Source of the DNA: Haloarcula sp. CBA1129
Lineage (GTDB): Archaea; Halobacteriota; Halobacteria; Halobacteriales; Haloarculaceae
Length of the DNA: 64,000 nucleotides
Reading direction: 5' to 3'
Assembly (NCBI RefSeq): GCF_008729015.1
Contig: NZ_RKSM01000001.1
Span: 3,410,001 to 3,474,000 of the forward strand
Every line of letters starts with the position of its first letter. Within the stretch, counting starts at the first letter, position 1. The notes below the pieces were generated by a model. The model did no database searches. It saw nothing but the letters and a program-made list of their open reading frames with translations, and was not told where the DNA came from. Position numbers and translations under genes: made by a program. Positions 1-64,000 of this stretch are shown here, piece after piece.

Positions 1-440
1 GTCGCTGTCGCGTCGCCCGGAACGATAACGTCGAAGCCGCGGTTGTCGGCCATCCGTGTCGTCGTTGAGACACAGTGGTCGGTCGTCAGGCCACAGACGA
101 CGAGCGTCTCGTGCCCATGGTCGCGGAGCCACGCCTCCAGCCCGGTGTCGATGAACGCGCCGTTGACACGCTTCTCGAACGTCGCTTCGCCCGCTTCAGG
201 CTCCAACTCCGGTTTGAACGCGAATCCCGGCTCGCCGCGCTGGAGCGGCGAACCCGACTCCGTCGAGTTGTGCCGGACGTGGACGACCGGGAGTTCGCGC
301 TCTCGCCACGCCGTGAGCAGGCGCGTAGCGTTCGCCTCGGCGTCGGGGTTGTTCCGGGTCCCCCACCGCGACTCGTCGAACCCCTGCTGAAAATCCACCA
401 ACACGAGCACCGGGTCGGCAGGGAGCGGGAGCGCTGCCAT
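1..440 (-). CDS. Isochorismatase-family cysteine hydrolase (partial, 3' end off window)
   Basis: The reverse strand encodes the N-terminal ~146 residues of an isochorismatase/nicotinamidase-type hydrolase. The early LVDFQQGF segment supplies the catalytic Asp, FEKRVNGAF the Lys, and [14 protein letters not shown] the nucleophilic Cys, so the triad is intact. The substrate cannot be read from sequence; nicotinamidase is one option. The ATG at 440 overlaps the last base of the stop codon of the YqcI/YcgG gene (TGATG), so the two genes are translationally coupled. The C-terminus lies beyond the left edge. Confidence 0.88.
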
Positions 441-1261
441 CAGTCGGCCGGCTCCGGCGCGGGCGTCTCGATGAGCCACTCCGATTTCGGATGCTCGCGC
501 GTCACGGTCATCGGACACTGGTCCGGCGACGCGTCCTCGTCCGACGACAGCATGTACTGGGGCCACTCACGGTCGCCCTCGACGCCCCAGTCACCGATGT
601 CGGCGTGGGGACAGACGCCGTCGTACTCTTCGAGCCGTTCCTGAATGACATCGCGGGCGTGCTGGCCGGCCTCGGTGTCGGCCGTGACGTTCAGGTCCTC
701 GAACAGCGCCCGGGGCTGGAACGTAATCTCTAGGCCGACCGGGCAGTAGCGGCTCTTCCGCGTGTCATAGAACGGCGCGCGACAGGTCGGAAACATCGGC
801 TCGCCGCCGAAGCAGAACTCCCAGTGCGGGTCATCTGGATCGGTCGGAATGTCCTCGGGCCACGGTTCCGGGTCGTGGACGTGGAGGAACTGGAGGACGT
901 GCCAGAGTCGGTCGTGGTATTCGGTCTCGGTCAGCGGCCGTTCGGGTGGCCGGAAGAACGTCACCAGCGAGGCCCGCTCACTGTGGTCCTGATAGGTGTC
1001 GCGGTATTCCAGTAGCGTCTGGCCGAGGTCGAACAGCGCATCCGGGTCGCTCATCGACGGAACAGCCGTGTACAGTGGCTCGCCGTCTCGAACTGACTCC
1101 GCGCCGAAAAAACAGGGGAACGGGGACCCGTTTCGCTCACCGGTCAACCCCTCGCTGAAGGTCCGCCAGTGGTCGGTGACCCACTCTGGCGCGTCGCCGC
1201 GCTCCACCCGAGCGGCGAGTGTCTTCTGGTCTTGTAAGCTGCCGACGACTGCGTCGGTCAT
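440..1261 (-). CDS. YqcI/YcgG family protein
   Basis: This 273-residue protein carries the hallmarks of the YqcI/YcgG family: PFPCFFG near residue 48, then a central [20 protein letters not shown] stretch followed by [12 protein letters not shown]. The conserved Cys and His residues suggest a metal or redox site, but no reaction is established for the family. It is the first gene of a two-gene operon with the cysteine hydrolase, overlapping by one base. Length and ATG start agree with the family. Function is unknown. Confidence 0.85.
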
Positions 1262-1363
1262 GGCTAGACCGTCGGGCTCAATCGGAATTTAGCTGTCGTT
1301 TTCGGCGGCTTGGCCCACTGTTCAGCACGGCTGTGAAACCGCTCAACTGCCTTCTTGCCGAAC

Positions 1364-3241
1364 CTACGACGGCACGACAGTAATCGTGCTGCCGCGGTCG
1401 ATGGCCCGCTCCAGTTCCTCGGCGATGCCCGATCCGCGCGAGACCTGTATTTCGCCGCTGCGGGACACTGTCGCGGTAAAGAGGTACTCGCCGTCGGCCT
1501 GCAGTTCGACGGTGTCGCCGGCGTGGCCGTCAAGCGGGACGATGACGTGCCGAGAGGTGACCTCCGGCTGAACGAGTTCGCCCTCCTTGCCGCCAGAGTC
1601 CGCCTTTGGACCGCCAGATGGCCCGGACGGCCGTTCTTCGAAGGTCCGCACGTCGATGTCGATTCCGAGGCGGTTCTCCACGTCGGAGATGCGGCCGCCG
1701 CCCTTCCCGATGACCTGCGAGATGTCGTCGTCCTCGACCCAGACGACGGCGGTGTTCGGGCCGCGGAGTTCGACTTCGACGTGGCCGCGAGCGATGGACC
1801 GGATCTCGCGTTCGACCTCCTGCTTGGCGAGGCGGTCGACGCCGGAGTCCTGCTCGTCCTCGTCGTCGCCCAGCGGGACCGTGACGACTTGGTTGTTGAA
1901 CGTGTAGATCTCGAACTCCGGCCGGTTGGTCTCGAAGTCTTTGACCATGATGACCGGTCGCGCGAGATCCTCTTCCATGAGGCCCTGCGGGACCTTGACC
2001 TCGGTCGTCACGTCGTAGACCGTGTTGACCTCTCCGGCTTCGATGTAGACGACGGTGTCGACGATCTGGGGGATGAGACCGAGTTCGACGCGGCCGATGA
2101 GCCGCTGGAGCGCGTCGATGGCGCGGGTCGCGTGGACGACGCCGACCATGCCGACGCCGGCCAGTCGCATGTCCGCGAACACCTCGAAGTCGTCGGTCTT
2201 TCGCACCTCGTCGTAGATGGTGTAGTCCGGCCGGACCATCAGCAGCGAGTCGGCGGTTTTCTCCATCGAGCCGCCGAGTTCGGTGTACTGCGTGATGTTC
2301 GGGCCGACCTGAAGGTCCCGCGGCTTCTCCATCGTCTTGACTGCGTAGTCGGCGTCGACGAGGAACTCCCCGACAGCTTGGGCAAACGTCGACTTCCCGG
2401 CCCCGGGCGAGCCGGAGATGAGGACGCCGCGCTGGTGTTCGGTGAAGCGGTCACGGAGCTGGTCTGCGTACTCGTAGTCGTCCAGTTCGGTCTTGACGAT
2501 AGGCCGGACGGCCGTGATTTCGAGTGCGTCGGCGAAGGGTGGCCGTGCAATGGCGATCCGGAAGTCCCGGAACTGGGTGATGGTCATGCCGGGCTCGTCG
2601 AGTTCGAGGAAGCCGTCCGGCGAGGCACGTGCGCTCTCCTCGATATCGGCGGCGTACTCACGGAGTTCGCTCTCGGTCGCGGCGTCGTCGCGAATCGGTG
2701 TGTACTGCATATCGCCGATAGAGCCCTTCTTCGCGTAGGGCTGGACGCCGACCTTGAGGTGGACGCTCATCGTCCCCTCGTCGAAGAAGTTCTCGATCTG
2801 GAGCCGGTCGACTGTCCGCTTGACCGGCTCGACGAACTCCACTGCGAGCCCTTTCGCACGCGCCACCTCGGCCTGTACGTCGTCGCTGGTCACGAGCGTC
2901 GCGTCGCGGTCACCGGCGATGTCCCGGATGAGCGCGTCGATCTGTCCTTCGCCGGCCTCGCGCTTCTCGATAGCGTCGGGTCGCCGGCCGACGTACTCCA
3001 CATCGATGGTGCCATCCTCGGCCAGATCGACGAGCGTCTGGAGCTCTTCGAGGCCCTCCCATCCTGTCTCGCGGCCGTCGTTCGCCTGTGCTTCGAGCTC
3101 GCCGACGACGGCTTCGGGGACGACGACCGTCGCGCCGGCAAAACCCATGCCGTCGACGTCCGTGTCCGGGTCGGCATCGGCCTTCACTTGGTCGGACACG
3201 CGGCCGTCGATGACCACGCTCGTGTCCGGTACGATTTCCAT
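1364..3241 (-). CDS. PIN domain-ATPase-KH protein (PINA-like)
   Basis: This 625-residue protein begins with a PIN domain (about 1-140; MEIVPDTSVVIDG with D6, E43, D102 and D120 as likely metal ligands). A PilT/VirB11-like ATPase follows, with Walker A GSPGAGKST at about 277-285, and a KH RNA-binding domain (VIGKGGGRISDVENRL) lies near the C-terminus. The family is conserved across archaea; the Sulfolobus homologue PINA promotes Holliday-junction migration. The ATG at 3241 was chosen because the PIN motif begins there; the upstream open extension is not haloarchaeal in composition. It is divergent from the M20 peptidase gene. Confidence 0.9.
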   Translation of the reverse strand: MEIVPDTSVVIDGRVSDQVKADADPDTDVDGMGFAGATVVVPEAVVGELEAQANDGRETGWEGLEELQTLVDLAEDGTIDVEYVGRRPDAIEKREAGEGQIDALIRDIAGDRDATLVTSDDVQAEVARAKGLAVEFVEPVKRTVDRLQIENFFDEGTMSVHLKVGVQPYAKKGSIGDMQYTPIRDDAATESELREYAADIEESARASPDGFLELDEPGMTITQFRDFRIAIARPPFADALEITAVRPIVKTELDDYEYADQLRDRFTEHQRGVLISGSPGAGKSTFAQAVGEFLVDADYAVKTMEKPRDLQVGPNITQYTELGGSMEKTADSLLMVRPDYTIYDEVRKTDDFEVFADMRLAGVGMVGVVHATRAIDALQRLIGRVELGLIPQIVDTVVYIEAGEVNTVYDVTTEVKVPQGLMEEDLARPVIMVKDFETNRPEFEIYTFNNQVVTVPLGDDEDEQDSGVDRLAKQEVEREIRSIARGHVEVELRGPNTAVVWVEDDDISQVIGKGGGRISDVENRLGIDIDVRTFEERPSGPSGGPKADSGGKEGELVQPEVTSRHVIVPLDGHAGDTVELQADGEYLFTATVSRSGEIQVSRGSGIAEELERAIDRGSTITVVPS

Positions 3242-3395
3242 ACTCGGCCGTTGGAGACTGCCGTTGATAAGGGTGTGGAGTCCGCATGCCTCGGCCGGCC
3301 GAGGCGGTAGTGCTTGGCTGGACTCCCGGACTGCCAGATCACCGGTCCTTGACTCTGTCCATGATTTTTTGCCCCCACCGCTCCCGACCCACAGT

Positions 3396-4478
3396 ATGGA
3401 CACGCTCGCGTCGCTGGCTCGCGATCTCGTTTCGATTCCCAGTCACGACGACGAAGCGACTGCGGGGGAGTTTATCGAGCAGTGGCTCGAATCGAACGCC
3501 GATGCGCGAGTCGCCCGCGACGACCACGGGAACGTCATCGCCCGCAAGGGCCGGGGCGACGACTCGCTCGCCTTCGTCGGCCACCACGACGTCGTTCCCC
3601 CGGACGGCTCACAGGTCAACGCCGACGGCGAGTACGTCGTCGAGGAACGGGAGGGCCGCCTCTATGGCCGCGGCACGGCGGACATGAAGGGCTGTGTCGC
3701 CGCGGCGATGCTTGCCTTCCGTGACGCCGACCCCGCTGGTGAACTCGTCTTCGCCTCCTTCGTCGGCGAAGAACAGGGCGGGGTCGGTTGTCAGGCGGCC
3801 ATCGAGGACGGCTTCGCGCCCGACTACGCCGTCGTCGGCGAGGGGTCGACCGGCTACTCCGCCGCCGGTGTTACGGACGTAGCCGTCGCACACAAGGGCC
3901 GGCGCGGGTCGACCATCGTCGCCGAGGGCGCGGCGGCCCACGCCAGCGAACCCGGCGCGGGCGCGAACGCCATCTACCGCGCGACCGACGCTGTCGACGT
4001 GGTCCGTGATCTCGACTTCCCCGAGACCACTGTTCTCGGTCACGAAATGAGCGGGAGCGTCGCCGTCACGGAAATCGACGGCGGCTCCGCTTGGAACGTC
4101 ATCCCCGAGCGATGTGAGGTCACGGTGGACGAGCGGACGGTCCCCGGCGAACGCGCGCCCCTTGACAGGGCAGAAGCCATCGACGGGGTCTCTTGGCGCG
4201 TCGACCAAGACCTCCCGCCGATGGCCTGTGGCGACGCCGACTTCGCCGCGGCGGTGCTGGACGCGGCGACGGCGGCGCAGGACAGCGCGCCCGAGCACGT
4301 CGTCAAGCCCCATGCGACAGACGCCGGCTGGCTCGCTCAGGCTGGCACGGACTGCGTTGTCGTCGGCGCGGCCGAACCCGGCGAGGCCCACACCGCCGAC
4401 GAGAGTGTCTCACTGGCCGTGCTGGAGCGCTGTCGTGAGGTCTACGAGCGCGTTGCCGAAGCGTGGCCGTCGAAGTGA
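3396..4478 (+). CDS. M20 family metallopeptidase (DapE/LysK/ArgE-like)
   Basis: This 360-residue zinc amidohydrolase has the M20 pattern: GHHDVVPP (first metal His and Asp), YGRGTADMKG (bridging Asp), SFVGEEQGG (catalytic and metal Glu) and a late PGEAHTADESVSL His. Relatives remove N-acyl groups from ornithine, lysine or succinyl-diaminopimelate. No lysine or arginine pathway genes lie nearby, so the substrate cannot be assigned. The ATG at 3396 opens MDTLASLARDLVSIPS, the usual N-terminus. It ends 50 bases before the M32 carboxypeptidase. Confidence 0.88.
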   Translation: MDTLASLARDLVSIPSHDDEATAGEFIEQWLESNADARVARDDHGNVIARKGRGDDSLAFVGHHDVVPPDGSQVNADGEYVVEEREGRLYGRGTADMKGCVAAAMLAFRDADPAGELVFASFVGEEQGGVGCQAAIEDGFAPDYAVVGEGSTGYSAAGVTDVAVAHKGRRGSTIVAEGAAAHASEPGAGANAIYRATDAVDVVRDLDFPETTVLGHEMSGSVAVTEIDGGSAWNVIPERCEVTVDERTVPGERAPLDRAEAIDGVSWRVDQDLPPMACGDADFAAAVLDAATAAQDSAPEHVVKPHATDAGWLAQAGTDCVVVGAAEPGEAHTADESVSLAVLERCREVYERVAEAWPSK

Positions 4479-4528
4479 ATGTCCCCGGCGGCATCGGTTC
4501 TTTAGGGACCCCAGCCTTACGGCGGTGT

Positions 4529-6031
4529 ATGGCAACAGCGAGTGAGGACATCGAGTCCACGTACGAGCAGTTCCTCGACCACGTCCGCCGCCTCCACTAC
4601 ATCGGGGACGCCGGTGGCGTCCTCAACTGGGACCAGCAGGTGATGATGCCCGACGCCGGGACGCCAGCCCGGGCGAAACAGACGTCAGCCATCTCGACGT
4701 TGCACCACGACCTGCTGACCGACGACGATCTGGCCGATTGGCTGGCCGAACTCGACGACGCCGACCTCGACCCCGAACAGGAAGCCGTCGTTCGAGAAGT
4801 TCGACGGGACCACGAGCGGGCCACCAGCGTCCCCTCGGACCTCGTCGAGCGCATCTCCGAAGCGTCCTCGAACGCCCTGCCGGTCTGGAAGGAGGCCAAG
4901 GCCGAAGACGACTTCGACGCCTTCGCTGAGACGCTTGAAGAACTGGTCGAACTCCGCCGGGAGTACGCCGAGGCCATCGACCCCGACCGCGACCCCTACG
5001 AGGTACTGTTCGAGGAGTACGAGCCGTATCTCGGCATCGACACCGCCGAGGAGGTGCTGACCGAACTCCGCGACGCGCTTGTCCCGCTTATCGACGACAT
5101 CGCCGACAGCGACGTGACGCTGGCCGACCCCTTCGAGGGGACCTACGACGACGACACCCAGCACGACCTCGTCGAGACCGCGCTCGACACGCTGGGCTAC
5201 GACTGGGACCGCGGCCGGCTGGACACCGCACCCCACCCGTTTTCGATGGGCACGCAGTTCGACGCTCGCGTCACCACCCGCTTTACCCCCGAGGACCCGC
5301 TGGACGCGCTCGGGTCGACCATCCACGAGTTCGGCCACGCCACGTACACGCTCGGCCTGCCACAGGCGGAGTACGGCACGCCGCTTGGCGACAACCGCGA
5401 CCTCTCGGTCCACGAGTCACAGTCGCGCTTCTGGGAGAACCACGTCGGCCGCTCGCGGCCGTTCTGGGACTTCTTCGCTGCGACGGCCAACGACCACCTC
5501 GGGACCGACGCCACCGCCCAGCAGTTCTACGAAGCGTCCAACGAGGTGTACGACGACAACCTCATCCGGGTCGAAGCGGACGAGCTAACCTATCACATGC
5601 ACATCATCGTCCGCTTCGAAATCGAGCGGGACCTCATCCGCGGAGACCTCGACGTGTCCGAGGTGCCACAGGTCTGGAACGACAAGATGGAGGAGTATCT
5701 GGGGGTGCGTCCCGACACCGACGCCGAGGGCTGTCTGCAGGACATCCACTGGACGAACGGGGCCTTCGGCTACTTCCCCACCTACACGCTCGGGTCGGTG
5801 CTGGCCGCGCAACTGGACCACCACGCCCGGCAGGACATCGACGGCTTCGACGACCACGTCCGCGCCGGCGAGTTCGACCCGATCCACGACTGGCTCACCG
5901 AACACGTCCACCAGCACGGCGCTCGCTACCGAACCGACGACCTCGTTCGGGAAGCGACGGGTGAATCTTTCACCGCCGAACACTTCCTTGACTACGCCGA
6001 CGAGAAGTACCGCGCGCTGTATGACTGCTGA
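4529..6031 (+). CDS. M32 family carboxypeptidase (Taq-like)
   Basis: This is a 500-residue metallocarboxypeptidase of family M32, which trims C-terminal residues from peptides in the cytoplasm. The zinc motif IHEFGHATYTLG places H266, E267 and H270. The downstream HESQSRFWEN and DELTYHMHIIVRFEIE blocks are also typical of M32. Length fits the family. The ATG at 4529 was preferred over an upstream alternative because homologues begin close to this point and the preceding residues look non-coding. It follows the M20 gene and may share a role in peptide turnover. Confidence 0.93.
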   Translation: MATASEDIESTYEQFLDHVRRLHYIGDAGGVLNWDQQVMMPDAGTPARAKQTSAISTLHHDLLTDDDLADWLAELDDADLDPEQEAVVREVRRDHERATSVPSDLVERISEASSNALPVWKEAKAEDDFDAFAETLEELVELRREYAEAIDPDRDPYEVLFEEYEPYLGIDTAEEVLTELRDALVPLIDDIADSDVTLADPFEGTYDDDTQHDLVETALDTLGYDWDRGRLDTAPHPFSMGTQFDARVTTRFTPEDPLDALGSTIHEFGHATYTLGLPQAEYGTPLGDNRDLSVHESQSRFWENHVGRSRPFWDFFAATANDHLGTDATAQQFYEASNEVYDDNLIRVEADELTYHMHIIVRFEIERDLIRGDLDVSEVPQVWNDKMEEYLGVRPDTDAEGCLQDIHWTNGAFGYFPTYTLGSVLAAQLDHHARQDIDGFDDHVRAGEFDPIHDWLTEHVHQHGARYRTDDLVREATGESFTAEHFLDYADEKYRALYDC

Positions 6032-6120
6032 CACGACGGTTGACAACCCCAGTTCCAGATATCGACTCTGATACTATTGGGCAACTCGTTTTATATTCCC
6101 CTCCCATTGTGACGACCACT

Positions 6121-7107
6121 ATGGCTGAGAGACCGACAGAAAGTGTAGCGAACCAAACAGGTTCGGGGATTGAAGACGATATCCACACGGATATCGAGGA
6201 CGACGTCGCGGAGAATATCGATACGGAGGCCGGCTACAGCCACTCCGCAGCGAGCGAGATCCAGACGATGGTGGCCGAGCTGGAGAACTCGTCGGTCGGC
6301 ATCGCCGAGGAGACTGACGATATCCGCAAACAGGCCGCAGAGCAGTACGAGGGGCTGACAGACATCGCAAACGAGGTATCGAACCTCTCGGCGTCGGTCG
6401 AGCAGATCGCCTCGTCTTCCGAAGAGGTTTCGGCGGCCTCCCGCGAAGCGAAGGAACTCGCCGAGCGCGGGCAGGGGAACGCTGATGATGTCCACGAGGC
6501 GATGGAGAACATCCAGCAGGCGGCCGACAGCGTCGCCGAGGACGTCAAAACGATACAGCAGAGCGTACAGGAGATCGACGAGATCGTCGACGTCATCAAC
6601 GACATCGCCGACCAGACCAATATGCTGGCGCTGAACGCGTCTATCGAGGCCGCTCGCGCGGGTGAGGCAGGTGAAGGGTTCGCCGTCGTCGCAGACGAGG
6701 TCAAGAGCCTCGCCGAGGAGTCACAGGAGCAGGCGACGACCATCGAGCAGATGATCGACGGCATTCAGGACGACACCGAAAACGCCGTCGAGAGTCTCGA
6801 AGAGAGCAACGACGAGATCGATGAGGGGATCGACACCGTCGAAGAATCAACCGAAATCCTCGAAGAGATCGACGACACCGTCCGCGAGGTCAACAACGGT
6901 ATCGAGGAGGTCGCCACGGCCACGGACCAGCAGGCCGCCTCGACAGAGGAAGTGGCCAGCATGATCGACCAGTCCACCGATGCGGCCGAGGACATCGCCG
7001 ACAGCACGGCCGATATCGCTGATGAATCCAGCGAGCAGACGGACCTTCTCAGCGACATCAACCGGGCGATAGACGACCTCGTCGCAGACCTCGAGCGCAA
7101 CAACTGA
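6121..7107 (+). CDS. Soluble methyl-accepting chemotaxis-type transducer
   Basis: This 328-residue, very acidic, almost wholly coiled-coil protein contains a complete MCP signalling domain. The hairpin tip is seen in IADQTNMLALNASIEAARAG followed by EGFAVVADEVKSLAEES. There are no membrane segments and no recognisable sensor domain; only about 60 residues precede the coiled coil. It should act as a cytoplasmic Htr-type transducer with CheW/CheA. A TATA-like TTTTATATT lies about 25-32 bases before the ATG, as expected for a leaderless transcript. No che genes are present in the window. Confidence 0.9.
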   Translation: MAERPTESVANQTGSGIEDDIHTDIEDDVAENIDTEAGYSHSAASEIQTMVAELENSSVGIAEETDDIRKQAAEQYEGLTDIANEVSNLSASVEQIASSSEEVSAASREAKELAERGQGNADDVHEAMENIQQAADSVAEDVKTIQQSVQEIDEIVDVINDIADQTNMLALNASIEAARAGEAGEGFAVVADEVKSLAEESQEQATTIEQMIDGIQDDTENAVESLEESNDEIDEGIDTVEESTEILEEIDDTVREVNNGIEEVATATDQQAASTEEVASMIDQSTDAAEDIADSTADIADESSEQTDLLSDINRAIDDLVADLERNN

Positions 7108-7204
7108 GCAGATAGCTGTTCTGGCTGTCCGGTCCGGCGCTGTGTCCCAACCGTGCCCCCACGACGAACCCGGCGTTTATTTCTCCGGGCTGCCAACCCT
7201 CGCT

Positions 7205-8020
7205 ATGCGACCGGATCTGGACCCAGAACAGCTTGACCGGTACTCCCGGCACATCATCATGAACGACGTCGGGCCGGAGGGACAGGCCGCGCTGCTCGAC
7301 ACCGATGTACTGGTCGTCGGGGCCGGCGGCCTCGGCGCACCAGTTCTCCAGTACCTCGCGGCTGCGGGCATCGGCCGGCTCGGTATCGTCGATGACGACG
7401 TGGTCGAGCGGTCGAACCTCCAGCGACAGGTCATCCACGGCGACGACGACGTCGGCCGGCCAAAGGTCGACAGCGCCGCCGAGTTCGTCACGGGACTCAA
7501 TCCCGACGTGACTGTCGACCGCCACGAACTCCGGCTGGCGCGGAAGAACGCGACCGATTTGGTGGCCGACTACGACATCGTCGTGGACGCCTCCGACAAC
7601 TTCGCCACCCGGTTCCTCGTCAACGACGCCTGCACGCTCTCGGGCACGCCGTTCTCCCACGGCGCAATCTTCCAGTTCGAGGGGCAGGTGACGACGTTTT
7701 CGGGCGATAGCCCGTGCTACCGCTGTCTGTTCCCCGAAGCGCCGCCGGAGGGGACGGTCCCCGATTGCGCGACCGCGGGCGTTCTCGGTGTCCTGCCGGG
7801 CACTATCGGCTGTCTGCAAGCGACTGAAGTCGTCAAGCTCGCGATGGACTACGGCGAGACGCTGGAGGGCCGGCTCATCGCCTACGACGCCGCCGAGATG
7901 TCTTTTGAGGAGATCCCCGTCGCCGCTAATCCCGACTGTCCAGTGTGTGGCGACGACCCGGCCATCGCAAGCGTCGCCGACGCCAGCTACGAGGGTCGCT
8001 GTTCACTCGCCGAGGACTGA
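7205..8020 (+). CDS. ubaA: E1-like SAMP/MoaD-activating enzyme UbaA
   Basis: This 271-residue ThiF/MoeB/HesA-fold enzyme has nucleotide-binding VVGAGGLGAPVLQYLAAAG, the NLQRQVIH motif, zinc cysteines C171/C174 (CYRC) and a later CPVC pair, and catalytic C188 in VPDCATAG. C188 is the same position as the active cysteine reported for Haloferax volcanii UbaA. That enzyme adenylates ubiquitin-like SAMP proteins for protein conjugation and for sulfur transfer to molybdopterin and tRNA. Likely partners in this window are the MoaD-fold proteins at 33316 and perhaps 32890. The start MRPDLDPEQLDRYSRH matches the family. Confidence 0.93.
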   Translation: MRPDLDPEQLDRYSRHIIMNDVGPEGQAALLDTDVLVVGAGGLGAPVLQYLAAAGIGRLGIVDDDVVERSNLQRQVIHGDDDVGRPKVDSAAEFVTGLNPDVTVDRHELRLARKNATDLVADYDIVVDASDNFATRFLVNDACTLSGTPFSHGAIFQFEGQVTTFSGDSPCYRCLFPEAPPEGTVPDCATAGVLGVLPGTIGCLQATEVVKLAMDYGETLEGRLIAYDAAEMSFEEIPVAANPDCPVCGDDPAIASVADASYEGRCSLAED

Positions 8021-8114
8021 CCGGTCCGCTTTGTCCTGACTGCCGATTTTCACGGCTGATACTGTGGAACCGAGCTTTATGCGCCAATAGTCGAGAGTAA
8101 CGGTATCGTCTTGC

Positions 8115-8486
8115 ATGACCTGCCCTGACAACGCGTCTCACCCCCTCTCGGTTCGCCTCCAGAAGCCCGACTACGTTGAACTGGTGTTCTCGCTGGTGCT
8201 CGTCTGGGGATTCGGTGACGCGCTGTCGACGCTGTTCGCCGCCCGTTTTGCCGGGCCGGGGCTGGAGGCAAACCCTTGGATACGGACGCTCCTCATCCAC
8301 GAGCCGTTGCTCGTTATCGCTCTGAAGATGGCTGTGGTTCTCTACGTCGGCGTCGTCCTGCTGGAGTGTCGCGCCCTCGTCGAGCGGGTCCCGCTGTGGC
8401 GGGCTTGGCTCCTGTCTATCGTCGCCATCGGTGCGGCGGTCGTAGCCGGAAACACCTACGTTGGTCTGGCCGCGGCCGCCGCTTAG
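8115..8486 (+). CDS. Small membrane protein, DUF5658-like
   Basis: The 123-residue product has three or four hydrophobic segments (about 22-42, 56-76 and 95-115) and a GFGDALSTLFAARFAG...EANPWIR stretch resembling haloarchaeal DUF5658 proteins, in which an early Asp/Ser motif and an E-NP motif are conserved. Function is unknown. Its TAG stop overlaps the TAA stop of the convergent cobalamin-binding-protein gene. Confidence 0.75.
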   Translation: MTCPDNASHPLSVRLQKPDYVELVFSLVLVWGFGDALSTLFAARFAGPGLEANPWIRTLLIHEPLLVIALKMAVVLYVGVVLLECRALVERVPLWRAWLLSIVAIGAAVVAGNTYVGLAAAAA

Positions 8487-9394
8487 ACCCGGACGGTCCC
8501 GAGATCGACCACGGTGTCTCGCGGCGGCGTCTCGAACAGGTCCGGATGGATGAGCGCTGCCAAGAACTCCAGCGTGTCCACGAGCCGTGGCCCCGAGCGG
8601 TTGACGTAGTGGTGGCCGTCCATCACGTATGCCCGGCCGTCCCGAACCGCAGTCAGGTCCTCGAATCCGGGCCGCCCGGTCAGGTCATCGAGGTTCTCGC
8701 GGGTCTGTGCCACGTCGAAGCCACAGGGCGCGGCGACCAGCACCTCGGGGTCGTACTCGCGGACGTCCGCCCATTCGCGGGGCCGGGAGTGTGCGCCCGC
8801 TTCCTCCATCCCGTAGGTCCCGCCAGCCGTCTCGACCATCTCCGGGACCCAGTGGCCGGCGACCATCACCGGGTCCAGCCAGTCAAGCACCGCTACGCGG
8901 GGCGTCGTCTCGGCCCGCGCCGCTGTCGTTTCCACCGCTGCGACGCGGTCCCGGAGGTCCGCGACGAGGTCGGCGGCGCGGTCGTCGCGCCCCACCGCCG
9001 TGCCGACCCGGTGGATGGACTCGAACAGGTCATCGAGGCTGTGGACATCGAGCGTCAGCACGTCGGCGTCCAGTCCCAACTCCTCGACGGCCTCGGCGAC
9101 GATGACGTGGTCGACAGCACACACGTCACAGACGCCCTGCGTGACGATGAGGTCCGGATCCAGTTCGGCCAGCGTGTCGCGGTCGATGGCGTAGACGCCA
9201 CCGCTCTCCTCGGCAGCCGCGACCTGCTCGTTTATCTCACCGCTGGATGCCTCCGGATCGACGCGCGAGTGATTGACTGACGGCTTCTCGCGGGCCGCTG
9301 GCGGATGGTCGCACTCGTGTGAAACACCGACCGGCTCGACGCCGAGCGCGTAGACGATCTCCGTCGCCGAAGGCAGGAGCGTGACGACTCGCAT
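8483..9394 (-). CDS. Cobalamin-binding (BtuF-like) periplasmic-fold protein without signal peptide
   Basis: This 303-residue protein has the two-lobe helical-backbone metal/corrinoid-binding fold of BtuF/FepB. It opens with MRVVTLLPSATEIVYALG and contains CDVCAVD, AVLDWLDPVMVAGHWVPEM and DGHHYVNRSGPRLVDTLE, a pattern annotated as cobalamin-binding protein in haloarchaea. Unlike true ABC binding proteins it lacks a Tat signal and a lipobox, so it is probably cytoplasmic. No BtuCD genes adjoin it. The ATG at 9394 gives the family N-terminus; an upstream extension was rejected. Confidence 0.83.
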   Translation of the reverse strand: MRVVTLLPSATEIVYALGVEPVGVSHECDHPPAAREKPSVNHSRVDPEASSGEINEQVAAAEESGGVYAIDRDTLAELDPDLIVTQGVCDVCAVDHVIVAEAVEELGLDADVLTLDVHSLDDLFESIHRVGTAVGRDDRAADLVADLRDRVAAVETTAARAETTPRVAVLDWLDPVMVAGHWVPEMVETAGGTYGMEEAGAHSRPREWADVREYDPEVLVAAPCGFDVAQTRENLDDLTGRPGFEDLTAVRDGRAYVMDGHHYVNRSGPRLVDTLEFLAALIHPDLFETPPRDTVVDLGTVRV

Positions 9395-9485
9395 ACCCCG
9401 ACCTTGGTCCGCGCGAACAAAAACGTGCGTCCGCCACCTCGCACGCTTCGTTACGCTTACCCTCTGTCGCCGACGAGACGCGGGC

Positions 9486-9965
9486 ATGGAAGTCAAGTCG
9501 CGACACCACCTCCGTTCGGACGAGGTCGACACCATCACGACGGCGCTGGCGGACAACCTCGGTGTCGAACTCGACGCGGACAGCTTCGAGAAGGTCGAGT
9601 TCGACGACAGCGACTGGGATGTCGTCCTCGTCGACGGCGACCCGCTTGTACTGTACTTAGATGGCGAGCCGTTCCTGACCGTGCAGGGTGCCAATCAGTA
9701 TCCACCGGAAAAACACATCGTCACCGTCGACGCCGGGGCTGTCTCCTTTGTCTCGGACGGCGCTGACATCATGCGGCCGGGCATCACCGAGGCCGACGAT
9801 GATGTCAGCGAGGGCGATCTGGTTGTGATAAACGAGGAGTCCCACGGAAAGTTCCTCGCTGTCGGTCGCGCACAGACCGACGGCGACGACATGGTCGGCG
9901 ACAGCGGAAAAGTCGTTACATCGCTCCACCACGTCGGCGACGACCTGTTCGAGTTTTCGGTGTAG
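9486..9965 (+). CDS. PUA-domain RNA-binding protein
   Basis: The 159-residue protein has an N-terminal alpha/beta region (about 1-75) and a C-terminal PUA domain (about 78-155; HIVTVDAGAVSFVSDGADIMRPGI and GDLVVINEE). It resembles archaeal MCT-1-like PUA proteins that bind structured RNA such as tRNA or ribosomal RNA. The ATG at 9486 gives MEVKSRHHLRSDEV, the common N-terminus. It is divergent from the BtuF-like gene, with a 91-base intergenic region between the two starts. Confidence 0.85.
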   Translation: MEVKSRHHLRSDEVDTITTALADNLGVELDADSFEKVEFDDSDWDVVLVDGDPLVLYLDGEPFLTVQGANQYPPEKHIVTVDAGAVSFVSDGADIMRPGITEADDDVSEGDLVVINEESHGKFLAVGRAQTDGDDMVGDSGKVVTSLHHVGDDLFEFSV

Positions 9966-9987
9966 GGCAGTTCTGCACTCGCTTCAG

Positions 9988-10407
9988 TCACACCAGCGGT
10001 CGGAGCCCAAACCGGTCGAAGCCACGGTCTACCGTGACTCTGAGGAGCGCTTCGACCGCGCCAGCGCCCACGGCAACGCCGAGCAACAGGGGCCAGACGG
10101 TGAGATACGACGACAGCGGGTGGAGATGTGTCCCGTACAGCCACTGAGACACCGTGTTGCCGAGTAGCCAGAGCGTCACGAGCACCGGCGCGACAAGCGA
10201 CAGGCGGCTACAGAGATACAGCGGGACGGCGGCTACGAGGACCATTCCGACGGCGGCGTAGCTGGCCCCGAACGCGAGGGTCGCTGGACCCTGCGACGAG
10301 ACGTGGACGCCGTTTGCAAATAGCCACGACAACACGGCGACGGCATAGAGGACGCCACCGACGGCCGCGACGGTAATCGGAGTCGTCCTGATGGAGGGCA
10401 GGCGCAT
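9988..10407 (-). CDS. Four-helix membrane protein, unknown function
   Basis: The 139-residue product has about four transmembrane segments (residues 13-30, 45-65, 70-90 and 105-125) with short loops. I do not recognise the family. The ATG at 10407 (MRLPSIRTTP) gives a short positively charged N-terminus before the first helix and was preferred over a start 23 codons upstream. It is convergent with the PUA gene and divergent from sepF. Confidence 0.65.
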   Translation of the reverse strand: MRLPSIRTTPITVAAVGGVLYAVAVLSWLFANGVHVSSQGPATLAFGASYAAVGMVLVAAVPLYLCSRLSLVAPVLVTLWLLGNTVSQWLYGTHLHPLSSYLTVWPLLLGVAVGAGAVEALLRVTVDRGFDRFGLRPLV

Positions 10408-10551
10408 CGCTGTCGATGTTTGTTCCGCCGCTGGATAACGGTTTGTGCAGTACACGCTGTCCCTGATCAGCACCACGACAGATCAGGGTGTGCTGTGGCG
10501 ATACGTTCGATGGACGAAAAGTTGAAACGGGTAGCGCACGCCGTGAGTGAC

Positions 10552-10911
10552 ATGGGACTGATGAGCAAGATCCTCGGGGAGTCTGGATCCTCTCGAAACA
10601 CCGAGGATTACGTCGAACTGAACGCGAACGAATTCGAGATGACCGGGACGGAACTCGAACGCCAAGTCCGCATCGCCCGTATCAGCGACAAGCAGGACGT
10701 CATCGACATCAAAGACGCCGTCTACGACGGCGACGTGGTCGTCGCTGATATCACGCGCCATTCCACACAGGACCGCACGATGGAACACATCAGCGACGAA
10801 CTCAAGCAGGTCGCCAACGAGGTCGGCGGCGACATCGTCCAGAAGGACGACGACCAGCTCATCATCACGCCGGCCGGCGTCGGCATCTCCCGGGAACGGC
10901 TCGGTCGATAA
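10552..10911 (+). CDS. sepF: Archaeal cell-division protein SepF
   Basis: This 119-residue protein matches archaeal SepF, which anchors FtsZ1/FtsZ2 to the membrane at midcell. MGLMSKILG forms the short amphipathic membrane-targeting helix, a linker follows (SSRNTEDYVEL), and the SepF core contains VVVADITRH and GDIVQKDDDQLIITP. The start at ATG 10552 was chosen because the targeting helix must be at the extreme N-terminus; an in-frame ATG at 10510 would add 14 residues ahead of it. It stands alone, as in other haloarchaea. Confidence 0.9.
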   Translation: MGLMSKILGESGSSRNTEDYVELNANEFEMTGTELERQVRIARISDKQDVIDIKDAVYDGDVVVADITRHSTQDRTMEHISDELKQVANEVGGDIVQKDDDQLIITPAGVGISRERLGR

Positions 10912-11034
10912 GGTTGTGACAGCCCGGTCGACAGGACCTCGATGTTTGGTCGTTCTTGTCAGCTTGTCTCAGTCTAACTGCCGGTTTTCGGGGGCTTCAA
11001 TGCGTTTTTCGGTGTCGCCACGCTAAGGGCGGCA

Positions 11035-11979
11035 ATGACTGAACCGGCGATACGCGCCAGTGGCTTAGGGAAACGCTACGGCGACGTACAGGCGCTCGAC
11101 GATCTGGAACTAACAGTTGAGCAAGGCGAGTTCTTCGGACTCCTCGGGCCGAACGGGGCCGGGAAGACGACGTTTATCAACACGCTGGTCGGCCTCGTCC
11201 ACAAGGACCGGGGAACCGCCGAAGTGTTCGGCTTCGACGTGGAAGACGACTACCGGGAGGCCCGCGACCGCATCGGCGTCGCGCCACAGGAGTTCAACGT
11301 CGACCGGTTTTTTCCCATCATCGAGGTGCTGGAACACAAGGCGGGCTATCACGGTATCGGCCGCAAAGAGGCGCGGGAGCGCGCCGAAGACGCGCTGAAG
11401 ACGGTCGGTATCTGGGACAAGCGCGACACGCGCTTTGACTGGCTCTCCGGCGGGATGAAACGCCGCTTCGTCCTCGCGCGTGCGCTTGTGTCGGACCCCG
11501 ACCTGCTCATCCTCGACGAGCCGACAGCTGGGGTCGACGTCCAGCTCCGCCACGACCTCTGGGACATCATCAACCGGATGAACGACGCCGGAACGACGAT
11601 TCTGCTGACGACACACTACATCGAGGAGGCCGAACGCCTCTGTGACCGGGTCGCAATCATGGACGACGGGCAGAAGGTCGAAGTGGCGACCCCCGACGAC
11701 CTGATGGCCCGTGGGACTGACACTATCGTCCTCGATCTCGCCGAGATGCCGCGGACGGCCCCGCGACTCGACGTGGAGGGCATCACTGACGTCGAACTGA
11801 CCGACGAGGGGCTGGCCGTCACCGCGATGGGCGGGAGCCAGACCGCGCCGGCCATCATGCGCGACCTCGAAGCGCAGGGCCACACCGTCACGTCGCTTGA
11901 TATCCGGCGGGCGTCGCTCGAAGAGGTGTTCGTCGACATGACCCGCGACGACCGCGAGTACGCGGAGGTGTCCGCATGA
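11035..11979 (+). CDS. ABC-2 type exporter, ATP-binding protein
   Basis: The 314-residue ATPase has Walker A (GPNGAGKTT), the signature LSGGMKRRF, Walker B (LLILDEPTAGVD) and the H-loop (LLTTHYIEEAE). The C-terminal ~80 residues resemble the DrrA/daunorubicin-resistance extension. It pairs with the downstream permease, which it overlaps by 4 bases (ATGA). The exported substrate is unknown; relatives move lipids, polysaccharides or drugs. Confidence 0.92.
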   Translation: MTEPAIRASGLGKRYGDVQALDDLELTVEQGEFFGLLGPNGAGKTTFINTLVGLVHKDRGTAEVFGFDVEDDYREARDRIGVAPQEFNVDRFFPIIEVLEHKAGYHGIGRKEARERAEDALKTVGIWDKRDTRFDWLSGGMKRRFVLARALVSDPDLLILDEPTAGVDVQLRHDLWDIINRMNDAGTTILLTTHYIEEAERLCDRVAIMDDGQKVEVATPDDLMARGTDTIVLDLAEMPRTAPRLDVEGITDVELTDEGLAVTAMGGSQTAPAIMRDLEAQGHTVTSLDIRRASLEEVFVDMTRDDREYAEVSA

Positions 11980-12743
11980 ACGCGAATACGACGCAGTTCC
12001 TGACGCTGGTCCGGCGGGAGATCCTTCGATTCGTGCGCCGCCCGTACAACACGTTTCTGCCGCCGATCATCACGAACGCGCTGTATTTCTCCGTGTTCGG
12101 CGTGATTCTCGGGAGCCGAATCGGGGAAATCGCTGGCGTGAGCTACCTCCAGTTCGTTCTGCCCGGGCTGGTCGTGCTCGGAGCCATCTCCGATAGCTTC
12201 GAGAATGCCTCCTTCACCATCTTCCACGGGCGCTGGAACGACTACATTCAGGCCGTGCTCACGTCGCCGATGTCGAACCGGAGCATGGTGGCCGCCTACG
12301 TCTCGGCCAGCGCACTTCGGGGTGTCGTCACGTCGCTGCTGATCGTCGGCGTGGGGCTGGTCTTCACTTCTGTCCCCGTCGCCAACCCTCTGTATCTCGT
12401 CTCGTTCCTCCTCGTCATCACGACGCTGTTCGGCGGCCTCGGCGTCATCGGCGGCCTCTGGGCGAGTGACTTCGACTACCTCACGGTGATGAATCAGTTC
12501 ATCCTCCGGCCGCTGGTCTTTTTCGGCGCGGTGTTCTACTCGCTCGAAGTCCTGCCGGCGTTCTGGCGGAACGTCTCGCTGCTTAATCCGATGGTATACA
12601 TGGTAAACGGCGTCCGCTACGGCATGATCGGCGTCACCGAAATCGACCCGAACACGTCGCTGGCTGTCCTGACTGGGACGACCGTTGTCGTGCTGTCAAT
12701 CGACTACGCGCTGTTCAAGCGCGGCTACGGACTCGCTGAATAG
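11976..12743 (+). CDS. ABC-2 type exporter, permease
   Basis: The 255-residue ABC-2 membrane protein has about six transmembrane helices, with a family-typical central block YLQFVLPGLVVLGAISDSFENASF and a conserved LNPMVYMVNGVRYGMIG near the end. It begins within the stop codon of its ATPase, so the two genes form a coupled exporter operon. The mature transporter is expected to have two copies of each subunit. Confidence 0.9.
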   Translation: MNANTTQFLTLVRREILRFVRRPYNTFLPPIITNALYFSVFGVILGSRIGEIAGVSYLQFVLPGLVVLGAISDSFENASFTIFHGRWNDYIQAVLTSPMSNRSMVAAYVSASALRGVVTSLLIVGVGLVFTSVPVANPLYLVSFLLVITTLFGGLGVIGGLWASDFDYLTVMNQFILRPLVFFGAVFYSLEVLPAFWRNVSLLNPMVYMVNGVRYGMIGVTEIDPNTSLAVLTGTTVVVLSIDYALFKRGYGLAE

Positions 12744-13122
12744 CGTCGACCCGTCTCTAGCGGATTCTGCCGTGGAAAAACGGGGACGCTGGCTCGGAAA
12801 CTGATCTGGCCGCACTCGAATGCCGGATTTGGTCCGCTCCGGCGGGCGGACAAACTATGACAGGCTGCCCCGGAATCCGAGTCCGTGGCAACACGAGGGG
12901 TGTCTCGTGCCCCGGATACTTGTGAGCGCCTCCGGGAGAGGCGTATGTGAATGTATGCCACAAGCGTATTTAGATGTGACGCCCGTCTGACGCTGTGTGA
13001 TACTGGCGGTACTCAGTGTCGATATCGAAGAATTCCCGACCAGCTACGCGGGCCGTGCCGAAGACGAGAGCGCAGTATCGGTCTACCGGCACTCACTGGC
13101 TGCGCGCGCCCGACAGCTGTCG
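12744..13122. other. 379-base intergenic region with hairpin and weak small reading frame
   Basis: No convincing gene is seen. A hairpin with stem CACGAG/CTCGTG (12892-12897 with 12904-12909) may terminate the exporter operon. From 12952 a short frame reads MPQAYLDVTPV then stops. From a GTG at 12997 a 57-codon frame runs to 13170 with acidic, haloarchaea-like residues (VDIEEFPTSYAGRAEDE), overlapping the 3' end of the convergent gene. These could be two pieces of one frameshifted gene or chance. Confidence 0.35.
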
Positions 13123-13515
13123 TTAGACGTTGTCGGGGGCGTCGGCGTCGTCCTCGACCGAGCGCTTTAGCGAGTCACGTCGTGCCTTCGCGTCGCGGTC
13201 GGTCGCCTCCTCCAAGAAGTCGTTCTTGATCGCGACGGCGTCCTCGGCCGCGTCGACGTTCCCTTCGGCGATGACATCCTCTGCCGGGCGCTCGTCGATG
13301 TGCAGCGCCAATTTGTCCTTCTTCGAGCCGTACTCGACGCGGCCCGCGACGACCCGCTCGAACACGGGGTTGTCGGGGTCGTCGACGACCAGCAGCTCGG
13401 TGTCTTCGTACGCTTCTGTGTCGGTTACTTCTCCGAAGTACTCCTCGACGAACGCTTCCATGTCAGGGACGCGGTCTTCGAGATGCTCGCCCCGTCGCAT
13501 CTTGTACTCTCGCAT
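13123..13515 (-). CDS. Conserved haloarchaeal protein (DUF5611-like)
   Basis: The 130-residue acidic cytoplasmic protein starts MREYKMRRGEHLEDRVPDMEAF, a pattern I associate with the haloarchaeal DUF5611 family. The alternating alpha/beta core includes LLVVDDPDNPVFERVVAGRVEYGSK. No enzymatic motif is visible. It follows the zinc-ribbon gene on the same strand after 38 bases, so they are probably co-transcribed. An in-frame ATG at 13500 is a less likely start. Confidence 0.75.
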   Translation of the reverse strand: MREYKMRRGEHLEDRVPDMEAFVEEYFGEVTDTEAYEDTELLVVDDPDNPVFERVVAGRVEYGSKKDKLALHIDERPAEDVIAEGNVDAAEDAVAIKNDFLEEATDRDAKARRDSLKRSVEDDADAPDNV

Positions 13516-13553
13516 GGGCGAGTTTTTGCGAGGGGCTGTCTTACCCTTTGCGT

Positions 13554-14417
13554 TCACTCCTCGCCACGGGTGATAAGTGACCCCTTGTGACACTCCGGAC
13601 AGAAGTCCCCGGCGCGCAGCGACGTTGATTCCACCTCGGTGGTGAATCCACACTCCGGACAGGCGAACTCGCCTTCCGGAACCGTCACGGCGCTGTCGCT
13701 GGTCGACTCGCCGCTCGAATCGTTGTCCGTTCCGGTGTCAGTCGGCATCGTCTCCGGCGACCATCCGTCCCCGTCGTCTCCCGGTTCATCCGGCCACTCG
13801 CCCGGCTGGCGGTCGCCACCGGCGGATTCCGACGTTTCCTCTTCCTCTCCGAGAATGAGCCCGTCGTCTTTCTCCGGGTCGGTCTCGTCTTCGGTCACCG
13901 GCTCTTCGCCCTCCGCGTCCGGGACGTCGACCGTCGTCGTCGGCTCGTCCAACTCAACGTCGCCGCTTCCTTCCTCGTCCTCGTCGCTGTCGTCGATAAT
14001 CTCAGCGTCGTCGGCCGATGGATCGACCGGCTCGCTGTCGTCCGTGACACCGTTGGTGACTCCCGCATCTCCCGGCGCTTCGACCGGGTCGTCGACGCTG
14101 TCCCAGCCGTCCGAACTCCCCGTGCCATCGTCGTCGGTCTCGCCCGCTGACGCGACCGTATCGTCGGTGGTGTCTGCCGACGCCGTCGCTGTCTCGCTTT
14201 CAGGCTCGTCATCCTCGACGAGATCGCTCGCGATATCCGACGGCGTCTCGATAGCCGTTACCTCCTTGTTTTCCGAGACAATTCGCGTATTTCCACACCG
14301 CTCACAGGTCTCCCGTTCCTGGATGGTGATGACGACTTCGCTACCCTGCTCTTCGCGCTCGCGCTCGACGGTGGTCTCACCGTACTTGTGCCCGAGGACG
14401 GAACATTTGAGACCCAT
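13554..14417 (-). CDS. Zinc-ribbon protein with long acidic linker
   Basis: This 287-residue protein has zinc ribbons at both ends joined by about 170 residues of Asp/Glu/Ser/Thr-rich disordered linker. The N-terminal module MGLKCSVLGHKYG...CERCGNTRIV resembles a haloarchaeal DUF of unknown role. The C-terminal module reads FACPECGFTTEV...GDFCPECHKGSLI. Two zinc ribbons suggest nucleic-acid or protein binding. It is divergent from the PKD cassette; the AT-rich region 14418-14565 serves both. Confidence 0.75.
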   Translation of the reverse strand: MGLKCSVLGHKYGETTVEREREEQGSEVVITIQERETCERCGNTRIVSENKEVTAIETPSDIASDLVEDDEPESETATASADTTDDTVASAGETDDDGTGSSDGWDSVDDPVEAPGDAGVTNGVTDDSEPVDPSADDAEIIDDSDEDEEGSGDVELDEPTTTVDVPDAEGEEPVTEDETDPEKDDGLILGEEEETSESAGGDRQPGEWPDEPGDDGDGWSPETMPTDTGTDNDSSGESTSDSAVTVPEGEFACPECGFTTEVESTSLRAGDFCPECHKGSLITRGEE

Positions 14418-14489
14418 TGCCAGAACTTCCCACCGTGGCGTACTTAAACCCTGCCCGTTGGCTCGACCATTCGTGACAGAACGCTACCT

Positions 14490-14540
14490 ATTTCACGATT
14501 TCACGTCATTAATTTCACTCTAGCTTACGAAATTTTATAA
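14490..14540 (+). promoter_or_regulatory. Promoter of the PKD cassette with three ATTTCAC direct repeats
   Basis: Three copies of ATTTCAC (14490-14496, 14498-14504, 14512-14518) precede a TATA-like AATTTTATAA at about 14530-14539, 26-36 bases before the ATG at 14566. The arrangement looks like an activator or repressor array just upstream of a leaderless promoter. No known haloarchaeal regulator site was recognised. Confidence 0.45.
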
Positions 14541-14565
14541 CCAGTGCCGGTGCTACGCTACGCCA

Positions 14566-15882
14566 ATGCAGCGGACAACGACACTCGTGGTGTCTGTCCT
14601 CGCCCTCTCAGCCTTTCTCGGTGGGACGGCGGTGGCGACTGGGAACCAGCCGCCACTTGCCGACGCCGGACTGGACCAGTCCGTCGAGCAGGCGACGACG
14701 GTCCAGTTGGACGCCAACGGCTCGCGCGACCCCGACGGCACAGTTGAAACATTCGAGTGGACCATCGAAGCGCCGGACGGTACGACACGCCCGCCCGACT
14801 GCCCGACCTGTGCCCAGACGACGTTTTCGCCGGCCGAAACCGGCCAGTACAACGTCACTGTCACCGTTACTGATGACGACGGCGCGTCGCGCTCGGACAC
14901 GCTCCACGTCGACGTGGTGGCCGCTGGTGGGCCATCCGTCTCGGTGTCGGCCCCGACAGCGCTCCCCACTGACTCCCGACGGAATCTGACCGCCAATGCG
15001 ACCGCCGGTGATGCCGATCTCCGAACGCTCGCTTGGGTGGTCAACGGCACCACACAAAACCAGACGCAGCTTACCGGAGAAAACGGGACCTCAACTATCA
15101 CGCACACGTTCAACGAATCCGGTTCTGTGTCCGTCCGTGCAATCGCTTACGATGCCGCCGGACGGCGCGGCGTCGCTAATCGGACGGTTCAGGTCGCCGG
15201 CTCGTCCGGTACCGGTGGCGGCAGTGTCAGTAGCTGCCCCGGCGGGAGCTCAAACTACTACGTCGACGGTGAGAACAAGGGCTGTACGAGTGCCGCTATG
15301 AAAATCGAAGATACGTGGGTCGATGTAGATGGCAAACCAGGGCTGTGGGTACACGTCGACAACGAGCTCACACAGATTATCGAACCGGAAAACATGAACC
15401 GCATGTCCGCAGACGGGAAAGGGGGCACGTTCACCGACGCAACTATCGATGAGGTAACTGAGGAGGAAGAACAGAAAGATGAGGGGCAGATGGACTATGG
15501 TGACGGTGGCGGGTCTTCCGATGATAGTTACGAGGACACGACTAGCACTGACAGCAACTCTAATAGTGACGGGAATACCCGCCCCGGCTCCAGCGTTCCG
15601 AACAACCTGATAGACCCGGACGATGATACCAGCGAGGATGAAGATGGTAGTGGTTATGACTGGGACTACAATGACGACGATGATGACAGTAGTTCCAGTG
15701 ATAGTAGTAGCGACGGCGGTGGTAGCGACGACGGCGGTGGGAGCGATGACGATGACAGCAGTAGTGATGACGACGATGACGATGGCGGCGGCTGGTTCGG
15801 CGGTGGGAGCGATGACGATGACAGCAGTAGTGATGATGATGACGATGGCGGTGGCGGGGGGTGGCTCGGCGGCCTCTGGTAA
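14566..15882 (+). CDS. Secreted PKD-domain protein with Asp/Ser/Gly-rich tail
   Basis: This 438-residue exported protein starts with a Sec-type signal peptide (about 1-25), followed by a PKD domain (about 28-122; PPLADAGLDQSVEQATTVQLDANGS begins it) and a second Ig-like domain to about 215. A unique central region (about 225-310; SSCPGGSSNYYVDGENKGCTS) contains a possible disulfide pair. The last ~130 residues are Asp/Ser/Gly repeats ending in GGGWFGG and GGGGWLGGLW. No membrane anchor or lipobox is seen. Codons up to about 15250 are host-like; beyond that they are clearly more AT-rich, suggesting a chimeric gene. Two membrane or lipoprotein genes follow in the same orientation. Function unknown, likely cell surface. 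Confidence 0.8.
   Translation: MQRTTTLVVSVLALSAFLGGTAVATGNQPPLADAGLDQSVEQATTVQLDANGSRDPDGTVETFEWTIEAPDGTTRPPDCPTCAQTTFSPAETGQYNVTVTVTDDDGASRSDTLHVDVVAAGGPSVSVSAPTALPTDSRRNLTANATAGDADLRTLAWVVNGTTQNQTQLTGENGTSTITHTFNESGSVSVRAIAYDAAGRRGVANRTVQVAGSSGTGGGSVSSCPGGSSNYYVDGENKGCTSAAMKIEDTWVDVDGKPGLWVHVDNELTQIIEPENMNRMSADGKGGTFTDATIDEVTEEEEQKDEGQMDYGDGGGSSDDSYEDTTSTDSNSNSDGNTRPGSSVPNNLIDPDDDTSEDEDGSGYDWDYNDDDDDSSSSDSSSDGGGSDDGGGSDDDDSSSDDDDDDGGGWFGGGSDDDDSSSDDDDDGGGGGWLGGLW
15741..15872 (+). repeat. Two 66-base tandem units in the acidic tail
   Basis: Two near-identical 66-base units (15741-15806 and 15807-15872) encode the 22-residue pattern GSDDDDSSSDDDD followed by Gly- and Trp-containing turns. 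Divergence is mainly at synonymous positions, for example GAC/GAT. Recent unit duplication is the simplest explanation. Confidence 0.8.
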
Positions 15883-15944
15883 CTGTGTTTAATTCTGGTC
15901 TTAAACTTGGGATTTATAACAGATAACAGCTAAGTTTTAACAGG

Positions 15945-16352
15945 ATGAACCGAAAACGCAAGACCGGAGAAGTAGTTGTCTACCTGTTAGCGACGGTTGC
16001 AGGGACGCTCCTGCTTCGAGTCGTTGCTCCGGTTATCATGTGGGCGAACGCCCGTGGGTATACAGACGACTACTCATGGTTGCCCGGTATCCAGTCCGGC
16101 GGCGGGGTCACGAGTGGCCTTGCCGCGTTCGTCTATGTGGTCGCCTTCGCCGCCCTTATCGGTGGAATTGCGCTTTTCGCCTCTGGCGGTGGAAGTGTGC
16201 TTGATTCACCATCGACAGGAGCGGACGGTAGTGGGCCGGGTGTCAGTGCAACGCCGACCCCGACGCCGACCCCAAATGAAGCCCCGACGCTCCCGCCTGT
16301 TGAAGAAGCAACCAAGGATACAGACCCCAACAACGAAACTCAAGAACCATGA
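15945..16352 (+). CDS. Two-helix membrane protein with Thr-Pro tail
   Basis: The 135-residue product has transmembrane segments at about 9-31 and 57-80, and an extracytoplasmic or cytoplasmic tail rich in TPTPTPTP and Glu. I do not recognise the family. A TATA-like TTTATAAC lies about 30 bases before the ATG. The stop overlaps the next gene's start (ATGATGA), so it is translationally coupled to the lipoprotein. Composition is more AT-rich than the window average. Confidence 0.65.
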   Translation: MNRKRKTGEVVVYLLATVAGTLLLRVVAPVIMWANARGYTDDYSWLPGIQSGGGVTSGLAAFVYVVAFAALIGGIALFASGGGSVLDSPSTGADGSGPGVSATPTPTPTPNEAPTLPPVEEATKDTDPNNETQEP

Positions 16353-17023
16353 TGAAGACTAAGACTCTCTTTAGCACTGTTGCTATCGCCCTCCTGATTA
16401 TGTCCGCCGGATGTTCGGGCTTCGCGGGAGGGAGTGGACCAGCTGAACAGACATCGACGCCAGAGGCCACGCCTACTGCAACGCCAGAGGCTACGCCTAC
16501 CGCAACGGCAACGCCCGAAGATACGCCCGAGGCTACTGCAACGCCAACGCCCGAACCAGTAGTCACTGAGACTGACAGCGACGAGCTGACCAAGGCAGAG
16601 AAGTTTGAGAGGTTCGATGATAATGTCCGATATCTGTATCGGGTAAGTAACAGAAGCGAGTATCTTAAAGGAACAAGAGCGTTCCCGGAGAACGACACGT
16701 ATCATCTGACGGTTGAAATGCGGGATACTACGAACCGCACTAAAACCGTTAAGGACCGGAGAGATCCACTCTGGACGTATCATGCTATCGTAGAGGATTA
16801 CAATAACAACGATAACCATCTCCCAGAGCGGGACCACACGTACATCCCCGATACGTTCAATATAACGTTCGTTACGGAGGACGGTGAAGTGTTCGAGACG
16901 TATTACGTGAAATACACCTGGGCGTGGAAGCATTCCACCGGCGACTGGTCGATGCGGGTCCTACTGGGGAAGTATGGCTCGACCGTCGAGGAAGGACCGG
17001 GCTACCATGACAAGTGGAAGTAG
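16349..17023 (+). CDS. Lipoprotein with Thr-Pro-Glu-Ala-Thr repeats
   Basis: This 224-residue lipoprotein has a hydrophobic signal followed by the lipobox MSAGC at residues 18-22, so lipid attachment at the Cys is expected. Residues 30-75 are repeated TPEATPTAT units, an O-glycosylation-prone stalk. The C-terminal ~140 residues form an unrecognised globular domain with YLYRVSNRSEY, WTYHAIVEDY and FETYYVKYTWAWKH. Codon use is AT-richer than the surroundings. It is coupled to the preceding membrane protein. Confidence 0.72.
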   Translation: MMKTKTLFSTVAIALLIMSAGCSGFAGGSGPAEQTSTPEATPTATPEATPTATATPEDTPEATATPTPEPVVTETDSDELTKAEKFERFDDNVRYLYRVSNRSEYLKGTRAFPENDTYHLTVEMRDTTNRTKTVKDRRDPLWTYHAIVEDYNNNDNHLPERDHTYIPDTFNITFVTEDGEVFETYYVKYTWAWKHSTGDWSMRVLLGKYGSTVEEGPGYHDKWK

Positions 17024-17272
17024 AGAACTGGCTACCTCAGGATTATGAGCCACAGAGCGTTTTCTGATGACGACCGGGCCGCTCAGGATTCAGTCAAGCT
17101 TATTCTCTATCGAGGATAGCCGGAAAGAGCCGGTTACAGAATCTAACAAGGACGGACGAGCGAAACGGCAAACCCTGTCGTCGGCACCGTTGTTGTACAA
17201 TTCGCTGCACAAGGTGTGCATATCACAATTCCGAGGGACAAAGATTAGACCCAGCCGGTTTTAGAGGGATAT

Positions 17273-17566
17273 ATGAGAGCGAAGCCGGAGTATCGCGACC
17301 GCGACGATACAGAGGTTGCGGTGCTCGATGCGCTCGCTGACCGCCGCGATGAGGGGATGACCGTCTTCGAGCTTCGGTCGCGGACGGAGGAGAACATCGA
17401 CCGCATTGAGGACGCGCTTGCATCTCTCAAAGCAGACGGCCTCATCGAGGTCGAGGACAACGGGGAGCGGACCGTCATTCTGCCAGGGGAGGGCGTGGTC
17501 GGTGAATCGCTGCCGGACGAAGACGAGTCGATTCTCGACCAGATCCGCAAGCGGCTCCCGTTGTAG
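17273..17566 (+). CDS. Winged-helix protein (DUF6432-like)
   Basis: The 97-residue protein MRAKPEYRDRDDTEVAVLDALADR carries a winged-helix DNA-binding fold (about 14-70), with recognition region EENIDRIEDALASLKADGLI and wing EVEDNGERTVILP. It matches a conserved haloarchaeal single-domain family (DUF6432 by my recollection). A regulatory role is inferred only from the fold. It is convergent with the rhodanese/MBL gene, 22 bases apart. Confidence 0.75.
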   Translation: MRAKPEYRDRDDTEVAVLDALADRRDEGMTVFELRSRTEENIDRIEDALASLKADGLIEVEDNGERTVILPGEGVVGESLPDEDESILDQIRKRLPL

Positions 17567-17588
17567 TTGCGCCCGCCTCGCGGCGGTG

Positions 17589-18767
17589 TCACGCCGCGTC
17601 CGACGGTGCGGCCGCGCAGTTGTTCGGGCCGAGTTCGAGTTCGAACGCGGTGTCGTCGTCGGCTGTCTCCGTTCCGAGGTTGATGGCGATAACCCGCTCG
17701 AAGTTTGCGGGGCGTGGCGGGATGTCGTCACAGACGTACTCGACGAACGCCTCGCACTCCATCTCGAATGCTGGGAGTCGGTCGCGGAGAGTGCCGAGAG
17801 TGGCCGTGAACGTGTCGTCGGCCGCCGGCGTGGTCGACTCGCTGTAGTGGCCCGGGGCGACGAGTGTCTCATCGGGGAGCACTGCGAGTCGGTCGGTCAG
17901 CGTGCGATGGAGGTCGCGGGCGAGGTCGCGAGCGCCGTCGGCTCCGGCTTCGAGGTCCGGGCGGGCGACGCTGTCGAGGAAGACGCTGTCGCCGGCCAAG
18001 AGCACGTCGTCGACGGTGAAGCCGGTCATACCGGTCGTGTGCCCGGGAAGGGGTACGGTTTCGAGCGTGACCGAGCCGACCCGTAGCGAGTCGCCGTCGG
18101 CCAGTGCAGTCACGTCGTCGACGCCGCGGGCGACTGCCCGCTCGGAAAGGATCGGTTCGGCATCGGTTTCTTCGGCGAGGCGGCGGACGCCGCTGACGTG
18201 GTCGGCGTGGACATGCGTGTCGATGGCATGGGTGAGCGAAGCGTTGTGGTCAGCGGCTTCGGCGACGTACCGGTCGGTAAACGCTCGGAGCGGGTCGACG
18301 ACGGCGGCCGAGCCGTCGCTGATAATCATGTACCCGAGACAACCCGACGACGGACGGCGGTACTGGAGGACGGCGGCGGCGTCGCAGGCAATCTCGCGGG
18401 TCTCGTAGAGCCGTGCCCATCCTTCCATGCCGTCGCTGAGGTTCTGCGCCTCGATGCCGTGTTCAGTCAGCAGGCCGGCGACGAAGGCGCTGGCCTCGCC
18501 ACGGCCACAGACGACCGTTATCGGGCCGGTGCCGGCGACATCGGCGACAACGTCGTCCACTTCGCCGGTCACCTTCGCTTGGAGGAACTTCGTAAAGGGG
18601 AGCTGTGTCGCCGTCACCGATCCGCCACGAATCCGCCACTGCTCGTACTCGTCGCGGTCGCGAACGTCGAGCAATCGGAGCGGTTCGCCGGCGTCCAGTT
18701 TCGTCTGCAGCGCCGCTGCCGACAGCGAGGGCGGGTCTGTCGGCGGGTCGGGGTAGTCCTCGGCCAT
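17589..18767 (-). CDS. Rhodanese-metallo-beta-lactamase fusion (persulfide dioxygenase-like)
   Basis: The 392-residue protein fuses an N-terminal rhodanese domain (about 12-125; active C87 in VVCGRGEA) to a metallo-beta-lactamase domain (about 130-350; H185, H187, D189 and H190 in THVHADH, later PGHTTGM and LLAGDSVFLD). Related fusions oxidise glutathione or other low-molecular persulfides and transfer sulfane sulfur. In haloarchaea the thiol would more likely be gamma-glutamylcysteine, which is inference. The ATG at 18767 gives MAEDYPDPPTDPP. Confidence 0.87.
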   Translation of the reverse strand: MAEDYPDPPTDPPSLSAAALQTKLDAGEPLRLLDVRDRDEYEQWRIRGGSVTATQLPFTKFLQAKVTGEVDDVVADVAGTGPITVVCGRGEASAFVAGLLTEHGIEAQNLSDGMEGWARLYETREIACDAAAVLQYRRPSSGCLGYMIISDGSAAVVDPLRAFTDRYVAEAADHNASLTHAIDTHVHADHVSGVRRLAEETDAEPILSERAVARGVDDVTALADGDSLRVGSVTLETVPLPGHTTGMTGFTVDDVLLAGDSVFLDSVARPDLEAGADGARDLARDLHRTLTDRLAVLPDETLVAPGHYSESTTPAADDTFTATLGTLRDRLPAFEMECEAFVEYVCDDIPPRPANFERVIAINLGTETADDDTAFELELGPNNCAAAPSDAA

Positions 18768-18837
18768 GGCGACACTAGCGCCGCCCGGCGGATAAATCGG
18801 GCGGGGATTTCAAGCCCCTGCCGCGCTCAGCGAACGT

Positions 18838-19440
18838 ATGGACGCTGGAGCCACTATCGATGCTGTTCGCGACCAGACTGGGACGGAGCGAGACAGACTG
18901 GGCTCGGACAAAGTACTTATTGCGGCGACAGATGCGACGCTAGAGACGAAGGCAGTTCTCACAGCAGCGGTGACCCGCGAGTCAGGGCTTGCAGATATCT
19001 TCGGACGGTGGGCCGCCGAGACAGACAGCGACGTGACGATGCAGTTCGAGGCGGCCGCCGAGGCCGCGGCCGAGCGGTCGGCACGTATCGACGCAGATGC
19101 CGGTGACCCCGATGGATTCCTCGGTCACCTCGAAACCGTCAGCGGAACTGCGCAGCGCGTCGGGGCCGGCCTCATCGCCGCGCCGCTGGTCGCTGATCGG
19201 TTCTACCTGCAGGTGGTGAGCTTCTTCATCAACGAGGCGGACGAGCGGCGAGCCGATACCTTCCGCGAGATTCGACAGGAGGCGTCCGCGCTCGACGGCG
19301 GCGAAACCGCACTCGAACACCTCTCGGAATCCGAGCGCGAGACGGCAGCGGCGGCCGCGGCCGAGGCCATCGAAGCGGCGTACGACGACTACGCGGAGAC
19401 GTTGGAGGCGATGGGACTGGACCCCAAACCGGTCTGCTAG
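18838..19440 (+). CDS. Ferritin-like/rubrerythrin-family haloarchaeal protein
   Basis: The 200-residue all-helical acidic protein begins MDAGATIDAVRDQTGTERDRLG and resembles haloarchaeal proteins annotated as rubrerythrin family. A classic rubrerythrin rubredoxin domain (paired CxxC) is absent, and I cannot identify a full ExxH di-iron motif set, so iron binding is uncertain. It is divergent from the rhodanese/MBL gene and its TAG stop overlaps the stop of the convergent ABC permease. Confidence 0.6.
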   Translation: MDAGATIDAVRDQTGTERDRLGSDKVLIAATDATLETKAVLTAAVTRESGLADIFGRWAAETDSDVTMQFEAAAEAAAERSARIDADAGDPDGFLGHLETVSGTAQRVGAGLIAAPLVADRFYLQVVSFFINEADERRADTFREIRQEASALDGGETALEHLSESERETAAAAAAEAIEAAYDDYAETLEAMGLDPKPVC

Positions 19441-21047
19441 TCGAGCCGGTAGGTCGCCACGCGGTTGGCGGCGTAGAGGAAGCCAGCGACTGCACCGGCG
19501 CTCGCTATTGCCAGCGTCGCCACAAGCCCGCCGCCGAGGAGCCACGACGCGCCGAACGGTATCGCGAACAGGTCACGGACGGCGAACAAGTACGTCAGGC
19601 TCCCCGGGGCGACGGCCACGCCGAGGACGAGGAAGTATAGTCCGAACGCCCAGCCGCTCGGGACCACTACCTCGTGGCCCTGCACCGACGACGAGTCGAA
19701 CTTCGGGAATACGACGCCGGCTCCGACGGCGATAGCTGGCGCAGCGAGGGTTGCCACCAGTGCGATTGTGAGTGCGGCAGCAAGCGTGACTGGCGGTGTC
19801 CCGGCGGCGACGCCGAGGCCGACGACCAGTAGCGTCGTCACTACGACGCCGGGGAGCGCGCCCGCGAGGACGAGTCCGGTGACGAACGCCCGGCCGGAGA
19901 CGTTGGCAGTCAGCGTCAGCGGCAGCACGCCCTCCTCGCCGCCGAGCGGATTGAGCGAGAACGCGGCACCGAACGCCGCTGCGCTGGCGAGGCCAGCACT
20001 GAGCGGAAGCGTCGGCGGCACCACTTGCTCTAGAATGACGATCTGGAGATGATACACCAGAAAGAAAAACGGCATGACCGCGAACTGGACGGTAACGGGT
20101 GCGCGCTTGGCCCGAAGCCACGACTTCTGGGCGACCACGCGGGTCGCCGTTGTGACCCGTCCCACCAGCAACCGGTCAGAGAGCGTTCGCTCGTCGGCGT
20201 CGAACTCGTGGTCGGGTTGGACCGGGTCGGCATACCAGACCCGGCCGGCAAGCCACAGACACGCGACCGCGCCCAGCGGGAGCGCACCGAAAATCCCGAT
20301 TGTGGCGACAGCGGCAGCGACCGGGTGGCCGCCATTTCCCAGCACGAGCAGGACCACGTCGGCAGGCCACGAGAGCGGGGATTGGGTCGCCAGTTGGAGC
20401 ACGCGGAGCTGTACCGACGGGACGGTCGTCATCGCGACCCAGCCAAGTGGCAGGATGAGCGAGACGGCGGTCCCGACGCCTGCACGGTGTCTCGCGACGA
20501 AGGCCGAACGGTTCGCCACCAGCTTCGTCACTAGCCCCAAGCTGAAACCGAGGACTGTGCCCAGCAGCACGACCGCACCCGACCCGACGAGAGCCACGAC
20601 AGCGACGAGCACCCCGGCCTCACCGGCTGCAAGTCCGAGCACCAGCGCCAGAACCGGGGCCGTGAGCGCGAGCGACACCCGACCGATCTCAGCGACGAGC
20701 AGCCCGGCCGCCGCGTCCTCGTAGGGGACGGTTGTCAGCAGTCCGTCGGCGGCGTCTGGCTCGCCGGCTGATTTCACCGTATGCTGAAGCGTGAAGAAGC
20801 CGACGAGTCCGAGCAGCCCGACGATACTCGCCGTCGTCGCAAGTCTAACTGAGTGGGGATCACTCTCAGACAGGAAGCCGCCGAGAAAGAACGCCCCTGC
20901 GCCGATAACGAGACTGTATGCTATGATTCCCAGCCCGCCGCCGAGGAATATGAGCGCGCCGCGTGCTGTCCCCTTGAGCTTTCGCCATGTACGTCGCAGC
21001 TCCGTCCGGGCGATCAGACGCACCCGCCGTCCGTCGGGTCGTCTCAT
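19437..21047 (-). CDS. ABC exporter permease, large multi-spanning
   Basis: This 536-residue membrane protein has about 12 hydrophobic segments and begins with a basic cytoplasmic N-terminus (MRRPDGRRVRLIARTELRRTWRKLKG). It is paired with the ATPase gene upstream and its ATG overlaps the ATPase TGA (ATGA). The architecture fits ABC-2-like exporters in which one large permease carries two repeats. The substrate is unknown. Confidence 0.85.
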   Translation of the reverse strand: MRRPDGRRVRLIARTELRRTWRKLKGTARGALIFLGGGLGIIAYSLVIGAGAFFLGGFLSESDPHSVRLATTASIVGLLGLVGFFTLQHTVKSAGEPDAADGLLTTVPYEDAAAGLLVAEIGRVSLALTAPVLALVLGLAAGEAGVLVAVVALVGSGAVVLLGTVLGFSLGLVTKLVANRSAFVARHRAGVGTAVSLILPLGWVAMTTVPSVQLRVLQLATQSPLSWPADVVLLVLGNGGHPVAAAVATIGIFGALPLGAVACLWLAGRVWYADPVQPDHEFDADERTLSDRLLVGRVTTATRVVAQKSWLRAKRAPVTVQFAVMPFFFLVYHLQIVILEQVVPPTLPLSAGLASAAAFGAAFSLNPLGGEEGVLPLTLTANVSGRAFVTGLVLAGALPGVVVTTLLVVGLGVAAGTPPVTLAAALTIALVATLAAPAIAVGAGVVFPKFDSSSVQGHEVVVPSGWAFGLYFLVLGVAVAPGSLTYLFAVRDLFAIPFGASWLLGGGLVATLAIASAGAVAGFLYAANRVATYRLD

Positions 21048-21784
21048 CGCTCACCCGGGTGCTCGCTAGTCACGTCGAGGAACACGTCTTCGAGCGTGCT
21101 TCCGGACTCAACACTGTCGGTCAGATCATCGGGAGACCCCTCCGCGACGAGGTCCCCGTCGTACAGGACACCGACAGTGTCGGCCAACTCCTCGACAACG
21201 GGGAGGATATGCGTCGAGAGAAAGACGGTCGTCTCCGCGGCCGCGACCTCGCTGATGGTGTCACGCACTGTCCGGGCCGCCCGTGGGTCCAGCCCCGAAG
21301 TCGGTTCGTCCAGAAAGAGAACCTCGGGCTCGTGCAACAGCGCCTGAACCAGACCGAGCTTCTGTTTCATCCCCTTCGAGTACGTTTCGACCCGCCGGTC
21401 GGCGTCTTCGTCGAGGTCGAACCGGTCAAGCAGCGACTCCACGCGGCCCCAGTCCTCGTGGCCGCGCAGGCCGGCGACGTACTCCAACTGCTCGCGCCCG
21501 GTGAGTTCGTCGTACAGCGGCGGCTCCTCCGGCAGGAAGCCGATGTGTTCGACCACTGCGGCGCGGTCGGCGACCGACTCGCCCGCCACCCGAGCTGTGC
21601 CGCTTGTTGGGTTCGTCAACGTCGTCAGGATGCGAATCGTCGAGGTCTTGCCCGCGCCGTTGGGTCCGAGGAAGCCGAAGACGCTCCCGCGTGGAACCGT
21701 CAGGTCGAGATCCTCTATCGCCGAAACCCCGCTGTAGCGCTTCGTCAACCCCTCGGTGACGATTGCGGGTGCTGGAGGGCACAT
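21044..21784 (-). CDS. ABC exporter ATP-binding protein
   Basis: The 246-residue ATPase has Walker A (GPNGAGKTS), signature YSKGMKQKLGL, Walker B (VLFLDEPTSGLD) and the H-loop (FLSTHILPVVEE). It lacks the C-terminal extension seen in the ATPase at 11035, so it belongs to a different exporter subgroup. The ATG at 21784 (MCPPAPAIVTEGLTKRYSG) places the family motif correctly. It is the first gene of a two-gene operon with the large permease. Confidence 0.92.
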   Translation of the reverse strand: MCPPAPAIVTEGLTKRYSGVSAIEDLDLTVPRGSVFGFLGPNGAGKTSTIRILTTLTNPTSGTARVAGESVADRAAVVEHIGFLPEEPPLYDELTGREQLEYVAGLRGHEDWGRVESLLDRFDLDEDADRRVETYSKGMKQKLGLVQALLHEPEVLFLDEPTSGLDPRAARTVRDTISEVAAAETTVFLSTHILPVVEELADTVGVLYDGDLVAEGSPDDLTDSVESGSTLEDVFLDVTSEHPGER

Positions 21785-21859
21785 ACTGACACTGCCGTTT
21801 CGACTGTGAAAAGGTCTTGTTGTTGTCGAGTGTCGCGTCCACACGCCAGTCTGCCGACG

Positions 21860-23233
21860 TTACTCTTCGACCGCTGCGTCGGCGGTATCGGCGTCCGCGT
21901 CCTCATCTTCGTCACCGTCGTCAGGATTCTCCACCACTTCGATGCCGCGGTTGTTGACCGCCGACGGGTCCAGACCGACCTCCTGCAGGAAGTTCTTGTA
22001 CTCGCGTTCGCACTGCTCGGCGTCCTTCTGGCGGTCGCTGGCCCGGTCACAGAGCGCGATGAGGTCCTCTGGCACGTCGTTGGTGTAGACGATCCAGTGG
22101 TTGATGAGGTCCGAGAGGCGGCGAATCGGCGAGGTGAAGTGCCCGTAAATCTCGAAGTTCAGGGCGTGGTGGCCGCCGAAGGGGTCGTTCATGTACTTCG
22201 CGCGGGGCATCACCTTCATCACGGCCCACTGGATCTTGTCGAGTTGGCGACCCGGAGCCTGTTCGAGGGTGGCGTTGACGGCCTTCCGCGGGTCGTCCCA
22301 AGCGTCGCCGGGAATGGAGACGCCGTCGAGGTCCTGAATCTCGACCAGCGCTTCGTCCCACTCGTCGGGGCTCGGCTGGGGGTGGACGCGGTACATCGCC
22401 TCGACGCCGCGATCCCACATGAGTTCGTGCGTGACGGCCTTGTTCGCCTTCAGCATGCACTCCTCGATGATGGTGTGGGCGCGGTCTCGGGCGGGATTGA
22501 GGACGAGTGAGCCCTCCTCCTTGCGCTGTTCGTGCATCGCGTCGGCGAGTTCCCAGACGCGCTCGGTCTTCTCCGCGAGGTCGACGCTCTGGTCTTCCAG
22601 TACGTCCGCTGCGGTCTCTGGCTCGTCCAGCAGGCGCTCGGCCTCGGTGTAGGTCAGCCGGGCGTCGCTGCGGATGACGGACTTGTAGATGTCGATCTCC
22701 TCGTAGCCGAGGTTCTCCTTGTCGAGGTGCATCTCGACGGTGTGGGCCAAGCGGTCCTCGTTGGGGACCAGCGAACAGACGGTCTCGGCGAGGACGGGCG
22801 GCAGCATGTGGACGGTGTAGGCCGGGAGATACACCGTGTTCCCGCGCTCGACGGCCTGTTCCCACATCTTCGTGTCGGGGTTGACGTAGTGGGTCACGTC
22901 GGCGATGTGGACCCAGAGGACGATCTCGTCCTCGCGTTCCTCGATGGAGATGGCGTCGTCGAAGTCCTGTGCGTCGATGGGGTCGGTCGTCCATGTCGTC
23001 ATCTCCCGGAGGTCCCGCCGCTCGTCGACCTCGTCCTCGATTTCGGCCTGAACGCCCTGTGTGCGCTCTTTGGCTTCCTCCAGTACCTCGGGCGGGAACT
23101 CGTCGGGGATGCCGAACTTCTCGAACAGTTCCTCGCGTTTGTTCTCCAGATGTCGCGCCATCTCCGGGTCGATCTCGACGGGACCCTGCCCTTCGGCGGT
23201 CCCGGCGGCCGCCTGTGCGTCCTCTGTAGTCAT
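21860..23233 (-). CDS. rnr: RNB-domain ribonuclease (RNase R-like)
   Basis: The 457-residue protein is essentially one RNB catalytic domain: TTWTTDPIDAQDFDDAISIE supplies the Asp cluster that holds magnesium, and HFTSPIRRLSDLINHW is the conserved C-terminal block. These enzymes degrade RNA 3' to 5'. Bacterial RNase R has flanking cold-shock and S1 domains; neither is visible here, where about 70 N-terminal residues and an acidic tail replace them. The ATG at 23233 begins MTTEDAQAAAG. Confidence 0.88.
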   Translation of the reverse strand: MTTEDAQAAAGTAEGQGPVEIDPEMARHLENKREELFEKFGIPDEFPPEVLEEAKERTQGVQAEIEDEVDERRDLREMTTWTTDPIDAQDFDDAISIEEREDEIVLWVHIADVTHYVNPDTKMWEQAVERGNTVYLPAYTVHMLPPVLAETVCSLVPNEDRLAHTVEMHLDKENLGYEEIDIYKSVIRSDARLTYTEAERLLDEPETAADVLEDQSVDLAEKTERVWELADAMHEQRKEEGSLVLNPARDRAHTIIEECMLKANKAVTHELMWDRGVEAMYRVHPQPSPDEWDEALVEIQDLDGVSIPGDAWDDPRKAVNATLEQAPGRQLDKIQWAVMKVMPRAKYMNDPFGGHHALNFEIYGHFTSPIRRLSDLINHWIVYTNDVPEDLIALCDRASDRQKDAEQCEREYKNFLQEVGLDPSAVNNRGIEVVENPDDGDEDEDADADTADAAVEE

Positions 23234-23299
23234 GTCACCCGGTAGGAACAGGGCGTAGTTAGGGCTGTCGGGGTGAGACTGGGGCGTGACTCTCTCGGC

Positions 23300-23584
23300 T
23301 TATTCCCTGTGAACGTCGCTCTCGGAGAGTTCTCGGAACCGTTTCAGGAATGTCTTCTGGTCGGCCTCACCGGCCCCGGCGGCATCGAGCGTCGTTTCGA
23401 GGCCGTCCCGCGGTTGTTGGCACAGGTCGGCAAAACAGGGTTTACAGAGGTGTTCGAACGCCTTGTTCCGGCGGTCCCAGCGGTCCCCGTGCTTGTCGTA
23501 CTCGCGGGCGTCGGACCGCGAGACGGATTCTCCACACGCGATACAGGTGACCGACTCCGCCCGGGAGCTCCGGGACCCGAACAT
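23300..23584 (-). CDS. Small zinc-finger protein, haloarchaeal
   Basis: The 94-residue protein has two CxxC pairs (TCIACGESV near residue 14 and HLCKPCFADLC near 46), consistent with one zinc site, followed by a helical tail. I associate it with a haloarchaeal DUF family but cannot assign a role. It lies between the RNB nuclease and the Bat-like regulator, on the nuclease strand, 66 bases upstream of the nuclease start. Confidence 0.7.
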   Translation of the reverse strand: MFGSRSSRAESVTCIACGESVSRSDAREYDKHGDRWDRRNKAFEHLCKPCFADLCQQPRDGLETTLDAAGAGEADQKTFLKRFRELSESDVHRE

Positions 23585-23712
23585 ACTGACACGTTGCGAC
23601 TGACAGTGCTTAGAGCTTTTCGCACAGGCAACAGTTCCCCGTTCCGGGCCACACGTTTATTCACCCGCCGCCACTAGACAGGGTATCGGCTATTCGGAGC
23701 CAGGGACACTGA

Positions 23713-25293
23713 ATGAAGCCACCAGAGACACTCGCTCACTCGACGTTGGACACGCTACCCATCAATATCGCTGTCCTCGACGACGAGGGGACGATCCTGT
23801 TTACCAACCGCGCCTGGCGGGAGTTCGCAGGCGACGAGGACGGGGAGATGGAGGGGACGAACTACTTCGCAACAACTGATGTCGACGCAGACGAGTACGC
23901 CGGGCAGGCGCTCGGCGGCATCGAGTCGGTCATCGACGGTGAGCAGGACCTGTTCACGATGGAGTATCCGTGTCACTCCCCGGAGGAGAAGCAGTGGTTC
24001 CTGATGCGGGTCGCACCGCTGCCCGACGACGAGGCCGGGAGTGCGGTCGTTGCACATGTGGATATCACACAGCGGAAGCTCGCCGAACTGGCCGCCGAAC
24101 GCCGGAGCGAGGAACTCAAAGCCGAGCGCCAGAACCTCACGCAGCTTGTCGACCGAGTCGATGGGCTGCTGAAAGCGGTGATGGGCGACGTACTGACCGT
24201 CGACTCGCGCGAAGCGATCCAACAGACCGTCTGCGACCGACTGGCTTCGGTCGATTCCTACCAGTTCGCTTGGGTTTCAGAACTGGACCTGCGCGATGAG
24301 ACGTTGTCGTCGACGGCGCTCTCCGCCGATAGCCCGACAACGCTGTCTATCCCGCTGGACGCCGACGACCCGGTCGCGGAGGCGGCCCGCACCGAGGAGA
24401 TGCAGGTCGTGACCGGTGACATCGACGAGCGACACAGCCGGCTCGCCGACTCTGACGTCGCGTCGGTCGCGGCAGTGCCGCTTGTCTCCGGCGAATCGCT
24501 GTACGGCGTCCTCACCGTCTACGCCGACAGCGACGACGTGTTCGACCCCCGCGAACAGGCCGTCTTGGGGACCATCGGCCGGGCGACTGCGGCGGCTATC
24601 GACGCCCGCGAGACCAGTCGACTGCTGACCGCCGACAACGTCACCGAACTCGAACTGCAGGTCACTGATACAGGGGTTTTTTACATCGACGTGGCGAGCG
24701 AACTCGGCTGCTCGATGGAGTACGGCGGGAGCGTCCCTGACGGCGAGGAGACGGTGATGTTCTTCCTCGTCGAGACGGACGACCCCTCGGCGGTCTGTGC
24801 CGTCGCCGCCGATCACCCGCAGGTGTCGGGCGTTTCGCACGTCTCGACGGCGGACTCCTCGGCACTGTTCGAGTTCACCGTCTCGGACCCGCCGGTCGTC
24901 TCGGTCGTCGCCGACCGCGGAGCCCAGACGGGCGACATTCTGGTCGAACCCGGGAAGGCGACGGTTACCGTCGCGCTCCCGGCGTCGATGGAGACCCGAA
25001 GCGTAGTCGAGCAGGTCCGAAAGCGGTATCCGGAGACAGAGCTGCTCTCCGTTCGAGAACGGGACGAACCACCGGTCTCCCGACAGGCCTTCATCGCGAA
25101 CGTCGAGGACCGCCTGACCAACCGCCAGCTAACGGCGCTCCGGAAAGGGTTTCTGGGCGGCTTCTTCGACTGGCCACGCGACGTGTCCGGCGAGCAACTA
25201 GCCGAGTCAATGGACATCTGCCCGTCGACGTTCCACCAGCACCTCCGTGCGGGTGAGCGAAAGCTACTGGAAGAAGTGTTTGAAAACTGGTAA
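23713..25293 (+). CDS. Bat-like regulator: PAS-GAF-HTH_10
   Basis: The 526-residue protein has an N-terminal PAS domain (about 12-125; NIAVLDDEGTILFTNRAWREF), a coiled linker, a GAF domain (about 150-300), the Bat-associated domain (about 305-460) and a C-terminal HTH_10 helix-turn-helix (about 465-524; LTNRQLTALRKGFLGGFFDWP). Halobacterium Bat has this order and activates bop, brp and crtB1. Its place directly upstream of crtB, a lycopene cyclase and blh suggests control of retinal or bacterioruberin synthesis, but this is inferred from position. It is shorter than Bat. Confidence 0.87.
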   Translation: MKPPETLAHSTLDTLPINIAVLDDEGTILFTNRAWREFAGDEDGEMEGTNYFATTDVDADEYAGQALGGIESVIDGEQDLFTMEYPCHSPEEKQWFLMRVAPLPDDEAGSAVVAHVDITQRKLAELAAERRSEELKAERQNLTQLVDRVDGLLKAVMGDVLTVDSREAIQQTVCDRLASVDSYQFAWVSELDLRDETLSSTALSADSPTTLSIPLDADDPVAEAARTEEMQVVTGDIDERHSRLADSDVASVAAVPLVSGESLYGVLTVYADSDDVFDPREQAVLGTIGRATAAAIDARETSRLLTADNVTELELQVTDTGVFYIDVASELGCSMEYGGSVPDGEETVMFFLVETDDPSAVCAVAADHPQVSGVSHVSTADSSALFEFTVSDPPVVSVVADRGAQTGDILVEPGKATVTVALPASMETRSVVEQVRKRYPETELLSVRERDEPPVSRQAFIANVEDRLTNRQLTALRKGFLGGFFDWPRDVSGEQLAESMDICPSTFHQHLRAGERKLLEEVFENW

Positions 25294-25549
25294 CCAGTGA
25301 TTGCGAACCCCCTCGCCCGCGGCGGACTCCTGACGCGATCCCCGAAGCAGTTTGGTAGTCCGCTTATCCCGACAACAACCGTATATACATGTAGTGATAC
25401 GGAACCAGTGTCCTGTTTGTCACCGACGAACCGACGGGACACAGACTCCCGTGATAGCGGTGCATTCACGGGCCAAACGGACTATTACGGACCGCTCGCC
25501 AACAAGCGCGCGACGCATCGCCCGCCGAATGACCGCCCGATAGCTTTCA

Positions 25550-26521
25550 ATGCACTCCGATAACATCCAAACCAGCAAATCGATACAGCAGGAGACCGGA
25601 CGGACGTTCCACCTCGCGACGCGGCTGCTTCCGGAGCGCATCCGCCACCCGACGTACGTCATGTACGCGTTCTTCCGGGTCGCGGACGAGGTCGTCGACC
25701 AGACGGACGGGCCACCGCCGACCGTCCAGCACGAGCAACTGGAAGTAATTCGTGAGGCCGCGCTCGGGAACATCGACCCGAAAGAAACCGACCACGAGGC
25801 TGTCATGGCGGCGTTTCAGGACTTGGCTGCCCGACACGACATCTCTGAGGAGACGATCAACGTCTTCATCGACGCGATGGAGATGGACATCGCACAGGCC
25901 CGCTACGAGACGTTTGAGGACCTCCGTGAGTACATGGGCGGCTCCGCTGTCGCCGTCGGCCACATGATGACTGAGGTGATGGACCCACCACAGAAAGAGG
26001 AGGCCCTGCCCCACGCGACGGCGCTGGCCGAGGCCTTCCAGCTCTCGAACTTCCTGCGGGACGTGCGCGAGGATATCCACAACTACGGGCGGGTGTATCT
26101 CCCACAGGAGACGCTGGAGCGCCACGGCGTCACCGAACAGCAACTGGCCGACGCCGAGGTTGACGACGCTTTCCGCGCCGTGATGCAGGAGGAACTGGCC
26201 CGGACCGACGAACTGTACCGCGAGGGCGTCGCCGGTATCCGATACCTCCCCGAGGACTGCCAGTTCGGCGTGCTGCTGGCCGCCGTCCTGTACGCCGACC
26301 ACCACCGGCTCATCCGTGACCGCGGGTACGACGTGCTGACGGAGACGCCGGACCTTACTCGCCGCCGGCGGCTCTGGCTACTCGCTCGGACGTGGTGGCA
26401 CTGGCGGCGCAACGGCGACCCCGAAGCGACGTTTTACACCGTGAGCGCCGTCTCCGAGCGTGGTCCCGGCGAGACGCCGACAGACGCTCACAGCCACGGG
26501 CAGCCCACGTGGCGTGGATGA
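25550..26521 (+). CDS. crtB: Phytoene synthase CrtB
   Basis: This 323-residue squalene/phytoene synthase joins two geranylgeranyl diphosphates to give phytoene. Both metal-binding Asp-rich regions are present: MYAFFRVADEVVDQ, and SNFLRDVREDIHNYGRVYLP near residue 165. It is the first gene of a retinal-pathway set (crtB, lycopene cyclase, blh). The 256 bases upstream include a TATA-like GTATATACATG near 25382, far from the ATG, so either a leader or an unrecognised closer promoter is used. Confidence 0.95.
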   Translation: MHSDNIQTSKSIQQETGRTFHLATRLLPERIRHPTYVMYAFFRVADEVVDQTDGPPPTVQHEQLEVIREAALGNIDPKETDHEAVMAAFQDLAARHDISEETINVFIDAMEMDIAQARYETFEDLREYMGGSAVAVGHMMTEVMDPPQKEEALPHATALAEAFQLSNFLRDVREDIHNYGRVYLPQETLERHGVTEQQLADAEVDDAFRAVMQEELARTDELYREGVAGIRYLPEDCQFGVLLAAVLYADHHRLIRDRGYDVLTETPDLTRRRRLWLLARTWWHWRRNGDPEATFYTVSAVSERGPGETPTDAHSHGQPTWRG

Positions 26522-26569
26522 CAGCCACGCATCGGGCATCGTTTCTGACCCCCCGTTGTATCTGAACTG

Positions 26570-27295
26570 ATGTTGCCTACTCTCACGTATCTCCAGTTTC
26601 ACGCCCTTTTCGTGGTGCCGGTCGTGGCCGGACTGGCACTGACGGCGACATACCGTCTCGGACGCCGTCGAGACGTACTCACAGGAACGGCTATTCTCAC
26701 GGGGTTAGCGCTCGTCTACACGACGCCGTGGGACGGCGCACTCATCCGGCGTGGCGTCTGGTGGTACGGCGACGGCGCTGTACTCGTGCGGTTCTGGTCG
26801 ATTCCCCTCGGCGAATACCTCTTTTTCGTCCTGCAGACCGCAGCGGTTGGGCTGTGGGTGGCCCGGTTCCGGGTGGACACGGAGCGCTCGCTGGCGACGC
26901 CGCTACGAACGCGGCTCGTCGGGCTTGCCGCCGCGCTCGCCGTCGTTCTGTTCGGCCTCGTGCTTCTGCGCTCCGACTCGGGGCTGTATCTCGGGTCGCT
27001 GCTGGTCTGGAGTGGCCCCATTCTCGCTATTCAGTGGCTGTTCGGGTGGCACTTCCTCGTCGGCGAGTGGCGCACAGTAGGCCTCGCGACACTGGTCCCG
27101 ACGGTCTATCTCTGTGGTATCGACAGCATCGCCATCCGACTCGGCGTCTGGACGATCTCGAAACAGTACACGACCGGGTACACGATTCCCCTGCTCGACC
27201 TGCCGATCGAGGAGGCCGTCTTCTTCCTGTTGACGACGCTGTTCGTCGTACAGGGGGTCGTACTCTACGTCTGGCTCATCGACAGATGGGAGTGA
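26570..27295 (+). CDS. crtY: Lycopene beta-cyclase, fused CrtYc/CrtYd type
   Basis: The 241-residue integral membrane protein has about seven helices and the two repeats typical of heterodimeric lycopene cyclases fused in archaea: TTPWDGALIRRGVWWYGDG with IPLGEYLFF in the first half, and LGVWTISKQYTTGY with LPIEEAVFFLLTTLFVV in the second. It converts lycopene to beta-carotene, the retinal precursor. It begins 48 bases after crtB and overlaps the start of blh by 10 bases. Confidence 0.93.
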   Translation: MLPTLTYLQFHALFVVPVVAGLALTATYRLGRRRDVLTGTAILTGLALVYTTPWDGALIRRGVWWYGDGAVLVRFWSIPLGEYLFFVLQTAAVGLWVARFRVDTERSLATPLRTRLVGLAAALAVVLFGLVLLRSDSGLYLGSLLVWSGPILAIQWLFGWHFLVGEWRTVGLATLVPTVYLCGIDSIAIRLGVWTISKQYTTGYTIPLLDLPIEEAVFFLLTTLFVVQGVVLYVWLIDRWE

Positions 27296-28317
27296 GCTAC
27301 CGCACCGCCGTCGAACCGTCGGTTCGCTACCGGGTGGCACTGGCTCCCGGCTGGGTCGCCAGCCTCGCCGTCGTCGTTCCGTTCCTCGCCGGGGTTTCGA
27401 TACCGCCCGCGCTCCAGTACGCTCCACTAGTGGTCAGTGCCGTCCTGCTTGGCCTCCCCCACGGTGCGGTCGATCACCTCGCGGTCGCACGCACCCGCGG
27501 CGAGCGACCGGACTGGCGGGCTATCGGCCGCGTGTTCGCGCTCTACGGCGTCGTCGGCGGGGTCTACGCCGTTGTCTGGTTCCTCGCGCCCGCCGCGGCC
27601 TTTGTCCTGTTTATTGCGGTGACGTGGTTCCACTGGGGGCAGGGCGACCTGTACGCGCTGGTCGCGCTGGCCGACGCCGACCACCTCCGGTCGCTTCCGC
27701 AGCGAGTCGGCACCGTCCTCGTCCGCGGCGGCCTGCCGATGCTCGTCCCGCTGCTCGCGTTCCCGGACTGGTACCGCCGCGTCGCGACGGACCTCGTCTC
27801 GCTGTTTGCGCCCGACGCCGCGGCGGCTATCGGCTGGGCGTTCCGGACTGACGTGCGAACCGCACTTGCTGTCGCCTACGGTGCGCTCGTCGTAGCGACG
27901 CTGGCCGTCGGGTTCGCCCGCGCCGACGCCCGCCGACCGTGGCTGCTCGACGCTGGCGAGACGCTGGGCCTGCTCGTCTACTTCGCCCTCGTCCCGCCGG
28001 TGCTGGCCATCGGCGTGTACTTCTGTCTGTGGCACTCGCTGCGCCACGTCGCTCGCCTCCTGCTCGTCGACGACGACGCCACTGCCGCACTCGAAAACCG
28101 CGACCCGACAGCCGCACTGGCGCGGTTTGCCCGCGACGCCGCACCGCTGACCGCCGCCTCGCTCGCCCTGCTCGGCGGGCTGTACTTTCTGGTCCCGAAC
28201 CCGCCGGGGTCCGTTCCGGAGTGGGTCGCCCTGTATCTGGTGTTCATCGCTGTCGTCACGCTGCCCCACGTCGTCGTCGTCAGCATCATGGACCGCGAAC
28301 AGGGCGTCTGGGTGTAG
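27286..28317 (+). CDS. blh: Beta-carotene 15,15'-dioxygenase Blh/Brp
   Basis: The 343-residue membrane protein of the Brp/Blh family cleaves beta-carotene into two retinals. Iron-binding His candidates lie in GLPHGAVDH, TWFHWGQGD, CLWHSLRH and LPHVVVV, as expected. The ATG at 27286 lies within the end of the lycopene cyclase gene (10-base overlap), giving MGVSYRTAVEPSVRYRV; coupling makes a crtB-crtY-blh operon. No opsin gene lies within the window, so the retinal presumably serves an opsin elsewhere. Confidence 0.93.
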   Translation: MGVSYRTAVEPSVRYRVALAPGWVASLAVVVPFLAGVSIPPALQYAPLVVSAVLLGLPHGAVDHLAVARTRGERPDWRAIGRVFALYGVVGGVYAVVWFLAPAAAFVLFIAVTWFHWGQGDLYALVALADADHLRSLPQRVGTVLVRGGLPMLVPLLAFPDWYRRVATDLVSLFAPDAAAAIGWAFRTDVRTALAVAYGALVVATLAVGFARADARRPWLLDAGETLGLLVYFALVPPVLAIGVYFCLWHSLRHVARLLLVDDDATAALENRDPTAALARFARDAAPLTAASLALLGGLYFLVPNPPGSVPEWVALYLVFIAVVTLPHVVVVSIMDREQGVWV

Positions 28318-28416
28318 TCGGCACCCGCTCTAGGTGGCGCTATGATTGGATGTCTGGAAGAACTGAAGTCGAAAATCACGGTGGGCATCCGCGCAAGCGA
28401 AGCAAGGCGCGGTTCA

Positions 28417-28463
28417 CCGAACGCGAGCGGAGCGAGCGTTCGGCCTTTTTCGCCCACGTTTTT
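28417..28463 (+). terminator. Hairpin with T-runs after blh
   Basis: A perfect 8-base stem CCGAACGC/GCGTTCGG (28417-28424 with 28436-28443) is followed by T5 at 28446 and T5 at 28459, a plausible terminator for the retinal operon. A second perfect hairpin GGTGCGC/GCGCACC (28473-28479 with 28483-28489) follows. On the reverse strand a T5 just past the L15e stop (about 28498-28502) could end that transcript. Confidence 0.6.
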
Positions 28464-28508
28464 GCGCCGAGTGGTGCGCTGCGCGCACCCGAGGCGGAAA
28501 AAGGTGGG

Positions 28509-29099
28509 TTACTTGCCCTTGCCGCCGTTGCTGCGCAGCGACGGCCGGGTCTTCTCACTGCCCTTGCCCTTGCCGCCGAGGCCGCGGTTGCGACGGCCGG
28601 CACCGGTCAGACCGCGGAAGACGCGGTCGGCCTGATCGTCGGCACAGATCCACGACAGGTCGTCGTCGTTCTGGATGGCCGGGTGGTTCGGGTCGATGAG
28701 GATGATTTCGTGCCACTTCTGGCGGCCGTCCTGACCGACGGAGTAGCTGTTGAGCACGCGCAGGTTCGGGAAGGTGCGGGAGGCGCGTTCCTCGGCGACG
28801 CGCTGGATGTCCTTCCGGCGGGTGATGCGCGTGACGCCTTGGCGCTTGGAGCGGCGGCCGGCCTTGTGTCGGCGCTTGCGAGCACTGCCCTTGCGGACGG
28901 AGACGCGAGCGACGATGACGCCCTGTTTCGCCTTGTAGCCCTGCGAGCGGGCCTTGTCGAGGCGGGTCGGGCGCTCGATGCGCTCGACGGCCCCTTCGTC
29001 GCGCCAGTCCTGCTGGCGCTGCCACTGTAGTTCTGCGAGCTTTCCGTCACCTGGGTTCTTCCAAGCGTCTCGAATGTACGAATATGCGCTTCGTGCCAT
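28509..29099 (-). CDS. rpl15e: Large-subunit ribosomal protein L15e
   Basis: The 196-residue protein MARSAYSYIRDAWKNPGDG is archaeal/eukaryotic ribosomal protein L15e, a basic protein of the large subunit (SVRKGSARKRRHKAGRRSKR; NLRVLNSYSVGQDGRQKWHEI). Length and ends match the family. It appears monocistronic. Upstream lies an unusually long and structured leader (separate entry), which may couple expression to ribosomal protein or rRNA levels. Confidence 0.97.
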   Translation of the reverse strand: MARSAYSYIRDAWKNPGDGKLAELQWQRQQDWRDEGAVERIERPTRLDKARSQGYKAKQGVIVARVSVRKGSARKRRHKAGRRSKRQGVTRITRRKDIQRVAEERASRTFPNLRVLNSYSVGQDGRQKWHEIILIDPNHPAIQNDDDLSWICADDQADRVFRGLTGAGRRNRGLGGKGKGSEKTRPSLRSNGGKGK

Positions 29100-29108
29100 A
29101 TGTATTCA

Positions 29109-29231
29109 CCACGGGCGTTGCGTGGTTCAAGTCGCGGTCTGCGACTCACATCCCGACCTGCACACGCAGGTGCCCGCTGGTGCCCGTCGTCCAGCGAGTT
29201 ACCCTGAGTTTGCCGTTCGGACTCTTAAACG
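29109..29231 (-). promoter_or_regulatory. L15e promoter and three-hairpin leader
   Basis: On the reverse strand a TATA-like GTTTAAGAG (29222-29231) should start transcription near 29200, giving a leader of roughly 100 bases before the L15e ATG at 29099. Three short perfect hairpins lie in it: ACCTGC/GCAGGT (29156-29161 with 29166-29171), AGTCGC/GCGACT (29130-29135 with 29141-29146) and CCACG/CGTGG (29109-29113 with 29121-29125). The transcription start is inferred. Confidence 0.5.
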
Positions 29232-29356
29232 GTTCGGACCAGAGTCACGGGTGTGATCCGGTCACGCAGGAACAGCAACCGCCGAAAACGTCGGATATCT
29301 GTAGTATAACAACACAAATTGTTAAGTTGTTCCCAGCCGGAGAGTCACGTATTACC

Positions 29357-31303
29357 ATGACAGACCTTGGTGGCTTCCAAGACCATGTGGCGCGAATTGA
29401 CCTCGGGGGCGGGGATGTAGCCTACGAGGGTATCGACGAGGAGGACGCGAAAAAGTACATCGGTGCACGCGGCCTCGGCGTGAAGTACGTCTTCGACCAA
29501 GGGCCGGACGTGGACCCGCTGGGGCCGGAGAACCTGCTTGCGTTCATGAACGGACCGCTGACGGGGACACAGGTGACGATGAGCGGCCGCATCGCTATCT
29601 GTACGAAGTCGCCGCTGACAGGGACCGTCACTGACTCCCACCACGGCGGCTGGTCGGGCGCGCGGCTCAAGTGGTCGGGCTTCGACGGGCTGCTGTTCGA
29701 AGGCCAAGCCGACGAGCCGGTGTATGCCCTCGTCGAAGACGGCGAGGTGGAACTGCGCGACGCCTCGCACCTCTGGGGACAGGGCGTCCACGACACTATC
29801 GACGACCTCGAAGGTGAAATCGAAGGCGGCTCGCTCGGCAAGAACCTCTCTGTGATGGCCATCGGTCAGGGCGGCGAGAACGAGGTCAAGTACGCTTGTA
29901 TCGTCAACGAGGACGACCGCGCCTCGGGCCGCGGTGGCACCGGCTGTGTGATGGGCAACAAGAACCTCAAGGCCGTCGTCGTCAAGTCCAGCACCCGGAT
30001 GCCAAAGCCGAAAGATCAGGAGACGTTCCAAGAGGGCCACAAGCAGGCGATGCAGGTCATTCAGGAGTCCGACGTGACCGCGCCCAACGAGGGCGGGCTC
30101 TCGATGTACGGTACGAACGTCCTGATGAACCTCACGGAGGAGATGGACGGTCTCCCGACGAAGAACGCGAAGTACTCATCGACGCGGTCGATGTCGGACG
30201 CGGAGGGCGACGGCGAGCGCATCATCGACTCGGAGAACGTCTCCGGCGAGAACGTCCGGGAGAACATTCTGGTCGACGAGCCGACCTGTCACTCCTGTCC
30301 GGTCGCCTGCAAGAAGGAAGTCGAGGTACAGGCGATGCACAAGGGCGAGGAGATGAACGTCCGCACGGAGTCCTACGAGTACGAGTCCGCGTGGGCGCTC
30401 GGCCCGAACTCCGGCCACGTCGAACGCGACAAGATCGCCGTGATGCTCGACCGGTGTAACGACGTGGGTGTCGACACCATCGATGTCGGCAACACGATGG
30501 CGATGGCGATGGAGATGACCGAGGAAGGGAAACTCGACGAGCTCGGCGACGGGCTGGACTGGGGCGATGCCGACACGATGATCGACATGATCGACATGAT
30601 CGCCCACCGCGAGACGGAGCTCGCGGACCACCTCGCGGAGGGGCCAGACCACCTCGCCGAGGAGTTCGACGCCCACACCAACTCACTCGCGGTCAAGGGC
30701 CAGACGATGGCCGCCTACGACCCGCGGTGTATGAAGGGGATGGCAATCGGGTACGCGACTTCGAACCGCGGCGCGTGTCACCTCCGTGGCTACACGCCGG
30801 CAGCCGAGATTCTGGGTATCCCGGAGAAGGTCGATCCGCGAGAGTGGGAGGGCAAAGGCGAGCTGTGTGCCACCTTCCAAGACCTCCACGCTATCAGTGA
30901 CTCCTTCGACATCTGCAAGTTCAACGCCTTCGCCGAAGGTATCGAGGAGTACGTCCTGCAGTACAACGGCATGACCGGGCTAGACGTGAGCGAGGAGGAA
31001 CTGATGGAAGCTGGCGAACGCGTCTATAACCTCGAACGGTACTACAACAACCTCGTCGGTTTCGACGGAGCCGACGACGACCTGCCGAACCGATTCGTCG
31101 AGGGAGACGAACACGCGATGCCGGCACAGGGCGGCTCCGAGGGCGAACTCGCGGAGCTCTCGAAGATGAAAGACGAGTACTATGAGGTGCGTGACTGGGA
31201 GAACGGCGTCGTCACCGACGAAAAGCTCGACGAGCTGGGCATCGATATCGGACCGGGAACCGGCGTCAGTTCCGGCGGCGCAGCGGCACCGAGCGACGAC
31301 TGA
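29357..31303 (+). CDS. Aldehyde ferredoxin oxidoreductase (tungsten/molybdenum)
   Basis: The 648-residue AOR-family enzyme oxidises aldehydes to acids with ferredoxin, using a bis-pyranopterin tungsten or molybdenum site. The 4Fe-4S cysteines are C311, C314 and C318 (CHSCPVACK) with C520 (FDICKFN). The pterin-binding N-terminal beta domain contains GGWSGARLKWSGFDG and GRGGTGCVMGNKNLKAVVV. The ATG at 29357 gives MTDLGGFQDHVARIDL; the longer upstream frame overlaps the L15e promoter. A TATA-like GTAGTATAAC lies about 50 bases upstream. Two MoaD-fold genes follow within 4 kb. Confidence 0.92.
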   Translation: MTDLGGFQDHVARIDLGGGDVAYEGIDEEDAKKYIGARGLGVKYVFDQGPDVDPLGPENLLAFMNGPLTGTQVTMSGRIAICTKSPLTGTVTDSHHGGWSGARLKWSGFDGLLFEGQADEPVYALVEDGEVELRDASHLWGQGVHDTIDDLEGEIEGGSLGKNLSVMAIGQGGENEVKYACIVNEDDRASGRGGTGCVMGNKNLKAVVVKSSTRMPKPKDQETFQEGHKQAMQVIQESDVTAPNEGGLSMYGTNVLMNLTEEMDGLPTKNAKYSSTRSMSDAEGDGERIIDSENVSGENVRENILVDEPTCHSCPVACKKEVEVQAMHKGEEMNVRTESYEYESAWALGPNSGHVERDKIAVMLDRCNDVGVDTIDVGNTMAMAMEMTEEGKLDELGDGLDWGDADTMIDMIDMIAHRETELADHLAEGPDHLAEEFDAHTNSLAVKGQTMAAYDPRCMKGMAIGYATSNRGACHLRGYTPAAEILGIPEKVDPREWEGKGELCATFQDLHAISDSFDICKFNAFAEGIEEYVLQYNGMTGLDVSEEELMEAGERVYNLERYYNNLVGFDGADDDLPNRFVEGDEHAMPAQGGSEGELAELSKMKDEYYEVRDWENGVVTDEKLDELGIDIGPGTGVSSGGAAAPSDD

Positions 31304-31339
31304 GACTGCGCCGGCTGCCGAACACACTTCAGTTCTCTA

Positions 31340-31705
31340 ATGCGCAAGGAAGATATCGACGACTTCGAATTTCAGGTAGAGTCTCGACTGACCAGCCACG
31401 GCGTCTACGTCTCCGAGTTCGCCGACGAGGGCGATACGTACCGGCTCACATACGAATCGATTTCGGCCGATGAAGCGGCCGTCATCCCCCACCGAGAGAT
31501 CGGTCGCGTCATCAACGTCTTCCGGGACCTCCACGCCGACGACTGGTCGGGGGTCGACATCGAAGCGACCGTGACGGACCTCGAAGACACCGAACTCGGC
31601 GAATGGGCGGTCAACAGCGAGTGGATTGACGAACTCGAAAACGGCGACCTCTCAGAGACGGCGTTCTCCCAGCGCGTGCTGGAGACGATTACGGTGCGGA
31701 GCTGA
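31340..31705 (+). CDS. Conserved haloarchaeal protein, unknown function
   Basis: The 121-residue acidic soluble protein starts MRKEDIDDFEFQVESRLTSHG. No catalytic motif or membrane segment is seen. It begins 36 bases after the AOR gene on the same strand and could be co-transcribed. Its last 17 bases overlap the 3' end of the convergent gene at 31689. I do not recognise a function. Confidence 0.7.
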   Translation: MRKEDIDDFEFQVESRLTSHGVYVSEFADEGDTYRLTYESISADEAAVIPHREIGRVINVFRDLHADDWSGVDIEATVTDLEDTELGEWAVNSEWIDELENGDLSETAFSQRVLETITVRS

Positions 31706-32057
31706 CCGCCAGCACGTCCCTGATTTCAAGCGTCGCCTCGAACTCTTCGCTTCTGTCTAGTCGCCGGCCGTCGCGCTCGAACTGGGCGGCGTGGGCTCGC
31801 CGAACCGCGTCCTGCTCGCGGTCACTCAGGCCGAGTTCTGTCCCGATACTGTCCCAGTGGCCCGACTGGGCACAGACGTAGTCGGCCTCTCTGGGACCGC
31901 TGATGCGCTCGTACTCCCTGTCGTAGGTCGCGTGGTTCGCCCGGAGATGCGTCTGTACCTGTCCCAGCAGGTCTGGAAGCTGATCGAGTGGGACGCTAGC
32001 CTGTGTGCCGGCCAGCAGAACGATCTGCCCCTCGATGGGGTACGACGGGTCGGCCAT
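31689..32057 (-). CDS. Conserved haloarchaeal protein, unknown function
   Basis: The 122-residue soluble protein MADPSYPIEGQIVLLAGTQASV has a middle part rich in charged helices (TYDREYERISGPREADYVC). I associate it with a haloarchaeal DUF family only. It is the second gene of a reverse-strand pair with the MoaD-C-terminal-like gene, starting 10 bases after that gene's stop. A link to molybdopterin chemistry is suggested by position alone. Confidence 0.65.
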   Translation of the reverse strand: MADPSYPIEGQIVLLAGTQASVPLDQLPDLLGQVQTHLRANHATYDREYERISGPREADYVCAQSGHWDSIGTELGLSDREQDAVRRAHAAQFERDGRRLDRSEEFEATLEIRDVLAVSSAP

Positions 32058-32067
32058 CGTGCCCCGG

Positions 32068-32322
32068 TCAGCCGCCCGCCCGCATCGCTTTCTGAGCGAA
32101 TTTCTCGATGAGCGGCTCCAGTGTCTCCGGGTCGCCGTCGAACTGGATGGTCACCTCGTTGAGTTGGAGGCTCGGCCCGATAGCGACTTTCTCTTCGGAG
32201 AGTGTCGCCGCCCAGCCGTCGCCTTCGACGGTCGCCTCGCCGCGTTGCTCACCGCCCAAGTTCTCCAGATACCCGATAGCAGCCCGCACCGAGATGCCGC
32301 GAAAACTCCGTTCACGCTCCAT
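32068..32322 (-). CDS. Small protein resembling MoaD-related C-terminal domain (DUF1952-like)
   Basis: The 84-residue protein MERERSFRGISVRAAIGYLENLG resembles the small domain found fused to the C-terminus of some bacterial MoaD proteins (DUF1952). I assign this from memory of the N-terminal pattern, not from a search. Its position beside AOR and two MoaD-fold genes fits. Two adjacent ATGs (32325 and 32322) make the start ambiguous by one residue. Confidence 0.6.
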   Translation of the reverse strand: MERERSFRGISVRAAIGYLENLGGEQRGEATVEGDGWAATLSEEKVAIGPSLQLNEVTIQFDGDPETLEPLIEKFAQKAMRAGG

Positions 32323-32430
32323 CATGTGGTCGTTACGGGTGCGGTCGTCTAAACCTATCGGCGGTCCGGCGCTCGGTCGCCACAACCGTGCTATCACGGG
32401 CGGGTCCCGCCTCTCCCGAACGGATGCGGT

Positions 32431-32799
32431 CTACCCCGGCCGGATACCGTCGTCGACGATGCGGGCGTTGCGTTCGCGGTTGATGCGCTCGTCTAGGTCC
32501 GCGTGGTCGTAAATCTGGGCGATGACGGCGGCGTGGAGGTCCCGCCAGGCCATCGCGTAGATGGGTGACTGGCCCCAAGCCCGGAGTTCGACGACGTACT
32601 CGTCGTAGGCCTCCCACCGACTCTCGAACTGTTCGATGTGGTCGACGACGGCGCTTGCCGGCTCCTCGGAATCGAGCGCGGCGTTGAGCTCCCGCTCCCA
32701 CCCACCGACGGCCTGTTCCATGTCGCGTTTCGTGTCCTCGCTGTCCGGCGGCAGCGAGTCGACAATCCCGGACGGAATCCCGAGTTCGATGTTGTCCAT
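32431..32799 (-). CDS. Conserved acidic protein, unknown function
   Basis: The 122-residue helical protein is MDNIELGIPSGIVDSLPPDSEDT and later YVVELRAWGQSPIYAMAWRDLHAAV. No known motif is seen. The ATG at 32799 was chosen over one 16 codons upstream, which falls in the promoter region shared with the MoaD-like gene at 32890. It starts a reverse-strand group running toward the AOR gene. Confidence 0.65.
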   Translation of the reverse strand: MDNIELGIPSGIVDSLPPDSEDTKRDMEQAVGGWERELNAALDSEEPASAVVDHIEQFESRWEAYDEYVVELRAWGQSPIYAMAWRDLHAAVIAQIYDHADLDERINRERNARIVDDGIRPG

Positions 32800-32889
32800 A
32801 CCGCCACACAGAGTTCGCGGCCAATAAATCCCAGCGGTGGCGAACATGTTCGGCTTTACTGATTTGTGACGGTGGGTTGTAGTAAGCCT

Positions 32890-33291
32890 ATGAGCAGTGA
32901 GACAGTAGAACGACAGTCCTCAGCACCGGACCTGACCACCGTCGAGGTCAGGTGTACCGGCCACGTTCGCCGGGTCGTCGGCGAACCGTCGCTGTCATAC
33001 ACGTTCGAAGGGGACACGCTGCGTGACTTCCTCAATGCGTTCTTCGGGGAGTACGACGTGAGCGACATGCTCATCGCAGAAACCGAAGCCGACGCCACCA
33101 CCGCGGGCTGGGCACCGGAGATGGCGGACCTCCCGGGCGACTGGGCGAAAAACCCCGAAGGTGAGCAGACCAGATGCTACGCGCGAGTGGCGGTCAACGG
33201 TGAGTTCAACGAACACCTCGACGGACTGGACACAGAACTAGAAGCCGGCGACCGCGTCGGCTTGATGTTCCCGTTCATCTTCTGTTGTTGA
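32890..33291 (+). CDS. Ubiquitin/MoaD-fold protein ending in Cys-Cys instead of Gly-Gly
   Basis: The 133-residue protein has a beta-grasp pattern (VEVRCTGHVRRVVGEPSLSYTFEGDTLRDFLNAFF; later RVAVNGEFNEHLDGLDTELEAGDRVGLMFPF) like MoaD/SAMP proteins. An insertion lies between strands (about 62-95). The C-terminus is FIFCC rather than the Gly-Gly needed for adenylation by UbaA. It therefore cannot act as an ordinary SAMP; the terminal Cys pair might carry sulfur or bind metal. It is convergent with the canonical MoaD-fold gene 24 bases away. Confidence 0.7.
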   Translation: MSSETVERQSSAPDLTTVEVRCTGHVRRVVGEPSLSYTFEGDTLRDFLNAFFGEYDVSDMLIAETEADATTAGWAPEMADLPGDWAKNPEGEQTRCYARVAVNGEFNEHLDGLDTELEAGDRVGLMFPFIFCC

Positions 33292-33315
33292 TTCGGCGAC
33301 CGACGCTAACAGGAC

Positions 33316-33588
33316 TTACCCCCCGGCAACTGGCGGGAATACGCTGAGTTCGTCCCCGTCTTCCAGTGCGGTCTCCAGCCCGTCGAGATGGGTAATATCC
33401 GTTCCGTTCCGGAGAATCGTCAGGTACTCCCGGAGTTCGCCGTCCTCGAACAGGTCCATCTCTGTGAACTCCTCGGAGAGCTGTCGGAGCACGTCGCCGG
33501 CCTGCAGGTCGCTCTCGTACTCGCGGTGAACCGTTTTCTGTCCGACGGCTTCCCGGAAGTTGGCGAAAAACCGCAGCTCGATTTGCAT
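33316..33588 (-). CDS. Ubiquitin-like SAMP/MoaD protein with Gly-Gly terminus (SAMP3-like)
   Basis: The 90-residue beta-grasp protein MQIELRFFANFREAVGQKT ends FPPVAGG, the signature of haloarchaeal SAMP/MoaD proteins activated at the C-terminal Gly by UbaA. The wording FFANFREAVGQK and HLDGLETALEDGDELSVFPPVAGG is closest to Haloferax SAMP3 as I remember it, but a pure molybdopterin-synthase small-subunit role cannot be excluded. Proximity to AOR favours cofactor sulfur transfer. UbaA is encoded at 7205. Confidence 0.85.
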   Translation of the reverse strand: MQIELRFFANFREAVGQKTVHREYESDLQAGDVLRQLSEEFTEMDLFEDGELREYLTILRNGTDITHLDGLETALEDGDELSVFPPVAGG

Positions 33589-33752
33589 ACCGCTGGGTTG
33601 GCGGTCGAGTGGCTTAAATCACAGCGCTCGGCCTGCGTGCTTCGAACGAGCAACGGATTCACTCGTTGTATTCAATCTATCATGGACCTCGAATTCCTAT
33701 TCGATGGGAACGGCTCCGACCCGTTTTAGCGTCCCAAGCCGTGATTCCGTGT

Positions 33753-34715
33753 ATGGAACGTGTGGTCGCAAGCGATGACCCGATGATAGATATCGACCGA
33801 CTGCGGGCGGAGCTTGACGCTGATGTCGTCGCCGCGGAGACAGGCAACGAGGACGCGCTTCGGGACGCTGCTGCCGGTGCAGCGGCGCTTGTCGTCGACG
33901 TGAACACGCCGGTCACCGCCGCAGTGCTCGACGCACTGGATGACCTCCAGATCGTCGCGAGAGCGGGCGTCGGTATCGACAACATCGACGTGTCTGCGGC
34001 GGCGGACAACGGCGTAACCGTCACCAACGTCCCCGAGTACTGCACGGACGAGGTCGCTACCCACACGGTGACGCTGCTGCTCGACTGTGTTCGGACGCTC
34101 ACGGCCTACGACCGCGACGTTCGCGACGGTGGCTGGGGCTGGGAGCGGACCCGTCCGGTACACCGCGTCCGCGACCAGACGCTCGGTCTCGTCTCCTTCG
34201 GCCCCATCGCGCGGCGAGTGCGCGACCAGCTACAGGGCTTTGACCTCGACGTGATCGCCTACGACCCCTATGTCGACGCCGAGGAGATGGCCGACGCCGA
34301 TGTCGAGAAAGTCACGCTGGAGACGCTGTACGAACGGGCCGACTACGTCTCCCTCCACGCGCCGCTGACTGAGGAGACGGCGAGGATGATAGACGCCGAT
34401 GCGCTCGCGGCGATGCGCGATCAGGCAATCCTCGTCAACACTGGCCGCGGTGGCCTCGTCGACGAGGCGGCGCTTCGGACGGCACTCGATGATGGGGAGA
34501 TCGGGGCTGCCGGCCTCGACGTACTTGCCGAGGAACCGCCGACGACTGATCATCCGCTGGTCGGGCTGGACAACTGTCTCGTCACGCCCCACGCAGCGTG
34601 GTACTCCGAGGAAGCCCGCGACGATCTGAACGCCGCTGTCGCCGCGAACGTCGCGGCCGCGCTGGCCGGTGAAACGCCGCTGAACCGGATCGACCCGGAT
34701 ACGGACTGGCTGTAA
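33753..34715 (+). CDS. D-isomer 2-hydroxyacid dehydrogenase (CtBP/SerA-like)
   Basis: The 320-residue NAD-dependent dehydrogenase shows LVSFGPIARRVRDQLQGFDLDVIAYDPY as the dinucleotide fold, catalytic Arg in NTGRGGLVDE, Glu in LAEEPPTTDHPL and His in TPHAAWYSEE. It resembles the C-terminal-binding-protein subgroup rather than full-length phosphoglycerate dehydrogenase, as there is no ACT domain. The substrate is unassigned. The ATG at 33753 (MERVVASDDPMIDIDRL) matches the fold start. Confidence 0.88.
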   Translation: MERVVASDDPMIDIDRLRAELDADVVAAETGNEDALRDAAAGAAALVVDVNTPVTAAVLDALDDLQIVARAGVGIDNIDVSAAADNGVTVTNVPEYCTDEVATHTVTLLLDCVRTLTAYDRDVRDGGWGWERTRPVHRVRDQTLGLVSFGPIARRVRDQLQGFDLDVIAYDPYVDAEEMADADVEKVTLETLYERADYVSLHAPLTEETARMIDADALAAMRDQAILVNTGRGGLVDEAALRTALDDGEIGAAGLDVLAEEPPTTDHPLVGLDNCLVTPHAAWYSEEARDDLNAAVAANVAAALAGETPLNRIDPDTDWL

Positions 34716-34786
34716 ATAGACGGTCAGACCTGACTGCTAGCGCTGGCGAAGCGATTACCGGAGACCGAAGCGAGAGTGCCACACGC

Positions 34787-34865
34787 ATACTGTCGGCTGT
34801 CCGTCTGGCAAGAACTGTGCCACCCCGGATCGGCACCTCTCTTACAATAGGACAGCCGACAGTAT
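34787..34865. repeat. 79-base inverted-repeat element, copy 1 (MITE-like)
   Basis: The element has perfect 16-base terminal inverted repeats: ATACTGTCGGCTGTCC at 34787-34802 and its complement at 34850-34865. The 47-base centre shares AAGAACTGTGCC-type blocks and TTACAATAG with copy 2 at 43384. It lies between the dehydrogenase and a convergent membrane-protein gene; its last base is in that gene's stop codon. Confidence 0.8.
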
Positions 34866-35266
34866 CAGCACCGGAGGAACTCCCGGCGCTGGTCGCCGAG
34901 GGCGCTCTGGCCGGTAACTGCCGTCTTGATATCCCGAACGAAATTCACGCAATACGCGCGGGGTCCGGGCTCACACGTCCCGACGCGTCTGGCTTGCCGG
35001 TAATCACAGTAGAGCGCGACCGGCAACAACGGGGCCGCAAACAGTCCGGAGATCGTGACACCCAGTTGGAACGGGTGGCCCACCGGCACGGCGAGCCACG
35101 TAGCGGCCACGACTGCCCAGAACACCACCCCGTAAATAACGGTGTGTCGCCAGTTGTGCGTCGGCAGTTCATATCCGCGAATACGCGATGAAGACTCGTC
35201 CGGCGCGTCGCCGGCGACCGACTTGCCGGGCGATTCGCCAGTAGATGAGGAGACAGGACACGACAT
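34865..35266 (-). CDS. Two-helix membrane protein, unknown function
   Basis: The 133-residue product has a polar N-terminus (about 40 residues), two adjacent transmembrane helices (about 43-62 and 68-86) and a Cys-containing cytoplasmic tail (CDYRQARRVGTCEPGPRAYCVNFVRDIK). No family was recognised. The stop codon abuts the inverted-repeat element at 34787-34865, so the C-terminus may have been altered by that insertion. The start is ATG 35266. Confidence 0.6.
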   Translation of the reverse strand: MSCPVSSSTGESPGKSVAGDAPDESSSRIRGYELPTHNWRHTVIYGVVFWAVVAATWLAVPVGHPFQLGVTISGLFAAPLLPVALYCDYRQARRVGTCEPGPRAYCVNFVRDIKTAVTGQSALGDQRREFLRC

Positions 35267-35361
35267 ACATTATCGGTGGCCTCCCGTAACAATCACAGCT
35301 TGTTTGGCATACGCCGAATGAGACAGTGCGTATAAACGGCTTGGCACGCAACGGGACGTAT

Positions 35362-36147
35362 ATGCGAGAGTTCATCTTCACTATCGACTACGAGCGGAAC
35401 GTCGACCCTGTGATGGACGTGTTCATCGACTACCCGGAGACCCATTCCCGGACTATCGCGTGTAACGTCACGCGAGACGGGATGTGGCGGCTCGAACGGG
35501 TCGCCGGCCCGGAGACCGCGCTCGAACAGCTTGACGACGTGTACGACGACCCGGTCCAGTGCACCGAGTGCATCGGGACCCGCAACTGTAAGACTGACTG
35601 GACGTACGAGGTCATCGGCTCGGACCCCGGTGTCCGAACGGTGTACAGCTACCGGTCGGAAGCCGGCGACTGTCACTCGATTCCGCGGCTAGCCATCGAC
35701 CACGTCGGCCGCGGCGTCCTCGTCGAAACCGAGCGCCGCGGCAGCCGATGCGAGTGGCGACTGCTCCTGTGCAGCGACGCCGGCGTCGACGGGCTGTTCG
35801 AGGAGATGAAATCCGAGCTCCGTGAGGGACTCACCGTCGAATTCCGCCAGCTTAGCTCCCCGTCGTACTGGGTCGACGAGGCCGTGACGCTGGCGGAACT
35901 CCCGCCCGAACAACAGGCCGCTGTCGAGGCCGCCGTCGAACACGGCTACTACCGGACGCCACGGGACACTTCGCTCACCGACCTCGCAGAGACACTTGAC
36001 GTGTCGCGGTCGACGCTCCAGTACCGCCTCCAGCGGGCCGAAGCATGGATCGTCCGGTCGTTCGTCACCCGCTCGATGGGGCCGGTGCAGGCCGACGAGG
36101 ACGTTGCCGAGGGCGGCCGCCTCCGAATCGGTCGCTCGGGCGTATAG
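35362..36147 (+). CDS. HTH_10 regulator with four-cysteine sensor domain
   Basis: The 261-residue regulator has an N-terminal sensor-like domain (about 1-170) and a C-terminal HTH_10 DNA-binding domain (about 180-235; LPPEQQAAVEAAVEHGYYRTP, then LTDLAETLDVSRSTLQYRLQRAE). The sensor contains C67, C70, C76 and C104, spaced exactly as in the regulator at 55924. This suggests a metal, Fe-S or thiol switch, in line with DmsR-like haloarchaeal regulators. The ATG at 35362 was chosen over an upstream one. It is monocistronic. Confidence 0.83.
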   Translation: MREFIFTIDYERNVDPVMDVFIDYPETHSRTIACNVTRDGMWRLERVAGPETALEQLDDVYDDPVQCTECIGTRNCKTDWTYEVIGSDPGVRTVYSYRSEAGDCHSIPRLAIDHVGRGVLVETERRGSRCEWRLLLCSDAGVDGLFEEMKSELREGLTVEFRQLSSPSYWVDEAVTLAELPPEQQAAVEAAVEHGYYRTPRDTSLTDLAETLDVSRSTLQYRLQRAEAWIVRSFVTRSMGPVQADEDVAEGGRLRIGRSGV

Positions 36148-36382
36148 TCACTGCCGTCGTATTCTGGTATCAGATGCGGCCTGAACCGAATTATCCGTAT
36201 ATCTCCGTATAACCGTTTAGCACGGGAAAATAGGGATGGCTTCCTGTGTTATCGGACGTGGAAAATGACGCAGGCACACCAACTGTTCGAAGTTCGGCGT
36301 GTGCCAAACGAGTCCTCATGCAGGATGCACCCCTACAATTGGGTACGACCGCGGGCGTCCCACGCGCTCGCAGAGGCACACT

Positions 36383-37402
36383 ATGACGACACGCAGCATC
36401 TATTCCCCCGACGAACGCGGTGAGAGTGTGGACGAACAGGCCGAGTCCGAGGCGAGTACCGGCCACGCCTGCCCGGACTGTGGCGGGAGCCTCGTCACCG
36501 ACGACAGCCGCGGTGAGACCGTCTGCGAGTCCTGCGGCCTCGTCGTCGACGAGGACGAGATCGACCACGGGCCGGAGTGGCGCGCTTTCGACAGTCAGGA
36601 GCGCGACAACAAGCGCCGCGTCGGCGCGCCGACGACCGAGATGAAACACGACAAGGGACTCTCGACTAACATCGGCTGGCAGAACAAGGACGCGTACGGC
36701 AACTCGCTGTCGACGCGCCAGCGCGAGAAGATGCAGCGCCTGCGCACGTGGGACGAGCGGTTCCGCACCCGCGACCACGCCGAGCGCAACCTCAAGCAGG
36801 CGCTGGGCGAAATCGACCGGATGGGGAGCGCCCTCGGCGTCCCTGAAAGCGCTCGCGAAACGGCCAGCGTCATCTACCGCCGCGCCCTCGACGAGGGCAT
36901 GCTGCCCGGCCGCTCCATCGAAGGGATGGCGACCGCCGCCCTGTACGCCGCCGTCAGGCAGGCGAACCTCCCCCAGACGCTCGACGACATGGCCGTCGTC
37001 AGCCGCGTCGACGAGATGGAGTTCACCCGCGCGTACCGCTATCTCAACCGCGAACTCTCCTTGCAGGTCGGCCCGCCGGACCCCGCGACCTACCTCAGCA
37101 AGTTCGTCTCCGAACTCGACGCCGACGACGCGCTGGAACGTCAGGCCCGCGCCCTCATCGAGGCGGGGAAGGAGGCCAACGTCCACAGCGGCAAGAGCCC
37201 GGTCGGTCTCGCCGCCGCGGCCATCTACGCTGCTGGCCTGCTGCTCGGCGAAGAGATGACCCAAGAGACCGTCAGCGAGGCCACCGACATAAGCACCGTG
37301 ACGATCCGCGAGCGCTACCGCGAACTGCTCGAAGCCGAGGCGGAACTCGACGACAGTGCCGTTGACGCGACGAGCGGCACTGAATCCGGCGCGAGCGCAT
37401 AA
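36383..37402 (+). CDS. tfb: Transcription initiation factor TFB
   Basis: The 339-residue general transcription factor recruits RNA polymerase to TBP-bound promoters. The N-terminal zinc ribbon is HACPDCGGSLV...CESCGLVVDE (about 28-56), then the B-finger/linker (GPEWRAFDSQERDNKRRVGAP) and two cyclin-like repeats (about 130-320). The ATG at 36383 gives MTTRSIYSPDERGES. The upstream 235 bases hold a hairpin GGCACAC/GTGTGCC (36273-36279 with 36299-36305) and TATA-like sequences near 36200. Haloarchaea carry several TFBs; which one this is cannot be told. Confidence 0.95.
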   Translation: MTTRSIYSPDERGESVDEQAESEASTGHACPDCGGSLVTDDSRGETVCESCGLVVDEDEIDHGPEWRAFDSQERDNKRRVGAPTTEMKHDKGLSTNIGWQNKDAYGNSLSTRQREKMQRLRTWDERFRTRDHAERNLKQALGEIDRMGSALGVPESARETASVIYRRALDEGMLPGRSIEGMATAALYAAVRQANLPQTLDDMAVVSRVDEMEFTRAYRYLNRELSLQVGPPDPATYLSKFVSELDADDALERQARALIEAGKEANVHSGKSPVGLAAAAIYAAGLLLGEEMTQETVSEATDISTVTIRERYRELLEAEAELDDSAVDATSGTESGASA

Positions 37403-37426
37403 CACGCCCGCTGGCGCTTCGTTCTC

Positions 37427-38221
37427 TTAGCTACGGTTCCCGTCGAAGTCTTCCAGCCATCCGCGTACGGCATTCTGTACCGCGCCGGTCGTGCTCCCGA
37501 CGTGCAGTATCTGATACCCGGACTCGGCCTTCTCGTTCACGTCGTCCATCCCGAAGCCGAGGCCGCCGACGGTGACATCCGCCTCGACGGCCGCCGAGCG
37601 GACCGTCTCCACTGCCTCCTGTACCTCCGGATGGTCGATTTCGCCGGGGTGGCCAAGCGACACCGAGAGGTCAAAGGGCCCGATGAACACGAAGCCCAGA
37701 TCGGGCACGGCCAGAATATCGTCGATATTCTCGACTGCCGCTTCCGTCTCGATTGTGGTCCCGACCAGCGTCTCCTCGTCCGAGGCCTCGATGTAGTTCT
37801 CACCTAGGCCCCAGCGGCGCGCTCGGGGCGCGGCCAGTCCTCGGTCGCCCGCCTCGCCGTCGTACCGGAACCGGCCGGATTTGACAGCTTCCCGCACCTC
37901 CTCGGCGGTTTCGACCCGCGGCAGGAAGACGTTCTTGACCCCCAGATCCAGCGCCTTTCGGACCAGCGTTGGGGACGTATCCGGCAGGCGGACCAGTAGC
38001 TCCGTCCCGGTGCCGTCGGCCGCCCGCAGGAGGTTCTCGACGGTCGCCGCGTCCCACGGGTCCGGCCCGCCGTGTTCGAAATCGAGCCAGACGAAATCGA
38101 CGCCGAGGTCGCCGTAGAACTCGACCAGCGTCGGACTATACGTGTTGTCGAGGACGCCCAGCGCGACACGGTCGTTCTCGACCGTTTTGCGAAGCCCATT
38201 CGTTGGCAGTGGCTCGGCCAT
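37427..38221 (-). CDS. HpcH/HpaI-type aldolase
   Basis: The 264-residue class II pyruvate aldolase-like enzyme shows VDFVWLDFEHGGPD (His/Glu region), LVRLPDTSPTLVRKALDLGVKNVFLPRVETAEEV and FVFIGPFDLSVSLGHPG (metal-binding Asp). The family cleaves 4-hydroxy-2-oxoheptanedioate or related 2-keto acids; the natural substrate here is unknown. It sits convergent with tfb. The start MAEPLPTNGLRKT at 38221 is preferred. Confidence 0.88.
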   Translation of the reverse strand: MAEPLPTNGLRKTVENDRVALGVLDNTYSPTLVEFYGDLGVDFVWLDFEHGGPDPWDAATVENLLRAADGTGTELLVRLPDTSPTLVRKALDLGVKNVFLPRVETAEEVREAVKSGRFRYDGEAGDRGLAAPRARRWGLGENYIEASDEETLVGTTIETEAAVENIDDILAVPDLGFVFIGPFDLSVSLGHPGEIDHPEVQEAVETVRSAAVEADVTVGGLGFGMDDVNEKAESGYQILHVGSTTGAVQNAVRGWLEDFDGNRS

Positions 38222-38298
38222 AGCATGTCTGTGAACTGTGATACCAATAAGCGTGGTGCGGAACCGTTTGGCCGGCACTGCTGTCTCGGCGGCAACCC

Positions 38299-38625
38299 CT
38301 ACTGCCCCGGCAGCGGACAGAGGCTTGCGGTCAGGACGGCGACTTCGTCGGTGTGATTGTGTGCGCCGTGGGCCTGCCCGCGCTCGTTCAGCACGACCCC
38401 CGGCGCGGCGACGACTTCCTCTGTGTCGTCCTGCTGGACTGTGACCTCACCACGGATGACGTGGAACACGTTCGTCGCCCCGCCGTGCTCGTGCGGGTCG
38501 ATTGTCGCACCCGGTCCCAGCGCGAACGCCTTCACCAGCACGTCGTCGGTCACTGCCAGTTCCCCGTCGATGACTTCACCCTCTGCAGGGTCGGCGTCGA
38601 ACTCGGATAATCGGTCGAGCGACAT
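38299..38625 (-). CDS. Single-domain cupin protein
   Basis: The 108-residue cupin has metal ligands in DPHEHGGATNVFHVIRGEVTV and a late His in RGQAHGAHNHTDE. Small cupins act as sensors, isomerases or dioxygenases; nothing indicates which. It starts 78 bases upstream of the aldolase on the same strand and may be co-transcribed with it. Confidence 0.82.
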   Translation of the reverse strand: MSLDRLSEFDADPAEGEVIDGELAVTDDVLVKAFALGPGATIDPHEHGGATNVFHVIRGEVTVQQDDTEEVVAAPGVVLNERGQAHGAHNHTDEVAVLTASLCPLPGQ

Positions 38626-38701
38626 ACCGGCACGTCGGGCGGCGCTTCCTTAGCCGTTCGGTTGCTAGGAGCCTTTGGTTCTGGGATAGATGTGTTATCT
38701 C

Positions 38702-39089
38702 ACAGCCAGAAAGCCCCGACTGCCTGAACTCGGGGGACTCGCTGCGCGCTTCCTCGCTCCCGATGGTCGCTCGTGCAGTGCTTTCATCGTCCGCCGTCGT
38801 CCAGGCAGTCGCCCCTTTCAATCCCACCACGTGGATGTTCGGTCAGCCGACACGGGAGGGACTGAAAGGGGCCGATAGCGTGGCGGTGAAGCCGCCACGT
38901 TTGCGGTGGTCGGCACCGCCGACCACCCACGCTCCGGGAACCCCGGCGACGGAAGCACCGCAGGGAGTGAAACGACCGAGGAGCGTGGTTCGAGAGAGCA
39001 GAGCTCTCTCGTCATCACGAAAGACGCTCCGCGTCTTTCGAACGACAGCGAGCCGCGGGACCGGAGCGTATCGGGGGCTTTCTGGCTGT
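38702..39089. repeat. 388-base highly structured element bounded by 16-base inverted repeats
   Basis: In the 501-base gene-free gap 38626-39126 lies an element bounded by perfect inverted repeats ACAGCCAGAAAGCCCC (38702-38717) and complement (39074-39089). Inside are nested stems: GACTGCCT/AGGCAGTC (38718-38725 with 38803-38810); a 15-base stem with one mismatch (38811-38825 with 38858-38872); 8-base (38879-38886 with 38892-38899); 10-base (38905-38914 with 38918-38927); 9-base (38927-38935 with 38980-38988); 8-base (38992-38999 with 39003-39010); 10-base (39018-39027 with 39031-39040). No protein is supported. It is either a MITE or remnant (perhaps of an IS200/IS605-IS1341 element) or a large structured RNA. 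Confidence 0.75.
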
Positions 39090-39126
39090 CAAAACACTCG
39101 TTCTCATCGCAGTACCGTCCCATATC

Positions 39127-39852
39127 TCACACATCTCCGAGCCGGAACGCGAGACTGTACATCTCGCCGGTTCGCTCGGAGCCGATAGCCGAGACCACGT
39201 CTTCGGCCATCGCAGCCAGTGGCTCCCCAATGCCGTCCGGCAGCGCAGCGGCGTACTCACGCACCACCTCGGCGTGGGCGTTCAGATGGGCCTCGGTCCA
39301 AGGGACCGGGTCCAGCAGCGTCGTCCGTCGCTCGACAGTCCAACCGTGGGCAGCGAACACTGCGGCCAGCACGGCGGGCGGGTAGAACGTCAGCGCCGGG
39401 CGGCCGTCGACGACTCTGGCAGCGGCGTTCTCCAGCGCGAACAACCGGGTGACGGCCCCGTTGGTGGGCGGCACCGCGTAGTCGTCGACGACCAGCGTCC
39501 CGTTCGGTGTGGCAACTCGCGCCAGTTCGGCCGTGACGGCGTCGAGCTCGGTCGGTGGCAAGAGGTTACAGAGCCCGTGAGCGGTGACGAGGTCGACGTT
39601 GTCGGTCGCAAGCGGCGTCGCGCGGAGGTCGGCCTCGATGACGGCGACCCGGTCGGCGTTTTCGTCGCCGACGCGCTCCCGGACCGTCGCGGCGTGGTCG
39701 GCGTCGTCCGTCACCGCGTACACCCGCTCCGCGCCCGCGGCCAGTAGCCCGGCCGTCGTGTTGCCGACGCCGGCCCCGGCTTCGAGACAGACCTGCCCCT
39801 CGACTTGCTGGTCGGCGAGGGCGGCCGTCACCGTCTCCGGCACGTCGTCCAC
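39127..39852 (-). CDS. Class I SAM-dependent methyltransferase
   Basis: The 241-residue methyltransferase has motif I VCLEAGAGVGNTTAGLLAAGAERVYAV, acidic motif II region RVAVIEADLRATPL and motif IV VDLVTAHGLCNLLPP. The substrate is unknown. No ATG fits; the GTG at 39852, two bases after the stop of the aldo/keto reductase gene, gives a sensible N-terminus (MDDVPETVTAAL) and implies coupling. An alternative GTG lies at 39843. The 3' end is 37 bases from the structured element. Confidence 0.82.
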   Translation of the reverse strand: MDDVPETVTAALADQQVEGQVCLEAGAGVGNTTAGLLAAGAERVYAVTDDADHAATVRERVGDENADRVAVIEADLRATPLATDNVDLVTAHGLCNLLPPTELDAVTAELARVATPNGTLVVDDYAVPPTNGAVTRLFALENAAARVVDGRPALTFYPPAVLAAVFAAHGWTVERRTTLLDPVPWTEAHLNAHAEVVREYAAALPDGIGEPLAAMAEDVVSAIGSERTGEMYSLAFRLGDV

Positions 39853-39854
39853 GC

Positions 39855-40739
39855 TCAGTGGTGCAGTTGCTCGGGCACCGGGCTGTCGTCGTGGCGGGCT
39901 TCCTCGATGAGCGCGCGCTGGCGGGCCTCGTCCATCCCTTCCGAGCGGCTGGCGGCGTCGAGCACCATCGCGACGAGCTTCGGGTCGCCGGGGCTGACGA
40001 CGGTGTCGAGGCCCCGAGCGGCGGCGAAATCGAACCGCTCGCGGATGACCTCCGGCGTGTCGACCGGCTCGTACCAGTTCGCGTACGGGCGGTCGGCCTC
40101 GGCCAGTTCGTCGGTCGGGGGCCACGACCCCTTCGCGAACGCTTTGATGCCCAGTGTGCCGATGCCTTCCGCCTCGCAGCGTTCCAGTACGGCCTCGTAG
40201 TCGTACTTCCCGTCGTCCTTGCCGGCGACGACGGGGTTCAACGGGAACATCACCGTCTCCAGATCGTCGATACGGTCGATGGCGTCGAGGATGAGTTCCG
40301 GGTTGCCGTGGCTCGTCAGCCCGATGTGGTCGATTTTCCCCGCCGCTTTCGCCTCGCGTATCGCGTCCAGTGCGCCGCCGTCGGCGGTAATCGTGTCCAG
40401 TTCGTCCTCGTACTCCAGCCCGTGCACTTGGTAGAGGTCGATAGTGTCGATGCCGAGGCGGTCCAGCGACCGGTCGATCTTCCGGGCGGCCCCCTCGTAC
40501 TCGCGCTCCTGTGTCTTACAGCCCAGAAAGACCTCTTCGCGGTACTGACGGAGTTTCGGCCCCAGTTTCAGCTCCGCGTCACCGTAGGTCGGTGCCACGT
40601 CGAAGTGGTTGATCCCGTGGTCCAACACGAGTTCGACCAGCTGGTTTGCGCCCTCCTGTTCGAGCCAGTTGAGTGCTATCGAGCCGAACGTCAGCACCGT
40701 GCTCTCCTGTCTAGTGTCGCCCAGCGCTCGGGTCTCCAT
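39855..40739 (-). CDS. Aldo/keto reductase
   Basis: The 294-residue TIM-barrel oxidoreductase has the AKR catalytic residues Asp in NHFDVAPTYGDAELKLGP (Asp, Tyr) and Lys in VFLGCKTQE, plus GLTSHGNPELIL. The His ligand is in LYQVHGLEY. It probably reduces aldehydes or ketones with NADPH. It forms an operon with the methyltransferase downstream. Substrate unknown. Confidence 0.9.
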   Translation of the reverse strand: METRALGDTRQESTVLTFGSIALNWLEQEGANQLVELVLDHGINHFDVAPTYGDAELKLGPKLRQYREEVFLGCKTQEREYEGAARKIDRSLDRLGIDTIDLYQVHGLEYEDELDTITADGGALDAIREAKAAGKIDHIGLTSHGNPELILDAIDRIDDLETVMFPLNPVVAGKDDGKYDYEAVLERCEAEGIGTLGIKAFAKGSWPPTDELAEADRPYANWYEPVDTPEVIRERFDFAAARGLDTVVSPGDPKLVAMVLDAASRSEGMDEARQRALIEEARHDDSPVPEQLHH

Positions 40740-40853
40740 ACTGGTTGCACGGTCCGGAAACCAATAACCGTTGGTCGCTGCTGTTTCAGTGCGTCTACTG
40801 TGCCGGACCGCGACAGGGGTTTATTACCCCCTCAGTCCGAACGGGATGTATAG

Positions 40854-41813
40854 ATGTTTGGGAGAGAACAACTGTTCTCGGCGATGACGGCGTCATACGT
40901 GATCGCAGTCACGCTCGCGCTGGTCATCGCCGCGATATTCGCGCCGGTCATCTGGAACGGCGTGCCGAGCGGTGGCGACGACGACCCGAGCGTCGCCGTC
41001 ATCACCCTTCGCGGCGGCACGACCGACGCGAACGTCAACGCCGTCAAGCAGGACCTCCGCGAGGCACGGACCAACGAATCAATCGAGGCGGTCGTTCTCC
41101 GGGTCGACAGCCCCGGCGGTCCGGTCGACGCAAGCGAGGAATTCTATCTGGCAGTCAACCGGACCGCCAGCGAGATGCCTGTCGTCGCCTACGTCGAGGG
41201 AACGGCCGCATCGGGCGGCTACTACGGCATCACACCGGCCGACGAAATCGTCGTCAAGCCGAGTTCGACCGTCGGCAGTATCGGCGTCATCGTCCAAGCC
41301 CCGCTGAGTCTCATTGAGGAGGTCGAACAGCAGGGCGAGACGTTCGTCCGCTCCGGGCCGGACAAGGCACAGATAAGCAAGGACGGCCTCCGCGAGGATA
41401 TCGAGGTCCTGCAGCGCTCGTTCGTCGGAACGGTCATGCGCCACCGAGGCAATGACCTTGACATCCCCCGTGAGGAAGTCGCTAACGGCGGCACATATCT
41501 GGGTGCGGAGGCGACTCAGAACGGCTTTGCCGACCGTATCGGTGACACTGAACTCGCTATCGAGCGAGCCGCCACACTCTCGGATGACATCGATGGCGAC
41601 CAGTACGACGTGGTGTATCAGGGCAGTGGCGGTGCCGAACTCAATGTCATCGTCCTCCCCGCGGGCGCTGAGACCGTACAGGGCGCGAACAACGTGACCT
41701 ATCTCGTCCATCCTGACGACAGTGAGACGACGTTCCGGGAACCGGTGAAGTACTACGCCGTCTGGGGAATTCCTGCCGAAGACAACAACGCAACGGTGAT
41801 CCGCAATGACTGA
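40854..41813 (+). CDS. sppA: Signal peptide peptidase SppA-type serine protease (S49)
   Basis: The 319-residue membrane-anchored protease has one N-terminal transmembrane helix (about 12-35) and an extracellular S49 domain. Catalytic S120 is in GTAASGGYYG and general-base K171 in SGPDKAQ; VVLRVDSPGGPVDASEE is the conserved oxyanion region. SppA enzymes digest cleaved signal peptides within the membrane. The last 8 bases overlap the DUF4350-like gene, indicating a shared operon. Confidence 0.92.
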   Translation: MFGREQLFSAMTASYVIAVTLALVIAAIFAPVIWNGVPSGGDDDPSVAVITLRGGTTDANVNAVKQDLREARTNESIEAVVLRVDSPGGPVDASEEFYLAVNRTASEMPVVAYVEGTAASGGYYGITPADEIVVKPSSTVGSIGVIVQAPLSLIEEVEQQGETFVRSGPDKAQISKDGLREDIEVLQRSFVGTVMRHRGNDLDIPREEVANGGTYLGAEATQNGFADRIGDTELAIERAATLSDDIDGDQYDVVYQGSGGAELNVIVLPAGAETVQGANNVTYLVHPDDSETTFREPVKYYAVWGIPAEDNNATVIRND

Positions 41814-42855
41814 AGGGCGCATCGTCAAGCCGCTCGCCGTGTTTATCGTCGTTCTTGTGGTGATACTGGGCGGCACGTTCCTTCTCGCTGTCGCGAACCC
41901 GGGGTCGTCCGGTCCGCCGGACGGCCAGTCAATCGACGGGCAGTCGCCGCCGCAGTACCAGCCTGACGCTGTCAATGCGCCTGTTGACCCCGAAGAAGGG
42001 GAAATCTCGGTTGACGCCGACATGAGCGGCAAGCGAATACTCGTCGACACGAGCCACGGCAATCAGGTGACTGAATCCGAACTCGAACCGATCAGTGAGG
42101 CGCTATTCGAGGCGGGCCACACCGTCGAATACGGTCCGTCCAGCACCGGCTCGTTCGCTGACTCGCTGGAGCGATACGACGGCGTGCTCATCGTCCAGCC
42201 GCTCGGCAGCTATTCGCCGGACGAGCGTGAGGCGCTACAGGAGTACACGGACGACGGCGGGCGTGTTGTCATCCTTGCCGAGCCGACACAGACCCGCCTT
42301 TCGACCGGATTCACGCAGTCGACGACGACAGTGGCGTTCGGGGCCAACAACGCCACAGAGCAGTACGGCGTTCGGATGGGTGCCGAACAGCTGTACAACG
42401 TCGACGACACGGCCAACGACAACAACTTCAAGGCCATCTACGCGTCGCCGAGCGACGGCGGCGAACTGACCGACGGCGTCGAGACGATTACGTTCGACAC
42501 CGCTGGCTATGCGGTGGTGAACGGCGACGCCGAGACGAAGTTCACCGCCGCCGAGGGGACCCGGACGCTCGAAACGCGGCGCACCGGGACGTACGCGACA
42601 GTTGTCCGCAACGACAACATGGTGTTTGTCACGGACTCGACGTTCATCGAGAGTTCCGAAATCTACGACGCCGACAACGAGGTGTTCGTCGGGAACCTGC
42701 TTTCGTTCCTGCTCGACGGGGAGGCACCTGACCCGGGTGGTGGCGCGACTCCGGACGCCGGATTCGGGACTGGCGGTGGTACGTTTACTCCGGCTGAAAC
42801 ACCGCCGGAGCCGACCCCGACTCCGACGCCTGCTCCCTCCCCGAGCGGGTCCTGA
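41806..42855 (+). CDS. Membrane-anchored DUF4350-like protein
   Basis: The 349-residue protein has one N-terminal transmembrane helix (about 8-30) and a large extracellular domain with a GATase1-like/DUF4350 pattern: KRILVDTSHGNQV, RYDGVLIVQPLGSYSPDEREAL and GGRVVILAEPTQTR. A C-terminal tail rich in Gly and TPTPTP follows. It overlaps sppA by 8 bases, so the two act together or share regulation. Enzyme activity is not evident. The lipoprotein gene downstream is convergent. Confidence 0.8.
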   Translation: MTEGRIVKPLAVFIVVLVVILGGTFLLAVANPGSSGPPDGQSIDGQSPPQYQPDAVNAPVDPEEGEISVDADMSGKRILVDTSHGNQVTESELEPISEALFEAGHTVEYGPSSTGSFADSLERYDGVLIVQPLGSYSPDEREALQEYTDDGGRVVILAEPTQTRLSTGFTQSTTTVAFGANNATEQYGVRMGAEQLYNVDDTANDNNFKAIYASPSDGGELTDGVETITFDTAGYAVVNGDAETKFTAAEGTRTLETRRTGTYATVVRNDNMVFVTDSTFIESSEIYDADNEVFVGNLLSFLLDGEAPDPGGGATPDAGFGTGGGTFTPAETPPEPTPTPTPAPSPSGS

Positions 42856-42870
42856 CTCGGGCCGCTCAAA

Positions 42871-43236
42871 CTATCGGTCACTGATCCTGATTGTCGTCTC
42901 GCTGTACAGGCCACGCTCGGCAGCGTCGGCTACACTCAGCCTTGCGCTGAGGGTGTACTCCCCGGCCGGCGCACTGGTACTGTACGATGGGTCGAACGAA
43001 TCAATGCCCGCACCGAGGCCGAACCTGAGTGTTCCCCCTTCCTGAATGTCGCTGACGGCGACCTCGGCCCGCTCTCGAACCGGATCGAGGTTCTGCCCGC
43101 CGCCGCTTTCGCCGTCCCCCGCTCCATCGCCTCCGGTGTTGCAGCCGGCGAGCGCCACTACCGTCGACGCGCCCGCCGTCGTGATGACACGCCGTCGCGA
43201 CACTGTACTTGTCTTGGTATCTGCGTCATCAGGCAT
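42871..43236 (-). CDS. Tat-exported lipoprotein, unknown function
   Basis: The 121-residue protein has a twin-arginine signal (SRRRVITTAGASTVVALAGC) with the lipobox Cys at residue 32, then a Gly/Asp-rich linker and a small beta-rich domain (DIQEGGTLRFGLGAGIDSFDPSYS; LSARLSVADAAERGL). Tat export with lipid anchoring is the usual route in haloarchaea. It is convergent with the DUF4350-like gene, 15 bases apart, and divergent from the second AOR. Confidence 0.78.
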   Translation of the reverse strand: MPDDADTKTSTVSRRRVITTAGASTVVALAGCNTGGDGAGDGESGGGQNLDPVRERAEVAVSDIQEGGTLRFGLGAGIDSFDPSYSTSAPAGEYTLSARLSVADAAERGLYSETTIRISDR

Positions 43237-43383
43237 TCACATCTCCCTCGAAACTTATGTATCGTGTTGCCGTCTCACACACTTATAGCATACCGGCGTC
43301 CGGACATCGAATCCCGGTGGTATCGCCGGGTAGCGGCAGTTTAATCGCGGTTTTGCCTTGGCTGTCAATGCGGCCCTCCTCTG

Positions 43384-43463
43384 ATACTGTCGGCTGTCAG
43401 TCCGTAACGAACTCTGCCATTCCGGGCTGGCAAATATCGTACAATAGTCACAGCTGACAGTGT
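43384..43463. repeat. 80-base inverted-repeat element, copy 2 (MITE-like)
   Basis: The left end ATACTGTCGGCTGTC (from 43384) and the imperfect right end CACAGCTGACAGTGT (43449-43463) match the ends of copy 1 at 34787-34865, and the centre shares GAACT-TGCCA-CCGG and TACAATAG blocks. It lies 64 bases upstream of the second AOR gene in the divergent promoter region, so it may supply or disrupt control signals. Confidence 0.75.
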
Positions 43464-43527
43464 GAGTAGGGCACCAGTATCGGCACCCGGCACAATCGCT
43501 AAGTCCGTGTGTCTGCGAGGAATATTA

Positions 43528-45189
43528 ATGATACACTCAGCGGGGCCGCTGCTGACGGTCGACCTGACCGCCGGTGAAACCAACACGGAGGAAATCGAAG
43601 GAATCCTCGAACAGTATCTCGGTGGCCGCGGCGTCGGAACGCGGCTCGCCCACGAGCGGATCCCCTTCGACGTGGATCCATTGGGCGCAGAGAACCGACT
43701 GGTGTTCTCCACGGGGCCGATGCAGGCCGCCCAAATGAGTTTCACCGGGCGGATGAACTGCACCGGCGTTTCGCCGCTAACCGACGGCCTGCTCTCCTCG
43801 AACGCTGGCGGGTTCATGTCCCGGAACTTCGCCGATACGGGATACAGCGCCGTCGAACTCACCGGTGCGAGCGACGAACTCGTCATCGTCCACGTCCGCG
43901 ACGACGGCGTCGAGTTCGAAGCCGTCCCCGACCTCGTCGGAGCGACCGTCCCGGAGACGCTGGACTATCTCGACGCCGAGCACGGCATCGAGTCGGACCA
44001 GACGGCGGTCATCGGCCCTGCTGGTGAAAACCGGGTCCGGTTCGCGTCCATCATGACCAGCGAAGAGCGGGCGTTCGGGCGCGGCGGTCTCGGCGCGGTC
44101 ATGGGCGCGAAAAACATCAAGGGAATCACGTTTGCGGGCGATTCCCCACCGGACATCGAGGTCCCGCCAATACAGACCGACATCCATCGCGAGGCCGCGA
44201 CGTCGGACCACATCATGAAACGGCAGGGAACCGTCTCCGTGATGGACTTAGCGAACGAAGTCAACGGGCTCCCCTCCTACTACTTCTCGGAGCAGACGTT
44301 CGCCGGCGTTGAGGGCATCAACGGTGATGCCGTCGAATCGAAGAAGTACAAGAAAGGGACCTGTTCGGCGTGTGCCTTCGCCTGCAAGCTCCCGACGCGG
44401 GACGAGGCGCGTGGCGTCGAGACTGAAGGCCCCGAGTTCGAGGTGGCGATGGCCTTCGGGTCGAACGCCGGCGTCGACGACATCGTGGACGTGATGCAAT
44501 CCAACGGACTGTGTGACCGCCTCGGGCTGGACGCTATCTCTGCGGGCAACACGGTCGCGGCCTACCTCGACAGCGAGGACGCCTTTGGCGACACCGAGCT
44601 GATTCACGAGACTGTCGAGAAAATCGCCTACCGCGACGGTATCGGCGACACGCTCGCGGAGGGCATCGACCGCTGTCACGACGACCTCGGTGTCGAGAAC
44701 TGGACGGTCAAGGGGATGGATTTCGCCGCCCACGAGGGCCGTGTCCTCCACGGGCAGGGACTCTCGTATGCCGTCGCCAACCGCGGCGCTGACCACATGT
44801 ACGCGACCTTCTACTCCGTCGAATATCCCCTCGTCTCCGACGACCAAGCGGTTGCTCCGGAGGGGACACTCGGGAAAGCCGACGTACTGGTCGAGCGGGA
44901 GAACCTGATGGCGCTGAACGACAGCGGCGTCGTCTGCAAGTTCTCGCGGGACTTCATGACGCCCGAGCGCTACGAACAGCTCTTCGATGCCGACTTCGAG
45001 GACCTGCTGACCGTCGGCGCTCGCACCGTGACACTCGAACGCCACTTCAACAACCAGCGTGGCTTCGACCGGACCGACGACGCGCTCCCGTACGATCTCC
45101 CGTCGTTCGAGGCAGCGCTCGACGAGTACTACGACGCGCGTGGCTGGGCCGACGACGGCACGGTTCCCGAGAGTTCGCTTCCGGTGTAG
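43528..45189 (+). CDS. Aldehyde ferredoxin oxidoreductase family protein, shorter paralogue
   Basis: The 553-residue AOR-family enzyme has Fe-S cysteines C279, C282, C286 (CSACAFACK) and C470 (VVCKFSRDF), and pterin-region motifs GRGGLGAVMGAKNIKGITF. It is about 95 residues shorter than the paralogue at 29357 and lacks its acidic C-terminal segment. The aldehyde substrate is unknown. The ATG at 43528 (MIHSAGPLLTVDLTAGE) fits the family start; the inverted-repeat element at 43384 lies in its upstream region. Confidence 0.9.
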   Translation: MIHSAGPLLTVDLTAGETNTEEIEGILEQYLGGRGVGTRLAHERIPFDVDPLGAENRLVFSTGPMQAAQMSFTGRMNCTGVSPLTDGLLSSNAGGFMSRNFADTGYSAVELTGASDELVIVHVRDDGVEFEAVPDLVGATVPETLDYLDAEHGIESDQTAVIGPAGENRVRFASIMTSEERAFGRGGLGAVMGAKNIKGITFAGDSPPDIEVPPIQTDIHREAATSDHIMKRQGTVSVMDLANEVNGLPSYYFSEQTFAGVEGINGDAVESKKYKKGTCSACAFACKLPTRDEARGVETEGPEFEVAMAFGSNAGVDDIVDVMQSNGLCDRLGLDAISAGNTVAAYLDSEDAFGDTELIHETVEKIAYRDGIGDTLAEGIDRCHDDLGVENWTVKGMDFAAHEGRVLHGQGLSYAVANRGADHMYATFYSVEYPLVSDDQAVAPEGTLGKADVLVERENLMALNDSGVVCKFSRDFMTPERYEQLFDADFEDLLTVGARTVTLERHFNNQRGFDRTDDALPYDLPSFEAALDEYYDARGWADDGTVPESSLPV

Positions 45190-45370
45190 TCGCGGTATCG
45201 CGTTTGACACGGGATCCGCCTGACGGGCTCTGCATGGGGATTAAACGGCGTTCCGGTCGAATACCGCCGGAGGCGACCGCGGGGCACAGAACGGCGGGCT
45301 GTAGTCTTCGTACTCGTCCATCTCTTCCAGATCGCCGGTCGTCGAAACGACGCTCCACTGGGGAGTCCGA

Positions 45371-45793
45371 TCAGGCCGACTCCGTATCGGATGGGGCCGA
45401 TTCTGTGCCGACAGCGCTCTCCGAATCTGTCGCTTCGGTGTTACAAGGAAGCGTGGCCGCCAGCCGCTTGGCGACCATCGGACTGACCAGACCGGCCAGT
45501 TCCATCGCTTCCGTCTCGTGGTCGTCGAGATCTAGCACGCCCCGGAAGAACCACGAGACAGTCACGTACGTCTCGTGCAGCTCCGAAGCCTCCTCGTGTC
45601 CTGCTTCGGTCAGTGTCACTCCGTCGTAGGGCTCGTAGGAGACCAGCCCCTGCGCTGCGAGCCGCTGACACATCTCCGTCACCGCCGCCGGAGATCTGTC
45701 GAGCATCTCCCCCAGATTCCCTGGTGCGACGGGCGGTTCGTCCCGGTGCTGGGCGATGTAGATGGCCAGCAGGTACTCCGGTGCCGTGCTCAT
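45371..45793 (-). CDS. DtxR-family metal-dependent transcriptional repressor
   Basis: The 140-residue regulator has the N-terminal winged helix (PEYLLAIYIAQHRDEPPVAPGNLGEML, recognition helix SPAAVTEMCQRLAAQGLV) and the dimerisation/metal domain (TEAGHEEASELHETYVTVSWFFRGVLDLD..ETEAMELAG). The SH3-like third domain is absent and is replaced by an acidic tail. It is the last gene of a three-gene operon (ATGA overlap with the preceding small gene) behind two TTAGG-N4-CCTAA dyads, so autoregulation by iron or manganese is likely. Confidence 0.88.
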   Translation of the reverse strand: MSTAPEYLLAIYIAQHRDEPPVAPGNLGEMLDRSPAAVTEMCQRLAAQGLVSYEPYDGVTLTEAGHEEASELHETYVTVSWFFRGVLDLDDHETEAMELAGLVSPMVAKRLAATLPCNTEATDSESAVGTESAPSDTESA

Positions 45794-45939
45794 CGCTCTG
45801 ATGAATCCCTTCCGCCCCCGTCGCTTGCTGTGAGCGTCTCGGTCGTTGACTCCCCTTTCGACCGCTCGCTGGACCCGAAGACCACTGCGTAGGCCCACGC
45901 CCACAGTCGAGCGCGTGACCGCTGCGGACGTTTACCCAT
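45790..45939 (-). CDS. 49-residue protein of the DtxR operon, unknown
   Basis: This small frame MGKRPQRSRARLWAWAYAVVFG, followed by an acidic Ser/Thr/Gly tail, starts inside the stop region of the upstream 85-residue gene (8-base overlap) and ends in the ATGA junction with the DtxR gene. The basic/aromatic N-terminal half might associate with a membrane. The tight overlaps on both sides are the main evidence that it is translated. No family recognised. Confidence 0.5.
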   Translation of the reverse strand: MGKRPQRSRARLWAWAYAVVFGSSERSKGESTTETLTASDGGGRDSSER

Positions 45940-46189
45940 CGTCTGGTCCCCCCGGAATCTCGCTATCGCTGTCGCCACTCGTTAGGCAGACGCCCCCGGT
46001 AGTGACTGCGGGGCACGGGCGGTCGGGCACCTGACCGTCGCTGAGAGCTGGAGACGTGGTCCGACACACACGCCGGCACCACGTGGAAGCTGTCGATAGG
46101 GCCCTCGACAATCCGAAACGGTCAGCCGTCGATTCTCGGCGTGGCCCTCGCCGCGTTTGTGTCCCGCACTCCGTACCGTCGTCTGCCAT
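45932..46189 (-). CDS. 85-residue Cys-containing protein under DtxR-type operators, unknown
   Basis: The frame MADDGTECGTQTRRGPRRES starts right at the predicted transcription start of a TATA box (46211-46218) flanked by two DtxR-type dyads, the geometry of a leaderless, metal-repressed gene. It has five Cys (8, 38, 42, 59, 68), including WCRRVC and RPCPAV. Composition is unusually rich in Arg for this organism, so a frameshifted or degraded gene is possible. It is coupled by overlap to the next two genes. Confidence 0.45.
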   Translation of the reverse strand: MADDGTECGTQTRRGPRRESTADRFGLSRALSTASTWCRRVCRTTSPALSDGQVPDRPCPAVTTGGVCLTSGDSDSEIPGGPDDG

Positions 46190-46194
46190 ATTTT

Positions 46195-46244
46195 TTAGGC
46201 ATACCTAACAATATAAAACGTCTGCGATTTTTAGGACAGCCTAA
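46195..46244 (-). promoter_or_regulatory. Two DtxR-type operators flanking a TATA box
   Basis: Two perfect 5-4-5 dyads, TTAGGCATACCTAA (46195-46208) and TTAGGACAGCCTAA (46231-46244), match the TTAGG-N4-CCTAA core of DtxR/IdeR-type operators. The TATA box TTTTATAT (reverse strand, 46211-46218) lies between them. The downstream dyad would cover the transcription start. Centres are 36 bases apart. The rest of the gap to 46482 holds nothing recognised. Confidence 0.8.
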
Positions 46245-46482
46245 TTCAATCCCCGGAGCGGCGACAGATCGGGAACAGTCGAAAACCCCTGACGAGTCCG
46301 TCGCACAGCACTTGGGCCCGCTACCGGGGAACTGAGATCCTTGATCACGCTGTCTCGAACCGACTCAGTCAGTACGGTTGGCCGATTTGATATTGCATTA
46401 TGTAGTTTATGACGGTAACGCTCGGCCCAGCTCCGACATGTCGACGGACGGCCAACGGAAGGTAAGTAGCGGCTAAAGCGTC

Positions 46483-47391
46483 CTACTCAGTAAATTCGGT
46501 AATCGAATCGAACGCGTCGGTCGCCAGCTGTTCGGCGACTCCGTCCCTGTCTACATCGCTGATTTCCTGCGGGTACTTTCGTTCGAAATAGCTCACGATG
46601 TTCTCGACATCGCGAGTTAGCAGTTCCCGGGCGTTTTCGTGGTCGGTCGGGACGGCCTGCGGCCAGTCGAAGACAACGACGCCCTCGTTCGTGACGAAGA
46701 CGTTGTACTCGCTCATGTCCGCGTGGACGTACCCCTCGCGGTATGCCGTCTCCATCTCCTCGAGCACGAGATCTAGAATCGGCAGTACCTGTTCCGTTTC
46801 GAGTTTCGTTCGGGAGAGTTCGACGCCATCTATTTTCTCCATGACAATCGCATGGCGGTTCGTGTCAATGGGTTGTGGTACTGACACATCCGGATACAGC
46901 GTTTCGAGGGCATCGTACTCCCGTTCGGCGGCCTTCCGGGCGGTGTAGAGCCACGAGACGTGATCGCGGTCGGCGGTGTACTCCCGCTCTTTCATCACTT
47001 CACGGAAATTGGTGTACCCCTCGCGGTGGTATTTCAGCGCCACTGGTTTGTACGACTGGGCCTCGTACACGTCGCTCTCCTTGCCGACACCTAGTGGCGA
47101 CCCCACCCCTTCGATTGTGTCGCGCTCGGCAAAGGTATGCAGCGCGAGCGTGTCGTACCCCTCGAACGTGAGTTTGAACCCCTCGTACTGGATGGTCTTG
47201 CGTTCGACTAGCCCCCGGTCTGCACACCGGTCGAGTCGGTAGTCGACATCTTCTGTCGTCAGCCGGGAGAACTCGGTCAACTTCTCGCGGGCGACGTACT
47301 CCGAGAACCGCATCCCCTGTTCGACACCAGAGAGCAGATGGAAGTCCTCGGGTTCCAGCTCCGCCATCACTGAAGCCACGTTCTGGACCAT
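46483..47391 (-). CDS. rio2: RIO2-type serine/threonine kinase
   Basis: The 302-residue protein has an N-terminal winged helix (about 1-90) and a RIO kinase domain: P-loop region GVGKESDVYEA, catalytic HADMSEYNVFV and metal-binding FDWPQAVPTDH, all diagnostic for RIO2. RIO2 acts in late maturation of the small ribosomal subunit. A TATA-like TTTTAATATAG on the reverse strand near 47465 is the probable promoter. A downstream in-frame ATG (MAELEPEDFHLL) is an alternative start. Confidence 0.95.
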   Translation of the reverse strand: MVQNVASVMAELEPEDFHLLSGVEQGMRFSEYVAREKLTEFSRLTTEDVDYRLDRCADRGLVERKTIQYEGFKLTFEGYDTLALHTFAERDTIEGVGSPLGVGKESDVYEAQSYKPVALKYHREGYTNFREVMKEREYTADRDHVSWLYTARKAAEREYDALETLYPDVSVPQPIDTNRHAIVMEKIDGVELSRTKLETEQVLPILDLVLEEMETAYREGYVHADMSEYNVFVTNEGVVVFDWPQAVPTDHENARELLTRDVENIVSYFERKYPQEISDVDRDGVAEQLATDAFDSITEFTE

Positions 47392-48084
47392 TAGGGTTCT
47401 CTACTGGGCCAACTGGTAAAAGGCCGACGCGTTCGGCAGATCACATTAGTAAACCAGTAACCGCTATATTAAAATACGATTCCCCCGCCGCCGTCCGGGT
47501 GGTTACCGGAGTATCGATGTGTCGATCAGTGCCGTCTGGGTCCGAGCAGGTCCGGTTCTGTGAGGTATCCGATGTTGGTCTTGTGGCCGCTCCGTGCCGG
47601 CGTGTCAAACCCGGTGTCGTGCCGCCGTGCTGAGCGCGATGCCAGCAGATAGTGAGTAACGGGACAGTTCCCCTGCACAGGATATCTCAGCTTTAGTGTT
47701 GTTATCTAACGACCCACACACGGTACCTGTTTTCGGCGTTCTGCGACCAAAACAGCACCCGGGTCAGTACTACACCGAGTAAGGTAGGCGTTAACCCACA
47801 TGACTACATATTTGCATAGTGCCACTATCACTCGGATGTTACTGCTGTACCGCCGTTTCTGTGGTTTAACTCACGGCTGTGGACTCGCAAAAACGGCTTC
47901 GAACGGTTGCAGTTCTGCGCTCATACGAACTCTGTTTGTGGGGAACGGTACGGACCAATCAATCCGCAAATACGATCCTAACCACGGAGGCTGTACATGT
48001 AATGCGAACAGTGATTGCCTTCGGCTACTGCATATGTTCTAAATTAGTCTCTACTTTTGGTTGCCTGTAACACAAACATGTGGT
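47392..48084. other. 693-base AT-richer intergenic region
   Basis: No convincing gene is present. Short forward frames at 47800-48042 and 47879-48070 lack acidic composition and any recognised motif. The region is clearly AT-richer than its surroundings, contains the rio2 promoter at its left end and presumably the glycosyltransferase promoter at its right end, and may be decayed or acquired DNA. Confidence 0.5.
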
Positions 48085-49470
48085 GTGAGCGGACGAAACA
48101 AAGCCCAACTCAGAGATCTGCTTCGCTCGCTTGCTCTTTCCCCCCACGATAGACGACTCGCGTTTCCGGTGTTGTTTGCCGTCGGCACCCAGCTGTACTT
48201 TTTCCTGATAATCACACTCAATTTCGCTCGACCGCCCATGGCACCTGACGCTGGTATTTTCCAGCATCTCGGCTGGTATTTGACGCGCGGGGGACGGCTG
48301 TACGTCGACGCATGGGAACCGAAGTTTCCGCTGTCCTACGAGACAACTGGAATACTGGCATTGCTGTCCGGCGGTGACATGTATCAACTCCATTTCCTTA
48401 GCGTGGTGGTAATGAGTGCTGCGGTGTGTGCAATCGTCGGACTCGTCGTGATACTCGTCCACGACATCACCGGGGACGATATCGCCGCGCCGCTGGCTGG
48501 CCTGTCGATGTTCCTGTTACCGGGGTTTGCCGTTCGGCCGGCGTATGGATTCAAAGCGAAATATCTCCTCGTCCTCTGTGGGTTACTGGCGATATATCTG
48601 TACACGCGTGGCTACCCGGCACTGAGCGGCGTGGCCGCGGCAGCCAGCGTTGGCTACTGGCAGGCTGGGGTTATCTTCCCGCTGGTTGTGGTCGGTTTAG
48701 CGATCCAGCAGCGCGATATGCAGTCGCTTGAACGCGTCGTCGCAGGCGGCCTTGGTTTCACGGTCGTCATGTTGATGCCAGTGTTTCTCCTCTGGCATTC
48801 GGTCTCGGAGATGGTCGTTCAGGTTTTCCTCGTGCCATTACAAACGGAGGAACACGCGTCGTTGCTCGCTCGACTCGTCGCCGGTGTCGTCCACTTCAAA
48901 TGGGCGTCACCGCTCGTCCTGCTCGGTGGGCTCGGCCTCGCACACACCACCCGATGCTGTTTCACTGGTAATGACGGCGTTGTCGGGCGTACCGACTGGT
49001 GGGTTCCGGCCGGTGCAGCGTGGTTCGCGTTTCTGATACTGTTCGTTGATTTCGAGACTGGCGGCTACACCGACCTCATTCCGGGGCTTGTGTTCGTCGC
49101 AATCGGTATCGGTATGATCGCTACGATGCTTCGTGACAGGCAACAGACGAAGTATCTCGGCCTCGCCCTCGCTCTGGTTCTCGTGGTGAACGTCGCCTTC
49201 CTCGGCAGCGTCGGCGTTGTCTTCACGTCCGTCGAAACGCCGGGACCGGAGCCGATGTCAGACCTTCAAAGCCACGACCTCCCGGCGGCCTATGATGAGG
49301 CCGAGCCGGTACCCGATATCCGGTACCTCTACTGGCAACAGAGCGAGCCGTCGACGTGTCACTACCGACTCTCGGTGATGGAACTGCGGTGGCTCGACCG
49401 AATCGACTCGTCGGTAGACAGCCGCTGTCTCGACTTTGGGACTGCCAGAGCCCGACTCGCAAGCGGCTAG
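48085..49470 (+). CDS. Polytopic GT-C glycosyltransferase (DolP-mannose mannosyltransferase-like)
   Basis: The 461-residue membrane protein has about 11 helices and, after the first, a long extracytoplasmic loop PMAPDAGIFQHLGWYLTRGG with WEPKFPLSYE, the acidic GT-C catalytic loop. It resembles haloarchaeal dolichyl-phosphate-mannose-dependent transferases that add the last sugar to S-layer N-glycans, such as AglS, with a soluble C-terminal domain (from about 395). The GTG at 48085 is used because no ATG fits; a TTG at 48061 is the alternative. It ends 3 bases from the convergent gene. Early codons are AT-richer. Confidence 0.75.
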   Translation: MSGRNKAQLRDLLRSLALSPHDRRLAFPVLFAVGTQLYFFLIITLNFARPPMAPDAGIFQHLGWYLTRGGRLYVDAWEPKFPLSYETTGILALLSGGDMYQLHFLSVVVMSAAVCAIVGLVVILVHDITGDDIAAPLAGLSMFLLPGFAVRPAYGFKAKYLLVLCGLLAIYLYTRGYPALSGVAAAASVGYWQAGVIFPLVVVGLAIQQRDMQSLERVVAGGLGFTVVMLMPVFLLWHSVSEMVVQVFLVPLQTEEHASLLARLVAGVVHFKWASPLVLLGGLGLAHTTRCCFTGNDGVVGRTDWWVPAGAAWFAFLILFVDFETGGYTDLIPGLVFVAIGIGMIATMLRDRQQTKYLGLALALVLVVNVAFLGSVGVVFTSVETPGPEPMSDLQSHDLPAAYDEAEPVPDIRYLYWQQSEPSTCHYRLSVMELRWLDRIDSSVDSRCLDFGTARARLASG

Positions 49471-49473
49471 CCG

Positions 49474-50658
49474 TTATGACTCCGCGGAGTCGTATTCGGA
49501 GAGCGACGTTTGCGTCGTTTCGACCGTGCCCGTAATGATGTAGGGTACGATAACCCGGAAGAACTGTGCGATGAGGACCAGCAGGATCGGGCCTAAGAAG
49601 ATCCCGTAGAAACCGAACGCGATGGGCCCGAGGATGTACGCGAACATCAACAGGCCGACGTGGGTCAGGTCGCCGCTGACGTACGGCCGAATCAGGAAAT
49701 CCGGGATAGTGTCGACGACGACCAGTGTGACCACGAGGAAGAGGGCGACCCATGCTAGGGCCGCCGTCTGTCCCGTGACGACCGCCGAGACTGCAAGCAG
49801 CACAGCGACGGGCAGGTAGACGATCTTCATCCCGACGACGGGGATAAGACTCCCGATGCCGGTGAGTGCGCCGACCAATGGTGCAAACGGAATTTGCACT
49901 GAGCCGGGAGCGACCAGATTGTACAGCGAGAACACGAAAATCCCGATGACGCCCGTCACCAGTGCGTTCAGGATGTTCCCGAAGAGAATCGAGGACAACT
50001 CCTCGTCGACTGCTGCCGCGTACTCTCTGAGGACGCCCGACCCGTCGAAGGTGTCAAGGAACCAGCCGACAAGCCGCGGTCCGTCGGTGAGCAGGTAGTA
50101 CGTTCCAGCGAACATGATGAACACGCGAAGCAATAGCGACGTGAGCAGACTCACCGATCCGATGAGCGTATCGGAGACACGCCCCAGCCACGACTGGACA
50201 GTCGCGTTTCGCAGTAGGTCGATCACCTCATCCGGCCCCATTGCCAGCACTTCGCTGAGGCCGAGGTCGGTCAGCGGTCCCGGCAGCGAGCCACCCTGCA
50301 GATCCTGAAACTGCGAGAGGTACGCTGCGCCTAGGCCACCCTCGCCGAAGAAAGCCTGTAGCTCGGGGATAATGAGAACAAGGGTGTAGCCTACCAGAAT
50401 CACGAACGGCAGGAGAAAGAAGAAAATCGTGGCCGCCGCATGGACCTGTTTCTGGTAGGGAACAGCCCGATTCAGGAACGACTCTGGCAGTGGGAGCCGC
50501 CCGAGCCGTCGGTAAATCGGTCGGCTGGCGTAGTACAGGAAGACAGTAAACACCAGCGTCGGGAGGAACTGGGACAGGACGAGTCCGACCACGAGAAAGA
50601 GTGCTACGCCCGCGATAGCAAGGAGGATTCGCCGTCCGAGGTCGGTACTATATTCCAT
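49474..50658 (-). CDS. AI-2E family (PerM-type) transporter
   Basis: The 394-residue protein has about eight transmembrane helices and family features including an early soluble stretch (110-170), VDEELSSILFGNILNALVTGVIG and a C-terminal FGFYGIFLGPILLVLIAQFFR. AI-2E/PerM proteins are implicated in signal export or Na+/H+ exchange. Autoinducer-2 transport is not established in archaea, so the substrate is open. The start ATG 50658 follows an AT-rich stretch. Confidence 0.88.
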   Translation of the reverse strand: MEYSTDLGRRILLAIAGVALFLVVGLVLSQFLPTLVFTVFLYYASRPIYRRLGRLPLPESFLNRAVPYQKQVHAAATIFFFLLPFVILVGYTLVLIIPELQAFFGEGGLGAAYLSQFQDLQGGSLPGPLTDLGLSEVLAMGPDEVIDLLRNATVQSWLGRVSDTLIGSVSLLTSLLLRVFIMFAGTYYLLTDGPRLVGWFLDTFDGSGVLREYAAAVDEELSSILFGNILNALVTGVIGIFVFSLYNLVAPGSVQIPFAPLVGALTGIGSLIPVVGMKIVYLPVAVLLAVSAVVTGQTAALAWVALFLVVTLVVVDTIPDFLIRPYVSGDLTHVGLLMFAYILGPIAFGFYGIFLGPILLVLIAQFFRVIVPYIITGTVETTQTSLSEYDSAES

Positions 50659-50762
50659 ATGTTTTCACTACAACATCTCGATGAAAAATAAAACCACCGG
50701 TCAGCCCGATGGCTGTCAGAGTGAGCGGCGCAACACGGGTGGGTTCACGCCATCGGCTGTGG

Positions 50763-51182
50763 CTACAGCCCCTCGAACTGGGTGATCGCCTCCCGCCAGT
50801 CTTCGGGAATCGGGCGCGAGGATTCTGTGTCGCGGTCGTATGTGACGACGGTTGTTTCTCCGGTCGCAGCCACACCATCTTCGGTCCGGATCTCGTACTC
50901 GAAGGGGAAGCTCTTCTTGCCGAGACGTGGAACCCGGACGGCGACGGCGACTGAGTCACTGATTTGGACGGGCTGGATGTAATCGACTTCGAGGTTCGCG
51001 ATGACCATGCCAGTACCCGACTCGCTGCCCGAGAGCAGCGCTTCGCCACAGTCGACCACGTCGTGCAGATAGTCGATGCGAGCCTCCTCGAAGTAGGTCG
51101 CATACGTCGCGTTGTTGACGTGGCCGTACGTGTCGATGTCCGTGTACCGGACCTCGACTTCCGTCGTGTACTCGAAGCTCAT
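50763..51182 (-). CDS. Hotdog-fold acyl-CoA thioesterase (4HBT)
   Basis: The 139-residue protein has the 4-hydroxybenzoyl-CoA thioesterase pattern VRYTDIDTYGHVNNATYATYFEEARIDYL, in which the Asp and the His-Val-Asn-Asn are catalytic, followed by beta strands ANLEVDYIQPV. It hydrolyses acyl-CoA esters; chain preference is unknown. It overlaps msrA by 4 bases (ATGA). Confidence 0.9.
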   Translation of the reverse strand: MSFEYTTEVEVRYTDIDTYGHVNNATYATYFEEARIDYLHDVVDCGEALLSGSESGTGMVIANLEVDYIQPVQISDSVAVAVRVPRLGKKSFPFEYEIRTEDGVAATGETTVVTYDRDTESSRPIPEDWREAITQFEGL

Positions 51183-51703
51183 GCCAGCAGTTCCGCGTGT
51201 TTCTGTTTGAGCTTCTCGATTTTCGGCGGGATGGTCAACTGGCAGTAACTCTGGTCCGGGTTCTTTTCGAAGTAGTTCTGATGATACTCCTCGGCGGGAT
51301 AGAACGTCTCCAGCGGTTCGACTTCGGTGACGATATCGCTGTCATAGCCCGGCTCTATCTCCTCGATGAGGGCTTCGACGGTTTCGCGCTGGGTCTCGTC
51401 GTGGTAGAACACGGCCGAGCGGTACTGCGTGCCAACGTCGTTGCCCTCCCGGTCCTTCGTCGTCGGGGTATGTGTCGTGAAGTGGACCGCGAGCAGGTCT
51501 TCGTAGCTCACCTCGTCCGGGTCGTACGTGAGCTGGACGCACTCGGCGTGGCCCGTTTCCCCGCGACAGACCGCCTCGTAGCTGGGGTCGGCGACGTGGC
51601 CGCCGGCATAGCCCGAAACCACCTCGGTCACGCCGTCGATCTGTTTGAACACTGATTCCGTACACCAGAAACAGCCACCCGCGAATGTCGCTTGTTCAGT
51701 CAT
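51179..51703 (-). CDS. msrA: Peptide methionine sulfoxide reductase MsrA
   Basis: The 174-residue enzyme reduces the S form of methionine sulfoxide. It carries the GCFWC motif (C11 nucleophile, C14), GYAGGHVADPSYEAVC, GHAECVQLTYDP and YHQNYFEKNP. The ATG at 51703 gives MTEQATFAGGCFWC; a start nine codons upstream is less likely. It is coupled to the thioesterase gene and lies 64 bases downstream of nuoCD on the same strand. Confidence 0.95.
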   Translation of the reverse strand: MTEQATFAGGCFWCTESVFKQIDGVTEVVSGYAGGHVADPSYEAVCRGETGHAECVQLTYDPDEVSYEDLLAVHFTTHTPTTKDREGNDVGTQYRSAVFYHDETQRETVEALIEEIEPGYDSDIVTEVEPLETFYPAEEYHQNYFEKNPDQSYCQLTIPPKIEKLKQKHAELLA

Positions 51704-51767
51704 CACCGGACGTACGTGCCCGGCGTACAAAACTCACTGGCTACAGTCGGACCGGACAACTGCTAGC

Positions 51768-53417
51768 CTACCGGTCGACCTCCCCCATGATGGTGTCGAG
51801 GCTGCCTATCGTCGCCACGAGGTCGGGAACGTACTCACCGCGAGCCATCTCGGACAGCGCCTGAACGTGTGAGAACGAGGGGCCGCGGATCTTGAACCGT
51901 GCGGGGGAGTCCGTTCCGTCCGAGCGGATGTAGATGCCGAGCTCTCCTTTCGCGGCCTCGACGGCGCGGTAAATCTCGGCGTCGGGGTCGGGTCGGAGCG
52001 TGCGGGGAACGTTCGCCTGTATCTTGCGATCGTCTTCCGGCCAGTCCTCCAACAGGTCGACACACTGGCGGATTATCTTGGCGGACTCCTCTACCTCGCG
52101 CAGGCGCACGAGCAGGCGTGAGAAGTTGTCGCCGCCCTGCTCGGTGACGACAGACCATTCGAGTTCGTCGTAGTAGCCGTAGGGGTCGTCCCGGCGGAGG
52201 TCGTAGTCGACGCCGGAGGCCCGCGCGACCGGCCCAGTACAGCCGAAGGCCTTCGCGGTCTCGGCTGAGAGGTGGCCCGTATCAATCGTCCGCATCTGGA
52301 GGATCTCGTTGCTGGTGAGCATATCGTGGTACTCAGTCAGTTTGTGGGGAAGGTCATCGAGGAACGAGTGTATCTTCTCGAAGAACGCCTCGCGAGGTTC
52401 GGGCAGATCCCAAGCGACGCCGCCCAGCCGCAGGTAGTTGAACATCAGCCGCTGGCCGGTGAGGTCTTCGAGGATGTCCTGAACGAGTTCGCGGTCCCGG
52501 ACTCCCCACTGGAAGGTGGCGGTGAACTCGCCGACTACGTCCAGCGCGTAGGTCGCGACCGCGAGCATATGCGAGAGGATGCGCGAGAGTTCGCCGCCCA
52601 TCGTCCGGATGACCTGTGCGTACGCCGGCACCTCGATGTCGGCGAGGTCTTCGGCCACCCGGGCATAGGCCCACTCGTTCAATAGCCCAGCACCGCCCCA
52701 GTCCCAGCGGTCCGGATACGGCATAATCTGGTGGCGGTAGGTGCCCTGCTGGCACATCTGCTCCTCACAGCGATGAATATAGCCGATGTCGGGGTCGACG
52801 GCCGCTACCTGCTCGCCGTCCAGTTGCACGTTCAGGTGGAGGACGCCGTGAGTTGAAGGGTGGTGTGGCCCCATGTTGAGGTGCATCGTCTCCGGCCCCT
52901 CACGGCGGTCTTCGAGCAGGCGCTCATGTTCCCGGAAGGAGACGATCTGTGGCTGGTCCTGATTGTAGTCCCGGCTCAAGGGGTGGCCCTGCCACGTCTC
53001 GGGCAGGAGAATGCGCCGGAGGTCTGGGTGGTCCTCGTACTCGATTCCGACCAAGTCGTAGGCCTCTCGTTCGTGCCACGCCGCCGTCGGGTACACGGGT
53101 GTGGCCGACTCGCTGGTCGGGGACTCCTTGGGCGTCGGAACGACGACCGAGAGTTCCTCGGTCGGGTCAGCGTAGCGCCGCAGATGATAGATCGTCTCGA
53201 ACCGGTCAGCGTACTCTTGTGCGGTAACGCAGGCACAGTGGTCCAGACCGGCATCCTGTTTCAGCGTCGAGAGGACGGTCTGTACCTCGTCGGCACGGAT
53301 GACAACGGCCGGAGCGTTCTCGTGGTGTTCGGTAGAGAGGACGTAGTCAGCAATCGGCTCGATAAGCGGATGGATGTCGTCGGTACGGTGGGCTGTCTGG
53401 GCCATCTCAGTGGCCAT
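51768..53417 (-). CDS. nuoCD: NuoCD-type fusion subunit of respiratory complex I (orphan)
   Basis: The 549-residue protein fuses a NuoC-like domain (about 20-165; TAAWHEREAYDLVGIEYEDHPDLRRILLP) to a NuoD-like domain (about 170-549; MGPHHPSTHGVLHL, GYIHRCEEQMC, and C-terminal DPARFKIR-type block). NuoD lines the quinone pocket. No other complex I subunits adjoin it; its neighbours are msrA and a thioesterase. It may be a second copy beside a main nuo operon, or part of a related hydrogenase-like complex. An alternative ATG lies four codons in. Confidence 0.9.
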   Translation of the reverse strand: MATEMAQTAHRTDDIHPLIEPIADYVLSTEHHENAPAVVIRADEVQTVLSTLKQDAGLDHCACVTAQEYADRFETIYHLRRYADPTEELSVVVPTPKESPTSESATPVYPTAAWHEREAYDLVGIEYEDHPDLRRILLPETWQGHPLSRDYNQDQPQIVSFREHERLLEDRREGPETMHLNMGPHHPSTHGVLHLNVQLDGEQVAAVDPDIGYIHRCEEQMCQQGTYRHQIMPYPDRWDWGGAGLLNEWAYARVAEDLADIEVPAYAQVIRTMGGELSRILSHMLAVATYALDVVGEFTATFQWGVRDRELVQDILEDLTGQRLMFNYLRLGGVAWDLPEPREAFFEKIHSFLDDLPHKLTEYHDMLTSNEILQMRTIDTGHLSAETAKAFGCTGPVARASGVDYDLRRDDPYGYYDELEWSVVTEQGGDNFSRLLVRLREVEESAKIIRQCVDLLEDWPEDDRKIQANVPRTLRPDPDAEIYRAVEAAKGELGIYIRSDGTDSPARFKIRGPSFSHVQALSEMARGEYVPDLVATIGSLDTIMGEVDR

Positions 53418-53493
53418 GCGTTCGGCGTTCGCGTCCCTCGGCCTGTCCCCTCACGCCCGAGGTTATTTTAAATACCTCTCGGAACAGTCCGGT

Positions 53494-54171
53494 ATGAAAT
53501 ACGTCACACTCTCGCTGTGGATGGCTCCCGAGATACGCCATCCGATGCAGCAGTTCGTCGTCGAACACGACGGCTACGAGGCGAGCTATCTCCTCCGGGG
53601 CAACGACATAGGCACCGACCTCCAGACGCTACTGTTTCACGTCGACGGCTTCCCGCCAGAACCCTACCGGGCGGCGCTGGAACAGGCCGACACCGTTCAG
53701 GAGTACGCGATCTCGACGTGCCCCGACGAGACGTTCTACCTCTACGTGCAGGATTCGCCCTCGTCGACCGGCCACGACCTCGTCGACGCGCTCACACGGG
53801 CCGGTCTGGTTATCGTCTCGCCGATTGCCTACCGCAGTGATGGGACGGTCGACCTCACGCTGGTCGGTCCGGGCGGGACGGTCCAGCAAGCAGTCGAGAC
53901 GGTGCCCGACGGCGTCTCCGTCGACGTGCGAGAGGTCGGGGAGTACGACAGCCGACGCCTTGATACCGGGGCCGCACTCACCGACCGGCAGTTCGAGGCT
54001 GTCGCCGCCGCCGTGGATTGCGGGTACTACGCTGACCCCCGCGAGGGCGGTGTCGACGATGTCGCCGACGAACTCGGCTGTGCACCCGGAACTGCTGCCG
54101 AACATCTCCGGAAGGCCGAAGCCCATGTGATGGCTGACATACTCGAACAGCAGCCTCCCTCAGTGGAGTGA
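53494..54171 (+). CDS. HTH_10 regulator, short sensor type
   Basis: The 225-residue protein has a C-terminal HTH_10 domain (about 165-215; LTDRQFEAVAAAVDCGYYADP with LGCAPGTAAEHLRKAEAHV) and an N-terminal ~150-residue region of the bacterio-opsin-activator kind with no known ligand site. A TATA-like TTTTAAATA (about 53466-53474) lies 20-28 bases before the ATG, so it is probably leaderless. Divergent from nuoCD, it may regulate that operon. Confidence 0.82.
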   Translation: MKYVTLSLWMAPEIRHPMQQFVVEHDGYEASYLLRGNDIGTDLQTLLFHVDGFPPEPYRAALEQADTVQEYAISTCPDETFYLYVQDSPSSTGHDLVDALTRAGLVIVSPIAYRSDGTVDLTLVGPGGTVQQAVETVPDGVSVDVREVGEYDSRRLDTGAALTDRQFEAVAAAVDCGYYADPREGGVDDVADELGCAPGTAAEHLRKAEAHVMADILEQQPPSVE

Positions 54172-54313
54172 GTTGCTGTCCAGAGAAACTGCCGGAGCGA
54201 CTGACTACCGTACCGTCCCGAAAAACTATAAACTCCGGAACAGTGCCTTCTAATGCTGGATTGCGAACATACCACAGGGGCCAGCGGTGGCCCAACTCAG
54301 GACGACACTGACC

Positions 54314-54790
54314 ATGGACACAGTAACTATCGACGACGTACCGGTCGAACGGAACCCGATGCAGGTACACGACATCCGCAAGCCCGTCTCCCGGAAACTC
54401 GGGACCGAACATTTCGCGGCGAACTACTTCGAACTCGAACCCGGCGACTCCTTTTCGGGGAGCCTCCATCGCCACCACGATCAGGAAGAGGTGTTCTACA
54501 TCGAGCAAGGACAGACCACCTTCGAGGTCGGCCTCGACCGCGAGGAGGTCGACGTTTCTGGTGGCGAACTGATCCGTTTCGAACCCGGCGAGTTCCAGCA
54601 GGGGTACAACTCCGGCGACGAGCGTGTCGTCGGCTGGGCCTTCGGCGCGCCCGGTGCGACCCACGACTGGGACGATCTGGAATCGAGAGCGTACTGTCCG
54701 GAGTGCGACGAAGAGACGACCCAGAGCGTTGCCATCGCTGACGGCCGATTCGAACTCACCTGTACCGACTGCGGGAACGTTCAGGGCTAA
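54314..54790 (+). CDS. Cupin fused to C-terminal zinc ribbon
   Basis: The 158-residue protein has a cupin domain (about 25-110; SLHRHHDQEEVFYIEQGQ supplies metal His, Glu) and a C-terminal zinc ribbon (YCPECDEETTQ...LTCTDCGNVQG). The ribbon suggests a protein or RNA partner. The ATG at 54314 was preferred to a GTG nine codons upstream. A TATA-like TATAAACTC about 85 bases upstream may be its promoter. Function unknown. Confidence 0.8.
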   Translation: MDTVTIDDVPVERNPMQVHDIRKPVSRKLGTEHFAANYFELEPGDSFSGSLHRHHDQEEVFYIEQGQTTFEVGLDREEVDVSGGELIRFEPGEFQQGYNSGDERVVGWAFGAPGATHDWDDLESRAYCPECDEETTQSVAIADGRFELTCTDCGNVQG

Positions 54791-55040
54791 CAGCCCATTC
54801 GCCGCTTTTTCGCAACACAGACCCGAGTGCGAACGACCAGAATGGGGGCGTCGTCGGCGCTACGTGCCGGGAGTAGAGACGAGTCCGTCCGAGAGAGTTG
54901 CTCTCACGTGGTGCGGAAAGACGCGAAGCGGCCGATGACGGCCGAGGCTTGCTGGCTCTTTGCAGGAGCAATACCCTCGGCGGTCGTTCCAACCACTGCT
55001 AGCCCACAATTCATATCGCATCGCGTCACGAAGCCCGGGT

Positions 55041-55835
55041 ATGTCACTGGCCGATCTGGAGTGGCGCGTCATCGGTGCGGAAACACGACCCGGACCGATG
55101 ACCATGGCGCTGGAAGCGGCCGCTGCCGAGACCGTCGCCGCGGGCGGTCCGGCAACGGTACGGGTGTACACTTGGCCCGATACGCTATCGCTGGGCTACG
55201 GACAGGACCCCGACACTATCGACTGGGCGTTCTGCGAGCGCGAGAACGTCGGGGTAACGCGACGGCCAACCGGCGGGGGCGCTATCTATCACGACAGCGT
55301 GGCTGACATCTCCTATGGCATCATCGCGCCGGCCGATGCCGTCCCGGGTGACCTCATGGACTGCTACGAGCAGTTCTGCGAGCCCGTCTTGGACGCGTTC
55401 GAGCGCATGGGCGTCGACGCGTCGTTTGCCGACGACAAGCGGGCAGCAGTCCACCAGCCGGCCTGTTACCTGCGGCAACTCCACCCGGCCCACGACATCG
55501 TCGGCCCGGACGGCCGCAAACTGAGCGGGAACGCCCAGTACCGCCAGAAGGACGCCGTCATCCAGCACGGCTCCCTGTCCGTTTCGCTGCGGCCCGACCG
55601 TCACTGCGGCTGTTTCACTGCCGACCCCAACTCGGAGCGGTTCGCCGAACGCGTCGGAGCGATAGACGAGTACGTCGATATCGAGCGTGGGGAGGTCGTC
55701 GAGACGCTCCGGTCGACGCTGGCCGAGTGGGTCGATGCGACGGAGGGGTCGTGGACGGACGATGAACTCGAACGCGCACGCGAGCACGCAGAGGAAAAAT
55801 ACAATACGGACGAGTGGATACGGCGGTCGCCCTGA
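55041..55835 (+). CDS. Lipoate-protein ligase family protein
   Basis: The 264-residue protein belongs to the biotin/lipoate ligase fold: VGVTRRPTGGGAIYHD is the RRxxGGGxxxHD motif, DGRKLSGNAQYRQKDAVIQHGSL binds the lipoyl-AMP. It attaches lipoate or octanoate to carrier proteins, or acts on another carrier. The ATG at 55041 (MSLADLEWRVIGAETRPG) fits homologues. No acceptor gene is adjacent. The 250 bases before it hold no convincing gene. Confidence 0.88.
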   Translation: MSLADLEWRVIGAETRPGPMTMALEAAAAETVAAGGPATVRVYTWPDTLSLGYGQDPDTIDWAFCERENVGVTRRPTGGGAIYHDSVADISYGIIAPADAVPGDLMDCYEQFCEPVLDAFERMGVDASFADDKRAAVHQPACYLRQLHPAHDIVGPDGRKLSGNAQYRQKDAVIQHGSLSVSLRPDRHCGCFTADPNSERFAERVGAIDEYVDIERGEVVETLRSTLAEWVDATEGSWTDDELERAREHAEEKYNTDEWIRRSP

Positions 55836-55923
55836 CACCACTCGTCGCTGCGTGGCAGAAGTGAGGCGTCCCGACCGCTTCGACCTCGAATAGGTGTCCC
55901 GCGTGTTTTTGCTCGGTCCGCGG

Positions 55924-56673
55924 TCAGAGGGTTTCCTCGATAAACTGAGAGACGATGCGGTCCTCAGCAGTCCGGAGTTGATACTGCACGGTCGACCGAG
56001 GCTCGTCCAGTATCGATGCGAGGTCCTTGACCGAGACCGCTCGCGGCCGCTCGTAGTAGCCATGGGTTACGGCGGCCTTGAGCACCCGCCACTGCTGGGG
56101 CGAGAAGTCTGTCGCAACCCGTTCGGTGGCCTTCCAGTTTCCGGCACTGGTGATGTGGGAGACGGAAAGCGTGACGCCATCGCGGAGGCTCGACTCGATT
56201 TTGTCGTACACCTCGCCGATGGGATTTGACCCCGGATAGAGAACGCGCCAGCGGTACTCGTCGCCAGTTCGCCGGGATTCGAAGATCGTCCCCTCGCTAA
56301 CGTGCCGATGCAGGAAACTCGGTAGCGACTGACAGCCGCTGATTTCCCGACGTAGCGTGTACACTGTCCGAGATGTTTCCCCGCGGTCCAGCACGTGGTA
56401 CGTCCGCGCCGTCTCACAGCTCACGACGTCGAAACACTCGTTACAGCGGTCTTCGTCCAGAAAGACCTCGTCGAACGCACGCAGAGCCTCAGGCGTCCCT
56501 TTCGCGTGGTCGAGTCGCCACATGTGGTTGTCACCGACGAAGATGGCCGATGACCATACAGAGAGGTTTTCGTGTTGCCTGAACACGTCCATCAGGCTAT
56601 CGGCACCTGCGTCGAACTGCAGGACGAACTCGAACTCGCGTGTTTCATCTACTGCGGGCTGTGTCCCAGTCAT
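55924..56673 (-). CDS. HTH_10 regulator with four-cysteine sensor domain
   Basis: The 249-residue regulator resembles the one at 35362: an N-terminal sensor (about 1-185) and C-terminal HTH_10 (about 190-245; FSPQQWRVLKAAVTHGYYERP and LASILDEPRSTVQYQLRTAE). The sensor contains C77, C80, C86 and C114, identical in spacing to C67/C70/C76/C104 of that paralogue. Metal, Fe-S or thiol redox sensing is inferred. No obvious target operon adjoins it. Confidence 0.83.
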   Translation of the reverse strand: MTGTQPAVDETREFEFVLQFDAGADSLMDVFRQHENLSVWSSAIFVGDNHMWRLDHAKGTPEALRAFDEVFLDEDRCNECFDVVSCETARTYHVLDRGETSRTVYTLRREISGCQSLPSFLHRHVSEGTIFESRRTGDEYRWRVLYPGSNPIGEVYDKIESSLRDGVTLSVSHITSAGNWKATERVATDFSPQQWRVLKAAVTHGYYERPRAVSVKDLASILDEPRSTVQYQLRTAEDRIVSQFIEETL

Positions 56674-56884
56674 TTGGCTATTACTAACTTAGAAGGAGAT
56701 GTACAAGTCGGTTACTGGCCCACTGGATTCACTAGAGCCTTGTCAGTTGGCTTTTGACTAAGCTACAGTAGTCGATTGACTGTGACCGCACGCCGCTAAT
56801 AATGGGTCTGTGGGAGCGGACTAGCGGGCAGTCCTGACAACGGCTCTACGTCATCGTTTTGTGGCAACCCGGCCAAGTAGTGGC

Positions 56885-57199
56885 ATGGTCCCGTCCCCCG
56901 CTGATGACGACTCTGCTGACACCGCTGCCGGTCCTCAGGCAACTGACGGCCGCGTCGCACAGCTTTCCGAGGAAGAACTGTACGCGACCGTCCGTGTCGC
57001 AGCCGAGGACGCGGTGCTTGGCGCGTTCGGCACGCTCATGCTGGTCGGTATCGGCGTCGTACTGGCCTCTTGGGGCGCAGCGTTACTACTGTCAGGAACG
57101 CCGCTTCCGGCGGCTATCGGCGTGGTACTTGTCCTGTTCGGTGCATACCTCGCGCTATCGAGCCTCCGCATGATCCCGCCCGTCCGTGAGTGGGTCTGA
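56885..57199 (+). CDS. Two-helix membrane protein, unknown function
   Basis: The 104-residue product has a soluble N-terminus (about 40 residues; LSEEELYATVRVAAEDAVLG) and two adjacent transmembrane helices (about 47-66 and 72-90). The ATG at 56885 was chosen over a GTG eight codons upstream. No family role known. It lies 119 bases before nfo. Confidence 0.68.
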   Translation: MVPSPADDDSADTAAGPQATDGRVAQLSEEELYATVRVAAEDAVLGAFGTLMLVGIGVVLASWGAALLLSGTPLPAAIGVVLVLFGAYLALSSLRMIPPVREWV

Positions 57200-57318
57200 A
57201 GCAATCGGATCTCTCTGTTCACCGGCCTGTTGTCCCACTCCGACGAACCCCGGACACGAGCTATGACCGCCCGTGACACTCCGGAACCTCTTTTGTCGGG
57301 CATCACCGACCGGTGTGC

Positions 57319-58152
57319 ATGGTACAAGTCGGGGCACACACCTCTATCGCCGGCGGGGTCTACAACGCCGTCGAGGAACAGGTCGAGTACAGCGGCAACT
57401 GCGGGCAGATATTCTCCCATTCGCCGCAGGTCTGGCAGGACCCGAACATCGATGATGACGAGGCCGAGCGGTTCCGCGATCTGGCGGCCGACCACGGCGT
57501 CGGCCCGTGGGTCATCCACTCGTCGTATCTGGTGAACCTCTGTACGCCCAAAGACGACCTCCGTGAGAAATCCCTCGATTCGATGCAGAAGGAGGTCGAC
57601 GCCGCCGCGAAGCTGGGCATCGACTACGTCAACGTCCATCTCGGAGCCCACACTGGCGCGGGCGTCGATGGCGGTTTGGACAACGCTGCCAGTGTTCTGG
57701 ACGATCTCGACATCCCCGAGGGCGTCACTGTGTTGGTCGAGTCCGACGCCGGTAGCGGGACGAAACTCGGCGGCCAGTTCGAGCATCTGGCGACGGTTCG
57801 CGAACGAACCGATCAGGACATCGAGTTCTGTCTCGACACGGCCCATATGTTCGCCGCGGGCTACGACCTCTCGACGCCCGAGGCCGTCGACGAGACGCTC
57901 GCGGAGTTCGACGAGGTCGTCGGCGTTGAGGACCTCGCCTGCGTCCATCTCAACGACTCGAAACACGCCTGTGGGACGAACAAGGACGAACACGCCCACA
58001 TCGGCGAGGGCCACATCGGCGAGGACGGGATGCGCGCGTTCGTCAACCACGACGCCATCCACGATGTGCCGCTGGTGCTTGAGACGCCGACCGAGGACGG
58101 CAAGAGTTTCGCTTGGAACATCGAGCGCGTGAAGGAACTCCGCGGCGAATAG
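57319..58152 (+). CDS. nfo: Endonuclease IV (Nfo)
   Basis: The 277-residue AP endonuclease shows [10 protein letters not shown], the zinc-ligand motifs [40 protein letters not shown] and [21 protein letters not shown], all diagnostic for family 2 (nfo). It cuts DNA at abasic sites in base-excision repair. The ATG at 57319 is used; an in-frame GTG two codons upstream is a weak alternative. It ends 48 bases before the methyltransferase. Confidence 0.96.
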
Positions 58153-58200
58153 GGCCGTTCGACCGCGATACTTTTGGGGGCGACCCGACTCTGCAAATCT

Positions 58201-58992
58201 GTGCGCAGGTTCTCCGCCGACTACCTCGAAACCACTCGCAGGGGGATGTGGGGCGACTCCCGCGCAGCGCTCTCGGACCTACGGCTGGACGAGTGCGAGC
58301 GTGTCCTCGACGTGGGCTGTGGGACCGGCGAGCTGACCCGCGTCCTCCGCGAGGAGACCGACGGAACGGTCGTCGGCCTCGACGCGGATACGGACCTGCT
58401 TTCCGCCGCCGGTGACCCGACCGTCTGCGGGGACGCGACACGACTCCCTTTCGACGACGACAGCTTCGACCTCGTGGTGTGTCAGGCACTGCTCATTAAC
58501 CTTCCCGACCCCGAGGTCGCGGTCCGGGAGTTCGCTCGTGTCGCTACCGACCGGGTGGCCGCTATCGAGCCGAACAACGCCGCCGTCACCGTCGAATCGA
58601 CCGTCGACGACGAACCGGTACTGGCCCGCCGCGCCCGCGGGCGCTTTCTCGATGGCGTCCGGACGGACGTCACCCTCGGTAGCGACGCCGCCGACGTGTT
58701 CCGCGATGCGGGGCTGGCCGTCGTCTCGACGACCCAATACAATCAGGAGCAGCGCATCGAGCCGCCCTACGACGACGCGGCGATGCAAGCGGCCCGGCGG
58801 AAAGCCACCGGAACCGGACTGGCCCACGACCGCGAGACGATTCTCAACGGCGAGACCACGCCGGCCGAGTACGACGCGCTCCGGGAGCGCTGGCGGTCGA
58901 TGGGGCGAGACGTAATCGAGCAGATGCAAGACGAGTCATACGAACGCCGCGAGACGGTCCCGTTCTTCGTCACTGTCGGCGCGGTTCCGTGA
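58201..58992 (+). CDS. Class I SAM-dependent methyltransferase
   Basis: The 263-residue methyltransferase has motif I RVLDVGCGTGELTRVL, an acidic motif II (VVGLDADTDLL), and SFDLVVCQALLINLPDP as motif IV. Homologues begin with (V/M)RRFSADYLETTRRGMWGDSR, so the GTG at 58201 was chosen over a TTG at 58174. It may share a transcript with nfo. Substrate unknown. Its 3' end overlaps the convergent gene by 23 bases. Confidence 0.82.
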   Translation: MRRFSADYLETTRRGMWGDSRAALSDLRLDECERVLDVGCGTGELTRVLREETDGTVVGLDADTDLLSAAGDPTVCGDATRLPFDDDSFDLVVCQALLINLPDPEVAVREFARVATDRVAAIEPNNAAVTVESTVDDEPVLARRARGRFLDGVRTDVTLGSDAADVFRDAGLAVVSTTQYNQEQRIEPPYDDAAMQAARRKATGTGLAHDRETILNGETTPAEYDALRERWRSMGRDVIEQMQDESYERRETVPFFVTVGAVP

Positions 58993-59548
58993 CCCGCTCG
59001 TTTTCGGCTTCGGGGAGCAGATAGCCCGCCAGTTTGTAGACCGCGATGTCCAGCAGACTGGCGAGCACTCCGACGACGCCGCCGACGACAGCGGCGACAC
59101 CGGCCCCGATGAGAAGGACCAACAGCACCGACTGGAGGCGGATCCCGCCGCGCTGTAGCGCCGGCACGAGCGCCACCGCGAACAGGCCCAGCAGGAACGC
59201 GATGCCGGTAGCGCACCCGGCTACAATCCCGTGGAGGGCGAGAGCTTGCGGCGGGGCATCCCCGAGCGACACCCGGCTATGGACCCACCGGACGGCCAAG
59301 ACGAACAGCGCCCAGAGGTAGCAGAAGACGGCCACGCCGACGAGGGTGTTCAGCCCGGCGAGCAAGTCGGCGAGGTCGCCGCTCGCGTGGGCGGCGAGGA
59401 CGCCGAGCAGGACGAACAGGGCGGTGTCGAACGTCGCGAGCGTCCACGTCGTGAGCGACGGCATTCGGGTGCCGGCCCGTTCCGGGTTACGCGCGCTCTC
59501 GGTCGCCGTTCCGCCGACCGAATTCCGCACACGCTGGTCCTCAGCCAT
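58970..59548 (-). CDS. Multi-span membrane protein, unknown function
   Basis: The 192-residue product has about four transmembrane helices (about 38-57, 64-88, 105-127 and 140-168) and Gly/Ala-rich loops. No family was recognised beyond similarity in layout to haloarchaeal integral membrane proteins found next to CopD-like genes. The ATG at 59548 overlaps the stop of the CopD-like gene by 8 bases, so the pair is an operon. Confidence 0.72.
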   Translation of the reverse strand: MAEDQRVRNSVGGTATESARNPERAGTRMPSLTTWTLATFDTALFVLLGVLAAHASGDLADLLAGLNTLVGVAVFCYLWALFVLAVRWVHSRVSLGDAPPQALALHGIVAGCATGIAFLLGLFAVALVPALQRGGIRLQSVLLVLLIGAGVAAVVGGVVGVLASLLDIAVYKLAGYLLPEAENERVTEPRRQ

Positions 59549-59972
59549 GTGCGAGGACCTCCGCGAGAGCGACGATACCGAGGAGGATGGCCGCCGTCGC
59601 GCCGTAGGCCCGCGAAAGCGTTCGCCGAAGAGCCGGGTGCAGGTCGTCGAACGTGTCCTCGCGGTCACTGGCCTGCACGAGCAGAAGCGTGCGGACGACC
59701 GACCCGCCGAAGAGGGCGACGACGACCACGAGTTTCACCAGCAGCGTCTGTCCCCAGTCAGTCCCGGGACCCGGCGGCCCGAGCGCGCCGAGGTTGCCGA
59801 CGCCGGTGAACACGAGCACGCCGACACTGCCCCAGAACAGCCACTCGAACTGCTTCGCGGGTGCGAGCGAGGTGACAGCGCCGCTCCGATAGCTCTGCCA
59901 GAGGACGGTCGTACCGCCGACGAGGGCCGCCATCGCGAGCACGTGGAGGGTCCGAATCGGAAGGGCTCCCAT
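59541..59972 (-). CDS. CopD-like membrane protein
   Basis: The 143-residue protein has four helices: an early IRTLHVLAMAALVGGTTVLW, typical of the CopD/copper-resistance and heme-related DUF, and a later LLVKLVVVVALFGGSVVRTL. A role in copper or redox homeostasis is only suggested by the family. The ATG at 59972 (MGALPIRTLHVL) is preferred to one nine codons upstream. Confidence 0.72.
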   Translation of the reverse strand: MGALPIRTLHVLAMAALVGGTTVLWQSYRSGAVTSLAPAKQFEWLFWGSVGVLVFTGVGNLGALGPPGPGTDWGQTLLVKLVVVVALFGGSVVRTLLLVQASDREDTFDDLHPALRRTLSRAYGATAAILLGIVALAEVLAHG

Positions 59973-60011
59973 AGCTATCAGCTCACCGGCAGGTCCCAAA
60001 GAACATGGGGG

Positions 60012-60815
60012 TTACTCCAACCGGTCGATTGTCACGACGCCCTCGCCCGTCGCCACGTTGTACCGCATCGACGGGTCGACGGTCAGGCTGACGACGCCGC
60101 TGTCAAGGGCGTCCGGGCGCTCGAATCTGGCGACTGTCGTCCGAGCGGTGAAATCACTGGTGTAGACACAGGGCTGTGTGTAACAGCCGAACGCGTGGAC
60201 GCCGTCCGCCGTCTCCTCGATACGCTTCACGTGGGGAACGATAGACCCGGAACCCCAGCCGGTCTGGACGACGAGGGCGGCGTGAGTCCCGAAGTCGGTG
60301 TCGGCGGCGAGGCTGTACGCGTCACCGCTGTCGTCCCCGAACCGTCCGATGTCGTCGGCCTCCGTCAGCAGTGTCGCGTAGAGCTGGTCTTGGTCGTCGT
60401 CTGGGGGACCTTCCAGCCCGTCGTCGGCAAACAGTGTCCCTCGGGTCGACTCCTGCTCGAACGACAGCGACGGCTCGGACGCCATGTTCGCACAGAGATA
60501 CAGCGGGTCGCGGTCGCCCTCGCCGGAATCGTCGATGTGGCATTCGACGTCCCCGACCTCGTACGGCGGCGTATCGACCCGGCTCAGGTCGTCGGGCAGC
60601 CCATCTGGCGTGTCTGTCGGCGTTTCGTCGTCAGTGGCTGTTTCCGTGTGCCCGTCATCTGTCTCGGTGTCGGGATCAGTTCCCGGCGACGGATGCGTGC
60701 GTGTCTCCGTGCCGCCGTCACCACTGCTGTTCCTGCCCGGAGCGAGACACCCGCTCAGGGCACCTATTGCCGCACCACCGACCAGTCTCAGGGTCGCTCG
60801 TCGCGTCCGCTTCAT
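60012..60815 (-). CDS. Tat-type lipoprotein, unknown function
   Basis: The 267-residue protein has a signal KRTRRATLRLVGGAAIGALSGC with lipobox LSGC, an acidic Thr-rich linker (about 30-80) and a C-terminal globular domain (DQDQLYATLLTEADDIGRFG; FGTHAALVVQTGWGSG; HAFGCYTQPCVYTS). It is probably Tat-exported and lipid-anchored. It shares the strand with the CopD-like operon but its 3' end is 39 bases before that operon's start. Confidence 0.78.
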   Translation of the reverse strand: MKRTRRATLRLVGGAAIGALSGCLAPGRNSSGDGGTETRTHPSPGTDPDTETDDGHTETATDDETPTDTPDGLPDDLSRVDTPPYEVGDVECHIDDSGEGDRDPLYLCANMASEPSLSFEQESTRGTLFADDGLEGPPDDDQDQLYATLLTEADDIGRFGDDSGDAYSLAADTDFGTHAALVVQTGWGSGSIVPHVKRIEETADGVHAFGCYTQPCVYTSDFTARTTVARFERPDALDSGVVSLTVDPSMRYNVATGEGVVTIDRLE

Positions 60816-60987
60816 ACGACTGCCTTCCCGTGGCGGGGGTGTATCCCTTCTGTTCGCTCAAAACCGCGTTGTAGTTGCCATGGGCTGTGTTCGCGTTTGG
60901 TGGCTGCCACACTGTGCGATGTCGCCCGCCGATAGAACCTTGCAGGGCGAGCGGCTACGACCGACACGGACCGATTCGCGTCTCCCC

Positions 60988-61146
60988 ATGATACCACCGC
61001 TCGTCCGCCGCTGTCCGGACTGCCGACGCATGACCTTGCGCTACCGATTCGCTGCCGTCGATGACAGCGAGCGCGGTTCGCGACTCATCGAATGTCCCGC
61101 CTGCGGACACCAGTTCCCGACGGGTGACGCGCCGTGGTTGCAGTAA
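60988..61146 (+). CDS. 52-residue zinc-ribbon protein
   Basis: The small protein MIPPLVRRCPDCRRMTLRYRF contains CPDC and CPACGHQFP pairs making one zinc ribbon and ends DAPWLQ. Such tiny zinc ribbons are common in haloarchaea, many needed for stress or biofilm traits. The ATG at 60988 is the closest start to the fold. The 171 bases upstream hold no other gene. Confidence 0.7.
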   Translation: MIPPLVRRCPDCRRMTLRYRFAAVDDSERGSRLIECPACGHQFPTGDAPWLQ

Positions 61147-61173
61147 CGGTGTGCCAGAGCCCGCGATGAGCAC

Positions 61174-61824
61174 CTACACCACGTCGCCCCGAACCGTCGC
61201 GCCCTCCTGCTGTGCCCGGTACTCCTTGACCGCGTCGGCGGCGTTGCCGGCCTCCGTCTCGTCCATCCCGAGCATCGACAGCGACTGGGTCAGCGTCGGG
61301 AAGACGAACTCGTTGTCCCGGAGCTTCTGGAACGCGTCGGGGGAGCGTTCGCCGTCGAGCCACAGGCAGGCCCCGCGCGGGTCCAGAATCTGCTCGTAGT
61401 CGTTTCGCATCTTTGCGCCCTTGAGCCGCTGGGTGACGTTGTCCTCGAAGGAGGCGTTACACACTTCCAGATGGACCGGTTCGTCGTCGTTCAGAAGGTG
61501 GGCGGCCAGACATTTCTCGGGCGCGGCGTGTCCGTTGGCGTTCGCGCGGATGTACTCTGGATGCTCGTCGGCCCACGCGGCGCGGACGGTTTTCCCGACG
61601 CCGTCGACGCCGTGGCTGCGCTGGAACTCCTCAGCTCGCTCCGGGGCGTCCTTGAACAGGATGTCCTTGGTGACGTACACGTCCAGCCGTTCGACCGGGT
61701 CCAGCCCGAGCGCCACGTCGCCGTAGACCCACACTTCCCGGACCGGGACCGGCATCGTCTCCTCCGCGACCGTCGCGACGATTTCCTCAACCCGCTCGAC
61801 TGCCTCCGGACGGTCCAAACTCAT
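61174..61824 (-). CDS. Conserved haloarchaeal protein (DUF7095-like)
   Basis: The 216-residue soluble acidic protein begins MSLDRPEAVERVEEIVATVAEE and contains VWVYGDVALGLDPVERLDVYVTKDI, faintly like nucleotidyltransferase-fold proteins, but no catalytic Asp triad was confirmed. I recall it as a haloarchaeal DUF. Function unknown. It is monocistronic between the zinc ribbon and the CrtI-like gene. Confidence 0.72.
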   Translation of the reverse strand: MSLDRPEAVERVEEIVATVAEETMPVPVREVWVYGDVALGLDPVERLDVYVTKDILFKDAPERAEEFQRSHGVDGVGKTVRAAWADEHPEYIRANANGHAAPEKCLAAHLLNDDEPVHLEVCNASFEDNVTQRLKGAKMRNDYEQILDPRGACLWLDGERSPDAFQKLRDNEFVFPTLTQSLSMLGMDETEAGNAADAVKEYRAQQEGATVRGDVV

Positions 61825-61886
61825 TGGTGTCTCTACTGGGCGGGCGGCCTAAACGCTGACTCTCCGCGCACGCGATGCAGTGAGTA

Positions 61887-63365
61887 TCAACCCCGGACGT
61901 GGTCCGCCGCTATTTTGCTGCCTTTGACACAGGCGACGGTCCCCAGCCCGGGCCACGTGGTGTCGCCGGCGAGGTAGAACCCCTCAACGCCTATGCCCTG
62001 TGGGATGGCCCCCTGATTCGCGTTTGCCGGCGTCTGCTTGTATCCGCCGACCGCCCCGCGGGGTCTGTTCGTGAACTGTTCGTAGGTGACCGGCGTCGCC
62101 ACCTCGGAGACGACCGGGTCGGTCCCGAGGTCGGGATAGACGGTCCGGCCGCCCGCAAGCAGTTGCTCGCGGGCGGTCGCCTTCCTGTCCTCGTAGGCCG
62201 CCTTCTCAAGATTCTGCCACGGCTCGACTGCGCAGTGAGTTGACAGCATGACCGCGCGGTGCCCTGCCGGTGCGCTCACGTCGTCACCCGGCGCGGAGAC
62301 GGAGACAAACATGTTGTTCCCGTTGCCGAGTGGTTCGTCGTAGTCCTGTAGAATCTGGTGGTGGGTCCGCTCGCGGCCGTCGACCTCGGCTGTCGGGACG
62401 CCGAGAAAGAGTACGAGCGCGCTCCCCTCGTGGGCCTCCAGCATCGAGCAGTATTCGTCGAGCCTGTCGCCGACGACCGTCGGCGCGAGGTCTTTGGTGA
62501 CGGGGGCCGGGACAGTGCTGACGACCTGTTCGGCGTGGACTGGCCCCGCCGCGGAGTCCACACAGAAATCGCCGTGACTGCCGGTCACTGCAGTGACGGT
62601 ACGTCCTGTCTCGACCCGTCCGCCGATATCGGTGTACTGTTCGACGAACGACTCCCAGAAGCCGTACATCCCGCCGACTGCTCGGCCCAGCCCCGTCCGG
62701 TGGATTGTCATGCCGAGGACGGCATTCAACAGCGGTGCTTCGTCCAGCGAGGCATGGACCGTATCCTCGACGAGCATCGAGACGACCGCACGGAGCGGTC
62801 GGTCGTCGTACACATCGTGGGCACGCATCGCGTCAGCCATCGTCCAGCGGAGATATCTTGCCAGCGGGAGGTCCCGGAGACCGACCGCTCTGGCGTTCCG
62901 AATGAGGTCGCCGACACTCTGTATCGGCATCTTGATGTCTTTTCTGGTGAGTTTCCAGAGCCGCACCGAGAGGTCGTCGATGAAGTCATAGAACGCCAGC
63001 TGTCTCTGGTCGTCACCGAGTTTCGCCCGCCGCTCCTCGTCCCAGTCGGTGTGGTCGCGATACAGCGTCACCGTCTGGTCCGGGAGCCAGACGTCATAGG
63101 CGTCCTGTATCGCTATTTCTGGCGGCTCGAAGTCGACGGCAGACAGCAACTGACCGCCGACGCCCGCTGGAACGAAATCGACGAGGGTCGTCGCGCCGAC
63201 GTCGAATCGGAACCCCGCTCGCTCGTAGTAGCCCGCACAGCCGCCGACGCTGTGGTGCTGTTCGAGGACGACCGTCGAGTAGCCGTCCGCCTGCAGGCGT
63301 GCGGCCGTGCTCATACCCGCCACGCCACCGCCGATGACGACCACGTCTGCGGACTCAGTTCCCAT
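61887..63365 (-). CDS. FAD-dependent CrtI-type oxidoreductase (phytoene desaturase/carotenoid isomerase-like)
   Basis: The 492-residue flavoprotein has the N-terminal Rossmann motif VVVIGGGVAGMSTAARLQADG, LEQHHSVGGCAGYYERAGFRFDVGATTL, and a C-terminal YLAGDTTWPGLGTVACVKGSKIAADHV. This is the CrtI/CrtISO family. It could act in phytoene desaturation or in bacterioruberin-related steps, but it lies 33 kb from crtB, so its exact reaction is unassigned. The ATG at 63365 matches the fold start. Confidence 0.88.
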   Translation of the reverse strand: MGTESADVVVIGGGVAGMSTAARLQADGYSTVVLEQHHSVGGCAGYYERAGFRFDVGATTLVDFVPAGVGGQLLSAVDFEPPEIAIQDAYDVWLPDQTVTLYRDHTDWDEERRAKLGDDQRQLAFYDFIDDLSVRLWKLTRKDIKMPIQSVGDLIRNARAVGLRDLPLARYLRWTMADAMRAHDVYDDRPLRAVVSMLVEDTVHASLDEAPLLNAVLGMTIHRTGLGRAVGGMYGFWESFVEQYTDIGGRVETGRTVTAVTGSHGDFCVDSAAGPVHAEQVVSTVPAPVTKDLAPTVVGDRLDEYCSMLEAHEGSALVLFLGVPTAEVDGRERTHHQILQDYDEPLGNGNNMFVSVSAPGDDVSAPAGHRAVMLSTHCAVEPWQNLEKAAYEDRKATAREQLLAGGRTVYPDLGTDPVVSEVATPVTYEQFTNRPRGAVGGYKQTPANANQGAIPQGIGVEGFYLAGDTTWPGLGTVACVKGSKIAADHVRG

Positions 63366-63533
63366 GGTTGCCCGGCCACGGGACTGTTCCACCTTTGACC
63401 GACGCGAGAGGACTGACGCGTTTGATTGCGCTTGGTTGGACCAAAACCATTGATTCAAATACAAGTCAGGCGGCCTAAACGTTTCCCCTCCAGAAGCCGA
63501 ACGCTGATTTACCAGTGCTGTGTCGCTACTGAT

Positions 63534-64000
63534 ATGTCCTCCGTCCAGACGCAGTTCCGGGACCTGACTGAGTGGGTAGCGGGCACCTCGCCGCTGTACG
63601 CCCACCTCTGCCGAGAAGCCGCCGAGGACCCCGCCGTTCTCGACCTCGCCTCAGCGGTCCCCGAGGGCCGTCAGGCTCCGCACCTCCTGCTCGCCGCGGT
63701 CCACTACCTGCTCGACCGGAATCCGGACCACCGGCTGGCCAAGTACTACCCGAGCATCGTCGCGGACCCGCGAGACCCGGACGACGAGTGCTTCCCGGCG
63801 TTCCACGAGTTCTGTCTCGACCACGCCGACGACATCCAGCCGCTTCTGGAGAAGCGGCGCACGCAGACGAACGCGGTGCGCCGGAGCGCGGTCCTCTATC
63901 CGGCCATCACACAGGTGGCCCGCGCCGCCGACGGCCCGCTCGCGCTGGTGGAACTCGGCCCGAGCGCCGGCCTGAATCTCCTGTTCGACCGCTACCGCTA
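63534..64000 (+). CDS. DUF2332 family protein (partial, 5' part)
   Basis: The first 155 residues read MSSVQTQFRDLTEWVAGTSPLY with APHLLLAAVHYLLD, and then LVELGPSAGLNLLFDRYRY, the hallmark of DUF2332, an alpha/beta family with a glycine-rich SAM-like loop. A methyltransferase-like role is possible but unproven. The gene runs off the right edge. It is divergent from the CrtI-type gene. Confidence 0.88.
   Translation, partial: MSSVQTQFRDLTEWVAGTSPLYAHLCREAAEDPAVLDLASAVPEGRQAPHLLLAAVHYLLDRNPDHRLAKYYPSIVADPRDPDDECFPAFHEFCLDHADDIQPLLEKRRTQTNAVRRSAVLYPAITQVARAADGPLALVELGPSAGLNLLFDRYR

Follow-up and report, generated by a model that had tools for sequence, protein, structure and literature searches.

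In actinobacteria, the DtxR and IdeR repressors act at boxes with TTAGG...CCTAA half sites, where iron represses siderophore and uptake genes. In E. coli, a small protein, MntS, is linked to the DtxR-family regulator MntR. Haloarchaeal iron regulators of the DtxR family have been described as Idr1 and Idr2 in Halobacterium and as Idr, SirR and TroR in Haloferax volcanii, with a regulon that includes siderophore genes (PMC11349517). Termination-reinitiation was shown in Haloferax volcanii for all overlapping gene pairs tested (9/9; Huber et al. 2019, PMC6728339).

The locus described here lies in a window of 64,000 nucleotides from Haloarcula sp. CBA1129 and comprises two iron boxes, a TATA box and three overlapping frames: ORF1, ORF2 and a DtxR-family regulator (Table 1). 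Its parts are of known kinds; what is new is their combination, and a relay of reading frames that appears to be kept instead of a peptide. Like Idr1/Idr2, Idr, SirR and TroR, the locus joins a DtxR-family regulator to an iron regulon, a comparison made by description. Unlike those regulators, this DtxR would be reached by way of leader ORFs, and it has no canonical primary metal ligands. The window boxes have the TTAGG...CCTAA half sites in common with the actinobacterial boxes, but each is a 14-bp dyad with an N4 core, and the pair is set 36 bp apart around an archaeal TATA box. ORF2 resembles MntS as a small protein linked to a DtxR-family regulator, a likeness by association for which no sequence relation is claimed; unlike MntS, it shares an operon with its regulator.

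Table 1. Features of the locus (window coordinates)
Feature	Position	Strand	Remarks
Iron box 1, TTAGGCTGTCCTAA	46231..46244	-	Perfect dyad upstream of TATA; in 12/12 genus loci
TATA box, TTTATAT	46211..46217	-	Starts 28 nt 5' of ATG; conserved in genus alignment
Iron box 2, TTAGGTATGCCTAA	46195..46208	-	Perfect dyad between TATA and start; 36 bp from box 1
ORF1, 85 codons	45932..46189	-	Probable leaderless leader ORF; open relay apparently kept, protein not
ORF1 stop/ORF2 start overlap, 8 nt, ATGGGTAA	45932..45939	-	Frame coordinates
ORF2, 49 aa, basic/aromatic	45790..45939	-	Predicted helix 6-21, then polar disordered tail
ORF2 stop/DtxR start overlap, 4 nt, ATGA	45790..45793	-	Frame coordinates
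DtxR-family regulator, 140 aa	45371..45793	-	Fe_dep_repress E=1.4e-12; without SH3; M97, A100, G101 replace canonical primary metal ligands
NifU-like gene, C-terminal remnant, LEEMDEYEDYSPPF	45289..45330	-	Gene intact downstream of DtxR in relatives

Iron boxes and promoter

The layout set out in the original prediction was confirmed: two perfect TTAGG-N4-CCTAA dyads lie around a TATA box, and the frames of 85, 49 and 140 amino acids follow with overlaps of 8 and 4 nt. An iron-box promoter and an operon with a DtxR-family regulator as its last gene are thus supported. When up to one mismatch was allowed, the window contained two box matches, neither with a mismatch, whereas shuffled sequence averaged 0.26 and reached two in 3 of 100 shuffles. 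Genome-wide, 21 perfect boxes were counted, and the reversed pattern, used as a control, does not occur. As read from the genome stretches around these boxes, the genes nearby encode FecB-type binding proteins, a FecCD permease, an ABC ATPase and an IucA/IucC siderophore synthetase. The palindromic box therefore recurs at iron-uptake promoters, and the box regulon can be called an iron regulon by the siderophore and ferric uptake genes found at its boxes. A literature search for the box sequence gave no match.

At about 12 of the 21 genome boxes, the distance from the box start to the start of a long ORF is 17-25 nt, which is what leaderless genes would show. The ORF1 ATG at 46189 lies 19 nt past the start of iron box 2, and the 28-nt spacing from the TATA box fits the leaderless start that had been proposed there, which is probable. 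Because of this spacing, the transcript would start at, or a few bases from, the ORF1 ATG. In 12/12 orthologous Haloarcula loci the two boxes stand in register with the TATA box and the ATG, with variable N4 cores and a box spacing of 35-36 bp. Where DtxR genes of the class have successive boxes upstream, exactly 36 bp is the commonest spacing (31/42 pairs).

ORF1 and the relay of reading frames

ORF1 had been put forward as an unknown protein, and in this the prediction was not supported. In the genus alignment its middle part diverges almost equally at codon positions 1, 2 and 3 (0.269/0.263/0.283, with 20% gaps), whereas the corresponding values are 0.059/0.014/0.291 for DtxR residues 1-115 and 0.127/0.119/0.188 for the first 25 codons of ORF2. 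The G-C content of ORF1 by codon position (0.64, 0.71, 0.66) is atypical, and among close relatives its middle is found in different reading frames. Only the first 13 codons and a stretch near the 3' end are well kept, at the DNA level. It is for ORF1, and for ORF1 only, that comparison with relatives revealed the unconserved, shifted frames that would speak against a small protein.

The feature conserved in all 12 genus species is that overlapping ORFs connect the leaderless ATG with the DtxR start without a break. Four layouts are seen. In seven species ORF1 runs by the 8-nt overlap into ORF2; in three, ORF1 stops earlier at a TGATG and ORF2 is N-terminally extended upstream to meet it; in one (G037, L015) the two are fused in a single 128-aa frame; and in one (G018, L008) most of ORF1 is lost and there are three steps, with frames of 13 and 15 codons before ORF2. 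When these stretches were dinucleotide-shuffled, such a relay arose in 0.5-13.5% of cases, depending on the species. Because the species are related, the 12/12 relays do not count as 12 independent events, but each of the four layouts is an arrangement of its own that arrives at the same result. From these comparisons it appears that what is kept in ORF1 is an uninterrupted passage for ribosomes and not a protein.

The search for mini-ORFs in this position was extended to another 48 loci (21 genera) in which a box lies 40-260 nt upstream of DtxR. A mini-ORF begun just after the box ended at the DtxR start in 42/48 loci (null 0.235) when the better of two possible starts was taken, a count that favours the leader hypothesis and was hence repeated with the first start only, giving 36/48 (null about 0.23). 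The junction is an exact ATGA in 38 of the 42. With one locus per genus, the mini-ORF ends at the DtxR start in at least 14/21 genera (P about 2e-5, a value that treats related genera as independent, although species and genera alike are non-independent samples). Mini-ORF length ranges from 11 to 56 codons, shared sequence mostly stops at the genus boundary, and the architecture is widespread without ORF2. At seven loci DtxR itself begins right behind the box. A GGAG-type motif precedes the DtxR start in 11/12 genus members (null from shuffles 0.33) and in 22/42 of the loci with a leader ORF (null from shuffles 0.23); the window has CAGAGCGATGA instead of the GGAG of its relatives.

Two other sets of leader ORFs were observed. 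In genera g25 and g75 (L160, L163-L166, L170-L172, L174, L177) the leader ORF of DtxR has 42-43 codons and is partly conserved in sequence. In the genome of the window itself, mini-ORFs of 24 and 25 codons (L089 near 13653-13746 and L092 near 6003-6102) sit between iron boxes and iucA/iucC-like and thioredoxin-reductase-like genes, and stop either 1 nt inside the gene or 2 nt short of it.

An upstream stop that overlaps or abuts the downstream start, the arrangement expected for termination-reinitiation, is found at both window junctions (8 nt and 4 nt) and in all 12 relays. The relay, the mini-ORFs elsewhere, the GGAG motif and the reinitiation known from Haloferax volcanii together suggest that ORF1 is a leader cistron, which would deliver ribosomes to ORF2 and DtxR by termination-reinitiation. 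The pairs studied by Huber et al. (PMC6728339) resemble the present case in their ATGA/TGATG overlaps, their haloarchaeal operon setting and the intragenic GGAG motif; the difference is that the upstream cistron in the window is a mini-ORF apparently kept as an open path, not as a protein.

ORF2, the iron cassette and the regulator

The claim that the two small proteins match nothing held for Pfam and NCBIfam, in which neither has a match, but not for ORF2 among the haloarchaea, where a homologue search revealed an iron-box cassette family. ORF2 occupies the same place across the genus, with 59-78% identity. Other genera and families have relatives directly before DtxR that carry the motif PRRxRAxxWxxxYxxLF and end in a polar tail, usually an acidic one, and a profile search (E<=0.01) found the family in 74/391 genomes of the class. 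Most of the strong hits adjoin DtxR and/or DUF7260, and ORF2 shows the motif and the place before DtxR and/or after DUF7260 that mark the family. By these comparisons we regard ORF2 as a genuine conserved small protein. Its structure model has a single helix (residues 6-21) and a disordered tail, with a mean pLDDT of 60.8, and is therefore too weak for a fold search.

In several families, the surroundings of the better hits follow the order box - DUF7552/7551 - DUF7260 - ORF2 - DtxR; another box and two small genes often come next, and DPS and FecB-like genes lie close by. In many genomes two small genes (55 and about 98-100 aa), without a Pfam match, lie behind a box downstream of DtxR (L077 4499-4967, L079 3254-3715 and others). 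Some genomes have the DUF7260-ORF2 pair without an adjacent DtxR, and in G436 the leaderless first ORF is an ORF2 relative. The closest parallel to the window layout is in G380 and G407, with the DUF7552 part alone before ORF2. Since in the window clade a DUF7551 gene sits elsewhere, beside a FecB-type gene with its own box, and DUF7260 genes are at two other places, none adjacent to ORF2, this clade appears to have a reduced form of the cassette. A literature search for the cassette DUFs found nothing, and the ORF2-containing iron cassette is undescribed.

The winged-helix DNA-binding domain PF01325 is present in the regulator (48 bits against a cut-off of 26; E-value in Table 1), and its helix-turn-helix is intact. 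The metal-binding and dimerisation domain PF02742 reaches 15 bits, below its cut-off of 27 (E=0.025), and 21.3 bits in the L080 orthologue. As predicted, a domain search of the 140-aa protein found no SH3 domain; this length is not unusual in itself, since MntR-type proteins of 139-142 aa are known from the PDB. In the alignment, M97, A100 and G101 stand in place of the E, E and H of solved homologues and are conserved in 83, 86 and 91% of orthologues, respectively, so that the canonical primary metal ligands near the EAC/E..EH motif are missing. For this reason metal self-regulation is uncertain and metal dependence is not claimed. The best named matches are from Haloarcula argentinensis, sebkhae, mannanilytica, japonica, amylolytica and vallismortis (79-83% identity).

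The NifU-like gene downstream of DtxR is intact in L007, L011, L014, L015 and L016; in G000, L006, L008, L009, L012 and L013 it is absent or survives only as fragments. A DtxR paralogue beside a siderophore cluster (G000 C1:1157059-1157458; L003, L005) lies in two overlapping frames, as if frameshifted. In another member of the genus (G010 C1:757091-757506; L187) the orthologous DtxR is divided between two frames; it may be a pseudogene, or the sequence may contain an error.

Alternative readings and significance

Taken as a whole, the locus is rather probably an iron-regulated and probably autoregulated regulator operon, with ORF1 as a coupled leader cistron and ORF2 as a real small protein of a reduced cassette. 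With iron plentiful, a DtxR-type protein would sit on both boxes and, because these cover both sides of the TATA box, would block transcription; repression of the operon by iron is what this arrangement suggests. On derepression a leaderless transcript would be made from at or near the ORF1 ATG. Ribosomes would translate ORF1, whose peptide would be largely irrelevant, pass to ORF2 by termination-reinitiation at the 8-nt overlap, make its basic/aromatic helix and polar tail as a real small protein, and from there reach DtxR through the ATGA overlap.

The three-protein metal-stress module first proposed, in which ORF1 and ORF2 are both functional small proteins, could draw on the conserved MADDGTxCGAQTG at the ORF1 N-terminus, the further conserved stretch GGVCLMSGDSDS and the breadth of the ORF2 family. 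We consider it improbable: the middle of ORF1 lacks codon periodicity and changes frame among close relatives, ORF1 shrinks to 13 codons in G018 and is fused to ORF2 in G037, and unrelated mini-ORFs occupy the same place in other genera. Nucleotide blocks conserved at both ends of ORF1, and two Cys codons conserved in most species of the genus alignment, would also suit attenuation, with downstream expression controlled by a leader peptide whose translation senses, for example, the supply of cysteine or iron-sulphur. This is very improbable, given mini-ORFs elsewhere that share no sequence and a search of Rfam that found no match to the leader up to E=0.1; on this Rfam result a structured RNA in the leader was also set aside. 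Some peptide or RNA role for ORF1 may exist nonetheless, given the conserved first 13 codons and part of the 3' end. There is likewise little chance that ORF1 is functionless, decaying debris of DUF7552/7551 and DUF7260 genes. Such genes do fill the place between box and ORF2 in relatives, including G029 of the same genus, two f3 genomes retain the DUF7552 part alone, and the NifU-like gene is a visible remnant at this locus, but an open relay would not survive in debris in 12/12 species. A resemblance of MADDGTECGAQTG to ASDDG..CGRTGERP had raised the idea of such a remnant, which was rejected when profile searches in all three frames of the 12 species detected none (E>=0.6).

A further question is which protein binds the boxes. 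Another one may do so, because the same genome encodes a paralogue (L004; G000 C1:381457-381798; 236 aa) with the canonical-looking residues EEAEVLEHH; the encoded DtxR, with M97, A100 and G101 where solved homologues have E, E and H, could then be a downstream effector of the iron response. We think binding by such a canonical DtxR/MntR-type paralogue somewhat unlikely, since the helix-turn-helix of the encoded DtxR is intact and orthologues in other families also lie directly behind such boxes, as expected of autoregulators. Autoregulation of the operon by its own DtxR is the probable arrangement. It is conceivable, if doubtful, that ORF2 is the first example of a small-protein partner that binds and modulates the atypical DtxR, with the iron signal arriving via the cassette (DUF7552/7551, DUF7260 and ORF2) and not by direct metal binding.

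If the leader-cistron reading is correct, haloarchaeal repressor genes would commonly be served by a mini-ORF that carries ribosomes and does not make a protein. Many unconserved small frames in archaeal genomes would be explained in this way, and caution would be needed in annotating them as proteins. The locus also brings to light an undescribed iron cassette, in which a conserved small protein accompanies a DtxR-type regulator whose usual metal site is absent; this can be tested in genetically tractable haloarchaea.
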